A stretch of DNA of 64,000 nt from Mesorhizobium sp. (GTDB lineage Bacteria; Pseudomonadota; Alphaproteobacteria; Rhizobiales; Rhizobiaceae). The stretch is from NCBI GenBank assembly GCA_004020545.1, contig SAQE01000007.1:1-64000 (forward strand), in the 5' to 3' direction. The notes under the pieces were generated by a model. That model was not told the DNA's origin. It was given only the letters and a program-made list of their open reading frames with translations, and made no database searches. Position numbers and translations under genes: made by a program. This document shows, piece after piece, positions 1 through 64,000 of the stretch (its first letter is position 1; the number at the start of each line of letters is the position of its first letter).

Positions 1-59
1 CACGCTTGTGCGACTGACAAAGCCCAATGCTCATAAAGCCGGATCAGGTCCGGCCGGTG

Positions 60-209
60 TGTGGCGTAGGTGCAGTATGACGATGTGAGCCGCTACACCG
101 TGCGCGTCTCCCAGTCTGTCCATAGGCTCGGAAGAAGTCGGACAGTTTGACATGGCCGGTCAGTTGCAACTCCCTTTCCCAACACTCCACTGCCCGGTAG
201 AGCGCATGA
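60..209 (-). pseudogene. nodA 5' fragment (copy 1)
   Basis: On the minus strand, an ATG at 209 begins a stretch whose bases match the start of intact nodA (12998-13588), but with substitutions, frame changes and an internal deletion of about 75 bases. It cannot make an acyltransferase. It sits downstream of the nod box at 310-356, as intact nodA does behind its own nod box, so it is a relic of a duplicated nodD-nodA intergenic region. The left limit is approximate. Confidence 0.7.
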
Positions 210-309
210 AAAATCTCCTTTCGGGCGGTTTCTTAAGACGCTCGCCACGCCATGAGGCAGTGGGGCATCGGTGTCCGTCAGGTGCTTCTGCCCATGCAGG
301 ATTCCACAA

Positions 310-356
310 CATTGATGAAATCGTTTGTTTCGATGAAAGGCATCCACACTTTGGAT
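310..356 (-). promoter_or_regulatory. nod box (copy 1), reading leftward
   Basis: Read on the minus strand, the sequence starts ATCCAAAGTGTGGATG and continues through ATCGAAACAAACGATTT, which matches the nod box bound by NodD. It reads toward the left edge of the window, through the nodA fragment. Whatever it drives lies outside the window. Confidence 0.85.
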
Positions 357-358
357 AG

Positions 359-700
359 TTGACCACGCGTTTCAAAGGTCGTGAACTACATCTCCTCGTT
401 GTGCTCGACGCACTCCCGACAGAGCGCAACCTCATGGGCGCGGCATGCAAGATTAACCGAGCCCAGCCGGTCATGAGTGCGGCCGGCGCTCGGCTGCTCG
501 ATTATTTGCGCGATGAGCTCGCGACCATGTCCGCGGAGGTATTCAAACTTAACGCTGCGTCCGGGAGCTCTTGCCCTCCAGTTCGCGACGCTCTCCTGCC
601 CATCCAGTGCTCGTTTATTTCGTCGGATAGTTTGACCCGGCTCTACCGAATCGCCGCTTCAGGATCATTCTTTCCGATTTCGTCACGCTCGTATTTCTGC
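359..700 (+). pseudogene. nodD pseudogene (5' half, copy 1)
   Basis: The translation from 359 follows the NodD N-terminus ([20 protein letters not shown]), with loss of the usual alternating residues of the helix-turn-helix. A frame change follows near 620, after which NodD-like bases continue out of frame. The similarity ends near 700, where IS481-type transposase sequence begins, so an insertion probably truncated this copy. The start would be TTG. It is not expected to give a working regulator. Confidence 0.8.
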
Positions 701-1028
701 CGCGCCCTACACCGATTAGGCGCGAACAAACTGAGCGCCTTGGAACCCGAACCCGTGCGTCGTGACCGGGAGCATCCGGGGCGAACTCATGCGCTCGGGG
801 GCATCGCATCACCGGACGGCGACAGGCACGGTCGACCGGCATCTCGGCATCGGCTGGGAATTCGTCCATGGTCTGCATTGACGACGCTTCCTGAGGCCAC
901 GTAGCTCTTATGCCAAGCTGGGCGCCCGGGTCGAGCGCGTAATGACGACAATTGCTTCGCTACAGGTCAAACGCTTTCCGGGCCACCTGCAAAGTCTTCA
1001 CCCGGCCGTACAGCGCCCAAGACCACTG

Positions 1029-2621
1029 ATGTGATCGACAAGAGCCTTGTTGATAAATCTGCGCTATTCTCCTGTCGCGCACGGACGACCGCGTGGCGAA
1101 GAGCAGGGTCCGAGATGAGAGCCCTGCCGCGCAGCTTCTATCGTCGCGCCTCGTTTGCGGCATCCGTGCCTACCCTCTTCGGACCTCGTGGGTTCCAACC
1201 GGCGGCGAGGCGTGCATAGGCGCCCTCGGCCTGCTCCACCCAGCGGCGCTCTTCTTCCCGGTGGCTCTTTATGTTGTAGGCGTGCGCGGCTCCCTTTTGG
1301 CCGCGCACAGCCTTGCTCCCGGCCTTGAGTTCCACATCGCGCAAGCTTCTTGGCATGCAGGGAGGGTCGAGCCCACGCGTAACTCTCGCCCTTCATCAAC
1401 AGATGCCAGATCACGACAGAGAGTTTGCGTGCGGTTGCCACGGCCGCGACATGCTGTCCGCGCCGGGCTCGCACGCCGCAGGGAGAAGGCTCGCAACGGT
1501 CCGGGAGCACGAGCGGCCGCCCAGGCCGCCTCGACGAGCATGCCGCGCGCATGACCACGGCCCTGCTTGGTGATCCGCCCATGGTAGGCCGGACCTGGCC
1601 GGACTGTCGGACGCTTGGGTTCAACCCGAGATAGGTCACGAGCTTCTGCGGATCGTCGAAGCGCGACACGTCGCCGATCGCCGCCTTCATCGCCAGCGCG
1701 ACGGTGATGTCGACGCCGGGAATGGTCATCAGCCGCTTCACGCCTTCATCCTCGAGAGCCGAGCGGGCAAGATCGCGTTCGATGACCTGGAGGTCTTCGC
1801 CCAATCGGTCGAACTCGCGCAGATGCCGATCGATCGCGAGGCGCTCGTCCTGCGGTACGACCTGCTCGATTAACCAGGTCCGACCCTTGGCGCCGCACAG
1901 GTCGGCATGCGGGCAGGACGGGATCAGGTGGCTATGAAGGATCGACTGGATGACGGTCTTCAATCGAGATCTCTGTCGGACAATCTGATTGCGCCGTGTC
2001 ACCTGTCGACGCAGAGCCTGCGTCGGCTCGTCCGCAATCCAGACTTCTGGCAAGAAGCCGCTGGCATAGAGCTGCGCAAGAACGTCGGCCTCGATCGTCG
2101 TTTTGATCTTGGCATAGGCAATGATACGCACCTGTTTCGGGTTGCCGATCCCCACCTTCTTCACATGCGGCGCAACCACAGCCGTAGCGGACGTCGCGTT
2201 GCCGGTGGCCTCGATCACCCCGACATCGTTCGGCGACAGCTTCGCGGCGAACGCCGCCAGCAGATCGCGCCGCATGTCGACGCGGCCGAGTCGCCTGAGC
2301 CTGCCATCCTCCCATGCCACTGCTTCGGCGAAGGCGCGGTGAATATCCAGTCCGATGATGCGCATGCCCGTTCCTCCTTCTTGGCTCGGTCAAAGACGGG
2401 AGCTGGCGGGTAACACGACATCTACTGATCCGCGCTCGCAGCGCCTCCGGGAAAGTCGCGAGGGGCGGCGATGTAACGAGCTCGGGCTCTCAGCCCACGG
2501 TCTATTGACGGCCTGCCTGCACCTTCGTGCTCCCGGTGCCCCACGTCCCGGATGGGCTCACCATAAGGGCGTTCCAAAACAAGAACGGCAGGACGAAAAG
2601 GCACCACAGATCACCACCGGA
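1029..2621 (-). mobile_element. IS110-family element inserted in the IS481-type transposase
   Basis: The interval between the two IS481-type pieces is about 1.6 kb and holds one IS110-type transposase reading leftward with roughly 250 bases of non-coding sequence on its upstream side. IS110 elements lack terminal inverted repeats, so the limits here come only from where the outer transposase breaks off and resumes. They could be wrong by some tens of bases. Confidence 0.65.
1138..2365 (-). pseudogene. IS110-family transposase, frameshifted
   Basis: From the ATG at 2365 the reading frame gives an IS110 transposase: an N-terminal RuvC-like DEDD domain beginning MRIIGLDIHRAFAEAV with EATGNAT, then the C-terminal domain with MTIPGVD and YLGLNPSVRQSG. 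Near 1560 the frame shifts, and MLVEAAWAAARAPGPL continues in another frame. The original frame recovers as RGQHVAAVATARKLSV, then is lost again near 1356, with the end in a third frame near 1138. At least three frame changes make it inactive unless they are sequencing errors. Confidence 0.8.
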
Positions 2622-2980
2622 TAACAGCAAGGCCAAGCGCTTCGTTCAGACAGGCTTGCGCCAATGGGCTTAGGCCGAGCCTACAACAGCTCTCAAAAAC
2701 GCTGCCGAACTGCTGCATTGGCTTCGCCGATACAACACAGGCCTCACGGCAGCTTAGGATCAAACCGCCCATCAGTCGCCTCGGACCACGCCTTGCTAGG
2801 TCGGGGCCGCCGAAGACGCTGGTTGATAGCCCGGCGCCATCGGCCCGGCATTTCAAACCGCCAATCTCTGACCTGCACAGTACGTACGATTGCTCGCTTC
2901 GGCAGATCACGCGGCTCATATGTCGGACCTTAACGTCATCCATCATAAACTTTTTGCGACAAAAGATTGCAAGAATGCTA

Positions 2981-3027
2981 AATTGTTAAAGTCGTTTGTT
3001 TCGGTTAAAGGCATCCATCCCATGGAT
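2981..3027 (-). promoter_or_regulatory. nod box next to intact nodD, reading leftward
   Basis: On the minus strand the sequence starts ATCCATGGGATGGATG and continues with CGAAACAAACGACTTTA, a good nod box. It lies ten bases from the nodD start and points away from nodD. The usual partner there, nodA, is absent; the sequence to the left is IS481 and IS110 material, so this nod box has no intact target within 2.9 kb. Confidence 0.8.
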
Positions 3028-3037
3028 GGCTGATGAC

Positions 3038-3955
3038 ATGCGTTTCAAAGGACTTGATCTAAATCTCCTCGTTGTGCTCGACGCACTCCTGACGGAGCGT
3101 AATCTCTCGGCGGCGGCACGCAGGATCAACCTGAGTCAGCCCGCCATGAGTGCGGCCGTCGCCCGACTGCGCGATTATTTCCGCGATGAACTGTTTACGA
3201 TAAGAGGTCGCGAACGATTTCTAACCCCGCGTGCGGCAGCATTTGCCCCCGCAGTTCGCGACGCTCTCCAGCACATCCAGTGCTCGATTATTTCTTCGGA
3301 TCCGTTTGACCCAGCTCGAGCCGATCGCCTCTTCAGGATCATTCTTTCCGATTTCGTCACGCTCGTGTTTTTCGAAAAGCTTGTGGAGCGTATTGCACGG
3401 GAAGCCCCCGCCGTCAGCTTCGAACTGCTGCCTGTCGACGATAGCCCCGATGAGCTTCTCCGGCGCGGTGACGTCGATTTTCTAATTCTACCGGATATGT
3501 TCACGTCGAGTGTGCATTCAAGCGTTCCGCTGTTTGACGAGAAGCTCGTGTGCGTAGGCTGTCCCACAAACAAGCAGCTGCCACAGCAGCTTACATTCGA
3601 GAGATACATGTCGATGAGGCACGTCGCGGTCAGGTTCGGGCGTACGATGAAGCCGTCTATCGAGGAATGGTTTTTGCTTGAGCATGGCCTTAAGAGACGT
3701 GTCGAGGTCGCCGTGCAGGGCTTCAGCATGATTCCACCTATGGTGTCCGGCACAGCTCGTATAGCGACCATGCCCTTGCGGCTGGTCAGGCATTTCGAAA
3801 ACACGTTCCCCCTGCGGGTTATCGAACTTCCGCTGCCATTTCCCACATTCACCGAGACCCTCCAATGGCCGGCCCTCCACAATAGCGATCCGGCAAGCAT
3901 CTGGATGCGGGAGATAATGATGCAAGAGGCATCTCGGATGGCTGTCCCGCTGTGA
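3038..3955 (+). CDS. nodD: LysR-type nodulation regulator NodD
   Basis: NodD is a LysR-type activator that responds to legume flavonoids and binds nod boxes. The 305-residue product begins [20 protein letters not shown], with the helix-turn-helix at about residues 18-40 ([22 protein letters not shown]), followed by the LysR effector domain to the end ([14 protein letters not shown] near the C-terminus). I chose the ATG at 3038 because [11 protein letters not shown] is the usual NodD start; an upstream ATG at 2996 would put the nod box inside the gene. Length matches the family. It is the only intact nodD in the window and is flanked on both sides by relics of other copies. Confidence 0.96.
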
Positions 3956-4003
3956 ACCCACGGAAAATTCAGGCGCACCTATAGTCACTACTCCTGTCAC
4001 CAT

Positions 4004-4807
4004 CTACTCTGACGACAATAGCCCTCGCCGGATAAAGTCGATGCTGGCGGCAAGTGCGCCTGCGAGATCGTCCAGAGAATGGACTTCCTCGACCAGCTCG
4101 AACGAGAAAGGTCCCGCGTAGCCGCCATCCAGCAGCGCCTGAATCTGGCTGCCATTGTCGGAACCTGCAAGAAAGCGATCGGGGTAAATCCAGAAGGTCG
4201 GGTCGTTTACGCTTGAAATGTGCACCAGGCCGGTAAGCTCGCAGAACAGGCATGTCTCCCCGGCCAGGGTGTGGTGGAACGTGTCGTGCACGAGGCGAAA
4301 GACGGACTGGCCATCAACCGCGGCAACGGCCTCGGCCGCTTCCTTCTTTGATCGAAGCGAGCAGGTTCGGAAACCCAGCGGCTCGATAAGACCGATCAGA
4401 CCCCGCGACTGGAGGATTGGCTTGATCTCGTTTAGAGCGAAACGAAGATTGTCCTGGCGCTCGCTATTGGTGGGCCACGAGCTGCGGTTGGCCGGCACCA
4501 AAACGAGCGTCTCCGCCCCGCACGCCGTCGCATAATCGGCGAGGTTGCTTGCCTCGGCCTGACGCGTTGGAGTCCAGTCGTTGAACCGCTGCAAGGCGTT
4601 GACAGAGATGATCGTGATGCCCGCTTCGGTAGCGGCAAACCGGACGTCCGCAGCCGGAATGCCGCGTGCGACAGGATTGCTGAAATGAGGGTAACGGATT
4701 TGGACGTCGGTCAGGCCTTGGTCACGGGCAAGCGCGAAAAGCGCACTGACGTCAAGGCGGGGCGCCGCCATGTGATCGAGTGCAAAGCGGGGCGATACCT
4801 GGCGCAT
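4004..4807 (-). CDS. MocC/IolI-like sugar phosphate isomerase/epimerase (TIM barrel)
   Basis: The product of about 267 residues is a xylose-isomerase-like TIM barrel of the type annotated as rhizopine catabolism MocC or inosose isomerase IolI. The start MRQVSPRFALDHMAAPRLD resembles these proteins. Later stretches (VLVPANR, LIEPLGF, LVHDTFHH, HISSVND, FELVEE) supply the acidic and histidine metal ligands expected at the mouth of the barrel. Start at 4807 is chosen for the FALDHM alignment; an upstream start at 4885 is possible. It lies 164 bases downstream of a LacI-type regulator in the same direction, suggesting one catabolic unit for an inositol-like compound. The exact substrate is unknown. 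Confidence 0.75.
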   Translation of the reverse strand: MRQVSPRFALDHMAAPRLDVSALFALARDQGLTDVQIRYPHFSNPVARGIPAADVRFAATEAGITIISVNALQRFNDWTPTRQAEASNLADYATACGAETLVLVPANRSSWPTNSERQDNLRFALNEIKPILQSRGLIGLIEPLGFRTCSLRSKKEAAEAVAAVDGQSVFRLVHDTFHHTLAGETCLFCELTGLVHISSVNDPTFWIYPDRFLAGSDNGSQIQALLDGGYAGPFSFELVEEVHSLDDLAGALAASIDFIRRGLLSSE

Positions 4808-4971
4808 TGCTTGACTTTCCTTCCATGAAGCGCGGCTGCCATTTCGGCATCCGGCTTCTTTCAAGACGGAACCACGCCGGTTCACAGATCGGACAGAGAC
4901 GGCCGAGTCAATCGAGCTTTCCTTTCATCGGTGAAAGGAAAATGGGCGCTCATGATAGAAATCCATCAAGC

Positions 4972-6033
4972 TCAAATATTTTCCGGAAGATAAATGTCGA
5001 ACGGCAGAAATGTCTGCCCCGGGCTCTCCGCGACGCCGGCTTTGATGGCCCGCTCCATTGCCATTATCAGCTCCTGGCAAAGTCGGCGCATTGGCGTGCC
5101 GACCGCCATCGTCAAGATGTCATCCGCAAGCGCCCCACGTGACTGCGGCGTCATTTCACTCACGATCGCGACGAGATCCTGACCGCTCCCCTCTTCTCGG
5201 AGCGCGGAAATTGCCCCCTCTATCCCCCCGCCGGCCATATAGAAGCCGACGAGCTCTGGTTCCCGCTGCATAAGATCCAGCAATTTTTCGTAAGTGAGCT
5301 GCCGTTCATCAAGGTTCACGAGCGCATCAAGCACCTCGAATTTTGGCGCGTTCTCACGAAAATACGCACGAAAGGCCGTTTCCCGCGTCGCATGCGCCTG
5401 GAAGCGATGGCTTCCGACAAACACCGCCACCTTGCCGGGCCGTTTTGCGGTCTTGGAAAACACCCAAGCGGCAGTCCGTCCGACCTTGCTGTTGTTGAGG
5501 CCGATGTAGCCCTCGCGCACGCCATCGGCGAAGTCGGATAGCAGCGAAAATACCGGGATACCTTTCGCCTTGAGCTCCTCGACTGATGCTGTGATTTTCG
5601 GGTGATCGGCCGCCACCATGGCGATCGCCTGGCAGCGGCTCCCAAGGTCCTTAAGAAGCGGGAGCAGGTCACGCGGCAAATGTGACTGCGCGAACTCGAT
5701 GATCGGAAGGCCGTGGAAGGATTTAGCCATACTGACCGACTCTTCGATCTTGCGAGCGAAATCTTGGTAGAAATCGTGGGTAGGTTTTCTCAAGATGAAG
5801 CCCAGCTTGTAGTGCGGCAGGTGCTGCTGCAAGCGCTGTTTGATGAGACCGGCAGCATGATAGCCGATCGCGTGCGCGGCCGCATGGACCCGCTGGGCGG
5901 TCTCCTCTCGCACCGGAAGGCGGACGTTCAGAACCCGATCGACTGTTGCTACGCTGACTCCGGCTTCGCGGGCGAGATCGGCAATTGTGACGCGCTTTCC
6001 CCTAGCGATTCTGATCGGCCGGTCCTCCATCAT
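4972..6033 (-). CDS. LacI-family transcriptional regulator
   Basis: The N-terminal helix-turn-helix (VTIADLAREAGVSVATVDRV, about residues 15-34) is followed by a periplasmic-binding-protein-like ligand domain, for example KLGFILRKPTHDFYQ and VAVFVGSH. Total length is about 353 residues, normal for LacI/GalR regulators with sugar or sugar-alcohol effectors. The start MMEDRP at 6033 is preferred over the ATG at 6129, which would add an unconserved tail. It is upstream of, and in line with, the MocC/IolI-like gene and probably controls it. The effector cannot be read from the sequence. Confidence 0.85.
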   Translation of the reverse strand: MMEDRPIRIARGKRVTIADLAREAGVSVATVDRVLNVRLPVREETAQRVHAAAHAIGYHAAGLIKQRLQQHLPHYKLGFILRKPTHDFYQDFARKIEESVSMAKSFHGLPIIEFAQSHLPRDLLPLLKDLGSRCQAIAMVAADHPKITASVEELKAKGIPVFSLLSDFADGVREGYIGLNNSKVGRTAAWVFSKTAKRPGKVAVFVGSHRFQAHATRETAFRAYFRENAPKFEVLDALVNLDERQLTYEKLLDLMQREPELVGFYMAGGGIEGAISALREEGSGQDLVAIVSEMTPQSRGALADDILTMAVGTPMRRLCQELIMAMERAIKAGVAESPGQTFLPFDIYLPENI

Positions 6034-6311
6034 CCGGTGCGCTCCCGCGACGGCTTGGGGCGGCAAGCTGAAATAGTTCCCACACCCGGCGGTTGATAGC
6101 GCATTCGACGAACAGCGCTCCATGCGCACCCAGATGAGTTTCCGTGAACCGTTCGTTTGCTTAGGGGCTTCATGGTGTTGTATTACTCACTGCGTTAGTA
6201 CTCTATTTCCAGCGCTCTTTGGAGGCTGGCAATTCGACTGTTGTGGCAAGGCCGCGACTTACACGTCGCGCTGTTGCGATTTTGCTTGCGGGGAGCCAGT
6301 TTGATGTAACC

Positions 6312-7598
6312 CTAACCGCGGAAAGCGGCTTCCATCCGTGACTGGTCCAATTCGCCTTCCCAGCGAGCGACAACGAGCGATGCCACCGCATTACCGACTA
6401 AATTCGTCAGCGCGCGGCATTCCGACATGAAGCGGTCCACGCCAAGAATTAGAGCCATTCCGGCAACGGGAACACTCGGCACGACAGAGAGAGTAGCGGC
6501 CAATGTGATGAAGCCGGCGCCGGTGACGCCTGCCGCACCCTTCGAGGAAAGCATCGCAATTAGCAGCAGGAGGATCTGATCGGCAATTGACAAATCTGTG
6601 TTCGTCGCCTGCGCGATGAAGAGGGCGGCGATCGTCATGTAGATATTGGTACCGTCCAGATTGAATGAGTATCCAGTAGGGATGACGAGACTTACGACCG
6701 AACGCGCGGCGCCGGCCTTCTCCATCTTCTCCATGAGCGAGGGCAGCGCGGCCTCCGAGGAGGACGTTGCCAGGACAAGCAGCAGTTCGTCCTTGATGTA
6801 GCGGACAAGAGAAAAGATCGAGAAGCCGTTGTAGCGGCAGACCGCGCCGAGAACCCCGAACACGAAGAGGAAGGCGGTAAGATAGAACGTCGCGACCAGT
6901 ATCGCGAGGTTGGCCACCGAACCGATACCGTATTTGCCGATCGTAAAGGCCATTGCGCCGAAGGCGCCGATGGGTGCAGCCTTCATCAGAATGCCGACGA
7001 GCTTAAAAATGGGGGCGGTAAGCGCCTGGAGAAAGGTAACGACCGGCCTGCTCGTCTCTCCGGTCATCGCCAAAGCAATGCCGAACAGGACCGAGAAGAA
7101 CAAGACTTGCAGGATGTCGCCTTCCGCGAAGGCACTGGCAATCGTTGACGGGATGATGTTCATCAGGAAGCTGGTCACGGACTGCTCGTGAGCCGTGGCC
7201 ACATAGCCCTTAACGGCTTGGACATCGAGCGAGGCCGGATCGATGTTGAGGCCGGCGCCAGGCTGAACGATATTCGCGACAATCAGTCCGACAACGAGTG
7301 CAAGCGTCGAGAAGGTGAGGAAATAAACCATCGCCTTGGCGGCAACTCGGCCGACCTTCTGCAGATCGCTCATGCCGGCAATGCCGGTCGCAATTGTCAG
7401 GAAGATGACAGGTGCGATAATCATCTTGACGACTTTGATGAAGGCATCGCCGAGCGGCTTCAGGCTCTGGCCGGTTTCCGGATAGAGATAGCCAATTGCG
7501 GCACCCAGGACTATGGCGGCAAGCACCTGCACGTAGGTCCGGGCAAAATGGCGCTTGCGGGGCGCTGCGATCGCGCGGGGGACTTTTGGAACCAACAC
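6312..7598 (-). CDS. dctA: C4-dicarboxylate:cation symporter DctA
   Basis: DctA imports succinate, fumarate and malate through the inner membrane and is the main carbon supply route for nitrogen-fixing bacteroids. The 428-residue protein has the family's features: an N-terminal [19 protein letters not shown] segment, the serine-rich turn [13 protein letters not shown], the NLDGTNIYM motif and the late helix with [13 protein letters not shown]. Length is typical. The gene lies between a catabolic locus and nodH, and carries an excellent sigma-54 promoter (7683-7698) plus a NifA-type upstream site (7940-7955). It therefore looks like a symbiosis-specific dctA, comparable to the symbiotic-plasmid dctA of strain NGR234, rather than the DctBD-controlled copy; no dctBD is nearby. 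Confidence 0.95.
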
Positions 7599-7682
7599 CG
7601 TTTCTCTCTCCCTGACCGGATCGGGGTGGGGGCTCCTCCTTCTCCCATGCTGCGCTCCGGTCGAGCGCTGCTGTCATCTCGG

Positions 7683-7698
7683 AGCAAGCGCCGTGCCA
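7683..7698 (-). promoter_or_regulatory. Sigma-54 promoter of dctA
   Basis: On the minus strand the sequence is TGGCACGGCGCTTGCT, which fits the sigma-54 consensus TGGCAC-N5-TTGC exactly, with GG and GC at the right spacing. It lies 85 bases upstream of the dctA start codon. Confidence 0.85.
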
Positions 7699-7939
7699 AC
7701 TGGAGGCCTGTCCCGTCCAGCGAGATTGGTGCGGGTTGCGCACTGGAACCCTCCACCTTTGCCGGAATTTGCACTCAAGGCTCGCCAAAGATCGCGTGAA
7801 GAAGTGCTTCGCCAGAGAGGGAATTGACCAGGTCGCCTTGCGGCCGTGCCTTTGATGTTCGCCGCAGATCGAATGCCGGCCGATATCTGTCGTCTTGGTG
7901 ACTTTGGTTGGTCAGTTTTGCGACGGAATGCGCGCAAAC

Positions 7940-7955
7940 TGTAGGATATCCTACA
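7940..7955. promoter_or_regulatory. NifA-type upstream activator site (TGT-N10-ACA)
   Basis: TGTAGGATATCCTACA is a perfect 16-base palindrome and fits the NifA binding consensus TGT-N10-ACA. It is about 240 bases upstream of the dctA sigma-54 promoter, farther than the common 80-150 bases but workable with DNA looping. Apart from this and the promoter, 7599-7983 holds no gene that I can see. Confidence 0.65.
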
Positions 7956-7983
7956 CGCCCATCAGAGCACGCGGGACAAGCGA

Positions 7984-8745
7984 TTAAGCGTAGGAGCGCA
8001 TCGAATCTCCGAGGTCAAAAAATCTTGAATAAGGTCCGCGTGCGAAGTGAATCCGCAACTCGTCAAAGTTCTCCACCGTTTGATCCAGCGGTCGCGTTTC
8101 CTGGCGCTGCAGGATGGCGTTATCTGATGGCTCAAGCGCTGGAACGCCCAGGAAATCCCAAACCGCTCCCAAGCATTGGGCAGGTTCATGAAGAAGGCTC
8201 TCGTATTCCATTACAAGCAGGTTGGTCGACGTGAAGGAGTCCATAACGCGAGCGTGAAAATCGTCGGCGGCTTTGAAATAAGCCTCACAGTCAGCGATTG
8301 ACAACCTGACGCTCGGTGGCCGAGCGGTATCGTTGTCCGAGCTGAACTTCAGCCACTGACCGCTTTCCCTGGCCTGCACAAAGGAACGGAGCGATTCCAA
8401 TACGTTTCGGCGAACAACGAGGATGACCTTGAGTGCTGGCCAACGAGCTAATTCCGCAAAGAATGCTGGACGCTCGCGAAACTGAGGTTCATTGATCTTG
8501 CAGCCAAGATGCGTCACATTCTTGTAGTCGCGCATAGGGCAGCGCACATAGGCAAGCTCAAGAAGCTCGCGATCCGTGCCTAGCAGGCGATCCGTGCTGG
8601 GCCAATTGGGATCATATTCGTTTAGCAACTCACCGTTACTCAAAACGGTCGGATGCTCGTTTAGCAATTCTTCTAAATAGTGTGTTCCGGTCCTTGGCAT
8701 AGCAAGGATCACAAAAGGCTCAGGAGTTGGTTCGTTGTGGGTCAT
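7984..8745 (-). CDS. nodH: Nod factor sulfotransferase NodH
   Basis: NodH transfers sulfate from PAPS to the reducing-end sugar of the Nod factor. The protein of about 253 residues has the 5' phosphosulfate-binding loop MPRTGTHYLEELLNEHP near its start, KINEPQFRERPAFFAEL, the 3' phosphate-binding region VVRRNVLESLRSFVQAR, and the C-terminal RRQETRPLDQTV-like segment (RQETRPLDQTVENFDELR). Start MTHNEPTPEPF at 8745 is preferred; an ATG five codons upstream exists. It lies downstream of nodJ in the same direction, about 290 bases away, and is probably in the nodABCIJ transcription unit. No nodPQ sulfate-activation genes are in the window. Confidence 0.92.
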   Translation of the reverse strand: MTHNEPTPEPFVILAMPRTGTHYLEELLNEHPTVLSNGELLNEYDPNWPSTDRLLGTDRELLELAYVRCPMRDYKNVTHLGCKINEPQFRERPAFFAELARWPALKVILVVRRNVLESLRSFVQARESGQWLKFSSDNDTARPPSVRLSIADCEAYFKAADDFHARVMDSFTSTNLLVMEYESLLHEPAQCLGAVWDFLGVPALEPSDNAILQRQETRPLDQTVENFDELRIHFARGPYSRFFDLGDSMRSYA

Positions 8746-9032
8746 TGCATGTGTATCCAACTAAATAATGGCCGCGACGGTCTGGGGACGCGCACAAGAA
8801 GCTTGGCTGCTATCGCTTGAACGCTCCGGGTGGGTCCGCGCCTCACCACCCAGCCTGTACTCCGAGGTGTGGTCGCGAAGATGGGCGCGTGCCTGCAGCG
8901 GCTGGGTGGCGCCCGGCTTCGGCGTTGTTGTACCACTCGCGATTCCTGGCACACGCATGCCTCCGGGCCGCTGTGGGCAGTTTGCAATCCGGCATTGCGG
9001 ACCTCCTTCTCGTTGATGGGCGTAGGTAAGCG

Positions 9033-9821
9033 TCAACGCATTAGTCGTCGATGAAACAGTCCAGCCGACACAAAAAAAGGCAATACAGCGAACATGCAAA
9101 GTGCGCCTATATGCAGCCCTACATTGTCGCCCAGGCGGCCGAGCATCACCGGACGGATTAGATCGATAGAATTCGCCAGCGGCGAGAAGGCCGCAATCTG
9201 CTGAAACACTCCTGGCAATTGGCCGACTGGAAAAACCGCGCCCGAAAGGAACAGCATAGGTGTGATGACAAGCGTCTGATAGAAAATAAAATAGTGATAA
9301 CTGGGCGCGAGCGCGATGACGAGCATGGCCAGGCTCGCAAAGGCGAACCCGGTGAGAGCGATGACCGGCAGCACGTAGAGAACCGACGTCCACGCGGCAT
9401 AACCTAGCGCGGCGGCAACAATCGCAATTGTCGTACCGGCCAGAAAGGCCTTTGTGGCTGCCCAGGTCAATTCACCGAGAACGATGTCGCCGAGGGTAAG
9501 TTGTGTGTGCAAGATTGCTTCCCAAGTGCCCTGATCGCGCATTCGACCGAAAACCGCGTAAATTGTTTCGAAGGTCGATGCTGTCATCGCGCTTGTCGCA
9601 ACCATGCCGGCTGCCAGAAAAGCGATGTAGGATGCACCTTCGATGCGGCCTACCAACAGTCCAAGGCCAGTGCCGAGCCCGAAAAGGTAAATCATCGGAT
9701 CAGCAAGGGTGCCGAGCATTGAAGCAAATGCCACCTTCTTCCATGCCAAATGATTGCGGCGCCACACCGCGATCCAGTTCCAGGCGTTGGCGGGTAGAGC
9801 GGCCGCAAGACGTTCACCCAT
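9033..9821 (-). CDS. nodJ: Nod factor ABC exporter permease NodJ
   Basis: NodJ is the membrane subunit that, with NodI, exports lipo-chitooligosaccharides. The 262-residue protein is an ABC-2 type permease: an amphipathic start ([18 protein letters not shown]), the [16 protein letters not shown] segment, and several hydrophobic spans ending in [13 protein letters not shown]. It starts four bases after nodI ends, a typical coupled arrangement. The 287 bases between it and nodH hold no gene that I recognise. Confidence 0.95.
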
Positions 9822-9824
9822 TGC

Positions 9825-10739
9825 TCACTTCTCCATCTCACGTCCGGTTAGCCGCAAGAAAACGTCCTCCAGACTGGGTGGACGCTCCAGAATACGCAGA
9901 CCCGCTCGACCGCGAAGCTGGATGCGCACATCCTCCGGATCAGGCGCATAGCAAAAGAGCGTCTCGCCGCTTACCTCGATACGCTGAACGTACGGCCTGA
10001 TCAGCGAAATCAGCTCCTGTGGATTGCCGCCGAAGATCTCGATCACGTTGCACCCAATGTACTCGTCGATCAGCGCATGAGGACTGCCCTCGGCGATCTT
10101 GCGTCCCCGCTCGAGAACACACAGCCGATCACAAAGCCGCTCAGCCTCTTCCATGAAATGGGTGGTCAAAATGATCGTTTTTCCGCTCGCCAGCAGGAAA
10201 CGAAGTCGCTCCCAGATCAGATGGCGGGCATGCGGGTCGAGGCCGGTCGTGGGCTCATCCATCACAAGCAACTGGGGGTCGTTGATCAGAGCACGTGCCA
10301 GCGTCAGGCGCCGCTTCATCCCGCCGGATAGCAGGCCGACACGTGAATCCGCCTTGCTCTCAAGGCGAGCGAACTCGAGGAGCCGTGGGATGACGGCGTT
10401 GATCTCTCTTGTTCTCATGCCGAAGTAGCGCCCGAACACCAACAGGTTCTCACGTACCGTAAATTCCAGGTCGAGATTGTCGAACTGCGGGACCACGCCT
10501 ATGCCCTTGCGGGCCAAGCGGCTGCGTGCCGGCACTGGTAGACCGAGGACTGTTATATCACCCGCGTCAGGCCGGGTCATACCGAGGAGCATACGCGCAA
10601 TCGTGCTCTTGCCTGCGCCGTTCGGCCCCAGCAGACCGAAGCACTCTCCCGATGCAACGGTGAAGGACAGCCCGTCCACAACGAGCTTGTTTCCGAATAA
10701 TTTGGTTACGCCGGTAAGGTCGATTGCTACATTGGACAT
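9825..10739 (-). CDS. nodI: Nod factor ABC exporter ATP-binding protein NodI
   Basis: NodI powers Nod factor export with NodJ. The 304-residue protein has Walker [10 protein letters not shown] (about residues 38-46), the Q-loop region, signature [17 protein letters not shown], Walker [15 protein letters not shown] and the switch histidine in ILTTHF. The product starts [16 protein letters not shown], close to other NodI proteins, and its length is normal. It follows nodC after about 260 bases without a gene, a larger gap than usual, so read-through from the nodABC promoter is assumed, not shown. Confidence 0.95.
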
Positions 10740-11000
10740 GCGTCTATCTCAAGCGGAATGAGTCCGATTGGCCACCGGCAGCTTACTTACGAATCTGGTT
10801 CAGAGCAGGCCACCGCCTTGAGATGGCACCTTTGGAAAGTCGCGGCCGGAGCGACGCGTGTATCGCTTCCGCCAAAGAATTAACGTCAAGATGCCACGTG
10901 TCGCTTCCAGATAGTTCCCGTTCTGACCATAGGTAACTCGACAAGCTTCACCACGTGTCGACTGACACAACTTACTCGGTCACCCGGCGCTGCAAGGCCG

Positions 11001-12326
11001 TCAGACTTCACCAGCTGTGAGCGAAAGATCTGCAGTATGAAGTGACTCCGCAATTCCAGAATTGCCCGCAGCATTTGCTCCGGCAAGCGGCGTCGCGCTT
11101 GTGATTTCCTTTGTGCTTCTGTTGGGCAGGGGAACACTTTTACGCGACAGCCAATCGCTATTGCTCAATGTACACAGGGCGTAAGCCTTCAAGGGGATCA
11201 ACAGGAATATCCTGATTAACGCGTGCATTGAATAGCCGATGAATCGAAGCTGCCGAGTGCGGAAAGATAACACCGTAGATCTGATTATGGTCATGGTGAC
11301 AATAGCCAGCACCGTCCACCAATTTACTGTATGTGAAAATAGTAGCTCACCGAGCGCCGTTACTACCGCGATGCCGAGCAACAATGGGCCGAGATTCTCT
11401 CCCATCACATCCAAAGTTAGATAGCGATCCAGGCCACGCAGTAGACCTCGCGCAAGCATCGTGTCCCGGAAAGTGCTCCGTGCCCAGCGGAGTTGTTGGC
11501 GCAAATAAGGTCCCATCTTGTCCGGAACGACTGTCGCCGCGACGGCACCTGGAACGTACTCGGTTCGAAAGCCTGCTTTCAGCATGAGGATCGTAAGATG
11601 ACGGTCTTCACCGAAGTCGCTTGGTTTCCCCCTGAACAGCTGCGTCTCGTATTGATCCAGCAGAGAAAGGAGACAAGACCGGCGGTACATTGCACATGGG
11701 CCGCAGCAGCACATGACCGCACCAAAGCGACCTTGCGCCGCGCGCTCCTCATTGCAAGCCAGCCAGTATTCCATATCGATCAATCGGGTCAACCAAGTGT
11801 CGCTGCGGTTGTATGCCGTCAGCTGGCCCATGGCCGCTCCGACCATGGGATCCCGCATTTTTACTGCAAGCTTCGTGATCACGTCGGACGCAAGTGTCGT
11901 GTCAGAGTCGACGCTGAGCACGAAATCTCCAGATGAGCGGCGGATGGCGGCGATCTGCGCCTTGCGTTTGCCAACATTCTCGCGGAGCAGAATGAAATTG
12001 AATCTCGGGTCGCCCTCGTAGGCGTGATGTACCGGGATGACGGCATTACGATTTCCAGAACCGTCGTCAACCAGATAGACCTGAAATGTTCCGGCGTAAT
12101 CTTGAATTGCGATGGAAGCTAAACACGCCGCGAGTGTGCGCGGGTCCTCATTGTAGCAGGGGATGATGACATCCACGCTCGGCCAACGGTCGGATCCGAA
12201 CAAGCTTTCCGACGGCGGCGTAACATTTTCCGGTTGGGAGTAGACCGCTTGCATGCCTCTGTAAACAGTCGAGAGCACCGCATAAGACGAAACGGCAACA
12301 GTACTGGCTGTGGTGAGAAGGTCCAT
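11001..12326 (-). CDS. nodC: Chitooligosaccharide synthase NodC
   Basis: NodC is the inner-membrane family 2 glycosyltransferase that polymerises N-acetylglucosamine into the Nod factor backbone. The 441-residue protein has an N-terminal membrane segment, DVIIPCYNEDP, the UDP-sugar DxD region LSVDSDT, the acceptor-site stretch CCCGPCAMYR, and QLRWARSTFRDT (the QxxRW motif of processive synthases), then C-terminal membrane helices. It is slightly longer than the usual 413-426 residues because of a low-complexity tail after LPNRSTKE. It is 15 bases downstream of nodB. Confidence 0.97.
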   Translation of the reverse strand: MDLLTTASTVAVSSYAVLSTVYRGMQAVYSQPENVTPPSESLFGSDRWPSVDVIIPCYNEDPRTLAACLASIAIQDYAGTFQVYLVDDGSGNRNAVIPVHHAYEGDPRFNFILLRENVGKRKAQIAAIRRSSGDFVLSVDSDTTLASDVITKLAVKMRDPMVGAAMGQLTAYNRSDTWLTRLIDMEYWLACNEERAAQGRFGAVMCCCGPCAMYRRSCLLSLLDQYETQLFRGKPSDFGEDRHLTILMLKAGFRTEYVPGAVAATVVPDKMGPYLRQQLRWARSTFRDTMLARGLLRGLDRYLTLDVMGENLGPLLLGIAVVTALGELLFSHTVNWWTVLAIVTMTIIRSTVLSFRTRQLRFIGYSMHALIRIFLLIPLKAYALCTLSNSDWLSRKSVPLPNRSTKEITSATPLAGANAAGNSGIAESLHTADLSLTAGEV

Positions 12327-12341
12327 AGGATCTCTGTTTGT

Positions 12342-13001
12342 TCAGGGATGTTGAGGAAGTGATCGGATTACAAATCCGCGGCCGTGCAATTCTGGAATTA
12401 GGCGTGACAACGCTGTCACCGTCTGGTCGCGCAGACTGGCTTGATTGCCTGGTTGCAATTCGTCGGGAGCGCACCCGTCGTGCAACAGCACGATTGCGCC
12501 CGGCCGGATATCGGCGAGCACTCTGTCGACGATGGCGTCAACGCCGGGGCGAGACCAGTCGCGTGGATCAATGGACCAATGGACGGGCGCCAATGCCGCA
12601 CCCGCTGATGCAGCGATTACTTCTTCGGTCCAGATGCCATACGGTGCACGAAAGTACCGAACCATGGCCTGCGGGCAAGCCATCCCTATGACTCTGTTTG
12701 CCTCAACTATCTGGCGGTCGACTTCGACGGGCCCGCATTTAGCCAGGTCCGGATGAGTCATCGTGTGGTTGGCTATACCGTGCCCGTCTGTAATAATTCG
12801 GCGAACGAGTTCCGGCTCGTCGGCCGCGTAGGCCCCAACAACGAAGAAGGTCGCCGGCACCTGATGTTGCGCCAGCACATTGAGTATCTGCGGTGTGAAA
12901 AATGAATTGGGACCGTCGTCAAACGTCAGATAGACGCTGCGCTCTGCAATGCCATCGGCATTGTCACTCTGCCCTTCGCATATGTAGTCCAGAGGCTTCA
13001 T
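12342..13001 (-). CDS. nodB: Chitooligosaccharide deacetylase NodB
   Basis: NodB removes the acetyl group from the non-reducing end of the chitin oligomer, preparing it for NodA. The 219-residue protein is a polysaccharide deacetylase with the motif 1 aspartates in YLTFDDGPN, metal-binding HTMTHP (HxxxH), [13 protein letters not shown] and the C-terminal LLHDG. Start [10 protein letters not shown] at 13001 overlaps the nodA stop by four bases (ATGA), a coupled start, and is preferred to the upstream ATG at 13043. Confidence 0.97.
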
Positions 13002-13588
13002 AGTTCCGGACCGTTCCGGTCGATCAGGGTACCGGACGGCCACTCGTCCATCGAGCGTCCGATCGGCGAAACCAACACGAGTACGTCTTCCAGGCGCGTG
13101 GGCGGCAGGTCGGGATGCACGTCTGGACGGGTCGACCGTACGCGAACGCCCGACACAATGTTCGCGAGGCCGGCTCTGCAGAATCTTTCGACATGGTTTC
13201 GCAGCGCGTGCCGAACCGTGCCGAAAGCGAATGGAACACCCAACTGATGGAGCACTGGGTACGCCACGCGCATCGAAAAACCGATTCCGAGCCCTTCAAG
13301 ATCCGGACGAACCGCGTACAGGCCCAATTCAGCGACGATCAAGTCGACCTCGCCAACTTTGATGAAGCGCCGCAGCATGCCGATGTGAGCCGCTACCCCA
13401 TGCGCGTCGTAGCCGATTGCGCGGAATTCCGGCCTCGCGCCGGCCCAACTGCGGCCGCCTTCGAATGGCTCCGCGTTGAAGGCGCCAGTCCGTCCATAGG
13501 TCTTTCGAAAAAAGTCGGAGAGTTCGACATGGTCGGCCAGTTGCAACTCATTTTCCCAGCACAACTTCCACTCGACATTCGGGCGCAT
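12998..13588 (-). CDS. nodA: Nod factor N-acyltransferase NodA
   Basis: NodA attaches the fatty acyl chain to the deacetylated oligomer. The 196-residue product, starting [20 protein letters not shown], matches NodA throughout, including [37 protein letters not shown] and the C-terminal [11 protein letters not shown]. Start at 13588 is chosen because it gives the usual N-terminus and has AGGTGAGG upstream; an in-frame ATG at 13636 would add 16 unconserved residues. Expression is expected from the nod box at 13822-13868. Confidence 0.97.
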
Positions 13589-13821
13589 GGAAGACCTCAC
13601 CTTGTAGCTGTCCGGTTGAGATAAATGTCCAAGCATTGGTTAAATAATTGGCGTCGCCCCAACGGGGCGTAACTTGTGGAGACCGCCGAAAGACCAAGCC
13701 GCAATGCAGATGCGACTGACTTTGTACGCCCCGCACACCAGATGATGCTCCTCGGATCCAACGCAACCATCGGAACTACCTATCTTTCCAACTTGAAGCG
13801 CTTCTATGGGACCTGCAGCAA

Positions 13822-13868
13822 AAACGGTAAAATCCTTTGTTTAGATGAAAGGTATCCACGCTTTGGAT
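13822..13868 (-). promoter_or_regulatory. nod box of the nodABC(IJH) operon
   Basis: On the minus strand the box begins ATCCAAAGCGTGGATACC and continues with ATCTAAACAAAGGATTTTACC, a good nod box about 235 bases upstream of nodA. It is the promoter-proximal NodD site for the operon reading left. Confidence 0.9.
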
Positions 13869-13871
13869 AAC

Positions 13872-14415
13872 TGGGCGAATGCGTTCCATATGGCTGGTCA
13901 ATTATCGTCGTCACGCTCGAGGCACTTCTGACGAAGCGCAAAGCTCACGCCCGCGGCACGCGCGGCCGTTGCCGGGCCGCTCGATTATCTCCGTAAGAGC
14001 CCGAGCGGAGCTCAGACACGACGATTGATCAGAATCTGATTCGCGGGTTCAGTATCTTTTTCGTGTATCCAGCTCTGGGCTGTCCTTTGGCGGGAGTTAG
14101 GTTCGCCCAGGTTCTGAGCCTGGGGCGTCGGCCCGTTCGCCGCACAGGCTCCTTCGCACATCGTCGAGGCCGAGAAAGAGGTGGCCACACAGCTCCCCCT
14201 GTACTTTCCACCACCCGACACCAGAGCTCACCCAGGGCGCCGGCCTTGCTCACCTCAACGGATAGCGCACTCGCGCCGCTTCACGATTAAAAGAATTCTA
14301 CAAGCAGATGCCTGTTTGATCGTGAGACGTCCGCTGCCAATTCCCGCATCGCAGAGGCAGCCAATAGCGCTCGCTTCACATAGTGGTCCGGCAAGCAGCT
14401 AGATACGACAGGTGA
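13872..14415 (+). pseudogene. nodD pseudogene with an internal insertion
   Basis: Right of the nodABC nod box, in the position of a divergent nodD, the bases to about 14010 still resemble the nodD 5' end (for example GAGGCACTTCTGACGAAGCGC) but lack an open frame. At about 14318-14415 bases resembling the nodD 3' end reappear (CGTCCGCTGCCAATTCCC, then GTCCGGCAAGCAGCTAGATA). The middle is replaced by about 300 unrelated bases. It encodes nothing functional. Confidence 0.65.
14012..14317. other. Unidentified insertion inside the nodD pseudogene
   Basis: About 300 bases interrupt the nodD relic here. They hold short open frames on both strands but none that I recognise. The composition is GC-rich and unlike the flanking nod relics. 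It could be part of a group II intron or a transposon end, but I see no diagnostic motif. Confidence 0.35.
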
Positions 14416-14442
14416 CCTCAAATGAGGCGTCTTGCATGGCTT

Positions 14443-15651
14443 CTACACCTGCCTGAATGCCAGAACTGCGTTCGTGCCGCCCATGGCGAAGGCGTTGCTC
14501 ATGGCGACGCGCACCTTGCGCTCGCGCGGCACATTGGGTGTGATGTCGAGGTCGCAAGCGGGATCTGGCTCGCGATAGTTGGCGGTCGGCGGCACGACGT
14601 CCTCTTGGATTGCCATCACGCAGGCGATCATTTCAAGCGCGCTCGCTGCGCCGAGGCAATGCGCGTGCGTGGACTTGGTGGAAGAGATGGACATCGAATA
14701 AGCGTGGTTTCCAAACACACGCTTGATCGCCGCCGTTTCAGTCTGATCATTGCTCTTGGTACCGGTGCCGTGCGCGTTGAGGTAGTCGACGTCCTCGGCA
14801 TTCAGCCCGGCATCGGCAAGGCAGGCGCGCATCGCCGACGCTGGCCCCTCGACAGATGGCGCGGCGATGTGGAAGGCATCGGCGGAAAGGCCGACGCCGG
14901 CGATCTCGGCAAGAATTGTGGCACCACGCCTCGTGGCATGCTCGTAGCTTTCCAGCACGGCCATGCCCGCACCCTCGCCCAGCACCAGGCCCTTCCTATC
15001 GGCGGAGAAGGGCCGGCAGGTATCGGGTGAAAGCACGCGCATTGCTTCCCATGCTTTCAGCACGCCCCATGCGAAGGGTGCGTCGCTGCCCCCGGAAACC
15101 ATTACGTCGGCCCGGCCCAGCTTGATCTGATCCACCGCCGAGGCGATCGCATGGTTGGCCGAGGCACATGCGGAGGTCACCCCGAACACCGGCCCGCGCA
15201 AGCCGAGGCGCAAGCTCACCTGGCCGGCGGCGGCGCTTGGCATCGTTTTGGGTACAGCGAGGATGCCAACTCGCCTCGCGCCGTCCAAAAGGAGGGCCCG
15301 GTAAGTTTCCTCCATTACATCCCAGCCCAAGCCGCCGACGCCCACTGTAGCGCCGAAGCGATGGGCATTCCCTTCGTCGCAGGAAAGTCCGGCCTGCCGC
15401 ATGGCTTCGCGCGCCGCAAGCACGGCGAGCAAGCTGAAGCGGGCCATGGAGACGAGCTGCTTGCGATCGATGTCGTGCTCGGGCAGCGCCTTGATCTCAG
15501 CGCCGGTCATGCCCTCCAGGTCATGAAGCTCGGAATTGGCGAGCGGGCCGATGGCGGAGCGGCCTTCGCGCATCTCTTTCCACATAGAGGCGGCGTCAGT
15601 GCCCAGTCCGCACAGGCCGCCCACTCCGGTGATAACGACGCGCCTGTCCAT
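14443..15651 (-). CDS. nodE: Nod factor beta-ketoacyl synthase NodE
   Basis: NodE is a condensing enzyme that, with acyl carrier protein NodF, builds the unusual (often polyunsaturated) fatty acid of the Nod factor and so influences host range. The 402-residue product starts [17 protein letters not shown] and carries the active-site cysteine in [11 protein letters not shown], the first histidine in [11 protein letters not shown] and the second in [11 protein letters not shown], followed by [11 protein letters not shown] and the glycine-rich [11 protein letters not shown] end. Length is normal for NodE. It begins directly after the nodF stop. Confidence 0.95.
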
Positions 15652-15933
15652 TCAAGCCTCCTTCGCAAGCAAGCCGCGGACGGCTTCCACGACGTCGCCG
15701 ACATTCTTGAGATTGGACCAGGCATCGGCCGTGTTCATATCGATCTTGATGCCGTAGGCCTGTTCCACATCCCAGAGGACGTCCGCCAAACCCAGCGAAT
15801 CGAACCCGAGCGCGTCCAGTTCCGTGGCGATTGTTATCTCGCCGACGAATGACGCAGGCATTCCCTCACCGCTCTCCGACTCGGCGCGTTTCTTGATCAG
15901 GGCAATGACGTCCGTTGCGAATTGATCGGCCAT
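15652..15933 (-). CDS. nodF: Specialised acyl carrier protein NodF
   Basis: NodF carries the growing acyl chain for NodE. The 93-residue protein begins [16 protein letters not shown] and has the phosphopantetheine attachment serine in [14 protein letters not shown], then [13 protein letters not shown], characteristic of NodF. Start at 15933 gives the usual N-terminus; the longer frame to 16041 is unconserved. Transcription probably comes from the nod box at 16397-16443, passing first through the nodA fragment. Confidence 0.93.
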
Positions 15934-16082
15934 TCTGTTTCCTGTCTTTCTTTCCCGCGTTTCGACCTGGACCCGCGGCTCAGTTCCTGAGGCGCGCCGC
16001 GTCGCGAAAGCCACCACGCTTGTGCGACTGACAAAGCCCAATGCTCATAAAGCCGGATCAGGTCCGGCCGGTGTGTGGCGTA

Positions 16083-16295
16083 GGTGCAGTATGACGATGT
16101 GAGCCGCTACACCGTGCGCGTCGTAGCCGATTGCGCGGGCTTCCGGTCTCGCGCCGGCCCAACTGCGGCCGCTTTCGAATGGCTTTGCGTGGAAGGTTCC
16201 CAGTCTGTCCATAGGCTCGGAAGAAGTCGGACAGTTGACATGGCCGGTCAGTTGCAACTCCCTTTCCCAGCACTCCACTGCCCGGTAGAGCGCAT
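16083..16295 (-). pseudogene. nodA 5' fragment (copy 2)
   Basis: Minus-strand bases from the ATG at 16295 to about 16083 match the first 200 or so bases of intact nodA, including the region encoding the [10 protein letters not shown] stretch (GGTTGGGCCGGCGCGAGACC), but with frame changes. It is a non-functional leader between the nod box and nodF. Confidence 0.75.
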
Positions 16296-16396
16296 GAAAG
16301 TTCTCCTTTCGGGCAGTTCTTAAGACGCTCGCCACGCCATGAGGCAGTGGGGCATCGGTGTGCGTCAGGTGCTTCTGCCCATGCAGGATTCCACAA

Positions 16397-16443
16397 CATT
16401 GATGAAATCGTTTGTTTCGATGAAAGGCATCCACACTTTGGAT
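16397..16443 (-). promoter_or_regulatory. nod box upstream of nodFE
   Basis: Identical in its core to the box at 310-356: ATCCAAAGTGTGGATG then ATCGAAACAAACGATTT on the minus strand. It reads toward nodF, whose start is about 460 bases away. Confidence 0.87.
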
Positions 16444-16448
16444 AGTTG

Positions 16449-16760
16449 ACCACGCGTTTCAAAGATCGTGAACTACATCTCGTCGTTGTGCTCGACGCAC
16501 TTCCGACAAGTAACCTCACGGGCGCGGCATGCAGGATCCGAGCCCAGCCGGTCATGAGTGCGGCCTTGCCGGGTCGGGCGATAGGCAGTCATGCCCTTCC
16601 TGCGGGTCAAGCACTCCGAAAAAACATTTCCCCCATAAATGCTAGATCTTCCGCTGCCTTTTCGCGTCACAGGCCGTCAAACGTCCGGCCGTTCACAACA
16701 GTGATCCGGCAAGTGTTTGGCTGCGCGAGACGATGCTGCAGGGAGTCGTCCTGCATGGCA
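16449..16760 (+). pseudogene. nodD pseudogene with the middle deleted (copy 2)
   Basis: The first about 115 bases match the nodD start (FKDRELHLVVVLDALP). The bases from about 16585 then match the nodD 3' end (CATGCCCTTCCTGCGGGTCA, later GTGATCCGGCAAGTGT). The central effector domain is gone. The frame is broken. Confidence 0.75.
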
Positions 16761-16799
16761 CTTCGCTATGATGCTGCGGTGCCGTCTAACGGCGCCTCG

Positions 16800-17061
16800 T
16801 GTTTGAACACACTGAACGGCCACCGCGATCAAAATCGATGGTTCGAGGACCGTTGATCATCACCCCGCCAGCCTCGATCTTGTTTGCCGCCACGAGAGCG
16901 ACACAGAGACTGCTGGTGAAGATGCCCGCCTGCCCGCTATGTTCGGGATGGTTGACCATCCCGGATGGACCCATCGAGGGTGTCAAGGCGAGCATGAGCA
17001 CAGGCGCGAACAGTTCACGGGCAGGCGCGACGGTGGCCGCAAAGCAACGTCGCGCCAGCAT
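16800..17061 (-). pseudogene. Aldehyde dehydrogenase fragment
   Basis: A minus-strand frame of about 90 residues contains ELFAPVLMLAL, GQAGIFTSSLCVALVAANKI and EAGGVMING, which fit the C-terminal third of NAD-dependent aldehyde dehydrogenases (usual form EEIFGPV, then GLQAGIFT and GGVxIN). It has no start domain, no catalytic cysteine and no end. It is a relic. Confidence 0.5.
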
Positions 17062-17469
17062 GCGATCTCAGCAGGATCGGCACCATCCTGTCAGGGAGCA
17101 ATGCGAGTGGCTGGCTTAGCCGCTGCGACGCTGCCCGGCATCGATGACGAGGACCTGGCGCCGTGCGAGGAGCAAGAGTAGACGGATAGTATGCGCGGGA
17201 GTGGCGACCGACCACCTTGTTTCTAAGGCAGACTGAAAGCGGCTCTTACCGGGCGGCTACGCTGTTTCAGAGACTGGGGCGTCGTGCACATCCAGCCGAT
17301 ACTCTTTGTTGCGGATTGCGAACCGATTGCATTGCCGCAGTTACTGGCATCATGTTAACGCGTCGGACGGCGACATTGGCGAGCACGGTTTTGTGGCCGC
17401 AGTTGACAAAGCCCATAAGTTCTAGATGCTGGTGCTAGAATAGATGTTTGAAATCGCAGGGAGTTTCTG
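17062..17469. other. No gene seen; probable syrB upstream region
   Basis: This stretch has only short frames without recognisable products. The last part must contain the promoter of the SyrB-like gene, but I see no clear sigma-54, nod box or sigma-70 signal. GGGAG lies just before the ATG as a ribosome binding site. Confidence 0.5.
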
Positions 17470-17943
17470 ATGTCCAACCTTAAGGAAACTGAGGCAACCC
17501 AGGCAGCAGGCGAGGTGCCCGTGAAGGAACAGACACCCGATACAAAGGCGCCGAAGACGCGGAAGCGGACCGCGCAGCGCGCAGGTGCTATACGAACCAG
17601 AGCCGCCAGCTCGGCTCTTCAGGCGTCTTCATCTAAAGCGATCGCTTCGCCTACAGTCCGGGCAGCGCGGAGAAATTACTCTGAGAACGAGCGTGCCCAG
17701 AAGCTCGGCGAGATCGAGAAGCAGATCGGACGGGGAGAGAGTATCAAGGCAGCCGTTCAGAACGCTGGAATATCGGAACAGACGTACTATCACTGGAAAA
17801 GGGCTGCTGGGCAGACAACACAGAGCGATGAGCTCAAGGATCTTGTGAAGCTTGAAGAAGAGAACGCCCGTCTGAAGAAGCTCCTCGCTGACCGGCTCCG
17901 GAAAGAAAACGCCGAGCTCAGGAAAAAGCTCGGGCTTGCTTGA
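17470..17943 (+). CDS. SyrB-like symbiotic regulator
   Basis: The 157-residue protein has an Ala/Lys/Thr-rich N-terminal half (about residues 1-70), then YSENERAQKLGEIEKQIGRG and a transposase-type helix-turn-helix (ESIKAAVQNAGISEQTYYHW), ending in a charged coiled coil (LKDLVKLEEENARLKKLLAD). This layout is that of SyrB of Sinorhizobium meliloti, a modulator of syrM and hence of nod and exopolysaccharide genes, and its many paralogues. Whether it acts on syrM here is unknown; no syrM is in the window. The helix-turn-helix and coiled coil also resemble IS3-type OrfA proteins. It ends just before IS66 debris. Confidence 0.75.
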   Translation: MSNLKETEATQAAGEVPVKEQTPDTKAPKTRKRTAQRAGAIRTRAASSALQASSSKAIASPTVRAARRNYSENERAQKLGEIEKQIGRGESIKAAVQNAGISEQTYYHWKRAAGQTTQSDELKDLVKLEEENARLKKLLADRLRKENAELRKKLGLA

Positions 17944-17997
17944 GCCCTTTGCCGCCATAGGCAAAAAGCCCGAGGGGCGGCTGACCTGAGCTCCAAG

Positions 17998-18378
17998 GTG
18001 ACCTTCCTTTCTTCCTGTGACACAGCGAACAGCGTCGCGCCCAGCAGCCGATACTGGCGCAACGAGCTGTTTCGACCTGAGACCGGGCAGCCGGCAACTG
18101 AAGACGTTCTTGACGAACGCGCCCAGCCGCTCCCGCCGCCAGTGGTGATCGAGCTGGACGTCGCCGGCAAGGTGCGGCTGCGGATTCCACTGACCACGCC
18201 GCCAACACTGGCAGCGGCGATGGTGAAGGCGCGGGGCGTTTCATGATCCCGGTCCCGAGCCAGGTGCGGATCTGGTTGGCGGTGGGCCGGACCGATATGC
18301 GTCGCGGAATGCAGCGTCTCGCTCTGCAGGTTCAGGAGACATTGGGCCGGGATCCGCATTTATGCGTCGGGCGAGATT
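17998..18378 (+). pseudogene. IS66-family remnant (TnpA and TnpB pieces)
   Basis: The frame from about 17998 reads as the end of an IS66 accessory protein TnpA (VVIELDVAGKVRLRI, TLAAAMVKAR). It is followed directly at 18243 by the start of TnpB, MIPVPSQVRIWLAVGRTDMR and LALQVQETLGRDP. The TnpB sequence is cut off after about 40 residues at 18365-18378. No transposase TnpC is present. Confidence 0.75.
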
Positions 18379-18444
18379 ATGTGGCGGAGCCGCCCTGACC
18401 CCTTCGGACCGGCCAAACCCAGCTTGCCTCCGCCACATAAACAT

Positions 18445-19390
18445 TCAGATGGAGTTCAGCAGTTGCAGAACGGAGTCATTTGGTCGGAAACGCACGCCGT
18501 GATCGCCGGTGACGCCCGCCTTCTCGAGTCCATTGCGCATCATCTCTACATCCGCTGTGGCATAGCGGTGGGTCGTGGCGACCCGTGCATGCCCGAGCCA
18601 GGCTTGGATCGTCAAAAGGTCCACGCCGGACTGGAGAAGCTTCATGGCGAGGGAGTGCCGGAAGATGTGCGGCGATATGGGCTTGTCGGCCAAAGCCGGT
18701 CTGGTAGGCCCGGCGCTCGTTGCGGGCGCCGAGGAATATCGGTCGCGGCTCGTGATGGGCGATCCCGCGCTCGCTCAACAAGGATGTCAGCGCCCGCAGC
18801 CGGGTCCTTAGCAATGGGGACGACGCGGTCTCTACGCCCTTTGCCGCGCAGCAGCACTTGTGGGTGCGGCCGCTCCAACTGAAGGTCGTTTGCGTTGACG
18901 CCGGTGGCTTCGGAGGCCGGGCGCCGGTTCGTGCCAAGAAAGAGCAGAAAGGCTCGGTCGCGCCGACCACGGGGCGTCTTTGGATCTGGCGCCGCGATGA
19001 GGGTGTCCACTTCGGCCGTGGTGAGGTGGTACGTCACGTCAATGTGCGTCCGTTTAATGGGAATCGTCAGCACGCGTTGGGCGACGCCGAAGGATGCCGG
19101 GTCGGCGGCAGCGACGTGGCGGAAGAAAGATCGGATCGCGGCCAAGCGGGCGTTGCGCGTGGTGACGGAATTGTTCCGCTTCTCCTCGAGTTCGTCGAGA
19201 AAAGCGAGAACGAGATCTCGATCAGCTCTTCGAGCGCCAACGCCCCCGGCTTCTTCCGCAATCGGGCGGCGGCAAAGAGGATCAGCATGCGCAAGGCATC
19301 GCGATAGCTGGCCACGGTCGCGGGAGTCGCATTGCGCTGCTTCGTCAGGCGCCGGCGGAAATAGGACTCCAGGAGCGGCGCTAGGAGTAG
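18445..19390 (-). pseudogene. Tyrosine recombinase/integrase, frameshifted
   Basis: Minus-strand pieces in different frames read in order as a phage-type integrase. These are an N-terminal SAM-like part (FLDELEEKRNNSVTTRNARL, AIRSFFRHVA), a catalytic part with YHLTTAEVDTLIAAPD and VLLRGKGRRDRVVPI, then [20 protein letters not shown] and [17 protein letters not shown] with the HxxR and late tyrosine motifs. At least two frame changes (near 19300 and 18700) break it. Integrases of this kind also occur as multi-recombinase transposons in rhizobia. Confidence 0.75.
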
Positions 19391-19539
19391 GTGTTAACTC
19401 ATGCTGCTCCTTGAGCGCGCCGCCATCGAGTGCCACCTCGGCTTGATCAATCAGATCAACGAGGCGTTGACGGTGGTCGAGGCGGATATCGCGGTGGTGC
19501 CCACTAGGATCCGACAATCCGTCGCCTGATGACGTTGCC

Positions 19540-19690
19540 TCCGTCACCGTGGGTGCGAACGTTGCCGCGGCAATCGGCAACATTCGGCGCTTCAGCGATC
19601 CACAGAGGCTTGTCGCCTACCTTGGCTTCTTCCGAGCGTGCGGCAGTCGGTGAGGGACCGGCCTATCATGGCCGCATCACGAAGCACGTC
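19540..19690 (+). mobile_element. IS110-family transposase fragment
   Basis: About 150 bases read, with a frame change, as the central part of an IS110 transposase: IGNIRRFSDPQRLVAYLG followed by a PSVRQS-like stretch and a GRITK-like stretch. It is an isolated fragment. Confidence 0.6.
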
Positions 19691-20019
19691 TCCTGAATCG
19701 AAACCTCTATCCGATCGACGAACGCCTCAAGTCTCGCAGGCGAGCAAGGCCGGGCGGGTCCGGGCGGGTCCAGATGTAGTAGGTATCCTAATCATCGCCG
19801 AGCGTGTTTAGCTTGGGTCGCGCAGAAAGGTGGATGGCGTGAGCGCGCTGAGATGGATCGCCATTTGGACTAAACGACGGGACGGCTGACTGGTATGCGC
19901 GTTCAATTGATCTGGCGCCTTAAATGCAGGAAGGCTTCGCGGCCGGTACGAGGCGCATCCCTCCTCCGAAGCAGCACGCCCAAGTATCATCACAAGCCCC
20001 GAGCGCTCGCGTTCGGCGA

Positions 20020-20035
20020 TGTCCAATTTCCGACA
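20020..20035 (+). promoter_or_regulatory. NifA-type upstream activator site
   Basis: TGTCCAATTTCCGACA fits TGT-N10-ACA. It is 52 bases before the sigma-54 motif at 20088, somewhat closer than usual. The same site is kept in the second repeat copy. Confidence 0.6.
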
Positions 20036-20087
20036 ATGTCGGAATACAGTCAGATCTGCTGGATTGACTTTAAATGGTTTTCTCATT

Positions 20088-20102
20088 TGGCACAGCGCAT
20101 GC
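20088..20102 (+). promoter_or_regulatory. Sigma-54 promoter, copy 1
   Basis: TGGCACAGCGCATGC has TGGCAC and GC at the right spacing (A instead of T at the first base of the -12 element). Confidence 0.6.
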
Positions 20103-20372
20103 TGGTTATCCGCAAACACGTGACCGACCAACAAGAAGTCGCATGATCACCTCACCAAAACATACAGCCGCGGAACAATCACTTGGCCCGAACTTGCTTA
20201 TCGCCCTCCCCGTCACCACAACCGGAGCCATCCATGTCTGACGGGCTGCCCAGGATACCTACTGCGACCGCGCTTGCCCGGTGACGACCGCTCCGGCTCC
20301 GCCCGTTACCGACGAGGCAAAGTGACGGATTTCCTGCTTTTCAACGACATGGAGGTGGTTGTCATTCCCGCT

Positions 20373-20554
20373 GGGGGACAGACTCGGCCTGTTCAAGGCA
20401 TTGCGCGAAGGCGGCAAGATGACGGCCACCCGTGCGCGAACTCAAGGAGCGCAGCCTGTATCGTGTATCAGGCAAATAGGCCGTGGGTCAGTGACCTTGA
20501 CACAGGGGACATGCGCAAGGTCCTGAAGTTTGATGTAGCGATAGAAGGGTGCCA
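20373..20554 (+). pseudogene. Methyltransferase and phage-protein fragments
   Basis: Directly after the M16-like fragment, LGDRLGLFKALREGGKMTAT reads like the N-terminal winged-helix part of a SAM-dependent methyltransferase, probably the same one whose later part survives at 38425-39243. From about 20432 the sequence changes to LKERSLYRVSGK, a stop, then SDLDTGDMRKVLKFDVAIEG, which resembles the end of a phage tail-type protein. Both are truncated. Confidence 0.45.
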
Positions 20555-21001
20555 ATGACAACAATAGCTTACAGGAACGGAACCATGGCTGGCGACGGCC
20601 GAGCCTTGGGTTTTGACTCAGTATCCGTCGGTGAGAAAACGAAGGTGTTTCGCTTATGCGACGGCACACTCATCGGCGTTTCCTCTTCGTCCTTGGGTAT
20701 TCCAAAGGCCGTTCGAGACTGGGTTGAGAAGGGCATGGATGTTTCTGATATTCCTGTGCCGCGCAACGACGACAATTTTGAATTTGAGGCGCTGATAGTG
20801 CGCAAAAATGGGGAAGCCGTATTGTTGGACGGCAATTGGATGCCAAGTGATCCCGTGAAAGGTGAATATTATGCCATCGGGAGCGGCAAGCAGTATGCTT
20901 TGGCCGCGCTGGTTTTGGGCAAGTCAGCTAAGGAAAGCGTCGAAGTTGCCGCGAAACTCGACGTTTGGACTGGTGGCACAGTCACTGCCATAACTCACTA
21001 A
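20555..21001 (+). CDS. Ntn-hydrolase (proteasome-beta-like) protein, phage type
   Basis: The 148-residue protein starts MTTIAYRNGTMAGDGRALGF. A threonine right after the initiator methionine and the AxDGR pattern are typical of HslV/20S-proteasome-like Ntn hydrolases found in prophages and gene transfer regions. YAIGSGKQYALAALVLGKSA is the usual helix motif before the end. The length is about that of HslV-like phage homologues. It is intact but stands alone, with a truncated phage-like frame just upstream (overlapping ATGA) and a hairpin directly after it. The substrate is unknown. Confidence 0.75.
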   Translation: MTTIAYRNGTMAGDGRALGFDSVSVGEKTKVFRLCDGTLIGVSSSSLGIPKAVRDWVEKGMDVSDIPVPRNDDNFEFEALIVRKNGEAVLLDGNWMPSDPVKGEYYAIGSGKQYALAALVLGKSAKESVEVAAKLDVWTGGTVTAITH

Positions 21002-21002
21002 A

Positions 21003-21018
21003 CCCGCCTTTCGGCGGG
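21003..21018 (+). terminator. Hairpin terminator after the Ntn-hydrolase gene
   Basis: CCCGCC-TTTC-GGCGGG forms a tight six-base-pair stem right after the stop codon. There is no T-run, so termination efficiency is uncertain. Confidence 0.55.
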
Positions 21019-21162
21019 AGTGTGACAGTGCGAGCGTGGAAGTAGGGCGCCACCCCGGGGCACGTCGAGCCCTGTCATCTGCTTGCGTTGTTGGACATGT
21101 GAGCTGGTCCATAAGCGCGCGAAAGCGTCCAGTTGTGGCCAAAAGCACGATTTGCGACAGAA

Positions 21163-21270
21163 CCGGCCCGCTTCTATGAGTATGGGCCGCTTTTTGCGGC
21201 CAGCGTGCTTGCCATCCTGCCGCCAGTGGCCGTCGCCTTCTTCTTCCAAGGTTACCTCGTCATGAAGTAG
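21163..21270 (+). pseudogene. ABC sugar permease C-terminal fragment
   Basis: The plus-strand frame EYGPLFAASVLAILPPVAVA followed by [10 protein letters not shown] and a stop resembles the last membrane helix and end of carbohydrate ABC permeases. It has no upstream part and abuts the SCO-like fragment on the other strand. Confidence 0.45.
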
Positions 21271-21488
21271 AGCACCACGATCTTGTCGGAGAAATCGGAA
21301 AGGCGGACGGCCCTTCCGTCCGCGTCGGCCAGTTCGAAAGGCGGCGCGGCCTGCTCGTCGATCGCCTGGAAGAACCTCTCCGCGCTGTCCCTCATCTTGT
21401 CGAGATCGGCGCCCGGATGGTGGGCCAGCGCGGAGGTCGCGAGGATCAGCGCCAGAAATTGAATCGCAAGCGACGGTTTCGCTTTCAT
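21252..21488 (-). pseudogene. SCO/SenC-like copper chaperone, N-terminal fragment
   Basis: From the ATG at 21488, a signal-peptide-like start ([20 protein letters not shown]) is followed by a region ending [20 protein letters not shown] and VVLYFMTR, the start of a thioredoxin-fold SCO1/SenC protein. The frame stops before the CxxxC copper site, so the gene is truncated at its 3' end. Confidence 0.6.
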
Positions 21489-22034
21489 GGACAATGCATT
21501 CCGGTTGGGGGCGTTCGAGGGCTCCGCGGCTAGGATTGGTCTCACTGTGTCTGCTCCCGCTCCCGGCGGCTCATCTGCCTGATAGGCGCGTTCCCGCTCG
21601 GGCCATGTGCTTTTGATGAAGGCCAGAACGGCCCGGATCTCCTCGTCGGTGAGGACATTCCCGAAGCCCGGCATGTCGCTCTGGTAGCCGCCGCCGACGA
21701 CCGCGGCCGGTCCCGGCGCCGGCATGCGTCCCGAAGGCAGCGGGCTTTCCAATCGCGCTGACCTTCGCCTGGCTAAAACCGTCTTGCCTAGCGCTATCGC
21801 CGCGGCCGGGGCGCCGCCACCGGCCATCCGGTTGGCGAGCCAAGGCAATGTCCAGACCAATCCGAGGCCTGCCGCGGCCACGCATCGATAAGAGGACCGA
21901 CGCCCTTCTCCTTTGCCGCCGCTGGAGAACAGGTACTTGATCAGCGCGGCCGTCCCGAGGACGAGCACGACGACGACAAGCAGCCACACCAGGCCCATGC
22001 CGAACATCATCATGCCGCTCATGCATTCCATCAT
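21489..22034 (-). pseudogene. Small membrane protein and cytochrome c remnant
   Basis: The frame from 22034 starts [20 protein letters not shown], a one-helix Met-rich membrane protein seen in copper loci. It then runs by frameshift into the C-terminal end of a small cytochrome c: [20 protein letters not shown] then [10 protein letters not shown], the usual axial methionine and last helix. No CxxCH heme motif is left in frame. Confidence 0.55.
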
Positions 22035-22043
22035 CGAAGCCTC

Positions 22044-22484
22044 CTATTCCGTGGCGTAGACGCCGCCGGTCCCGTCAGACTTCCGGATTTCGAGAATCTC
22101 GAAGGGCGCTTCCTTCGTGCCACTCATGCCGGGGGAGCCCATCGGCATGCCGGGCAGCGTCATGCCCTTTGATGTCGGGCCGCTCGGTCAAGAGCTTGTT
22201 GACCGTGCCGACCGGCACATGGCCGCTCACCACATAGCCGTCGATGAACGAGAGAAGGCAGCCATCGGCTTCCGGCGGAATGCCCTCTTCGCGGCTCATG
22301 GCGAAAAGGTCGTGCGTCGGCCTTGACGGTGACAGCGAAGCCGTTTCCTGCAAATAGCCGGCATAACCTTCGCAGCAGCCGCATTGCGGGTTCTTGTAGA
22401 GCGTGACGTCCTTTCGCCGGCGAACGCCGGAGCGGCGCCTGACAGGATCGAGGCGAGGACAAGAGCTATCAGGGTATTGGACAT
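22044..22484 (-). pseudogene. DUF411 copper-handling protein, frameshifted
   Basis: The start MSNTLIALVLASILSGAAPA FAG (22484) is a signal peptide. The next segments appear in other frames: VTLYKNPQCGCCEGYAGYLQ (the CxCC metal motif of DUF411), then the ERPDIKG and GMPMGSPGM-like region near the end. At least three frame changes break it. Such proteins accompany copper oxidases. Confidence 0.6.
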
Positions 22485-22489
22485 TTTTG

Positions 22490-24022
22490 CTTCTCCTTCG
22501 GCTTGTGGACTGGTCAGGCGACCGGCCGCCTGGTGTTCGAGAACGTGGCAGTGGAACATCCAATTGCCGGGATTGTCGGCGACGAAGGCGATCTCGACCT
22601 TCTCGCGCGGCGAAACCAGCGCCGTGTCCTGCCATTCGCGACGTGGGGTGGGCTGGCCGTTGCGGGAAATCACCCGGAAGGAATGGCCGTGCAGATGGAT
22701 CGGATCATGCCACGCGGTTGCGTTGGTCGTGGCGATGACGTGGCTCTTATTCCGCAAGAGCGTCAGCCCCGGCTTCATGTCGTGATTGGCCTCGTCGGCG
22801 GCGACGCCGTTGATGAACCAGGCGGTGCCGGAATTCATCGTCCTGCATCATGCGCCCGGACCCATGCTTTCACCCATGTCCTGCGCCACCATCTCGCCCA
22901 TCATGCCGCCGGTGAAGACGACTTCGTTGCGGGACGCTGTATCGAGGTCCGGCTCCGGCAGCGGAATGGTCGGCAGGGTCAGCGGCCAATCAGGCACACG
23001 TGCCCTAAGCGGAGTGTCGGAATAAACAAGATCGACGAGCTCATATTCCAGCCCCTCGTAGAACTGGTCGAAGATCGAAAGCCGGCTGCCCGGCTTGCCC
23101 GTCATGTCGAGGATCAGATCGGTGCGCATTGCGGGACCCAGCACCACCCGCCTCCGGCGCGTGTGGCGTCACCGGCTGGCCGTCGAGCGCGATGACGGCC
23201 GGCCTGAAAACCCGTGAAGTCGGGACTGAAGATGCGTGCATTGGCGGCGTTGATCAGCCGCAGCCGGATGCGCTCGCCCTTTCTGACCGCAAAGGTATCC
23301 GGCACGCGGCCATTGATGGTAACCGTGTTGCCGACGCGGCCATTGTGGTGAATGTCGTGCCGGTTGCCGAAATCCTCGCTGATTGCGCCAGATTTCGTCA
23401 GCCCTCAGTCACCGAGCATCCAGGTCACCTCGCGATCGGCCCGCACCGCCTTCGGTTCCTCGATGATCAGCGGACCATAAAGTCCGCGCCCGACCTGTTC
23501 GAAGCTCCGCTGGTGCGGGTGATACCAGCAGATGCCGACGTCGACGGCGTCGAACTCGTAGACGAAGCGCTCGCCCGCTCCAATCGGCTTCTGCGTGAGG
23601 TGAGGCACGCCATCCATGGCATGTGGCACACGCACGCGATGCCAGTGCACGGTCGTTTTCTCGGCAAGGCCGTTCTCTACCTCGACCCGCACGCGCTCGC
23701 CCTGACGGACCCGGATTTCCGGGCCTGGAACGGGCCTTCGGCGCGCAATCGAGCCCGGTTCACCCGGCCCAATGGCGTCCACTTTGGGGGCGCATGCACT
23801 GCAGACCCGCTGGACCTGATCCGGGAGAGAATGGGCGCGGCGATTGGAATAGCTATGAAAGCGCATCGGACCGTGGAACTGCGCGCGCAGACTTTCGGAG
23901 GAAGGCTCGCTTTTAAGCGTTATCGTGCAACTCTGACCGTTCTTCGCCTTGGCGGGTGCCGCGGAAGAATCCCGGGTTCTGCGAGCGCTCCGAGAACACC
24001 TGCGGTCGATCCTGTACCACAA
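22490..24022 (-). pseudogene. Multicopper oxidase (CopA/CueO-like), frameshifted
   Basis: Pieces in several frames read in order as a periplasmic multicopper oxidase: PGPEIRVRQGERVRVEVENG, TTVHWHRVRVPHAMDGVPHL (copper motif 1, with HWHR where HWHG is usual), CWYHPHQRS (motif 2), a middle domain with RIRLRLINAANARIF, then IHLHGHSFRVIS and MFHCHVLEHQAAG (motifs 3 and 4). Stops and frame changes lie near 23400, 23100 and 22850. It heads a decayed minus-strand copper-resistance block extending to 21252. Confidence 0.75.
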
Positions 24023-25602
24023 TTTCGCGAAGCTCGATGCTCTCTACAAACGATGTCTTGGATTCTCACGCCCTTATTTCAGCACTTCGCTCGCTTGCCC
24101 GACTCGGCCGCGGTCAGCCTTCACCGCCAATTTTATTGGCGCAGCGACGTTCCTATCGGGTCAGGCGAGGCTTCTTGAACCTGCCGCTCTCTCGTTGCCC
24201 TGGCACGATTAATCGTCCTCTCAGTCTCGTCATTGGCGGAGTCGCTCCTGAGGCGCGCGCCGGCGAGTTCGAGGAGCGCGTGGCTATCTCCTCGGTCCAG
24301 CCGGATTCCGCTGCGCGCTCAGCCAATTCCTGGAAGGCCGATTCCAAGGCGAGCTGGCATTGAAGGCCGCGGTCCGGATGGTCGACTGGGCAGCTTGGTT
24401 CCACGATCGCAATGCTTGATCGCTTCATTGCAGGCCATGGGCTCTCGCCCTCTCCTTTTGCCACACGAGGCGCCAGCTCACGTGTTGTTGTTGGCGTGCG
24501 CCCCGGCAACCGCTTTCACCAGCCGCTCCGGCGATCCCGCGCGCTCCAGCTCCGCAAAGAATGATGCGGCGTGACGCTACCCAGCCGGTGCTTCTCGGCC
24601 AATTTGCACACATAGGGATAGTCGACCATGAAATCGGATCGAGGCGAGGCGTTGGACGTTTCAGTCTTGGTCTGAATGCCGCCGCCCACGAGCCGATCGG
24701 CCTTCTCGATGATTTGGCGCACCCTCGTTGTCGACAAGCCATGTTCCTGAGCCAGGTCGGCGAAACTCTTGCCCTTCAGAAAGCCGTCGACCAGGGCTAT
24801 GTTCCTATCGACGGTCGGCTAAATCCCAGCAGGCGCGCAGTTTTCCAGCATCATTCCGTTTGTTCATCCGCTTGTCCGCGCCCCCTGCAAATCCTACCGG
24901 GCCAAATCGGTGCTTGGAAGACCCACTCATGTCATGGCCTCGGGAAAGTACCAGGCCGACGGTCATGTGAATACGAAAGATGCTGGCGATCACCATGATC
25001 GTTGGTGACCGCTGACCTCCCGAATGTCGGCTTCGACGGCACACCGGGAGCTCTCGGCAATGTTGAATAATTCCGTTTGAAGATGGTTGACTTCGTCGTC
25101 GAGGCTCGATCCATCAGGATCGGTATCGACGATTCTATATTTGAGGAACCCAAATTCGTTTGACTCGCGCAATTCGCTGTACGGCGTATCATCGCAAGCG
25201 CGGGATTGCGACATCCTGCGAAGTGCCCACGTTGCTGGAATCGATTTTGCGGAAGTAAAAAGGCCCCGGCGCTGGGTCGGCGCGCAGGGCCTTCAGGCAT
25301 GTACGAGCTACCAGCATGTCCAGTTATGATCGTGCGCTATCATAATGAACAAACGGTGAATGATCGCTATCCGAGGTGCAGGGCGGGCGAGATGGTGGGG
25401 CGGTGGGGGACCTGTACCGCTGCAGCGGGGCCACGAGCAGCGACTCGAGCCATGCGCCACGCTGCAGGACCTCGATTTCGGGCCAAGCCTCGAGCCCGCA
25501 ACTCGCCTTGCTTCTCGGAAATCATAAGGCTTTGTGGGGCGGTTAAGCAGCGCGATATGGCCGCGGCGATACGAAGTTTTCATCTTTACCCTGTTCAGAC
25601 GG
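24023..25602. other. Gene-poor stretch with small remnants
   Basis: No intact gene is seen. At about 24153-24390 (minus) QCQLALESAFQELAERAAES followed by GWTEEIAT is the middle of a small conserved rhizobial hypothetical protein. At about 24600-24830 (minus) a frame without a start reads VDGFLKGKSFADLAQEHGLS then TTRVRQIIEKADRLV, a helix-turn-helix. At 24990-25214 (minus) a 74-residue frame (MSQSRACDDTPYSE) could be a small hypothetical gene. The rest is unassigned. Confidence 0.4.
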
Positions 25603-26532
25603 TCAGGCTGCCTTCGCCGCCGGCTTGGCTGCCTTGACACGGGTTATACTGCGGCGACCGTCGACGCCGATCGGAACGTCACCGTCAACCGTAGCGCGAC
25701 GCACAACCCGGTGCTGGTCGCCATAGTCGTTGACCGCATAATGCTGGGTAGCACGGTTGTCCCAGATAGCGACGTCGCTTACTTGCCAGCGCCACCGCAC
25801 GGTATTTTCCGGGGCAGTGACGTAGGACTGGAACACCTCGTAGAGTTTGGCGGAATCGCTCTTGGAAAGGCCGACGAGGCGCTGCACGAAATTGCCGAGC
25901 AGCAGCGACTTCTCCCCGGTTTCGGGATGGACGCGCACGACCGGATGCTCGGTCTCGTAGATCGTCGATGTGAAGACTTCCTCGAAGTGCCTCTTCTCTT
26001 CGGCTGTGGCGCGCGGGCGCACGGCTGCGTAGTCGTAGGCATTGCTATGAATAGCCCACAGATTGTCCGCCAATATTTTGAGCGGCGCCGGCAGATTCTC
26101 GTACGCGGCGTGCGTGTTGGACCAGATCGTGTCGCCCCCCGCCGCCGGAATGACGACGCCACGTAGGACCGAGAATTTCGGATAGGCATCGACGAAAGTC
26201 ACATCGGTATGCCACTGGTCTGCCCTGCCACCGCCACGGCCGGAATCGAGATTGAGGATTGAGGCCGTGCCGGCTGCCGGCCCCTGCGTGGGATGAGGTA
26301 CAAGGTTACCCAGACGCCGCGCGAACAATTCCTGCTCCGCATCGTCGAGGTGCTCCTGGCCGCGGAAGAAGATCACCTTGTGTTTTAGAAGAAGCTGGTT
26401 GATGGCTGCTATCGCTGCGTCCGAAAGGTCTCCGCCAAGGCGAACGCCTCTGATTTCAGCTCCGACACGGCTGGTCAGCGGTACAACGTCGGAGTCAAGA
26501 ATGGTCCGGTTGACAAGGACTGGATTGCTCAT
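25603..26532 (-). CDS. TauD-like 2-oxoglutarate-dependent dioxygenase
   Basis: The 309-residue protein belongs to the taurine/alkylsulfatase dioxygenase group, which release sulfite or sulfate from organosulfur compounds using Fe(II) and 2-oxoglutarate. It has [15 protein letters not shown], the iron-binding WHTDVTF (HxD), [16 protein letters not shown], and the distal histidine with the oxoglutarate-binding arginine in [12 protein letters not shown] to HRVVRRATV. The start MSNPVLVN at 26532 follows GGAGAACCC; the long upstream extension to 26859 is unconserved. The end is Ala/Lys rich (AAKPAAKAA). It stands alone, 13 kb from the sulfone operon. The true substrate is unknown. Confidence 0.85.
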
Positions 26533-27143
26533 GGGTTCTCCTGTTTGATCTTGAAAGGGATAGCAAGTCACATCCGGCCAGCGGATGTCCGCGCTGCGTT
26601 GAAAAGTCTCATCGCTAGTCGACAGAGCTATCGAACAGGATAATTGACGTAAACTATAGAAAGAATGTTCTAATTTAAACTGGCTCGACGAAAGAGCAGT
26701 CTCCGTTGCTCCGGTCTCGGTGTTGAGTTCTCTAAGGCTGCGCCACACCTTGGTCCCCACGCCGGCATATGATCTCATTGTGCAGCCCCGTGCTCGCACG
26801 CCCCGTACTGGCGAAACTAATTGCAAGCTGCTGCAACACGCCCCCCTGGCGGCCTGCACCGAAACGACGACAGGGGTGCATCTGATTAGCCGTGAACCCA
26901 GGTCTCAAAAACCATCCGGCGTGACGAGCGGACGCACCGCACGTGTGACACCCGCCTTGTGGGGCAGGGTTGCCTTTCTCAATCCCGGCGTTGGTCGACG
27001 TCCCAATGAGCAGCAAGCTATTATCGGCCGCCGAATCTTAGTGGCTTCGTCGAGAGCCTCAATCAACCAAGCGGCGAAAGCCTCGCTAGAGTCTCGCCCG
27101 CCTGTCGCTATGAAGCAGTTGCAGGCAGCGCTGCTTCAGGCGC
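26533..27143. other. No gene seen upstream of tauD
   Basis: Frames here are short and unrecognised. The right part may once have belonged to the gene at 27144. I see no nod box or sigma-54 signal. Confidence 0.4.
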
Positions 27144-27401
27144 ATGAACTCGCCCGATGCAATGATTTCCGTTGCCCTGGGTCTTTCGAAGGGCACTGTT
27201 TCGATTCCCTTCTTCTTCGGCGCGCGGCTTGATGCCGACATACGGTTTCTTGACCTGCCGCCTGAACGGCTGCCGAAGCGGGTGCCCCGCCAGCGACCCC
27301 GACAATCCACTGTTCCGCAACTGCTGAAGAGCCGACTGCGCTCGCATCCCGATGCTGCGCAACGGCACTATGCCGACATTCTGGAGACCGCAGCCGCATG
27401 A
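27144..27401 (+). CDS. Hypothetical protein before the cysteine synthase fragment
   Basis: An 85-residue frame starts MNSPDAMISVALGLSKGTVS and ends HYADILETAAA. It overlaps the next start by four bases (ATGA), as in a translationally coupled pair. I do not recognise a domain. The tail looks like the end of a larger enzyme, so the gene may itself be truncated at its 5' end. Confidence 0.35.
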   Translation: MNSPDAMISVALGLSKGTVSIPFFFGARLDADIRFLDLPPERLPKRVPRQRPRQSTVPQLLKSRLRSHPDAAQRHYADILETAAA

Positions 27402-27727
27402 GCCTCGAGATGTTCCGCCGACCGTCGACAAAGGCGTCCTCTCGCCTGCGTCCGCCATTTGCGTCAGTGCTCGATCTGATTGGGGAGACGCCGGTCGTCG
27501 AACTGAAGAGCTTCGATACCGGCAGGTGTCGTCTCTTCGTCAAGCTCGAAAGCCAGAATCCCGGCGGATCGATCAAGGATCGCATTGCGTTGTCGATGAT
27601 CGTTAATGCCGAACAGCGTGGCCAGCTCGCGCGGGGCGGTACAATCATCGAAGCGACCGCTGGCAACACAGGGCTCGGCCTGACCTTCTGGCGGCACGAA
27701 GCGCGTGATCGCGTGTCCAAAAGCTGA
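27398..27727 (+). pseudogene. PLP-dependent cysteine synthase-like, truncated
   Basis: The N-terminal 95 or so residues match the cysteine synthase family: LIGETPVVELKSF, KLESQNPGGSIKDRIALSMI with the PLP lysine, and IIEATAGNTGLGL for the phosphate-binding loop. After that the frame turns to unrelated sequence and stops at 110 residues, where about 300 are usual. It resembles the cysteine-synthase homologues found in rhizobial symbiotic regions. Confidence 0.75.
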
Positions 27728-27741
27728 CAGCGTCAGACAAA

Positions 27742-27757
27742 TGTCAGGTTCATTACA
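27742..27757 (+). promoter_or_regulatory. NifA-type upstream activator site
   Basis: TGTCAGGTTCATTACA fits TGT-N10-ACA. It lies 65 bases before a possible sigma-54 promoter and 171 bases before the start of the TlpA-like gene. Confidence 0.5.
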
Positions 27758-27821
27758 ACCAACATCTGGGCACTGTCGAGGTTTTTCGAAGCAATGGGCG
27801 CTAACTGCGCGCTGAGCGCGT

Positions 27822-27836
27822 TGGCATGGTTTTTGA
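27822..27836 (+). promoter_or_regulatory. Possible sigma-54 promoter of the TlpA-like gene
   Basis: TGGCATGGTTTTTGA matches TGGCAC-N5-TTGC except T at the sixth base and A at the last. The -12 GC is therefore not conserved, which weakens the call. Confidence 0.35.
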
Positions 27837-27927
27837 GACTGAGTGACTGTGACTGCACTCAATGGGGCAAGACGAGCGATCCGCTCCTCCCTGAACCCGT
27901 GTGCCGTCTCTGAGAGGAAACCAGCTC

Positions 27928-29088
27928 GTGCAGAAACCTTTGGAAATAGCTTTGGACCGCAACGTGGTATTGCAGATGGAGTCCCCGGCTCCTTCGATTA
28001 AAGTCGAGAACTGGCTGCGTGGCGAGCCCCTCACCAGCTTTGAGCCCGGCAAAGTGTGCATAGTCGAATTTTGGGCAACTTGGTGCGGCCCATGTGTGGA
28101 CGGGATGCCCCATCTGATCCAGCTGCAGGAGAAATACAAGGACAACGGCGTTGAGATCGTCGGAGTCGCGGCTTCTGAAGACGCTCCAACGGCCGACGAG
28201 GCCCGAAGCACGTTGGACGCTTGGTTGACCGAAAAATTCCCGAATCTGAACTATCGGATCGCATTCGACTCCACAGGCGAAATGGACAAGCTTTGGATGG
28301 AGCCCAGCTTTTCTTACGGGGTCCCGACCTCGTTCGTGGTCGACCGAGACGGCCACATCGCCTTTATCGGTCATCCGACGCAACTCGATGAGGTTTTGCC
28401 GAAGGTGCTTAACGGCAGCTGGCGCATCAGCGATCAGGCAAAATCCGCCGATACGGAGCGGATTGCGGAAGGCGAAACCATAGCGCGCGAACAAGCGCTG
28501 ACCAAGCCCATATACGACAAACTTCGGCCGGCAATGGAGGCCGAGGATTGGAAGACGGCGCTCTCGGCGATTGAAGAAGGCCTCGCATTGATACCGGACA
28601 AACTCAACTTCCGCGTGAGTCATGTCAATCTGTTGCTTCACAGAATGCGCGACATGCAGGCCGGCTTGCCCGTAATGCGCCAATTCGTTCGCGACGCGAT
28701 CGACAGAAAGTCCGAGGGATGGATGTATTGGGCGCTATACCAACTCTTCGCGCCGGGCTTTGATTATTCCGGCTTTCCGTCTGCTGAGCGCTTCGCGATG
28801 GGCGAAGAGCTGTCCAAACACATCGTGGCACTGCCGCAAGGCGGCGGCTCTAAGTTCCTGTCTTATCCGGTGGTCGCTCAGTACTATCATGAGAGCGGCA
28901 ACAAAGATCGCGCCATCGAGTTGGTCGAGCAGACACTGAAAGCGCTGGAGGGTCCGGAGCCTATCTCGGACGACCTGAAACAGCACCTTCTACCCGAGTT
29001 GCTGCAGGCTCTGGCCAACTACAAGGGTGAGAAGGTTTGTTACGGCGCTCTCTGTGTGGCTCCGCAAGAGGATTCTCCCAAAAGGTGA
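27928..29088 (+). CDS. TlpA-like thioredoxin-fold protein with helical repeats
   Basis: The 386-residue protein has a thioredoxin domain (about residues 20-160) with the redox motif FWATWCGPCVDGMPHL and the cis-proline region YGVPTSFVVDRDGHIAF. The rest (about 190-380) is helical and looks like degenerate TPR repeats. No clear signal peptide is seen, so a cytoplasmic location is more likely than the periplasm typical of TlpA. GTG at 27928 is chosen because GAGAGGAAA precedes it; an in-frame GTG at 27901 is possible. The NifA-type site upstream suggests expression in nodules. The target protein is unknown. Confidence 0.75.
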   Translation: MQKPLEIALDRNVVLQMESPAPSIKVENWLRGEPLTSFEPGKVCIVEFWATWCGPCVDGMPHLIQLQEKYKDNGVEIVGVAASEDAPTADEARSTLDAWLTEKFPNLNYRIAFDSTGEMDKLWMEPSFSYGVPTSFVVDRDGHIAFIGHPTQLDEVLPKVLNGSWRISDQAKSADTERIAEGETIAREQALTKPIYDKLRPAMEAEDWKTALSAIEEGLALIPDKLNFRVSHVNLLLHRMRDMQAGLPVMRQFVRDAIDRKSEGWMYWALYQLFAPGFDYSGFPSAERFAMGEELSKHIVALPQGGGSKFLSYPVVAQYYHESGNKDRAIELVEQTLKALEGPEPISDDLKQHLLPELLQALANYKGEKVCYGALCVAPQEDSPKR

Positions 29089-29206
29089 AAGGGGCGGCCA
29101 AGGAGGAAACCAAAGAGGGGCGAATGGCTTACTGGCCAATTCGTCCATTTCCCTGACGTGGATGTACAAATAGGTCGGCCCAGGCGTCCAGCCCAGCCTC
29201 GCCGTT

Positions 29207-29276
29207 ACCGCAAACACGTGACCGAGCAAGGAGAAGACGTGCCTGATCAACTCACCAAAACATACTGCCGCTAAGG
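29207..29276 (+). repeat. Third, partial copy of the NifA/sigma-54 cassette
   Basis: CCGCAAACACGTGACCGA followed by a stretch with CTCACCAAAACATAC matches 20110-20175 and 38152-38215, which lie just downstream of the sigma-54 motif in the full copies. The NifA site and promoter themselves are missing here. Confidence 0.6.
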
Positions 29277-29444
29277 GTCTCCCGGACCCGTCAAAGATGG
29301 CACTGGAGTAAGGCTGGCAACATGAAGAAGGTTACTCAGCCAGCTCGGCGCTGCCCACCGATCCACCTGCGCCCACAGGCGGGGAAGACGGGGGACGCAG
29401 CCGACCGCCTGTCTCTGCGCCAGGCAAGAACGGAGGACAGGACG

Positions 29445-34193
<4,749 letters not shown>

Positions 34194-34336
34194 GTATTGG
34201 GATTGCCGGGAAGCCAAGCTTCCCGGGCGACGCCTTCATCAACAATCCTGGCCTCGGACTGAAGGTTGCCATGGCTGCCTTATGAGGTTAACGGGTGCGT
34301 CGTCGAGCGCGCCATCTGGACAGCAGGGACTGGACT

Positions 34337-35791
34337 ATGGGCAAGGTAACAGGGTTTCTCGAGATCGACCGGCAGGTGCACAAGTACCAGCCGGCTTCCG
34401 ACCGCATCCGGCATTTTCGCGAGTTCACGCTGCCGATGTCGGACAAGGAGGTCGAGAAACAGGCCGCGCGCTGCATGGATTGCGGCATTCCGTACTGTCA
34501 CGGGCCGACCGGCTGCCCGGTCCACAACCAGATCCCGGACTGGAACGACCTCGTCTACAATGGCGACTGGGACAATGCGATCCGCAACCTGCATTCGACC
34601 AATAATTTCCCGGAATTCACCGGCCGCATCTGTCCGGCACCTTGCGAGGAAGCCTGCACGCTGAACCTCGAGGACATTCCGGTCGCCATCAAGACGATCG
34701 AGCAGGCGATCGCCGACAAGGCCTATGAAACCGGTCATATCCGGCCCTATCCGCCGGAAAGGAAGACCGGCAGGCGCGTCGCAATCATTGGCTCGGGGCC
34801 GGCCGGCATGGCGGCCGCCCAGCAGCTTGGCCGCGCCGGCCACGACGTTCACGTCTACGAGCGCGAGAGCCGGCCGGGCGGGCTGATGCGCTACGGCATC
34901 CCCGACTTCAAGATCGAGAAGCACTACATCGACCGGCGCATCGAGCAGATGCAAGGCGAGGGCGTGAGCTTCCATTGCGGGATCAATGTCGGTGTCGACA
35001 AGCCGGTGGCGGAGCTGCTCGCCGAGTATGATGCGGTGCTCTATTGCGGCGGTTCGGAAACGCCGCGCCCGGCCAACATTCCCGGCGACGATCTCGACGG
35101 CGTGCATGACGCGATGCCTTACCTGGTGCAGCAGAACAAGCGCATCGGCGGTGAGCCGATCCAGTCGGTGGCGTGGCCGTCGCCGCCGATCGTCGCGGGC
35201 GGCCAGCATGTCGTCGTCGTCGGCGGCGGCGACACCGCGTCCGACTGCGTCGGCACCGCCTTCCGCCAGGGCGCCGTTCGCGTCACCCAGCTCGACATCC
35301 GGCCGCAGCCGCCGGAAAAGGAAGACAAGCTTTCGGTCTGGCCCTACTGGGCGACGAAGATGCGCACCTCGTCCTCGCAGGCGGAAGGCGCCGAGCGCGA
35401 GTTCCAGGTGGCGACGCTCGAATTCATCGGCGAGGACGGCGCGTTGACCGGCGTCAAATGCTGCGAGGTCGATGAAAAGCGCAAGCCGATCGCCGGCACG
35501 GAATTCGTCATCCGTGCGGATCTCGCCTTCATCGCTATCGGCTTTGCCGGGCCGGCCGCCGTCGGGCCGGTGTCGGAACTGGCTGGCCAGATGAAGATCG
35601 CCATCGACAGCCGCCGCTCGAACAACGTCGAGGCCAATGATCGCGACTACAAGACCAGCGTCGAAAAGCTCTATGCGGCGGGCGATGTGCGCCGCGGTCA
35701 ATCGCTGGTCGTCTGGGCGATCCGCGAGGGCCGTCAGGCAGCGCGTTCGATCGACGAGGCGCTGATGGGATCGAGCGTGCTGCCGCGCTGA
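34337..35791 (+). CDS. gltD: Glutamate synthase (NADPH) small subunit
   Basis: GltD passes electrons from NADPH to GltB. The 484-residue protein has the N-terminal cysteines of two 4Fe-4S clusters (ARCMDCGIPYCH, GCPVHNQIPDWN, CPAPCEEACTL), the FAD-binding GSGPAGMAAAQQL, the NADPH-binding VVVGGGDTASDCVGTA, and the late AAGDVRRGQSLVVWAIREGR. Start MGKVTGFLEIDRQ at 34337 is the usual one. It follows gltB by 143 bases in the same direction. Confidence 0.97.
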   Translation: MGKVTGFLEIDRQVHKYQPASDRIRHFREFTLPMSDKEVEKQAARCMDCGIPYCHGPTGCPVHNQIPDWNDLVYNGDWDNAIRNLHSTNNFPEFTGRICPAPCEEACTLNLEDIPVAIKTIEQAIADKAYETGHIRPYPPERKTGRRVAIIGSGPAGMAAAQQLGRAGHDVHVYERESRPGGLMRYGIPDFKIEKHYIDRRIEQMQGEGVSFHCGINVGVDKPVAELLAEYDAVLYCGGSETPRPANIPGDDLDGVHDAMPYLVQQNKRIGGEPIQSVAWPSPPIVAGGQHVVVVGGGDTASDCVGTAFRQGAVRVTQLDIRPQPPEKEDKLSVWPYWATKMRTSSSQAEGAEREFQVATLEFIGEDGALTGVKCCEVDEKRKPIAGTEFVIRADLAFIAIGFAGPAAVGPVSELAGQMKIAIDSRRSNNVEANDRDYKTSVEKLYAAGDVRRGQSLVVWAIREGRQAARSIDEALMGSSVLPR

Positions 35792-36097
35792 GACCGTTTG
35801 GAAACGCTACTCCCGCGGCCATCTGAGGGCGCTTTGCCCTTCAGGTGTCCCGGGGGCAGGTTTACGGACGATCGCCGTGGTCGTTTCGGTTGTGGCCGCG
35901 GCCGCAGGCTGCCGCCTTGGCGGCCAAGAAAAATCGTCGGCGCGGCCGGGCGAAGCAGCGGGCGCCTTGCCCTCGACGACGAATTTTTCACCGGGCCCGG
36001 CTTGGCCGGCGCTGCGGCACCGAGGAGTTCCGAACCGCCGTCGAGTGCCGGTGATTTCGAGTCGGCGTCGGTAGCCGGGGCGGCGGCCTCAGTCTTT

Positions 36098-36924
36098 TCG
36101 TTCGAGGGTGGACTACGCTACTGGCCCAGTACCGGCAAGCATCGAAGGACCTTTACAATCATAAAGGTACGTCACCGGTCTCGCGGCTCACCTATGACGA
36201 TCTAGACGCGCATTCGAGTGAAGTCTTCTTCAACGCGATCCACAATCCGACTGGCATTTTCGTAAAGGCCTCCTCGGTGCCGGCGGCATCAGGGAGGGTT
36301 TTCTCATGACGAGGACTTCTTACGGAAATGGGGGGCTACTCAAACACATTCAGTGATCAGCGCGGGGGCGGCGTCAGCTATTTCACCGCCGATCTTGGAT
36401 ATAATTTCTTGAACGCGCCGCGCTACCGCATCGGTGCTTTTGTTGGCAACAATTTCTGGCACGAGAGCTACGACGCTTTCGGTTGCACGCAGCAGGCGAC
36501 CAACTGGAGGACCTGTGTGCCAACCGTCCCGACCTACGTCAACCTCATCAGCCAGGACAACGATTGGCATTCGCTGCGACTCGGCTTGGCCGGGCAGACG
36601 CAACTCACCGCGCGACTCAGCCTTTCTGGTGACGTGGCGTTCCTCTTCACGCGGCTCGACGGCAAAGATCAGCACCACATGCGCCCCAAGATCAAGCTAA
36701 TTCCCGAAGACGGCGATGGGCATGGCGTCCAGCTCGAGGCGGTGTTGAACTACAAGGTCACGGATTTGTTCAACATCGGCGTCGGCGCCCGCTACTGGGC
36801 CGTGGCGAATAACGGCACGGCTCATTTCGAAGAGGCAATGGGCGGTCGTGGTTCCCCGCAGGCCGACGATTGGAAGGCAAAGCGCTACGGCGTGTTCGTG
36901 CAGGCCAGCATCAAGTTCAACTGA
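36098..36924 (+). pseudogene. Outer-membrane beta-barrel protein, frameshifted
   Basis: The 5' part reads FEGGLRYWPSTGKHRR, then shifts frame into VSRLTYDDLDAHSSEVFFNA and stops. A later frame reads GGVSYFTADLGYNFLNAPRY, RIGAFVGNNFWHESYDAFGC, DNDWHSLRLGLAGQTQL and ends with an aromatic residue (ASIKFN), as in rhizobial outer-membrane barrels. Upstream bases from 35798 may be its Ala-rich start. Two or more frame changes disable it. Confidence 0.65.
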
Positions 36925-37229
36925 GAGAGCAAGAACCGGGGAGAGCGGCGATGCCACTCCAGCTCATTACGATCATTGGATCAACAGAAGGAAGTTTTCC
37001 GAAGAGTTCTGCAGGCGTGCGCAAAGTCGCCAGACAAAGTTCTCTGGTCCATAGTGTACGTGCCGTCACGCCCGTTCTCGACATGGTTGAATGATACGTC
37101 CCGCGCGATAGATCAAAGTCGTTCTTCATTGGTTTTCCGGAAATCGCGGGAGCACAGCGTGCAGTGACCCTCGGCTGCTGGTTTTCTGTCAACGCGCAGA
37201 TGAGGGAGAATGAGCGTACAGCAAAAATC
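36925..37229. other. No gene seen
   Basis: About 300 bases with only short unrecognised frames, between the barrel pseudogene and a DUF1612-type relic. Confidence 0.4.
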
Positions 37230-37500
37230 ATCAGTGCTGTCGCTTTCGCCAAAGCCCGCCGCAGCTAAACGGGGCCCCACGTCCGGTAGCGCCCCTGCCG
37301 GTCACCTCACGGATGCCGAGTTCGGCACCAGCCCGAGCGCAGCACGCTGGCTAATTTTCAGCTCGGCCGCGACCAGACCTGCCGACACCAGCGGCCGCGC
37401 CAGCACCAGCTCGATCAGCGCCGGCAGGCTCGAGTTTTTGCGCCGGTTCCTGAGCCGGCGCTCCATCTGGCTTTTGGCCAGCGCCTGGATGATTGCAAGG
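37230..37500 (-). pseudogene. DUF1612/HTH (RHE_PE00001-type) protein, C-terminal fragment
   Basis: The minus strand reads SSLPALIELVLARPLVSAGL, VAAELKISQRAALGLV and REVTGRG, the C-terminal helix-turn-helix of a protein family common on rhizobial plasmids. The rest of the protein is absent or scrambled. Confidence 0.6.
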
Positions 37501-37975
37501 CTGAAACAGTCGATGGAACGCCCCTCCAGCGAAGCCGAACCGGACGAGGCGCGCGCGCCAGGTCCTTCGGCTGCCATCGGCACGCTGGGTTTAAGTGCTT
37601 GGGGTGACACGGCGTGATCTCCGCCGTTGGCGGGAACAGGCGGTAGAACAGCTGGATGTTCTCAAATGCATGCGGGATTGCCCAGATCTGGCCGCCCTCC
37701 CCCGTTGCGATCTGACCGGCTTCCATCTTCCAGGTAAGCGCCGCACGCAGGCTCGGGAAGGAGTCGTTGTAGTCGTATCCAGCATCGGGTAAAAACGGGT
37801 AACCGGCACTTAAAGGCGTTGTAGTGTCGCCACCAGAAATACTGCTCCGTGGTGCTGGCCTTTGCGTGGGGGCGCAACACGGCAACTACCCGCTCAAAAC
37901 GGTTGGTCCTCTACCTCTTATTCACCGTCGCTTTCCTCGCGGCCTAACCCGGCCGGAATATCCGTTGCCAGAAAA
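37501..37975. other. Unassigned stretch
   Basis: A minus-strand frame includes SGYPFLPDAGYDYNDSFPSL-like and GEGGQIWAIPHAFENIQLF-like stretches, but I do not recognise a family. It is probably a relic. The right end borders the promoter repeat. Confidence 0.3.
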
Positions 37976-38064
37976 AGGCCTCGCGGCCGGTTCGAGGCGC
38001 ATCCCTCCTCCGAAGCAGCACGCTCAAGTATCGTCACAAGCCCCGAGCGCTTCGCGTTCGGCGA

Positions 38065-38080
38065 TGTCCAAATTCCGACA
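38065..38080 (+). promoter_or_regulatory. NifA-type upstream activator site
   Basis: TGTCCAAATTCCGACA fits TGT-N10-ACA, 51 bases before the sigma-54 motif. Confidence 0.6.
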
Positions 38081-38131
38081 ATGTCGGATACAGTCAGATC
38101 TACTGGATTGCGTTTGAATGGTTTTCTCATT

Positions 38132-38146
38132 TGGCACAGTACATGC
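38132..38146 (+). promoter_or_regulatory. Sigma-54 promoter, copy 2
   Basis: TGGCACAGTACATGC keeps TGGCAC and the GC at correct spacing. The N5 differs from copy 1 while the contacts are kept. Confidence 0.6.
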
Positions 38147-38424
38147 GGGTCATCCGCAAAACACGTGACCGACCAACAAGAATTCGCATGATCACCTTAC
38201 CACAACATACAGCCGCCTCGGAACAATCACTTGGCCCCTGATCGCCCGCCCCGGCACCACAACCGGAGTCATCGATGTTCTGACGGGCTGCCCTAGGATA
38301 CCTGCTGCGACAGGGCTTGCCCTGGTGACGACCACTCCGGCTCCGCCGGTTACCGACGAGGGCAACGTGACGGATTTCCTGCTTTTCAACGGCATGGAGG
38401 TGGCTGTCATTCCCGACCACCGAA

Positions 38425-39243
38425 GCGAGCGACAAATTCTATCTCAACGCCGAGCAAGAGCTGGTGTTCGCCGATGAAGACAGCCCGGCCTTCATGGCAG
38501 GCGCATTCGAGTTCCTGTCCGCGCTGTGGCTCGATGAAGAAAAGGTGAGGCAGGCATTCCGTCCGGCAATGGCGTCGGGTGGCACGATCATAGCGCGTGT
38601 CTGTTTCGCGGTACGGAACGGTTCTTCCGTCCAGGCTACAATGCCAATCTGATCGACTCCTGGCTGCCGGCCTTGGAGGGCGTCGTCGAGAAGCTCGAAC
38701 GCGGCGTGGACGTCGCGGATGTTGGATGCGGTCATGGTGCATCGACCGTGCTCATGGCACAGGCCTTCCCCAATTTCGCGCTTCGTCGGCTTCGACTATC
38801 ATGCCCCTTCGATTGAGCGCGCCCGCAAGGCGGCCGAGGTAGCCGGCGTCGGCGTCAACACGCGGTTCGACGTCGCCGCCGCCAAGAGCTATCCCGGAAC
38901 CTACGACCTCGTCACATTCTTCGATTGCCTTCACGACATGGGCGACCCGACGGGCGCCGCCACCCATGTCCACGGATCGCTCAAGCCGGATGGCACGTGG
39001 ATGATCGTCGAGCCGTTCGCGCATGATCATCTGGCGGCGAACCTCAATCCCGTCGGACGCGTTTACTATGCCGCTTCCACGTTCGTGTGCACGCCCGCGT
39101 CCGTGTCGCAGGAAGTCGGGCTCGCGCTTGGAGCCCAGGCCGGTGAGGCGAGGCTGCGCAAGGTGGTGACCGGTGGCGGCTTCAAGCGATTGCGTCGCGC
39201 CGCGGAGACACCGTTCAACATGGTGCTGGAGGCCCGCCCTTAG
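38425..39243 (+). pseudogene. SAM-dependent methyltransferase, frameshifted and 5' truncated
   Basis: Pieces in order: FYLNAEQELVFADEDSPAFM and AGAFEFLSALWLDEEKVRQA (N-terminal winged-helix linker), then after a frame change NANLIDSWLPALEGVVEKLE and DVADVGCGHGASTVLMAQAF (SAM-binding motif), then after another change FVGFDYHAPSIERARKAAEV and FFDCLHDMGDPTGAATHVH to the stop. Two frame changes (near 38600 and 38780) and the missing start disable it. Its start abuts the M16-like fragment; a possible N-terminal piece of the same gene is at 20373-20432. Confidence 0.75.
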
Positions 39244-39683
39244 CGTGGCCGTCGCCAGAAATTGCAGCTCATCGCATTTGATGAAGATCACCGCCAAAAT
39301 CCGGACGCATCGGGCTTTTCAAGGCGTCTGGGTTCACGCAGAGGTCGCTGCCGAGCCGCCTTCTCTAAACCACTGAAGTCGATGTCCGGCGGCAGATTCT
39401 TTCCCTCTCTGCGGCCACAAGGCGAGCAGCCTCGCTGTAGGCGTCTTCCCGCCCAGTGCTTTCTCGACCCGCCGCGGTGGGCTGATCGTCTCGGATCGTC
39501 ATCAAAGCGGTGGACGCCGGTGCGAAGTCTGGGCATGGAGATCGGCACCTCCGAGGTCGAGCGGATCTGCTAAAAGCGCCAGGAGCGGCACGCGACCAGT
39601 GGCCTATTTACGACACGATGGGCTTCCACCTTCGCAATACGCTCGGTGAGTGTCATCTGGATAGCCTCATCGTGTTTGCAGCT
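39244..39683. other. No gene seen
   Basis: About 440 bases between the methyltransferase pseudogene and the end of the sulfone operon, with no recognisable frame or signal. Confidence 0.4.
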
Positions 39684-41114
39684 TCACGACGCCTTACGAC
39701 GCAACGCCGTTTGGTATCCAAGCCATTGGTGGATTTCAGCGGCTATACGCTCGGCATGCGCGGTGACTTCGGGAATTCCCATCAATTCGCCAACGCTGCC
39801 GCGCGCCAGCGGCCCGCTGACGAAAATGCTGTCGGTCGGTCGGCCGGAAGTGCTGACCGCACGGCCTTGGCTGTCGGTCGCCAGGCCAAGGCCAATCGGG
39901 TCTAGCCGGACCAGTCCCATTCGCCCGAGATCGGCAATTGCTGTGTTGGTCCGGAAAATATCGGCATGCGCCGGCCCGGTCGTGACGACCACCCTGTCGA
40001 ACGTCTCGGTTGTCTGAGTGGGTTGGCGCCTTGGCCGCAGCGTGACCCGAATGCGCCCGTCGACCTGCTCGGCGCCGACGATCGATGCGGCGCGATAGGC
40101 GAGCATGCCTTCGGCAACGCGGCGATCGAGCACGTCCGCGACCTGTGGCGCGATGCGGAAGCGATGCACATCCCACAGCGTGCGCAAATGGCGCACGAGG
40201 CGGCGCTGCTCGTCGAGCGGCAGGGCCTGCCAGATGATTTGTCCCTGACGTCGGACGGCATCGAGGACCGGGTGCCAGTCTTCGCCCCGACGCTTGGCAT
40301 CTAGGATCGTGGCCCGGATGCGTCTGAGCATCACTGTTGCGCTGCGTGAAGGCAGACTGATGAAATCACCAATCGGGTCGACCGGGAGCACCGCGTGGCT
40401 GCGCGAACGATAACCATGACGTGATAGCGCGAGGATGCGGCTGCGATGCCCATTGCGGTCCAGCGTGGCAATGATATCCGCCGACGTCAGTCCAGTGCCG
40501 ACTACGAGCACATGGTCGTCGCGGCCGATCGCTTGCAGCCCTCCGAGATCATAGGGATTGGCCACCAGCCGGGCTGCAGCAGCCACAGACCGCAGGGCCG
40601 ATGGCAAGGCCGGTGGCGGATGCGTCGCCGCAATCACTAGGGCGTCGGCTGCGAGCGTCCTTCCATCAGCGAGAATCAGGATGTAGCCCTGGCCACTGAG
40701 CTCGACTGACGCGACGGCGGACCTGACATGACGGATCACTTTGCCGGACAGAAAGGGTTGGAGATAAGATTCCACGTAGCGCCCGAAAACGCGTCGCTGT
40801 GGGTAGAGTGCTCCATTTGCGGCAATAGCCTCGGCATCGTCGAGAATCGCGCCGGTCTGCTCCAGCCAATCGGCAAAGTGGCTGTCCTGGCCGGAGATCA
40901 GCGTCATTCTCGACGCCGGCACATTGATGCGGTGTGAAGGATCGGCCGTCGAGTAGGCCAGACCATAGCCGAGCCCCTCTCTGGGCTCGACGACCACGAT
41001 ATCGGCAGCACCGGCGGGCAGCAGCCGCGCAAGATGAAACGCGGTCGCCGCACCGGAAAAGCCGCCACCGATGATGGCTACGACCGGTCCCCTGCCCAAG
41101 TCTCTGGCGCTCAA
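39684..41114 (-). CDS. FAD/NAD(P)-binding protein (last gene of the sulfone operon)
   Basis: The 476-residue protein has an N-terminal FAD-binding Rossmann motif [20 protein letters not shown], the [20 protein letters not shown] stretch typical of the FAD-NAD(P)-binding family, and a second dinucleotide motif [17 protein letters not shown]. It is probably a flavin oxidoreductase or monooxygenase-like protein. It overlaps the upstream ssuD-like gene by four bases (ATGA), so it belongs to the same operon. Its reaction in sulfur use is not established by the sequence. Confidence 0.8.
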
Positions 41115-42286
41115 GACTGACTCGCGCGCAGTGCCGAAGGCCGATGGTCGCCGGCCACCGTTTCGCCGAACGGTCCCATGTTCACTGCCGTCGGGCGCGT
41201 CGAGATTTCATGATCGAGCGGCAACAACGGCAACACCAGTTCGCCGAAGCGATAGGCCTCCTCCAGATGCGGATAACCAGACAGGATAAAGCTATCGATG
41301 CCAATGCGCCGGTATTCGTCGATCCGTTCCGCAACTGTCGCCGCATCGCCGACCAGGGCGGTGCCGGCGCCGCCTCGGACCAGGCCAACGCCAGCCCACA
41401 GGTTCGGACTGATTTCGAGCTTGTCGCGGCGGCCGCCATGAAGCCGGCTCATGCGCGACTGGCCGACGGAATCCATGCGCGCGAAAACCTTCTGCGCCTC
41501 GGTCATCGTGTTGTCGTCCAGGCGGCTGATCAGGCGGTCGGCATCGGCCCAGGCCTCATGATTGGTCTCGCGGACGATGACATGCAGCCGGATGCCGAAG
41601 GTCACCTGGCGCCCGGCTTTCTCGGCAAGACCGCGCACATGGGCAATCTTTGCCGCGACGTCCGCCGGCGGTTCGCCCCAGGTCAAATATTTGTCGATCT
41701 GTTCGGCGGCGACCGCGTTAGCGGCATCGGACGAGCCGCCGAAATAGAGCGGCGGATGTGGCGTCTGCACGGGCGGAAACAGTAGGCGACCGTCCTCGAT
41801 ACGGAAGTGCTTGCCTGCGAACGCTACGGTCTCGCCGCGAAGCACCGCCTTGTAGATGTCGAGGAATTCCCGCGTCACCTCATAGCGCTCGTCATGGCTG
41901 AGGAAGATGCCGTCGCCCTTGTTCTCGACCGGATCCCCGCCGGTGACGACGTTGATGAGCAGCCGTCCGCTGGAAATGCGGTCGAGCGTCGAGGTCTGCG
42001 CGCGGCTAGCGTCGGCGATTGCAGGCCCGGCCGGACGGCGACAAGGAAGCGAAGCCGCTGCGTCAGCGGTGCCAGCGCCGACGCCACGACCCAGCTATCT
42101 TCGCAACTGCGTCCTGTCGGCAGCAGCGCGCCATAGTAGCCGATGGCATCGGCGGCTTTCGCGACTTGGGTGAGATAGGGCAAGTCGACCGCCCTGCCCC
42201 CCCTCTGAGGTGCCGAGATAGCGGCTGTCGCCATGAGTCGGCAGAAACCACAGGACCTTGATCCTGTCGGGAGTGGCAATGCTCAT
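41111..42286 (-). pseudogene. SsuD-like alkanesulfonate monooxygenase, two frameshifts
   Basis: SsuD enzymes use reduced flavin to split alkanesulfonates into aldehyde and sulfite. The pieces read [20 protein letters not shown] (42286), then in a second frame [20 protein letters not shown] and [20 protein letters not shown], and in a third [20 protein letters not shown] through [20 protein letters not shown] to the end. Joined, they give a full-length protein of about 390 residues. Frame changes are near 42200 and 41990. The sequence between them is well conserved, so recent decay or sequencing errors are both possible. Confidence 0.85.
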
Positions 42287-42318
42287 GAATGGTCCTCTGT
42301 GATTTGGAGGCGCTTCGC

Positions 42319-43566
42319 TCAGCTCCAGGCATGGAGCGGCGGATTTACGTCGTTGAGGTAGTAGTTGCCGAGGATCGCGTATTTCCAGCGCACCGGATCG
42401 TGCAGCGTGTGGGTGCGGGCGTTGCGCCAGTGCCGGTCGAGATTGTGCTCGGCCAGCGTCGAGCGTGTGCCGGCGAGCTCGAACAGCTTGTTCGTGGCAA
42501 TGATGGCGATCTCTGTCGTGAGGATCTTGGATTCGGCAACCGCGATCTGCGCTTCCGCGACGGTCTTCTCGTTCGGGTCGGCCACGGCGCGATCTACCGC
42601 AAGCCCGGCCCTTTCCAGAACCGCCTCTGCCGCGTTGGCCCGCAGGCGAAGGTCGCCAATCGCCTGGATCGTATAAGGATCCTGCCAGGCATGATCGACG
42701 CCGCTGTCGATCCAGGCGCGCGACTTGGTGCGCACGAAGCCGACAGTCTCGTCGATCGCCGCCTTGGCGATGCCGAGATCGACCGCGGCCTGGATGATCT
42801 GGAAGATGGCGCCGTCGGCCGTCGGCCTGTCATAGCCCTTGTAGCCGGGGACAAGATGCGTTTTGGGCACCTTGACATTGTCGAGCAGGACCGTGCCGGA
42901 CAAAGTCGTCTTCTGTCCGAAGCTCGACCAGTCGTCGATCACCGTCAGTCCGGGCGCGCCGCGATCGGCGATGGCATACCAGGCGCGCCCCTCGTCATCG
43001 AGCGCCACGATCGGAACCAGATGGGCAAGCAGAGCACCGCTCGAATAGAATTTCTGGCCGTTGACCACGACATGGTCGCCGGCGTCGACGAACTTTGTCT
43101 CGAAGTCGGCCGCGCGCTTGGAGCCGAACTCGGAGAACGCGTTGCCGAAGCGCGTGCCGGACAGCACCTCAGCGAAAAGCAGCTTCTTCTGCGCCTCGTC
43201 GGAGACGGTGCGGATAGCGGCGACGACGCCAAGATGGTTCTGCGGAATCTGGCCGAGCGACGGATCGGCCGCCGAGATGATGGTGATCACCTTCGACAGG
43301 GTCACATAGGAGAGCTCCGGCCCGCCATAGGCTTTCGGCACGTTGATCGACCACAGGCCGCTCTGCGAAAACGCATCGAGCTCTTCCTTCGGCCAGATGC
43401 GTTCACGATCCCGCTTGGAGGCATCCCTGGCGAATTCGGCGGCGAGTTTTTCGGCGACAGCGATTGCCTCGGCATCGGCCTTGATCACATGCGCCTTGGC
43501 AGAGGGTCGTTCGACCGGCGGGACGGCACTGCGGCTATCCGACGCCTGCCTGGATTGGATGGTCAT
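42319..43566 (-). CDS. SfnB-family sulfur acquisition oxidoreductase
   Basis: The 415-residue protein has the acyl-CoA dehydrogenase fold: an N-terminal helical domain (WPKEELDAFSQSGLWSINVP, YGGPELSYVTLSKVI), a middle beta domain (GNAFSEFGSK, KFYSSGALLAHLVP) and a C-terminal helical bundle ending WKYAILGNYYLN. This matches the SfnB and DszC-like flavin enzymes linked to sulfone and sulfonate use under sulfate starvation. Start at 43566 overlaps the livF stop by four bases. A gap of 32 bases separates it from ssuD. Confidence 0.85.
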   Translation of the reverse strand: MTIQSRQASDSRSAVPPVERPSAKAHVIKADAEAIAVAEKLAAEFARDASKRDRERIWPKEELDAFSQSGLWSINVPKAYGGPELSYVTLSKVITIISAADPSLGQIPQNHLGVVAAIRTVSDEAQKKLLFAEVLSGTRFGNAFSEFGSKRAADFETKFVDAGDHVVVNGQKFYSSGALLAHLVPIVALDDEGRAWYAIADRGAPGLTVIDDWSSFGQKTTLSGTVLLDNVKVPKTHLVPGYKGYDRPTADGAIFQIIQAAVDLGIAKAAIDETVGFVRTKSRAWIDSGVDHAWQDPYTIQAIGDLRLRANAAEAVLERAGLAVDRAVADPNEKTVAEAQIAVAESKILTTEIAIIATNKLFELAGTRSTLAEHNLDRHWRNARTHTLHDPVRWKYAILGNYYLNDVNPPLHAWS

Positions 43567-44354
43567 GCTGCTGTCTCCTTGGGAAAATGTTGCGGTGGAA
43601 GCGGCGCGCCGCCGAGGTAGTAGGTTTTGATATCGGTGCGCTGGCGCAAGTCGGCAGCCGATCCTTCCAGCACGCTGACGCCGTTCTCGAGCACGGTGGC
43701 GCGGTCGGCGTATTTCAGCGCGACCGCCGAATTCTGTTCGGCAACGAGGATCGAAAGGCCTTCGTCGCGGTTGAGCCGTTTCAGGGCGCTGAAGATCTCG
43801 TCGACGATCAGCGGTGCCAGCCCCATCGACGGCTCGTCCAGAACAAAGAGTTTCGGCCGCGACATCAGACCCCGGCCGATAGCCGTCATCTGCTGCTCGC
43901 CCCCGGAAGTGAGGCCGGACCGGGTTCGCCGCTTCTCGGCGAGCCTTGGGAAAAGTGAATAGACACGATCCAGGTCCGCCTTGACGCCCGTGCGAGAGGA
44001 CGAGCGTCCGAGCGCGCCGGTGAAGAGGTTCTCTTCGACCGTCAGCGAGCGGAAGCAATGCCGGCCCTCGAGGACTTGGACAAGGCCGCTGCGGACTAGG
44101 TGCGAGGGGCTTGCCCTTGAAACATCCTCGCCACCGAAGGTGATCCGACCGGCGGTAATGGCGCCGCGCTCGGCCGGGAGGAGATTGGATACGGCGCGCA
44201 GCAGTGTCGTCTTGCCGGCACCGTTGGAGCCGAGCAGCGCGACGATCTCGCCCCTGCCAACCAACAAGTCGACGCCGTGTAGGGCGGCGATGGCGCCGTT
44301 GTAGACAGCCTCCACGCTGCTAACTGACAGTATCGGGTATTCCGGGATGGACAT
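43563..44354 (-). CDS. ABC transporter ATP-binding protein, LivF type
   Basis: The 263-residue protein has Walker A GSNGAGKTT (about residues 41-49), signature LTSGGEQQMTAIGRGLM, Walker B LFVLDEPSMGLAP and the switch histidine region replaced by LVAEQN, as in LivF proteins. With the LivG, LivH, LivM and binding-protein genes upstream it forms a branched-chain-amino-acid-type importer, here probably for a sulfur compound given the neighbours. Confidence 0.9.
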   Translation of the reverse strand: MSIPEYPILSVSSVEAVYNGAIAALHGVDLLVGRGEIVALLGSNGAGKTTLLRAVSNLLPAERGAITAGRITFGGEDVSRASPSHLVRSGLVQVLEGRHCFRSLTVEENLFTGALGRSSSRTGVKADLDRVYSLFPRLAEKRRTRSGLTSGGEQQMTAIGRGLMSRPKLFVLDEPSMGLAPLIVDEIFSALKRLNRDEGLSILVAEQNSAVALKYADRATVLENGVSVLEGSAADLRQRTDIKTYYLGGAPLPPQHFPKETAA

Positions 44355-44420
44355 CGATGACTCCGCTCGGGAAGGTGGATGGCGCGGCCGGCCAGATTTG
44401 TCGGCCGCACCATACCAAAT

Positions 44421-45752
44421 TCAGTTGCTGACCACCGCGTCGGCGTCCTCGGCCGTGCGGATCTTGATGCCCTTTTCCTTGGCATACGCCTCGGACGACT
44501 TCTCGATGATCGGACGCAGCAGCTTCCAGTCGGGAGCGATCCAGTCGGAGACGACATTCCACTTCTTGCCGTCCCATTGCTGGAAGGTCACGTAGCCGTC
44601 ACCCTCGTGATTGTCCCAGGAGACGTTGATCGAGTGGAACAGGTCCTTGGCGCCGAGTGCCTCGACGCGCGCCGGATCGAGCTTGAGATGCTCGAAGCCC
44701 CAACGCACTTCGTCGCCGGTCAGCGTGCGGTTGCCGAACTTGGCCTGTGCGATGCGGACCGCCTCGACATTGAGGATGCCATTGACGATGCCGAGATTGT
44801 GGTAGACCGAGCCGATGCGGCTTTTGTCCTCGAGATTGCCTTTGCCGTCGCCGTAGACCGTTTTGACGATCTCCTGGACCACCGGATACCGCTCACCCGA
44901 GGCCTGGGTGGTGATGGCCGTATAGCCCTTGGCGGCATCGCCGGCGGGGATGACATCCTCTTCGGAATTCGACCAGACATTGCCTATGATGTGATCGGCC
45001 GGGAAGCCTGTCTTCTGCGCGGTCTTCAAGGCGACGGGGTTCATCACGCCCCAGCCGCGCAGCACGACATAGTCAGGATGCTCGCGCCGGATGGTCAGCC
45101 ACTGCGCCTGCTGCTCGTTGCCGGGATGCGGCACCTCGATCTGCGACAGCTCGAAGCCGTATTTCTGCGACAGCAGCTCATAGATCGGGATCGTCTCCTT
45201 CCCATAGGGCGAGCCGTGATAGAGCACGACGATGTTCTTGCCCTTGAGCTTGTCGAGGCCTCCTTCCTTGGACGCGATGTAGTTCACGATGCCGGAGGTC
45301 TCGCTGTAAGGATTGAGCAGCAGCGGGAAGACGTAAGGGAACACCCGCCCGTCGGTCGTGTCTGTGCGGCCGTGGTTGATGGTGATCAGCGGCACCTTGT
45401 CGTCGGTGATGCGATCGATCATGGCATAGGCGATGCCGACCGAGAGTGGATTCCAGGCAGCGATGCCGGGATTGCTCTTCAACCGTTCATACACCTCGAC
45501 GCCCTTCTCGACCTCATATTGCGTCTCGCCTTCGCTCCAGGCCAGCTTGGCGCCATTGACGCCGCCGTCGCGGATGTTGATCAGGTTGAGATAGTCGATG
45601 AAGCCACCGAAAAAGCCGGTTCCGCCGGCCGCATACGGACCGACACGGTAGCTCTGCAGGGGAAAGTATTGTTCTTCGGCGTGAACCGCCGTCGCGCCGA
45701 GCACGAAGGCCGTGGCGATCGCCGCTTTTCTTAGGTGACTGAAGAAGGTCAT
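44421..45752 (-). CDS. ABC transporter substrate-binding protein (Liv type)
   Basis: The 443-residue protein starts with a signal peptide (MTFFSHLRKAAIATAFVLGA, cleavage after VHA). It continues as a type I periplasmic binding protein (FFGGFIDYLNLINIRDGGVN, KGKNIVVLYHGSPYGKE, LRGWGVMNPVALKTAQ). It is the solute receptor of the importer in this operon. The ligand cannot be read from sequence; sulfones or sulfonates are the inference from context. Confidence 0.9.
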   Translation of the reverse strand: MTFFSHLRKAAIATAFVLGATAVHAEEQYFPLQSYRVGPYAAGGTGFFGGFIDYLNLINIRDGGVNGAKLAWSEGETQYEVEKGVEVYERLKSNPGIAAWNPLSVGIAYAMIDRITDDKVPLITINHGRTDTTDGRVFPYVFPLLLNPYSETSGIVNYIASKEGGLDKLKGKNIVVLYHGSPYGKETIPIYELLSQKYGFELSQIEVPHPGNEQQAQWLTIRREHPDYVVLRGWGVMNPVALKTAQKTGFPADHIIGNVWSNSEEDVIPAGDAAKGYTAITTQASGERYPVVQEIVKTVYGDGKGNLEDKSRIGSVYHNLGIVNGILNVEAVRIAQAKFGNRTLTGDEVRWGFEHLKLDPARVEALGAKDLFHSINVSWDNHEGDGYVTFQQWDGKKWNVVSDWIAPDWKLLRPIIEKSSEAYAKEKGIKIRTAEDADAVVSN

Positions 45753-45805
45753 TGCTTACGTCTCCTGATGGGTTGGTCCGAGCGGAGGAGGAAGTTGAGC
45801 GGCAA

Positions 45806-46854
45806 TCAGCTGGACCTTGAGCCGATCCGTCGTTTGAGGCGGTCGAAGAGGGCCGACAGCCCGCTCGGTTCCGCGATGAGGAAGATGATGATAATGGCGC
45901 CGAGCACGATGCGCTGGCTCATGTCGAGAACGCCCGAATCGAACAGGCCGCCGAACAGGAATGCGCCGAGCCGGGACAGAAAGAGCGGGAGGACAACGAT
46001 GAACGCCGCACCCAAAACGCGCCACGGATCGAGGCCAGCCCGCCGATGATGATGATGAACAGGATCTGGAATGAGCGGTCGAGATTGAAGCCTGCCGGCT
46101 CGACGGTGCGCAGATAGGTGAAGGCCCACAGCACGCCGGCGATACCGATGATGAACGACGAGATGGCGAACGCCAGAAGCTTGGTTCGCAGCACCGGCAC
46201 ACCGATGACGCGTGCGGCGGTTTCGTTGTCCCGCACGGCGATGAAGTTGCGACCGGTCGCGCTGTTGACCAAGCGCCAGACGAGGGCCGTCAGCACCATG
46301 ACCGTGGTGACCGAAAGCAAATAGCGGCCGGTCGCGCTGTCGAGCGAAAGACCGGCGACGGCCAGGTGCGGCGCCGAGATCACCCCGGACGGGTTGTCGT
46401 TGGAGAACCAGCCGAACTTGGTCAGCGCCCATTGCACGAAGAACTGGGCGGCGAGCGTCGAGACGGCGAGGTAGAAGCCGCGCAGCCTGAGACTGGGCAG
46501 GCCGAACACGACGCCGAAGCCGGCGGCGGAAATTCCGGCCAGGATCATGGTCACCGCCAGCGGCAGGCCTTCGACCCTGAGGTTGAAATTGTAGGCGCCG
46601 AACGCGCCCACCGCCATGAAGGCGGAAGAGCCAAGCGAGAGCTGGCCGCAATAGCCGGTCAGCAAATTGAGGCCGACCGCCGCCAGGCTGAGCGCCAGGA
46701 ATGGCAGCAGGATCGCCTCGACCAGATAGCCCGAAGCATAGGCAGGGACCACGCCGTAGGCGACGACGAACAGGGCGGTCGCCAACGCCAGCTTCTGAAC
46801 GAGTTTCGCCCAGTCGACTGGAAGCCTTGCGGCGTCGAGAGCTTGCACGGCCAT
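45806..46854 (-). pseudogene. ABC transporter permease LivM-like, frameshift near the end
   Basis: From 46854 the frame reads as a LivM permease (VGLNLLTGYCGQLSLGSSAF, GLPSLRLRGFYLAVSTLAAQ, AVRDNETAARVIGV, IIIIGGLASIRGAF). Near 46025 the frame shifts. The remaining permease (LGAAFIVVLPLFLSRLGAFL, LIAEPSGLSALFDRLKRRIG) continues in another frame to 45806. One base change would restore a full protein of about 349 residues. Confidence 0.85.
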
Positions 46855-46857
46855 GGT

Positions 46858-47754
46858 TCAGACCCTTTCGACGGTTTTCTGGCCAAACAGGCCGGAGGGG
46901 CGCACCAAAAGCACAACCAGCGCCAGCGCATAGGCGAACCAGCCCTCGATGCCGCCGCCGACGAACGGGCCGAGATAGACCTCGGCCAGCTTCTCGCTGG
47001 CGCCGATGATGAGGCCGCCAACGATGGCGCCGAGGATGGAATCGAAGCCGCCAAGCACCAGCACCGGCAGCGCCTTCAGCACGATCAGCGACAGCGAGAA
47101 CCGGACGCCGAGACGCGCGCCCCACAACAGTCCGGCGACCAGCGCGACGAAGCCGGCCGCCGTCCACACGGTGCCCCAGATGCGAGGCAGCCGCAGCCCG
47201 ACGGCGAGGGCCGCGAACTGATCGTCGGCGACGGCGCGAAACGCAAGGCCGATCCGCGTCCAATAGAAGAAGGCGCTGAGGCCTGCGACCATGGCGGCGG
47301 CGATCGCCGCCGCCAGCAGGTCGAAGGATGAGATCAGTATGCCGCCGACCTCGAAGGGGGTGTCGTCGATGCCGAGGTCGAGCCCGTGCACCTGCGTGCC
47401 CCAGATAAGCTGGGCGGCACCTTCGATGATGTAGGAGAGCCCCAGCGTCGCCATGAACAGCGTCATCGGCGAGCGGTTGACCAGTGGCCTGAGCACGGTC
47501 CGCTCGATGGTGAAGCCGAGCGCGACCATGACCGCGAAGGTGATGAGCAGCGAAAGCGCGAAGGGGATGCCGCGTTCGACGAGGCTGACAAAGGTGAGCG
47601 CTGCGAACAGCACCATCGACCCCTGCGCGAAGTTCAGCACGCCCGACGTCTTGTAGATCAGCACGAAACCTATGGCGACAAGCGAATACATGACGCCAGA
47701 GAGCAGGCCGCCGACCAGCACTTCGATGACGAAGAGGAAATCATAGTAGCTCAT
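46858..47754 (-). CDS. ABC transporter permease, LivH type
   Basis: The 298-residue membrane protein has GVMYSLVAIGFVLIYKTSGV and LNFAQGSM, the LivH hallmark, followed by several hydrophobic helices and VLGGFDSILGAIVGGLIIG near the end. The start ATG at 47754 overlaps the last base of the livG-type stop. It pairs with the LivM-like permease. Confidence 0.92.
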   Translation of the reverse strand: MSYYDFLFVIEVLVGGLLSGVMYSLVAIGFVLIYKTSGVLNFAQGSMVLFAALTFVSLVERGIPFALSLLITFAVMVALGFTIERTVLRPLVNRSPMTLFMATLGLSYIIEGAAQLIWGTQVHGLDLGIDDTPFEVGGILISSFDLLAAAIAAAMVAGLSAFFYWTRIGLAFRAVADDQFAALAVGLRLPRIWGTVWTAAGFVALVAGLLWGARLGVRFSLSLIVLKALPVLVLGGFDSILGAIVGGLIIGASEKLAEVYLGPFVGGGIEGWFAYALALVVLLVRPSGLFGQKTVERV

Positions 47755-48656
47755 CAGATGTCCTCGCCATTCTCGCCCTCGGCGGTGCCGATATAGGCCC
47801 GGATCACTGCCGGATCGGCCCTGACCTCGGCCGGCGTCCCGTCTGCGATCTTGCGGCCGTAGTCGAGCACGGCGACGCGGTCGGAGAGGCCCATGACGAC
47901 GCCGATGTCGTGCTCGATCAGGATGATGGTGACGCCGTGCCGGTCGCGCGCGGCGCGCACGAAGCCGGCCATCTCGGCCTTCTCGGTCGCCGTCATGCCG
48001 GCCATCGGCTCGTCGAGCAGCAGCAGCTTCGGCTCGGCGACCAGCGCGCGCGCCAGCTCGACCCGCTTCTGCAGGCCGTAAGGCAAGGTGGCGACGAGGC
48101 GGTCGGCGACGCTTTCGAGATGCAGGAAGGCGACTATCTGATCGGTCTTTTCGGCGATTCCCGCATCTTCGCTCCGGGCGCGTGGCAGACCTGCAATATG
48201 TTCGACGAAACTGGCGCGCCTGGTGTGGACGCGGCCGCACGCGATGTTGTTGCGCACGGACAGACCGCCGAATAGCGCCAGGTTCTGGAAGGTTCGCGCA
48301 ACGCCGAGCCGTGCTAGACGGCTCGCCGGCACCCGGGAGAAGGACTGCCCGCCGATCGCAATCCTGCCGCGGTCGGCGTGATAGAGGCCGCTGATGATGT
48401 TGATCAGTGAGGACTTGCCGGCGCCGTTGGGGCCGATCACCGCGCGGATCTCGCCGACTTCCACTTCGAGATCAACATCGCTCAGCGCCTTGACCCCGCC
48501 AAAGGAAATGCCGATCCCGCTCAGCGCGAGAACCACATCCGGCCGTGACGACAGGCGTGCCAGACGCCTGTCGCCGACGGGGTTAGCCACCGCGAGGATG
48601 GCGGAAATTTCGGACGCGCGCTCGTATGCGGCCGCTCCCAGCGAAGCACCAATCAT
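47754..48656 (-). CDS. ABC transporter ATP-binding protein, LivG type
   Basis: The 300-residue protein has Walker [10 protein letters not shown] (about residues 75-83), TFQNLALFGGLSVRNNI, the signature region TLPYGLQKRVELARALV, Walker B LLLLDEPMAGMT and switch HDI. The N-terminal 40 residues before LSGIGISFGGVKAL are longer than usual, so the real start may be further in. First gene of the transporter block. Confidence 0.9.
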   Translation of the reverse strand: MIGASLGAAAYERASEISAILAVANPVGDRRLARLSSRPDVVLALSGIGISFGGVKALSDVDLEVEVGEIRAVIGPNGAGKSSLINIISGLYHADRGRIAIGGQSFSRVPASRLARLGVARTFQNLALFGGLSVRNNIACGRVHTRRASFVEHIAGLPRARSEDAGIAEKTDQIVAFLHLESVADRLVATLPYGLQKRVELARALVAEPKLLLLDEPMAGMTATEKAEMAGFVRAARDRHGVTIILIEHDIGVVMGLSDRVAVLDYGRKIADGTPAEVRADPAVIRAYIGTAEGENGEDI

Positions 48657-48712
48657 GAAACATTCCTGCTTTTGAAGGCGTGTCGGCTGCGGCCCCGTGG
48701 GCCGCGCCCGTC

Positions 48713-49813
48713 CTATTCCGCGGCGACAAGCTCCCTGTCGCGAGCTGCTTCCAGTTCGCGCACCAGAGGAATGACGCGCTTGCCGAAGAACTCGACCTCT
48801 TCCTGGAAATGCAGGAAGCCGAGCAGGATCAGGTCGGCACCGGCGTCCTTCAGTTTCAGGATGCGTTCGGCGATATGTTCCGGCGTGCCGATGAGATTGC
48901 TGCGGAAGCCGTCATTGTACTGAACGAGATCCTCGAGGGACGACTTCGCCCAATTGCCTTCGCCTTCCGGCGAGGCCTTGCCGGCATTCTTGACCTGATC
49001 GGCAAAGCCCTGCACCGCCTCCGGATTCGCCTTGGCGATGATCTCGTCGAGCACGGCGCGCGCTTCCTGCTCGCTCTCGCGGGCGATGGCGAAAGCGTTG
49101 ACGCCGATCCTAACCTTGTGGCCGTTGGCTTTCGCCTTGGTGCGGATGTCGTCGACCTGCTTCCGGATCTCCTCCGGGGTATTGCCGTTGGTGAAATACC
49201 AATCGGAGACACGAGACGCCATGTCGCGAGCGGCTCGCGACGAGCCGCCCTGGAATATCTCGGGCAAGGGCTCGATCGGCTTCGGCTTCATGGAATAGTT
49301 GGTGAAGCGGTAGAAATCGCCCTTCAGCGTGAAGCTGTCTTCCGTCCAGATGCCGCGCAACGCTCGGATAAATTCCTCCGACCGGCGATAGCGCTCGTCA
49401 TGATCGAGCCAGAGTTCGCCAATCGCGGCGAACTCGCCTCGGAACCAGCCGCTGACGACATTGACGGAGACGCGGCCATTGGTCAGGTGGTTGATGGTAG
49501 CGATCTGCTTGGCCGCCAGCGCAGGGTTCCACGGACCGGGCAGGATCGCTGCGATGACCTTCAGCGTTGTGGTCGCGGCAAGCAAGGCATGGCTGAACGA
49601 GACTGATTCGTGCTGGTTGTCGGCCCCATAGCCGGCTGTGAAACGGATCTGGCTCAGCGCATAGTCGAACCCGTTGGCCTCGGCAATCTGGGCGAGCTTG
49701 CGGTTGTAGTCGATATCCCAACCCGTCCGCTGCTCGATGTTGGAGATGACCAGGCCGCCGGAGACGTTCGGGACCCAGTAGGCGAATTTGATGGCGTCGG
49801 AATGCGAACTCAT
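48713..49813 (-). CDS. sfnG: Dimethylsulfone monooxygenase SfnG
   Basis: SfnG is a flavin-dependent (bacterial luciferase-like) monooxygenase that turns dimethylsulfone into methanesulfinate for sulfur. The 366-residue product starts MSSHSDAIKFAYWVPNVSGG. Characteristic parts are ALSQIRFTAGYGADNQHESV, NVVSGWFRGEFAAIGELWLD, PEIFQGGSSRAARDMASRVS and NDGFRSNLIGTPEHIAERIL. Start at 49813 gives the usual N-terminus. It follows the FMN reductase gene, which would supply reduced flavin. Confidence 0.9.
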   Translation of the reverse strand: MSSHSDAIKFAYWVPNVSGGLVISNIEQRTGWDIDYNRKLAQIAEANGFDYALSQIRFTAGYGADNQHESVSFSHALLAATTTLKVIAAILPGPWNPALAAKQIATINHLTNGRVSVNVVSGWFRGEFAAIGELWLDHDERYRRSEEFIRALRGIWTEDSFTLKGDFYRFTNYSMKPKPIEPLPEIFQGGSSRAARDMASRVSDWYFTNGNTPEEIRKQVDDIRTKAKANGHKVRIGVNAFAIARESEQEARAVLDEIIAKANPEAVQGFADQVKNAGKASPEGEGNWAKSSLEDLVQYNDGFRSNLIGTPEHIAERILKLKDAGADLILLGFLHFQEEVEFFGKRVIPLVRELEAARDRELVAAE

Positions 49814-49838
49814 GTCGTCGTTTCCCCTGTTGATTGGC

Positions 49839-50435
49839 TCAGCCGACGCGGGTGGCGACGGCGGCATTTGCGTGACTTGAGTTGAGCAAGGAGACCGCGT
49901 CGGTAGCGGCCCTTGCAATACGCTCGATGATGGCTGCGCCGACGATTTCGCCATCGACGAAATCGTCGGGCGTGCCGTAGACGCCCGTAGGGACGGTGAC
50001 AGAGCCAAAAAAGCCGAACAATGGCCGGAGCTGATGTTCGAGCACCAGGCCATGGTATGGGCTCCCGCCGGTCGCCGCGAGAAGCACGGTCTTGCCCGTC
50101 AACGCGCGATAGTCGACCAGGTCGAACAGGTGCTTGAGAGCGCCAGTGTAGGAAGCCCTATAGACAGGCGTTCCGACCACGAGCAAATCGGCCTTCTCGA
50201 CACGCTGGATAATCGCTTCTCCAGATGCGCCAAGTGCGCCGCGGGATAGTCCGGCGAAAAGCGACGGTGCTGCCTCCGTGATCTCAATCAGACCGGTGTC
50301 GGCAAGCAGGCGCAACGCGACCGCCTTGACCAGCGCATTGACGACCGCCGTGGTGCGGGACGGGTTGCTTACACCGCCGGATATTCCAAGAACCGATAAT
50401 CGTGCCAAGTCATCTATCTCCCACACATGCGCCAT
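49839..50435 (-). CDS. msuE: MsuE-like NADPH-dependent FMN reductase
   Basis: The 198-residue flavodoxin-fold protein has LGISGGVSNPSRTTAVVNAL, ADLLVVGTPVYRASYTGALK and TGKTVLLAATGGSPYHGLVL, as in MsuE and SsuE flavin reductases. It would feed reduced FMN to SfnG and SsuD. It is the first gene of the operon that runs to 39684. The true start may be a few codons in, near the LSVLGISGG segment. Confidence 0.87.
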   Translation of the reverse strand: MAHVWEIDDLARLSVLGISGGVSNPSRTTAVVNALVKAVALRLLADTGLIEITEAAPSLFAGLSRGALGASGEAIIQRVEKADLLVVGTPVYRASYTGALKHLFDLVDYRALTGKTVLLAATGGSPYHGLVLEHQLRPLFGFFGSVTVPTGVYGTPDDFVDGEIVGAAIIERIARAATDAVSLLNSSHANAAVATRVG

Positions 50436-50973
50436 AGGCCACCACCGAAACCAAACGATATTCTACGAAATCTGTAGACATAAGGTACTTTGTTCTGATG
50501 TTTTCACGTCAATGGGAAAAACGGCGCTGCTAGGAGCGGCACGCCCACCGCATTCGATCTCAAATGGGATTAACTTGGCAGGGGCCGTAGGCGTCACCCG
50601 CGAGTTCGACTTTGGTGAAAACAGGCTCCGCCGGCGCGATATGAGGAATGTCGTCCAGCCGTTTGTGACAGCGCTCTCCACCGATGCCACGCAATCAAAT
50701 GAGCGCGTGTATTATGACGGCTAGGCGTGCGAGAAACGTCCTCAGGCATTGCCCTACGAAGGAGCCGATATTAGCGCCGAGATTTCAAGGCTGGTCAGGG
50801 ACGATTGAGAGTTTTGAGCACCGGCAGCACGAAGGCGGCAATCGCAGCGTCATGCCTTCGGAACCATCGGTAGCTGCTCAATACGTTCTGTTGTGCTCCT
50901 GCCTATATATGTGTTGCGTAATTCCCCTGAATGGCAACGGATTACCTGCGTCTGGTTATTCATTCTTCACCAC
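50436..50973. other. Intergenic region upstream of the sulfone operon
   Basis: No gene is recognised in these 540 bases. The left part should hold the operon promoter. Sulfur-starvation operons often use sigma-54 with SfnR, but I see no clear TGGCAC-N5-TTGC on the minus strand. Confidence 0.4.
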
Positions 50974-51440
50974 TCACCCGCCCTTGATGATCTTTCGAAG
51001 CCGGGCGGGATCGGACAAAATCGCGAGGTCCTTCAACGGATTGCCGTAGACGGCGATGAGATCTGCGTGAGCGCCAGGCGCGATGGTGCCGATGAGGCCT
51101 TCCATGTTGAGCACGCGGGCAGCATCCACCGTCGCGGATCGGATCACGTCCCGAGGCTTGAGAACGCGGCCGCGCAGAAGAAATTCCTCTGATTGGTGCC
51201 TATGCATCTGGCCAAGCAGATCGGAGCCGTAGCCCATGGTCACGCCAGCGCTTTGAAGCGTTTCGAGCGCCGACAAGCCGGCATCGAGAACGAAGCTCAC
51301 CTTTTCAAGGGATTCGGCGGACATGCCGTATCTGGCTCCGTCCCGAGCGACGACAGCAAAGGTGATGTTCGTCGGGACGACGAACGCGCCTGCCTCGCGA
51401 ACCCGGTTGGCGGTTGTCGCTTTGATGAGGTTTCCATGCT
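50974..51440 (-). pseudogene. Amidohydrolase C-terminal fragment
   Basis: The minus-strand frame from 51324 reads VTMGYGSDLLGQMHRHQSEE, RDVIRSATVDAARVLNMEGL and GTIAPGAHADLIAVYGNPLK, the last third of a metal-dependent amidohydrolase (imidazolonepropionase/prolidase-like), including the metal-ligand aspartate of GSD. A short upstream piece (VPTNITFAVVARDGARYG) is in another frame near 51340-51400. The catalytic N-terminal part is missing. Confidence 0.65.
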
Positions 51441-51698
51441 CGATTCGGATGGTCGACGTTTCATCCCAGATTTACTTTCGCGCCTCACGCCGGCACTCGC
51501 GCACATAGTCCGCCGGGTTATGTCGCCAAGCGCCGAGCGGATTTGCGGCAAGGGGAAGTCCGGGCACTCCTCGCACCCTCGTCCTCGCGCAACACCGCAC
51601 GTAACAGAAACGATAGCACGCATTCTCACAATTAACGACGGCTGTTCGGCAGTGGGCTTCGTCGCGAGCGAGGACGAGAGTGTCGGGTCTACAACCAA

Positions 51699-51735
51699 AT
51701 GTCGGAGGTCGGACCCAAATGTCGGAGGTCGGACA
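51699..51735 (+). promoter_or_regulatory. Tandem NifA-type activator sites
   Basis: Two copies of a 21-base unit lie head to tail. The second gives TGTCGGAGGTCGGACA (51720-51735), an exact TGT-N10-ACA. The first (51699-51714) ends ACC instead of ACA. The 21-base spacing is two helical turns, so both face the same side. The pair lies 140 bases upstream of the sigma-54 promoter at 51875, the usual distance. Confidence 0.65.
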
Positions 51736-51784
51736 CGCAAGGCCCTTACCACGTAGGTGATTGAAAGCTTTATTGACGAGGCGC

Positions 51785-51850
51785 TCCAATGGCCGGCCCG
51801 CAATGCGGGAGATATTGTTAGAGGCGTCTCGAATGACTTCTCCGCGGGAC
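51785..51850 (+). pseudogene. nodD 3'-end fragment
   Basis: CTCCAATGGCCGGCCC, then ATGCGGGAGATATTGTTAGA and GGCGTCTCGAATGACT match the end of nodD (3868-3944) with an internal deletion. In one frame the second part reads MREILLEASRMTSP, close to the NodD end ([15 protein letters not shown]). It is a stray relic between the NifA sites and the sigma-54 promoter, far from the other nod genes. Confidence 0.6.
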
Positions 51851-51874
51851 CCGAAGGGCGTCTCAGGCATCCTT

Positions 51875-51889
51875 TGGCACGATTAGTGC
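51875..51889 (+). promoter_or_regulatory. Sigma-54 promoter of the S46 peptidase gene
   Basis: TGGCACGATTAGTGC fits TGGCAC-N5-TTGC with one mismatch (G for the first T of TTGC). The following bases ATGATCCGCAAAC resemble those after the sigma-54 motif in the 20 kb and 38 kb repeats, suggesting common descent. Confidence 0.65.
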
Positions 51890-52073
51890 AACGGATGATC
51901 CGCAAACGTTGCCGATACAATGTGAGGGGAGCGTCACCCAGATTTTTGTGTTGACCGTCCACTCACTCTTCACCCAGTGGCTGCCGCGCAGGCGCTTGCG
52001 GACGCCGGTCAGCCCGATAGCTCATCGATCCAGATCAGCGGAGAACAATACACAGAATGGGAACGAGATCAGC

Positions 52074-54221
52074 ATGAACTCGAATTTTAGTCGTTTGGCC
52101 CAAGCCACCGCTATGAACTTGCTCTGGACGTCGGCGAACGAAGGCATGTGGATGCCGGCCCAGATTACGGAACTTGGCGCGGCCATGCGCGCGAATGGAC
52201 TCCAGCTTGATCCCGCGCAGCTCAGCCGTCTAGACACTGCCCCGCTCAACGCGATCGTATCACTGGGCGGATGTTCAGCTTCCTTCGTCAGTCCGCAAGG
52301 ACTGGTTGCGACCAACCGTCACTGCGTGCTGGAATCGATCCAGTACAACAGCAAGGAGAGTCAAGACTATCTCACCAAGGGATTTCTAGCGAAAAGCCTT
52401 GGTGAAGAATTACCCGCGGTGCCCGGCAGCCGCATCTATGTGATCGAGGATATCCGTGATGTGACCGCCGACATGCTCAAGGGCGTATCGGACAAGCTGA
52501 ACGGCTTTGCCCGCTATGAGCGGCTCGACAGGAACCGGAAGGCGCTGATCGCCGCATGTGAAGAACAGCCCAATCGCCGCTGCGACGTGGAGTCCTATTA
52601 TGGCGGCGCCTCCTACTATCTCCAGCAGAAGCTCGAAATTCAGGACGTGCGCCTAGTCTATGCGCCCGCGCTCGGCATCGGTAACTTCGGCGGCGAAACG
52701 GACAATTGGACGTGGCCGCGCCACACAGGCGACTTCGGTTTTTACCGCGCTTATGTCGCTCCTGATGGTTCCTCCCGGCCTTATGCGCGCGACAACGTGC
52801 CCTACCGGCCGAAGAGCTGGCTGCGCATTGCCTCTAAAGGCGTGCAAGACGGCGATTTCGTCATGGTCGTCGGCTTTCCCGGAGAAACCAATCGGTTCCG
52901 CACGGCGGATGAAGTACGGTTCAATTTCGCGCGGTACGAACCGCTGTTGCAGCATTTGCTGTCGGATTATGCGGCCCAGATAAACCAAACCACGGCAGGC
53001 AATCGAGAAGCGCAGATCCGCTACGCCTCCATCCTGCAAGGCGTGGAAAACTACAAGAAGAAGTTGGCGGGCGATCTCGCCGGGGCCAATGCGATCGGGC
53101 TCGACGTGCGCAAGGCGATCGAGGAGAAAGCTTATCTCGACTGGGTCGCCGACGATCCCGCGCGGCAGGCGCGCTATGGCGCAGCGATCGGCGAACTGGG
53201 CGCCATGGTGGACGAGAATAGCCAGGCCTCGCTCGAGGGGCTGCGCCAGGCGCTGCTGAACCGCGCGCAAATGCTCTCATCCGCGCGCACTCTGTATCGC
53301 TGGGCCAAGGAGCACGAGAAGCTCGATGAAGACCGCGAACGCGGCTTTCAGGATCGTGACCGTAACCAGACCGTGGATCAACTGACGCAGATCGAACGCG
53401 GTTACCTGCCCGACATCGATCGCAAGCTATTTGAGGCCGCGCTCGATGAATATCGCCGGCTAGACGCAAAGGACCGCGATACTGCGTTCGAAACGGCTCT
53501 GGACCAAATCGGCCTTGACCGACTTTATGCAGAAACCAAACTCGCCGACACGGCCACGCGGCTCGGCTGGCTCGACAAGCGGGCTGCTGCCTTCGAGGCG
53601 TCGGACGATCCTTTCATCAAGCTGGCGGTCGCGCTCTATCCCGGCGACATAGCTGCGGAGCGCGCGGCGAAGGACCGCGCTGGCCGAGCGCAGGCGGCGC
53701 GCGCGACTTATATGCAGGGCCTGCGCGCCTACTGGCAGGCGATTGGCCGGCCGGTGTATCCCGACGCGAATGGATCGCTGCGCATCACCTGGGGCAAGGT
53801 GTCGGGGCGAACACGCGACGGGCAGATCTGGACGCCATTCACCACGGCTGAGGGACTTCTGGCCAAGCACACTGGCAAGGGCGAGTTTGATGCGCCCGCC
53901 GCCGCCGTCGCTGCGATCCGGGCCAAGAATTATGGCCCCTATGTCGCGCCGGAGCTGGGCACTTTGCCGGTCGACTTCATGTCCACGGTCGACATTACCA
54001 ATGGCAATAGCGGCTCGGCCACGCTGAATGGGCGCGGCGAGTTCGTCGGTCTCGCCTTTGATGGCACGCTCGATGGAGTGATCTCCGATTGGGCATATGC
54101 CGCAGACCGCAGTCGAAGCATCCATGTCGACAGTCGCTTCATGCTTTGGACCATGGACAAGATTGACGGCGCTGCCTGGTTGCTCAAGGAGATGGGAGTG
54201 CTGCCGGCGTCGCGTTCATGA
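52074..54221 (+). CDS. S46-family dipeptidyl-peptidase (DPP7/DPP11-like)
   Basis: S46 peptidases are serine exopeptidases that remove dipeptides from peptide N-termini, usually in the periplasm. The 715-residue protein has EGMWMPAQ near the start (residues 23-30), the histidine of the triad in VATNRHCVLESIQ (His83), the aspartate in WPRHTGDFGFYRAYV (about residue 221), and the serine in TNGNSGSATLNGRGE (Ser646), then VDSRFMLWTMDKI near the end. Start at 52074 is chosen by family alignment; the upstream frame to 51909 is unconserved. A standard signal peptide is not obvious. Its promoter features (NifA sites, sigma-54 motif) indicate expression during nitrogen fixation, where it may process or degrade peptides. 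Confidence 0.88.
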   Translation: MNSNFSRLAQATAMNLLWTSANEGMWMPAQITELGAAMRANGLQLDPAQLSRLDTAPLNAIVSLGGCSASFVSPQGLVATNRHCVLESIQYNSKESQDYLTKGFLAKSLGEELPAVPGSRIYVIEDIRDVTADMLKGVSDKLNGFARYERLDRNRKALIAACEEQPNRRCDVESYYGGASYYLQQKLEIQDVRLVYAPALGIGNFGGETDNWTWPRHTGDFGFYRAYVAPDGSSRPYARDNVPYRPKSWLRIASKGVQDGDFVMVVGFPGETNRFRTADEVRFNFARYEPLLQHLLSDYAAQINQTTAGNREAQIRYASILQGVENYKKKLAGDLAGANAIGLDVRKAIEEKAYLDWVADDPARQARYGAAIGELGAMVDENSQASLEGLRQALLNRAQMLSSARTLYRWAKEHEKLDEDRERGFQDRDRNQTVDQLTQIERGYLPDIDRKLFEAALDEYRRLDAKDRDTAFETALDQIGLDRLYAETKLADTATRLGWLDKRAAAFEASDDPFIKLAVALYPGDIAAERAAKDRAGRAQAARATYMQGLRAYWQAIGRPVYPDANGSLRITWGKVSGRTRDGQIWTPFTTAEGLLAKHTGKGEFDAPAAAVAAIRAKNYGPYVAPELGTLPVDFMSTVDITNGNSGSATLNGRGEFVGLAFDGTLDGVISDWAYAADRSRSIHVDSRFMLWTMDKIDGAAWLLKEMGVLPASRS

Positions 54222-54379
54222 GCGGGGTAGTCTGGCGGTAGGCGGCCTGTCGGCGTCATACCTCCACAAATCCCCCTTGGAATTTTAGACAAATCCCGTG
54301 TGGAAGCGCCGCCTCAGCCGGTCTTGCAGCGCCTGCCGGTCGGCGACGAGGTCGTCGCAGCGACCCGGCGCCGCTGCCC

Positions 54380-54830
54380 GGCCATCAATTGTCCAATCGG
54401 CGCCCACGTGCCAACACAAACACGCCGCAGTCATAAGCATTCGGCTGTCGGGTCATGGGGGCTGCCTCGAAGGTGCCGTTCAGCACCCTTGCGAGCTGGT
54501 TTGCAGGCTCGTCGTTGTGGCCCTGTCCGGGAGGAGTCGTGGTGATAGGCGACCCGCTCCGGGTTGCGGCCATCAACGAGCAGCAGCGAGCAATGGGTGC
54601 TGTCGCTGGTACGATTGCCATTGCTCACTGGCACGAATAGGAAGTCGGCTGGGCCGACAGCTCGATTATAGATGACCTGCAATGTCTCTTGCGCGTTCTG
54701 CGACCCTGCGTAACGCATTTGATCCACCTCGCGGCCCAAGTTCCATGTTCCAGTCTGCCATTTATGCGACTTTCGAAGCACAAAAGGCGAACGTTGAGAG
54801 GGCGTTGTGTGTTTTCGACGTCAATAGGCC
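54380..54830 (-). pseudogene. C48 (Ulp1/SUMO-protease-like) type III effector, frameshifted
   Basis: One minus-strand frame reads LQVIYNRAVGPADFLFVPVS and THCSLLLVDGRNPERV (54550-54600), the histidine region of Ulp1-like proteases with HC where HW is usual. After a frame change near 54540 the next reads GHNDEPANQLARVLNGTFEA and MTRQPNAYDCGVFV (54419-54449), containing the QxxxxDCG catalytic cysteine motif. Proteases of this kind are rhizobial type III effectors (NopD type). The N-terminal part is unclear and the frame is broken. Confidence 0.65.
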
Positions 54831-54945
54831 GTGCCCATTCCGCAGTTCCGCGAGCATTAGCAATGGCTGGAAACTGTGATTGATCGGAGAAGACTTGAGA
54901 AGGCGCTGGGACTGCCAAGGCGAAATTCCCAGGCTCTTCACTCAT

Positions 54946-55658
54946 CTAACTTGTAGCAGAGCAATGATTCAGAACACCAACAGCCAATCGCACTAAGCTG
55001 AGGTTATAGAGCAGCCCCTGTCTTGGTCGCTTGCGAACGGTTTTGCGATCCGAGGGCTCAAAGTTGTCGTCACCAACGCCCCAGTCCCACCTTCGTCGCC
55101 AGCTCCTCGCGAAGGTCTCGCATATCGTCCGCGATTGCATCGGCGGTGCCCGTTTCATCCAAAGCCCGATAGAGTTTCTCAGCTTCCTCATAGGCCCAGA
55201 GAACCCGCGCGGAACGCGTCGTTTTCGTCCATCCTGGGTCTCACCTGGGTTGATCGCTAACATTCGACGTTTATAATTGTGCATAGTTTGTCTACAGCGC
55301 TTCGATCGCGCTACCGTATATCAAAATAGAAGCGCCAAGATCACGTCGGAGTCGAGATCACTTTACCTGCATCTCACGCGGATTTATCGAGGCGAGTCGT
55401 GGTCGCTTACAATGTTGTCCACCGCGAAGCGTTCGAAAAGATCGGACCGTTCTGTCTAAATGACGTCAAACGACGCTGAATCGCTATCGTAGAAGCAGTG
55501 TCCCATCACCAATCGCCAATTTTACCTTGCCGTCCGTTTGTCAATACAGTCTACATCTTGGATTTTTGGCCTGTAAACAGAATGCTTGCCTGAATGAAAT
55601 CAGCTAGCATCTGTCTTTCGGTGTGCTATGATAGCTTTGCCAAAAAATGGAGACTCCT
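54946..55658. other. Intergenic region upstream of the peptide operon, with one small relic
   Basis: At about 55085-55260 the minus strand reads RVLWAYEEAEKLYRALDETG and DDMRDLREELATKVGLGRW with a stop, the end of a small helical hypothetical protein. The right part, AT-rich compared with its surroundings, should hold the promoter of the RiPP operon. I see no TGT-N10-ACA site (the nearest, 55540-55556, has 11 bases between) and no convincing sigma-54 motif. Confidence 0.45.
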
Positions 55659-55853
55659 ATGTCGAATCCCAATCCACAGGAGGCTCCCGCCTCTGTCACC
55701 GTCCCGAATCGCGATGTCCGCGCAGCGCTGCTGCGGGGCCGCCTGGCCAATCCGGCGCTGCAGCGTCTGCAGGGGCGCGTCCTGTCCCAGGCGGAGCCCA
55801 GCGATGTCATCACCAGCTATGACAGGATGCACCACCGCCACAGCCGGTCATGA
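55659..55853 (+). CDS. RiPP precursor peptide with Tyr/His/Arg-rich core
   Basis: The 64-residue peptide starts MSNPNPQEAPASVTVPN, continues through a helical leader (RDVRAALLRGRLANPALQRL then QGRVLSQAEPSDVI) and ends in the core TSYDRMHHRHSRS. The ATG at 55659 is chosen because GGAG lies six bases upstream; an ATG four codons earlier is possible. The stop overlaps the start of the radical SAM gene (ATGA). An aromatic and His-rich C-terminus next to an FxsB-type radical SAM enzyme is the pattern of triceptide (three-residue cyclophane) precursors acting on Tyr and His. The three arginines in the core fit the arginase-like neighbour. No cysteine is present. Confidence 0.85.
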   Translation: MSNPNPQEAPASVTVPNRDVRAALLRGRLANPALQRLQGRVLSQAEPSDVITSYDRMHHRHSRS

Positions 55854-58069
55854 CAGTTAGCGAGGCGCCTCCCCGGATTACATCGTTCCTGGTCAAGGTC
55901 GCCTCGCGCTGCAACCTCGATTGCGACTATTGCTACGTTTATCATCACGCCGACCAATCCTGGCGCTCCATGCCAAAATTGCTGTCGGCGGATGATCGTT
56001 TTGCTTTTGTGGAAAGGCTGGCGACGTATTTGTCGGAAGAATCAATCAAGCGCTGTACGGTGATTTTCCACGGCGGGGAGCCTTTGCTGGCTGGCGTCGA
56101 AACGCTTGTGGCCTTTGCCGACCAGATCCGGGCAGCCACGCCCTCATCGGTCGATATCGGGGTGCAGACCAATGGCCTCTTGTTGAGCGAAGCCGCGCTC
56201 ACCGCGTTCGAGGCTGCAGACATCAGCATCTCGCTCAGCCTGGACGGGCCGAAATACGCCAATGACAAACATCGGAACTCGAAAAAGGGCCGTTCCAGCT
56301 TCGAGCGCGTCCAGGAAGCGCTCGGGCGGCTGAAACGGCATTCGAAGATTTTCGCAGGAGTGATTGCCGTCATCGACCCGACCACGCCCGCAGAAGACCT
56401 CCTGGCGTTTTTTGCCGCGCATGATGTGCCCAAGCTCGACTTCCTGCTGCCGGACGCGCACCATTTGCGACCGCCGGCCGGTCGAAGCGAGCAACCTGAT
56501 TTGTACGAAGCCTGGCTTTGTCACGCCTTCGATGTCTGGCTCGACGATTACCCCCAGCTGCCCATACGCACATTCGAGGCTTTGCTCGACGCGGTCGCGG
56601 GGCTGCCCTCGAGTACCGACGCCTTCGGCTTGGGCGATGTCAGCCTTATCGGGATAGAAACCGATGGCAGCTATCATGATTTGGACGTGCTGAAAGTCAC
56701 AAAGGATGGCGCAACGCGAATTGGCGGCGCCGTGACAGACACTGCGATTTCATCGATCGCTTCATCCGATCACCTGGCTGCTCACAGACAATTGCTGAGT
56801 AAGCCTGGTCTCAGTGTCACATGCCAGGAATGCGCGATTGTCGATATTTGCGGTGGCGGTTCGCTCCCACACCGCTATGGCGCCAACGGTTTTGACAACC
56901 CGACCGTCTACTGCGGAGAAATGACCGCGCTGGTCGCGCATATTCGGAGGCGGGTCCAAGGTTTGCTCGACAGCAGTGCTCGACCAGCACAAGCGCTCTC
57001 CGACGCCTTCAGGTTTGACCGATACGAATCGGCAGAGTTCGGCGCGGAGGAGATGGCGCATCTGTGCGCAGCCTCGCGTCAGGCGTTGCAAAGCGAGTTT
57101 CTTGAAGCCGCGCGTTTTCTGCCGCCGGACGAATTTGAAAAGGTGGCAGATCTCGGCGTGACGGACCCGGAACGGCTGGCGGAACTTTGCCAGCAGCCTG
57201 GAGCGGTCGCATGGCAGAGAACCCTGTCCTCCCAGAATTTGGGGCGGGTTGTGCATACGGTGGATGGGCAACCCCTGTCGGCGGACGCGGATTATCTCGG
57301 CGAGATGCTCGATCGGCCTGCAGACAAATTGTCCGCTCTGGCGGTTGCCCGGGAGGACAGTTGGCTACGCAAACCGTTCGGCGACGCCATTTATTTCGAG
57401 ACCGAGGCTGCGGCCGCGCAGGCGCGGCCGGTTGTCGAGGAGGCGCTGCAGATCGTTGAGGCGTGGCGTCCAGCGCTGGCGGCTGAAATCCGCATGGCCT
57501 GCCGCGCCGTTCAATTTGTTCGCGATCCGCTCGCCCATCCCGAAAAAATTGTCTCCTTCAGCGACAATACAGTGCCAGGGGCCCTTTACGTGTCCGTCTG
57601 GCAAGGAGACCGGCTGATCGACCCTTACGATTTGGCCGACTCCTTGATCCACGAGCATCGCCATCAGAAGCTCTATCTTCTGGAACGCATCTCCCCAACA
57701 GTAGAGCCGACCGAAATGCGGGTCGTCTCGCCTTGGCGTGAGGATTTGCGTCCCCCCTCGGGACTCCTGCATGCCGTCTTCGTATTTGTCGAGCTGCGCC
57801 GGTTTTGGGAGTTTGTCCGCCAGGACGGACCGGCGCGCCTGCACAATCGGGCGGTCAACCAGATAAGGGACACTGATGAACATCTCGCTGAAGCGTTCGC
57901 GACGCTTTTGAGCTGCCCGCTAACGCAGACCGGCCGCTCCCTGACCGAGGTTCTGAAGAAAGCCTCCGAGCCGGCGCTTTGGCGGCGTGAACAGGTTGCA
58001 TCTTCCTGTCGACCGCTTGCCGGCCTCGCCATCGGGACGACACGCCGCACTTCGCGACTATTTCTGTGA
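55850..58069 (+). CDS. FxsB-like radical SAM/SPASM maturase fused to an HExxH hydroxylase-type domain
   Basis: The 739-residue protein has two parts. Residues 1-370 are a radical SAM/SPASM peptide maturase: CNLDCDYCYVYHHADQSW with the 4Fe-4S cysteines at 21, 25 and 28, HGGEPLL (74-80), and SPASM cysteines at 325, 328, 334 and 355 (CQECAIVDICGGGSLPHRYG, YCGEM). CYVYHHADQSW is the signature of the FxsB group that makes Cbeta-aryl cyclophane links. Residues about 380-739 carry HEHRH (601-605) in LADSLIHEHRHQKLYLLE, as in HExxH-type putative peptide-modification (2-oxoglutarate beta-hydroxylase type) domains that are fused to or encoded near FxsB proteins. It overlaps the precursor by four bases and the next gene by 83. 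Confidence 0.9.
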   Translation: MTVSEAPPRITSFLVKVASRCNLDCDYCYVYHHADQSWRSMPKLLSADDRFAFVERLATYLSEESIKRCTVIFHGGEPLLAGVETLVAFADQIRAATPSSVDIGVQTNGLLLSEAALTAFEAADISISLSLDGPKYANDKHRNSKKGRSSFERVQEALGRLKRHSKIFAGVIAVIDPTTPAEDLLAFFAAHDVPKLDFLLPDAHHLRPPAGRSEQPDLYEAWLCHAFDVWLDDYPQLPIRTFEALLDAVAGLPSSTDAFGLGDVSLIGIETDGSYHDLDVLKVTKDGATRIGGAVTDTAISSIASSDHLAAHRQLLSKPGLSVTCQECAIVDICGGGSLPHRYGANGFDNPTVYCGEMTALVAHIRRRVQGLLDSSARPAQALSDAFRFDRYESAEFGAEEMAHLCAASRQALQSEFLEAARFLPPDEFEKVADLGVTDPERLAELCQQPGAVAWQRTLSSQNLGRVVHTVDGQPLSADADYLGEMLDRPADKLSALAVAREDSWLRKPFGDAIYFETEAAAAQARPVVEEALQIVEAWRPALAAEIRMACRAVQFVRDPLAHPEKIVSFSDNTVPGALYVSVWQGDRLIDPYDLADSLIHEHRHQKLYLLERISPTVEPTEMRVVSPWREDLRPPSGLLHAVFVFVELRRFWEFVRQDGPARLHNRAVNQIRDTDEHLAEAFATLLSCPLTQTGRSLTEVLKKASEPALWRREQVASSCRPLAGLAIGTTRRTSRLFL

Positions 58070-58991
58070 CAAGGACGCCCGCGCCGTCCGGGAGGATGCC
58101 GGCTGGCGACTCACCCTGGCCTGGCCCGACGGGATCGATCGACATGTCGATCCGGGACTTGATAAGGGTCTGGCCTGGTGGGGTGGAAACATCACCCGGC
58201 CAACCATGGCCACGGCACGCCGCCGCGGCGGCAACGTCTTGAGCGCCCTCTACGACAGCTGGACCCTTCACAGCTGGAGCGAGCGCGTCCAGGAACTGGG
58301 CATCGGTGCTCAGGAGGAGGTGCTTGTCCTCCACGTCGACGATCACCGGGATCTCGCCAGCCCCCGGCTATTTGAGGAAAATGGCCAGTGGGTGGATCCG
58401 ATCAGCGGGTCATCCTGTAGCCTCGACGACCCCGAAAGCATACGCGCGGCCATCGAAAGCGGCGCCATCGGGATGGGCAGTTTCCTGACCCCATTTCTGC
58501 ACGCTTTCCCGCGCACCGAGGTCCGCCACCTTTGCCAACCGCCGAAGATCCGATCGACCCAGGACTTTGCGATCGAACGGTATGAGCAGGCGGACGACCT
58601 GCTGGATCCTGGCCGCAAGCGGCCGGCAGTAAGGCTCGTTGCCTCCTCACGAGGGACAGGACCGGGCAGTTACCGCCTGACCCCCAATCTCGATGATTGG
58701 CTTGAGTTGCTGCCTGAGCGGCGAACCGTCCTCCACATCGATATGGATTTCTTCAACAACCGCTTTGACGGAGACACCGACTGGCAAAGCAGGGGCGATC
58801 TTCTCGATCCACCAATCGAGCGCATCCTGAGGCAAATCGATGGGCTTACGGCGGCGCTTGCTGGATCGACTGTCGGGGCCCAGCTGATCGATATTGTCGT
58901 CGCCTACTCACCGGGATTCTTCCCGGCCGAGTTCTGGGAGGCGGCCTCAGATAGGCTGATCCCGGGCCTGGAGCGCATCTATGAGCGCTAA
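57987..58991 (+). CDS. UPF0489-family protein, putative peptide arginase
   Basis: The protein (334 residues from GTG at 57987) has two arginase-like metal motifs: VLHVDDHRDLASP (His116, Asp118, Asp119, His120, Asp122) and VLHIDMDFFNNRFDGD (His250, Asp252, Asp254). Between them lies IGMGSFLTPFLHAFP, as in UPF0489 proteins. Members of this group act as peptide arginases (OspR in landornamide biosynthesis), turning Arg side chains of ribosomal peptides into ornithine. The adjacent precursor has three core arginines. The start is uncertain because it lies inside the radical SAM gene and has no clear ribosome binding site; the first about 45 residues are not needed for the motifs. Activity on this peptide is an inference. 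Confidence 0.75.
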   Translation: MNRLHLPVDRLPASPSGRHAALRDYFCDKDARAVREDAGWRLTLAWPDGIDRHVDPGLDKGLAWWGGNITRPTMATARRRGGNVLSALYDSWTLHSWSERVQELGIGAQEEVLVLHVDDHRDLASPRLFEENGQWVDPISGSSCSLDDPESIRAAIESGAIGMGSFLTPFLHAFPRTEVRHLCQPPKIRSTQDFAIERYEQADDLLDPGRKRPAVRLVASSRGTGPGSYRLTPNLDDWLELLPERRTVLHIDMDFFNNRFDGDTDWQSRGDLLDPPIERILRQIDGLTAALAGSTVGAQLIDIVVAYSPGFFPAEFWEAASDRLIPGLERIYER

Positions 58992-59448
58992 ATCCGCACC
59001 GAGGCCTGGCCCGCGCCGCAAGCCGAAGCGCCCGACACCCAAGCCCAAGCCCACAAAGGTCAAACCGAGCAGTGCGTTCGTGCAAGCCGATCAGGTGGTG
59101 CTCGTGCCTACCAAGGGGACGGCAAAACGCGGCGGTGGACCCGGTGGCGAAGCCTGGCGCATCGAGGCAGAAGGCAAGCGGGCCGGCGTGGTGTTCATCA
59201 ACCTTATCGACGAGGCGCCGGTCGGCCCGCATGCGTCCATACAAATATATCTCAACACACTGAACCAGGGGCGCCGCATCGGCAGGGTCGCTTACAAAAA
59301 GGCCTGTGAGGCGAGCCGTTACGATGTCATCTATGCCCATATGCGCAAATCCAACGAGGCTTCGCGCCGCGCCGCCGAAGAGGCAGGTTTCAAGGACGAT
59401 ACAAGACCGTCAATGATGCAACTTCTGCTCGTGTGGCGGCGCTCTTGA
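58981..59448 (+). CDS. GNAT acetyltransferase-like protein with Lys/Pro-rich N-terminus
   Basis: The first 35 residues are a basic low-complexity tail (PRPGPRRKPKRPTPKPKP, then TKVKPSSAF). The rest looks like a GNAT fold: IEAEGKRAGVVFINLIDEAP, IQIYLNTLNQGRRIGRVAYK (in the place of the usual acyl-CoA loop with RGRGIG), and YAHMRKSNEASRRAAEEAGF, the standard C-terminal GNAT helix. Length is 155 residues. It overlaps the previous stop by eleven bases and the next start by one. A role in acetylating the modified peptide, for example new ornithine amines, is a guess from context. Confidence 0.7.
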   Translation: MSAKSAPRPGPRRKPKRPTPKPKPTKVKPSSAFVQADQVVLVPTKGTAKRGGGPGGEAWRIEAEGKRAGVVFINLIDEAPVGPHASIQIYLNTLNQGRRIGRVAYKKACEASRYDVIYAHMRKSNEASRRAAEEAGFKDDTRPSMMQLLLVWRRS

Positions 59449-60011
59449 TGAGATTTTGGCCGCAATGGCTGAAGCCATCGGCGATGGTGGATCTGCGCCA
59501 AGTCATGCTTGACCTGAGGCCTGCCTTGCGCACGGAAATTAGCGGTGCGGTGGGCGAGGCGGAGCTTGGTCGCTGGGCGCGCCTGAATGGGCTCTATTAT
59601 TGTCGTGACAGCGATAATTTCATTGTCTTTTCAAAGCGGCCGGCTTTGGCCAGGCGGGTCTTGACCATCGACCAGACTGTTGGCGAGCACAGCGCCTGGC
59701 TGGGGCATTGGCTTGGCTATCCTCCTTGTTGCGTGCGCGCAGCGCGGCGGGTCGGTGAGAAGAACCTGGATTCATGGTCCAGGCAGTTGGCCAGCCGACA
59801 TCACGTCGGAAATTTTGCTTCTATCATGGTCGATGGGTATGCGGCGGGCCGCGCCCTTATCAGCCATATACCTTGCTCGCCTCACTGTTCTGCGTCACTG
59901 CGGCTGGCCTCCCAGCTGGTAAAACCGCATTCTCCTGCACAGCGGCCATCGACCCTGGCCAAATTGCGAGGCTTTCATGCAGACGGCCGTCGTCATTCCC
60001 TGCCTCAATGA
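59448..60011 (+). CDS. DUF483-like cysteine-containing protein
   Basis: The product of about 187 residues starts MRFWPQWLKPSAMVDLRQ. It holds two cysteine clusters, LGHWLGYPPCCVRAARRV (about residues 85-102) and SHIPCSPHCSASLRLA (about 138-153), the pattern of DUF483-type proteins (GYPxCC ... PCSxxC). The clusters could bind metal or an iron-sulfur centre. Function is not known to me; its place in a peptide-modification operon suggests a tailoring or partner role. ATG at 59448 shares one base with the preceding stop (TGATG). The C-terminus overlaps the glycosyltransferase start by 35 bases. Confidence 0.65.
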   Translation: MRFWPQWLKPSAMVDLRQVMLDLRPALRTEISGAVGEAELGRWARLNGLYYCRDSDNFIVFSKRPALARRVLTIDQTVGEHSAWLGHWLGYPPCCVRAARRVGEKNLDSWSRQLASRHHVGNFASIMVDGYAAGRALISHIPCSPHCSASLRLASQLVKPHSPAQRPSTLAKLRGFHADGRRHSLPQ

Positions 60012-61083
60012 AGAAGCGTCCCTGACCGAGACATGCCTTTCGCTAGGCTTCGGCGGCAGTGCGGCATTGCCAGGCAGCGTCCTGGTGCTGGTCGACAACG
60101 GGTCGAGCGACGGCACCCCTGCCGTGATGGAGGCCATCAAGAAGGCCAGCCCAACACCTGTCCTGCTGGGACAGACGCTGGAACGCGGCTATGTCCCCCC
60201 ACGACATCTCGGCGTGCTCATGGCCAAAGCCTTTGCTGCCGAGCAAGGGCTTTCTGATGACGAGCTTTTGATCCTCCAGGCCGATGCCGACACGGTCTAT
60301 GCGAGCGACTATCTCGCCGCCATGCAGGCGGCGGCTCTTTCGGCGCCGCTCGATTTGATTGAAGGGGTTGCCCGCCCGTCGGAGAATTTTTTGAACGACC
60401 ATGCCGGTTACGCCGCTTGCTGCGCAATGGCCGATGAAGCGGTTTCCAGCCTGTTTGTGGCCGAGCAGGACGAGGTCATTGTTGACGACAAGGTGGCGGG
60501 ATTTCGCTTGTCACAGTATTTGAGATGGGGCGGGCATCAGCGGGAGTTCGATCGCCACGGTGACGAGATCCACGCGGAGACGTCGCGGCTCTTCCTGCGG
60601 GCAAAGACCTATGGCGCCGGGCGTACCCGTTCCGCAGGGGCTGTGGCGTATCCGTCGCGCCGCAAGATCGAGGCCGATCCGCTCGCAGCATTCGCAACGG
60701 CCGGCTTTCCGCGGGAACGCCGTTGGCGCGAGCGATGGGCAAAAACCCATCCCGTGTATCCGTCGTTGGCACAGTTTGATTGCACACCATTGGGCGAGGC
60801 GTTTCTTCAGCCCATTTTCATGCGCCAAATGCACGACATCATTCTGTTCGCGTTGATGCCGGCGCAGGTGCAGTTGGCCCTTGGCCAACGGTCGACAATC
60901 TCGCTTGTACAGTCTCCTCTCGCCCCCTTGCTTGAAAAAGTGGACGTCAGCGCCGAAGTGTTGAGGATGGCCCCCGGGCGGATTTTCGAGGCCTTCTTCA
61001 CATTGGCCGAGCTCCAACCCGGTCTCTTCTCGGATTGCATCCGCAACGCCCCGCGCGACCTGTCATCGAATGATACGCGATGA
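59977..61083 (+). CDS. Family 2 glycosyltransferase-like protein
   Basis: The 368-residue protein has the GT-A fold start QTAVVIPCLNEEASLTET, VLVLVDNGSSDGTPAVMEAI (nucleotide-sugar site), and LLILQADADTVYASDYLAAM with the DxD motif. It then has EGVARPSENFLNDHAGYAAC and VVDDKVAG-like IVDDKVAGFRLSQYL. No membrane segments are evident, so it is probably soluble. As last gene of the operon it could glycosylate the peptide, or move a sugar elsewhere; the acceptor is unknown. Start MQTAVVIP at 59977 overlaps the DUF483-like gene. Confidence 0.8.
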   Translation: MQTAVVIPCLNEEASLTETCLSLGFGGSAALPGSVLVLVDNGSSDGTPAVMEAIKKASPTPVLLGQTLERGYVPPRHLGVLMAKAFAAEQGLSDDELLILQADADTVYASDYLAAMQAAALSAPLDLIEGVARPSENFLNDHAGYAACCAMADEAVSSLFVAEQDEVIVDDKVAGFRLSQYLRWGGHQREFDRHGDEIHAETSRLFLRAKTYGAGRTRSAGAVAYPSRRKIEADPLAAFATAGFPRERRWRERWAKTHPVYPSLAQFDCTPLGEAFLQPIFMRQMHDIILFALMPAQVQLALGQRSTISLVQSPLAPLLEKVDVSAEVLRMAPGRIFEAFFTLAELQPGLFSDCIRNAPRDLSSNDTR

Positions 61084-61246
61084 GACTTCGACCAAAGCCA
61101 CGTTTAAGGCGAGTTGCGGCGGGCGAGCTTTCACCGGCTGACGCGCGCTTGATCTCCTCGTCGCTAGTTTGACGACACGGCCCCTGGCAACGCGGCGTTG
61201 CGCCCAATTGGGTGGATCGCCTCGAGAAAGGGATCGGGTAGCCGCC

Positions 61247-62158
61247 TTACCGGTCAGGATATAGGCGGCGCTTGAGCCGCTCAGCCGAGGTCATTTCCGC
61301 TTCTTCGTCAGCCTCGTCGTCATCGCCGGAGGCTGCCTCTCGCGATAGCATGATCAGCGCGAAGCCCTGAGTTTGTAGCAGAACTTGCTCGTAGAGCGGC
61401 GCGGCTTGGCGACCTCTCTCCACATGGAGCCACACGCCGGCGTCGGTTTCGTCGATCTCACTGGGAACGCCCGTCTCATGTTTCCGACGCTGCAGCAGCG
61501 AGTGCGCGGGAACCATGGCCCCAGTCGGGATTGAAAGTTTGGGAAATTTGAGCGCGTCGCGATAGTCGCGCAGCACCTTGCCGTTCTGCGTGACCACAAT
61601 GGCCACAGGTTCCTCGCGGAACTTGACGTAAGCGCGGCCGGCCGCCTCTTTGCTGACGTCGTACTTCTTGGCGATGGCCGACAGTTGGCGGATGTCGGGA
61701 TCCTTACCCACGGCAACATCGACCCGGAATTTTGGGGGTGGCATCAGGAGCTGCGAGGCAAAGCGATTGGCCTCGACCTCCATTTTCAGGCGCCGATCCG
61801 ACTTCCCGCCCTTCAGAGCCCGCATGTCCTGGAGCCTGCAAAGAAAACGTCCTTCGGCCGACGGCACATGCGACGGCATCAGGAAGTGCCCAAGCTCGTG
61901 GGCTATGGTGAAGCGCCGCCGCTCCCTAGGGCTCGCTTCGTTGAACAGAATTGTTCCGTTGAACTTGTCGGCCGAGGTCAGAAGGCCGCCTTCGTAGCCG
62001 TCAGTGGTCAGGGGGACGATCTCGAGAATATCGAGGCGCAGGCACAATTCCTCAATGGGCACCGGAATCGCCAGCTGCGGCTCGTGCTTCAGGATTTCCA
62101 GGACGAGGCGTTCGGGGCTGGCTGCATCGGCCAGATCGATGCGGCTGATGTTCATCAC
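61247..62158 (-). CDS. ImmA/IrrE-type zinc metallopeptidase
   Basis: The 303-residue protein has the zinc motif FTIAHELGHFLMPSH (HELGH at residues 87-91) followed by ANRFASQLLMP with the third ligand region, as in ImmA/IrrE family proteins that cleave a partner repressor. It is the second gene of a coupled pair: its start overlaps the stop of the XRE regulator by four bases. The acidic tail (EAASGDDDEADEEAEM) is notable. Such pairs regulate mobile elements, stress genes or act as toxin-antitoxin-like modules. Confidence 0.88.
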   Translation of the reverse strand: MMNISRIDLADAASPERLVLEILKHEPQLAIPVPIEELCLRLDILEIVPLTTDGYEGGLLTSADKFNGTILFNEASPRERRRFTIAHELGHFLMPSHVPSAEGRFLCRLQDMRALKGGKSDRRLKMEVEANRFASQLLMPPPKFRVDVAVGKDPDIRQLSAIAKKYDVSKEAAGRAYVKFREEPVAIVVTQNGKVLRDYRDALKFPKLSIPTGAMVPAHSLLQRRKHETGVPSEIDETDAGVWLHVERGRQAAPLYEQVLLQTQGFALIMLSREAASGDDDEADEEAEMTSAERLKRRLYPDR

Positions 62159-62481
62159 TTAGTGCGGCTGGCCTTGAGACGCTCGGCCAGCAAGGCGATG
62201 GTTTCCCGGTCGGCCGGCGAAAGCTCACTGAGATTGCGGTAGAGCGCCACGAGTGCGGGTTCCTCCTGACCCGCGGCCGGATTTTCGCCAACCAGATCCG
62301 CGACGCCGATCTTGTAATAGTCAGCAAGGCCTTTGAGCAGGACAAGGGATGGGTTCTTGCTGGCGCCGCGTTCAAGGTCCCAGATATGCGCCTTGGAGGC
62401 CCCGACTGCGTCGGCGACCTCCTGCAGCGATTTCCCGCTGCGCACACGCAGCTGCTTCAGCTTGACGGCCAGTTCTACCAT
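62155..62481 (-). CDS. XRE-family transcriptional regulator
   Basis: The 108-residue protein has a lambda-repressor-type helix-turn-helix (LKQLRVRSGKSLQEVADAVG, ASKAHIWDLERGASKNPSLV) and a short tail rich in acidic residues (LSELSPADRETIALLAERLK). It is upstream of and coupled to the ImmA-type peptidase, its likely partner. The divergent intergenic region (62482-62636) faces the ubiquitin-like operon, which it may control. Confidence 0.88.
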   Translation of the reverse strand: MVELAVKLKQLRVRSGKSLQEVADAVGASKAHIWDLERGASKNPSLVLLKGLADYYKIGVADLVGENPAAGQEEPALVALYRNLSELSPADRETIALLAERLKASRTK

Positions 62482-62636
62482 TCAGTCCTTCTCCGGAATC
62501 ATTTTTGGCGCGCACGCTTTCGCGGCACGCCGTCTGATCAGGCACTACAACATCATACCATGGGCATTGACGCAACCCGCGCCGTAAGATATAGTTGTAC
62601 GCACTTGTAGCAAACGAACCTTAACAGAGATTTTTA

Positions 62637-62856
62637 TGGGCAAAAATCGGCATGTCGTACCTCGCGACGGTCAGTGGGCGGTGCTCGGCGCCGGCAACAC
62701 TGCGCCACTTCCCTTCATCCGACCCAGGCCGATGCGATTGCCTCGGCAAGGGATATCGCCATCAACCAGCAAAGCGAGGTGGTGATCCATAGCCCGAACG
62801 GACAAATCCGTGACTCGAACTCTTACGGCAACGATCCCTTCCCGCCGCGCGGTTAG
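62637..62856 (+). pseudogene. DUF2188 protein, one frameshift
   Basis: The start MGKNRHVVPRDGQWAVLGAG (62637) is the usual DUF2188 beginning. After AACAC (about 62700) the frame must change to continue TSLHPTQADAIASARDIAIN, QQSEVVIHSPNGQIRDSNSY and GNDPFPPRG to the stop. A single base loss explains it. Proteins of this kind accompany many mobile defence or stress loci. It may be a sequencing error. Confidence 0.7.
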
Positions 62857-62882
62857 CGGCTTCAACAAAAGGATACTCCAAA

Positions 62883-63155
62883 ATGCAGACCCAGGAGAAC
62901 GAAAAGGACAAGGACAAGACCGTCACCATTATCGTTGACGGCAGCCCCTACGAGGTCCCGAAGAAGGACACTATCAGCTACGCCGAAGTGGTGACGCTGG
63001 CCTACCCCGATTATCCGCAGCACCCCGAGATCACCTACTCGGTGACCTACACGCGCGGCGATGGCCACAAGCCGGAAGGCATCCTGGCTCCGGGTGGCAG
63101 CGTGAAGGTCAAGGAAGGGATGGTCTTCAGTGTTAATCGAACTGGCCAGTCATAA
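62883..63155 (+). CDS. Ubiquitin-like (multiubiquitin-type) protein
   Basis: The 90-residue protein has a basic/acidic lead (MQTQENEKDKDKTVTIIVDG) and a beta-grasp-like pattern: VTIIVDGSPYEVPKKDTISY, AEVVTLAYP, ITYSVTYTRGDGHKPEGILA and GGSVKVKEGMVFSVNRTGQS. This fits the multiubiquitin domain encoded before ThiF-type E1 genes in bacterial ubiquitin-like conjugation loci. It has one domain and no Gly-Gly end (it ends TGQS), so conjugation, if any, would need a different chemistry. It overlaps the E1-like gene by 26 bases. Confidence 0.7.
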   Translation: MQTQENEKDKDKTVTIIVDGSPYEVPKKDTISYAEVVTLAYPDYPQHPEITYSVTYTRGDGHKPEGILAPGGSVKVKEGMVFSVNRTGQS

Positions 63156-64000
63156 CGATGATATCCGTCGCCTGCTCGAAAAGGGCTATGCTCTGAGGGT
63201 GGACACCTTGCACCTCGTGGTCCGGGACATTCCTTACCTCGACCACGAGGGCGTGCTTCAGACCGGGTCCATTGTCGCCAAACTCGTCCCTGTCGACGAG
63301 CATCACTTCGTTCAGGATGACCACCAGGTCTATTTTGCCGGATCGGCGCCATACGGCCTCGAAGGTCAACCCGTCCCCAACCTTGCCGGCGGTGCAACAA
63401 CCATTCCGTTGTCTCACGACGACGTCGTCGTCCAGAGGTCATTCTCCAACAAGCCGGCGACCGGGTTTGCGAATTTCTTCGCCAAAATCGAACACTATGT
63501 CGCCCTGATTTCCGGACCGGCGATAGAGCGGTTTCCGCAGGCCACCCCCCTCACCTTTCGCGTCGATCCCGACATCGTGCCGGACTCCGTGTTCAAGGTT
63601 CATGACTCCCTGACCAGCCGCGCCGAGATCGCCGATCTCGCCAACGTCTTTGTCGACGACGTCGTCGCCATCATCGGGCTTGGTGGCACGGGCTCCTATG
63701 TTCTGGATTTCATGGTCAAGACCAGGGTCAAGGAGATCCGCGGCTTTGACGGTGACCTGTTTTACCCGCACAACGCGTTCCGGTCGCCTGGAGCCCTGGA
63801 TCCCGAGGACTGGCAGAAGTCGAAAGCCTCGGTCGCCGAAAGGCGCTACGCGAACTTTCGGCACGGACTGTCGATGCGGCAGGTCTACATCGATGCTTCT
63901 TCCACGGCCGAGCTTGAAGGCGTGACGTTTGCTTTCGTTTGCGTGGACAAGGGCTCGGCCCGCGCCGCCATCTTCGAGCTTTTGACGGGGATGGGAATAC
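63130..64000 (+). CDS. ThiF/E1-like adenylyltransferase, cut by the window end
   Basis: From GTG at 63130 an open frame of at least 290 residues runs off the window. The N-terminal part (LIELASHNDDIRRLLEKGYA, IPYLDHEGVLQTGSIVAKLV) resembles the domain (DUF6791-type) found before bacterial E1 domains. Around residues 176-206 comes the Rossmann nucleotide motif DDVVAIIGLGGTGSYVLDFM, then IRGFDGDLFYPHNAFRSPGA, as in ThiF/E1 enzymes that adenylate ubiquitin-like proteins. The catalytic cysteine would lie beyond the edge. It is coupled to the ubiquitin-like gene. Confidence 0.8.
   Translation, partial: MLIELASHNDDIRRLLEKGYALRVDTLHLVVRDIPYLDHEGVLQTGSIVAKLVPVDEHHFVQDDHQVYFAGSAPYGLEGQPVPNLAGGATTIPLSHDDVVVQRSFSNKPATGFANFFAKIEHYVALISGPAIERFPQATPLTFRVDPDIVPDSVFKVHDSLTSRAEIADLANVFVDDVVAIIGLGGTGSYVLDFMVKTRVKEIRGFDGDLFYPHNAFRSPGALDPEDWQKSKASVAERRYANFRHGLSMRQVYIDASSTAELEGVTFAFVCVDKGSARAAIFELLTGMGI

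Follow-up and report, generated by a model that had tools for sequence, protein, structure and literature searches.

What does a chain of six overlapping genes beside defence genes in a Mesorhizobium genome make, and what might its product do? The genes lie at 55659–61083 of the 64,000-nucleotide stretch analysed here (the window), all on the plus strand, consecutive frames overlapping and a small precursor in front, exactly as a sequence-only reading of this DNA had described them. That reading proposed a cyclophane RiPP tailoring operon with a role in the nodule; the tailoring operon has held up, the nodule role has not. We suggest, with slightly better than even confidence, that its product is a YhhA-type peptide bearing three cyclophanes and further decorations, probably retained in the cell and probably serving in defence against phages or mobile DNA.

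The precursor gene yhhA (55659–55853, 64 aa) scores 61.2 bits against NCBIfam NF041705 (cut-off 36). GGAG stands immediately 5' of its start at 55659, and a further in-frame ATG lies upstream at 55647. The core, TSYDRMHHRHSRS, is encoded at 55812–55850 and carries, to judge from its sequence, a putative motif for Tyr-Arg and His-Arg cyclophanes. The comparison of precursor cores proposed earlier has now been run: among 34 proteobacterial precursors the core, TSYDRMHHRH[S/N]RS, is almost without variation. At locus L040, Lys replaces one ring Arg. The next gene, yhhB (55850–58069), encodes a radical SAM (rSAM)/SPASM cyclophane synthase (rSAM domain at ~55877–56959) together with an aKG-HExxH beta-hydroxylase domain (57434–57949); the HExxH domain noticed before is indeed present, as a fusion with the rSAM enzyme in a single polypeptide. 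YhhB reaches 487 bits against NF041707 (cut-off 445), its rSAM part also passes TIGR04269, and its C-terminal part scores 136 bits against TIGR04267 (cut-off 40). The CNLDCDYC motif and HEHRH (residues 601–605) are invariant in all four alignment rows, and the two parts have solved relatives in ChlB (9gm3, E 9e-141) and ChlH (8s5f, E 2e-77). Given matches to these four curated families (NF041705, TIGR04269, NF041707 and TIGR04267), the operon is more than a chance arrangement. The cyclophane type had thus been recognized correctly, but this precursor and maturase fall into a family that had been curated before (YhhA/YhhB) and whose crosslinks are published: in the excerpt available of PMC11002830, YhhB is reported to make Tyr C3-Arg Cbeta and His C2-Arg Cbeta bonds. 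The relative ChlH, according to the accessible part of PMC12636437, beta-hydroxylates Asp and His on a preinstalled cyclophane.

Gene C (57987–58991), for which we coin the name yhhC, had been called a UPF0489 protein. Its sequence falls short of that family (13.3 bits, Pfam cut-off 27), while the fold upholds the call: a ureohydrolase (arginase) fold is predicted, with OspR as the nearest match. Like the peptide arginases OspR, FlmR, OhkR and PbsE/BipC (pfam12640), this remote homologue combines the predicted arginase fold with both metal motifs, DxHxD and DxD; D118, H120, D122, D252 and D254 are invariant in 32 alignment rows, and since gene C reads HIDMD, two Asp of DIDLD are retained. Unlike those enzymes, which carry EEHxE, it scores far below the NF052474 cut-off (30.1 against 350 bits), and the gene C alignment contains no EEH(N/H)EAF motif. 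On alignment, D90 probably takes the place of this motif, with the His changed to Asp; it is nearly invariant, the exceptions being His in L035 and Glu in L038 and L039. As the His of EEHxE is replaced, seemingly by Asp, it is not certain that the protein works as an arginase. Gene C was not found at four YhhA-like loci that keep the core Arg (L034, L065, L080 and L083), and likewise at L036, L037 and L075, where a contig end is close by. Its substrate Arg would be Cbeta-crosslinked, a situation described for no peptide arginase in the portions of the literature consulted, and conversion of such an Arg to ornithine would, if true, be unusual chemistry.

Precursor, YhhB and gene C occur together in all 35 proteobacterial loci compared. 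This set leaves out L032 (same record as L005), L001/L086/L112 (the window's own locus) and L087/L137 (taken as the genome of L008); it keeps L017, cut by a contig end, whereas L139, found later, enters no count. A GNAT-fold acyltransferase gene (58981–59448; PF00583, 23.9 bits, cut-off 20.7) is present at 34 of the 35 loci, the remaining one being cut by a contig end, and a GT2-fold glycosyltransferase gene (59977–61083; PF00535, 26.8 bits, cut-off 23.3) at 29, its translation containing LQADADT with a DxD motif. We consider acylation of ornithine by the former and O-glycosylation by the latter probable. Gene 5, encoding a DUF483-like protein, is missing from 22 loci and the GT2 gene from six, L017 being included in each figure. 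The expectation that all six genes would stay together was therefore borne out for precursor, YhhB, gene C and GNAT, whose conservation with a nearly invariant core leaves the proposed operon standing, and was not for gene 5 and GT2. The parts list given earlier (a cyclophane RiPP with beta-hydroxylase, arginase-fold protein, GNAT and GT2) was sound; the fifth gene, unnamed there, also belongs to the system. The window's gene order recurs at other loci, and fusions of gene C to GNAT (L004), of GNAT to a methyltransferase (L031, by reading) and of YhhB to gene C (L139) indicate that the enzymes of the operon belong together. Besides rhizobia, carriers include Pseudomonas, Aeromonas, Halomonas, Variovorax and Sphingomonas. 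The operons sit on plasmids or islands and are rare and patchy: judged by the precursor they occur in 3/394 genomes of the window's family, and judged by the maturase in 3/385 of its class, its own genome included in both.

The DUF483-like protein (59433–60011) matches PF04467 only weakly (15.6 bits, gathering cut-off 25), with H86, C99, C100, H145, C148 and C152 invariant in 16 alignment rows. Its gene covaries with one core residue: it is present in 13/13 loci with Ser at position -3 and in 0/21 with Asn, L017 being left out of this count as its contig ends in gene C. The rule is without exception among the 33 loci on the YhhB tree, where Ser and DUF483 switch together seven times, five of them on well-supported branches; the gene C tree has three independent switches on supported branches. 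Both trees leave out L005 and L017, and the latter also L007, whose gene C is split over two frames. We conclude that the DUF483-like protein probably acts on this Ser. It is improbable, in our view, that the covariation merely reflects cassettes exchanged as blocks, the protein not acting on Ser. The independent switches are admittedly few (with the five pairs on supported YhhB branches a sign test gives p 0.06), and Clostridial and Chloroflexi loci with a DUF483-like gene have Asn at the matching core place. However, the gene lies 3.6 kb from the precursor with YhhB, gene C and GNAT in between, and as the switches are seen on YhhB's own tree, block exchange would have to move both ends and not the middle. 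At the three non-proteobacterial loci that carry a DUF483-like gene, it is the first ring that holds a Ser (Y-S-R). One locus, L034, has a ring Ser, yet no DUF483-like gene within 9.7 kb. If the assignment is true, a family of unknown function becomes an enzyme with a named substrate residue.

To the right of the operon, known defence genes begin at once. A capP-like M78/IrrE peptidase of CBASS regulation (61247–62158, minus strand; PADLOC capP, E 6.4e-55; PF06114) and a capH-like HTH regulator (62155–62481, minus strand; PADLOC capH, E 5.2e-20) adjoin it, followed on the plus strand by a multi-ubiquitin protein (62883–63155; PF14452, 64.2 bits, cut-off 24.5) and a DUF6791-ThiF (E1-like) protein (63130–64000, continuing beyond the window; PF20590, 132 bits; PF00899, 38 bits), with a TIR protein and the CBASS cyclase, 11.6 kb off, further out. 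In two scans across loci, 271 flank proteins (≤1200 aa, the 15 nearest per locus) matched 110 and 226 PADLOC models, compared with 13 and 12 for 254 control proteins from the same contigs and 5 for 123 proteins flanking another RiPP gene (lasso); these two control sets omit 7 and 13 proteins, respectively. Association with known defence genes is thus above both controls, and we infer an anti-phage function for the operon. At 6 of 20 loci, PADLOC returned no match for the one or two flank proteins that were scanned one at a time. Genes in defence islands may be mere passengers.

A possible route to the product can be outlined. By analogy with its relatives, the rSAM part of YhhB would close one ring between Tyr and Arg, in Y-D-R, and two between His and Arg, in H-H-R and H-S-R, and its HExxH part would next beta-hydroxylate the residues between them (Asp, His). 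At least one ring Arg may then lose urea to the arginase-fold protein, leaving a ring-borne ornithine, the GNAT would acylate the newly freed amine, the DUF483-like protein would modify the Ser of the third ring, and the GT2 would add a sugar, probably to a hydroxyl. The finished peptide would probably be kept inside the cell, since no exporter, protease or immunity gene was found to accompany the cassette, and would probably act against phages or other mobile DNA.

It may be instead that the peptide is a secreted, bacteriocin-like antibacterial triceptide, a competition trait on mobile islands exported and cleaved by housekeeping proteins. Its patchy distribution would suit such a trait, and biphenomycins, ornithine-bearing ring peptides, are antibiotics (PMC12707348, in part). 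This is nevertheless rather unlikely: no exporter, protease or immunity gene (≥80 aa) recurs near the 35 loci, no flank family occurs at more than 4 of them, and defence genes are frequent neighbours. The core also hardly varies between alpha-, beta- and gamma-proteobacteria; diversifying bacteriocins are usually without such an invariant core. That near-invariance, together with the three His of the core and the missing export genes, would equally fit a conserved internal partner, as in a housekeeping-like intracellular role (cofactor, metal carrier or signal) placed on islands by horizontal transfer alone. We regard this as unlikelier still, given the rarity and patchiness of the operon, its location on plasmids or islands and the strong enrichment of defence genes over two controls. 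The nodulation or symbiosis factor of the sequence-only reading is very improbable: nod-like genes, identified by eye, do lie at 9–16 kb of the window on the same 169-kb contig, but ~40 kb from the operon, homologues occur in many non-symbionts, and the immediate right-hand neighbours are defence genes, not nod genes.

The intracellular defence peptide thus remains our preferred reading. Its furthest extension is tentative, possible rather than probable: Yhh operons would be a proteobacterial peptide immune system, each a self-contained cassette whose nearly invariant triple cyclophane, with ornithines in its rings, stays in the cell and stops phages or plasmids from replicating. The DUF483-like protein would represent a RiPP enzyme class not described before, one modifying Ser inside a cyclophane. 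If the proposal is true, an orphan curated RiPP family gains a likely tailoring route and a biological role. The conserved cassette, the Ser/DUF483 covariation and the frequent defence-island setting appear to be new here.

Among known systems, the YhhA/YhhB triceptides reportedly go back to Sugiyama 2022, the fused ChlB/ChlH enzymes to Morishita 2024 and the anti-phage lanthipeptides to Shomar 2024. With the first, the window shares a precursor and maturase above both curated cut-offs, and the known crosslinks fit its Y-D-R, H-H-R and H-S-R; unlike here, the available excerpt (PMC11002830) says nothing of arginase-like, GNAT, DUF483-like or GT2 genes further downstream. ChlB/ChlH likewise fuse rSAM and aKG-HExxH domains in one protein, whereas the accessible part of PMC12636437 describes no further tailoring genes. 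The biphenomycin pathway (bip/bpm/pbs) similarly brings rSAM C-C crosslinking, a peptide arginase and an aKG-HExxH hydroxylase to one RiPP, but differs, in the parts of PMC12707348 and PMC12257519 available, in its B12-rSAM biaryl link, MNIO, TldD protease, MFS transporter and antibiotic product, and its gene lists there contain neither GNAT nor GT2. The anti-phage lanthipeptides differ in lanthionine chemistry and in belonging to Actinomycetota; in the portion of PMC12360287 available they are, like the Yhh operons, RiPP clusters in defence islands (8.8% of that study's clusters lie near defence systems) and act inside the cell, as we propose for the Yhh peptide, which would, if this is true, represent a second RiPP class in chemical phage defence.

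We conclude that the yhh operon is real and conserved; it belongs to a RiPP family already known, and its tailoring set is extended and modular. Six genes do lie on the plus strand at 55659-61083, each overlapping the next, as the sequence-only reading had described. The 64-aa precursor scores 61.2 bits against the curated NCBIfam model NF041705 ("YhhA family cyclophane-containing RiPP"), above its cut-off of 36. The sequence-only reading had named a cyclophane-type radical SAM (rSAM) enzyme and an HExxH domain, and both assignments hold for one 739-aa protein, YhhB, encoded by the second gene: it meets TIGR04269 (FxsB) and also exceeds NF041707 (YhhB; 487 bits, cut-off 445), and its C-terminal part reaches 136 bits against TIGR04267 (aKG-HExxH peptide beta-hydroxylase), where the cut-off is 40. 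No other TIGR04267 match occurs in the window's genome. Among solved structures, YhhB is closest to the ChlB rSAM domain and to ChlH. Overlap between yhhB and gene C, the arginase-like gene, amounts to 83 bases in the window versus 4 in the nearest relative (L006).

A scan of an 84,980-species genome collection, queried with two short family peptide patterns and thus biased to close relatives, gave 104 matching stretches; relatives are encoded in 87 of these, and 80 were retained. The proteobacterial set comprised 35 loci, plasmid loci included (window, L002-L031, L033, L040, L084 and L085). Precursor, yhhB and gene C are present in 35/35, with an IS21 element interrupting yhhB in L005, and with gene C spread over two frames in L007 and running off the contig in L017. 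GNAT is present in 34, the exception being the truncated L017. The idea that the six genes stay together is therefore borne out for these four, whereas GT2 was found in 29/35 (upstream and on the opposite strand in L012, cut off in L017) and the DUF483-like gene in 13/35. A conserved precursor core was likewise recovered, with 11 of 13 positions identical in all 34 proteobacterial precursors compared (L017 left out); one of the others varies once (K for R, L040), and the last carries Asn in 21 of the precursors and Ser in the other 13. Mean identity of gene C is 52% (29 rows from the same set). Distribution is patchy: counting the window's own genome each time, the precursor occurs in 3/394 genomes of its family (one of the three below cut-off), and the maturase in 3/385 genomes of the class and 1/398 of the phylum.

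This variable site, core position -3, follows the DUF483-like gene (gene 5). Ser was present in all 13 loci with the gene and Asn in all 21 without it; L017 stands outside this count, having Ser on a contig that stops before the relevant slot, and Rhizobium leguminosarum Vaf10 (L139), read after the count, obeys the rule (Asn, no DUF483-like gene). On a YhhB tree of 33 loci, gene and Ser switch in step, 7 times each; at least 5 changes are required by the starred branches, with 5/5 independent pairs in agreement (sign test p 0.0625, the pairs being too few to reach 0.05). The corresponding changes on the smaller gene C tree number 6 and 3. We conclude that the DUF483-like protein most likely modifies a ring-held Ser. 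The three non-proteobacterial loci with the gene (L035, L038 and L039) have Asn at the -3 site, and their Ser lies in the first ring (Y-S-R). A counterexample is L034, which reads Y-S-R, yet no DUF483-like gene was found within 9.7 kb; L036 and L037 are also Y-S-R, on contigs ending shortly after yhhB. Six His/Cys residues are kept in the DUF483-like protein, part of which matches large HExxH proteins at three Actinobacterial FxsB loci (E below 0.001). Those large proteins (L041, L064 and L074) carry a DUF483-like domain after an HExxH domain and adjoin FxsB-type rSAM genes. The two Clostridial operons (L038 and L039; cores CSYSRMHNRHNRS and SSYSRMHNRHNRS) are short, with genes for a precursor, an rSAM enzyme lacking the HExxH domain, an arginase-like and a DUF483-like protein; GNAT and GT2 were not found in them.

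The last slot of the operon also varies. No GT2 was found in L010, L022, L031 and L040, the four loci placeable in Gammaproteobacteria. L010, L022 and L040 carry a guanidinoacetate methyltransferase-related protein (PDB match of the L022 protein, E 2.9e-5) directly after GNAT, where other operons carry GT2, and at L031:13115-14305 GNAT is, by reading the sequence, fused to a guanidinoacetate-methyltransferase-like protein. L023 has GT2 pieces and a methyltransferase relative on the opposite strand; neither was found in the sequence inspected of L026. In Vaf10 (L139:5992-9129), YhhB and the arginase-like protein share one continuous 1046-aa frame (rSAM-HExxH-arginase), and in L004 gene C is fused to GNAT. 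These three fusions argue that YhhB, gene C, GNAT and the methyltransferase would act on one substrate. Two further arrangements were seen: L136 (G739:C28:8001-26000) has two YhhB-like genes in one stretch (378 and 725 aa) and a divergent precursor ending in FDRTHHRHNR, and on two plasmids of Rhizobium the yhh operon has a second rSAM peptide system, His-Xaa-Ser, beside it (L004:13968-17094, hxsBCA; L005:11666-13386, hxsC and hxsA annotated).

YhhB is reported to join Tyr C3 and His C2 to the Arg beta carbon (PMC11002830). Since the window core, TSYDRMHHRHSRS, contains Y-D-R, H-H-R and H-S-R, all three of its Args would, by analogy with this chemistry, be ring partners. A fused relative is described as beta-hydroxylating Asp and His and requiring a preinstalled cyclophane (PMC12636437). 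We propose that rings would form before beta-hydroxyls, followed by ornithine and then by the acyl, Ser and sugar steps.

The neighbours on the operon's right-hand side are capP and capH (61247-62481, minus strand), then genes for multi-ubiquitin and DUF6791-ThiF proteins. Beyond the window these are followed by a TIR_2 protein and two paired CBASS components, a 2TM effector and a SMODS cyclase (PADLOC E 8e-113), at contig positions 72178-73463. The whole defence cluster, over window 61247-64000 and contig 60001-80000 (L109), reads capP/capH, multi-ubiquitin, DUF6791-ThiF, DUF2130, DUF3800, TIR_2, DUF4238, 2TM effector and SMODS cyclase. Nod-like genes were seen by eye ~40 kb left of the operon. 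Among 547 flank ORFs from 35 loci no family is present in more than 4, and the cassette thus looks self-contained: beside it, in these loci, we found no exporter, protease or immunity gene of at least 80 aa that recurs as a fixed partner.

When 271 flank proteins from 20 loci were searched with PADLOC defence models (E 1e-10), they matched 110 models in one scan and 226 in the other, against 13 and 12, mostly general (mad3, mad8), for 254 proteins ~60 kb or more away on the same 20 contigs, and 5 for 123 proteins flanking 20 PF13471 genes of the same class (19/20 regions after trimming), a gap that model counts exaggerate, as a single protein may hit several models and some models are common to both scans. 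The PF13471 genes we take to be mostly lasso-peptide B proteins. Septu, IetAS, Shedu, DRT, type I restriction and candidate systems are among the matches listed (25 per scan), and pAgo was found among flank proteins scanned singly. Per locus, 14/20 had a match at 1e-10 with 1-3 proteins scanned singly, some of them chosen after earlier results were known and the controls not run in this way; matches in L006, L013, L015 and L022 are partial, and one of the 14, RtcR in L033, we presume not to be defence and did not count as such. Annotated plasmid loci carry Piwi/SMEK (L002), DEAD/DEAH helicase, ThiF and Mov34 (L003), Fic and a toxin-antitoxin pair (L004), and a DncV-like cyclase with ThiF and Mov34 (L005).

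What is new here is the Ser/DUF483 rule and the setting in defence islands. Among the papers listed in a literature search, with most subscription journals outside its scope, none was seen to link cyclophane RiPPs to phage defence. The nearest precedent for a role is that of anti-phage lanthipeptides, reported as so far active only inside cells (PMC12360287). The nearest chemical precedent is biphenomycin, where an arginase and an HExxH hydroxylase are reported to work alongside the rSAM crosslinker, and where loci of this type with Arg-less precursors are described as also being without the arginase, the same logic as the Ser/DUF483 rule of yhh operons.
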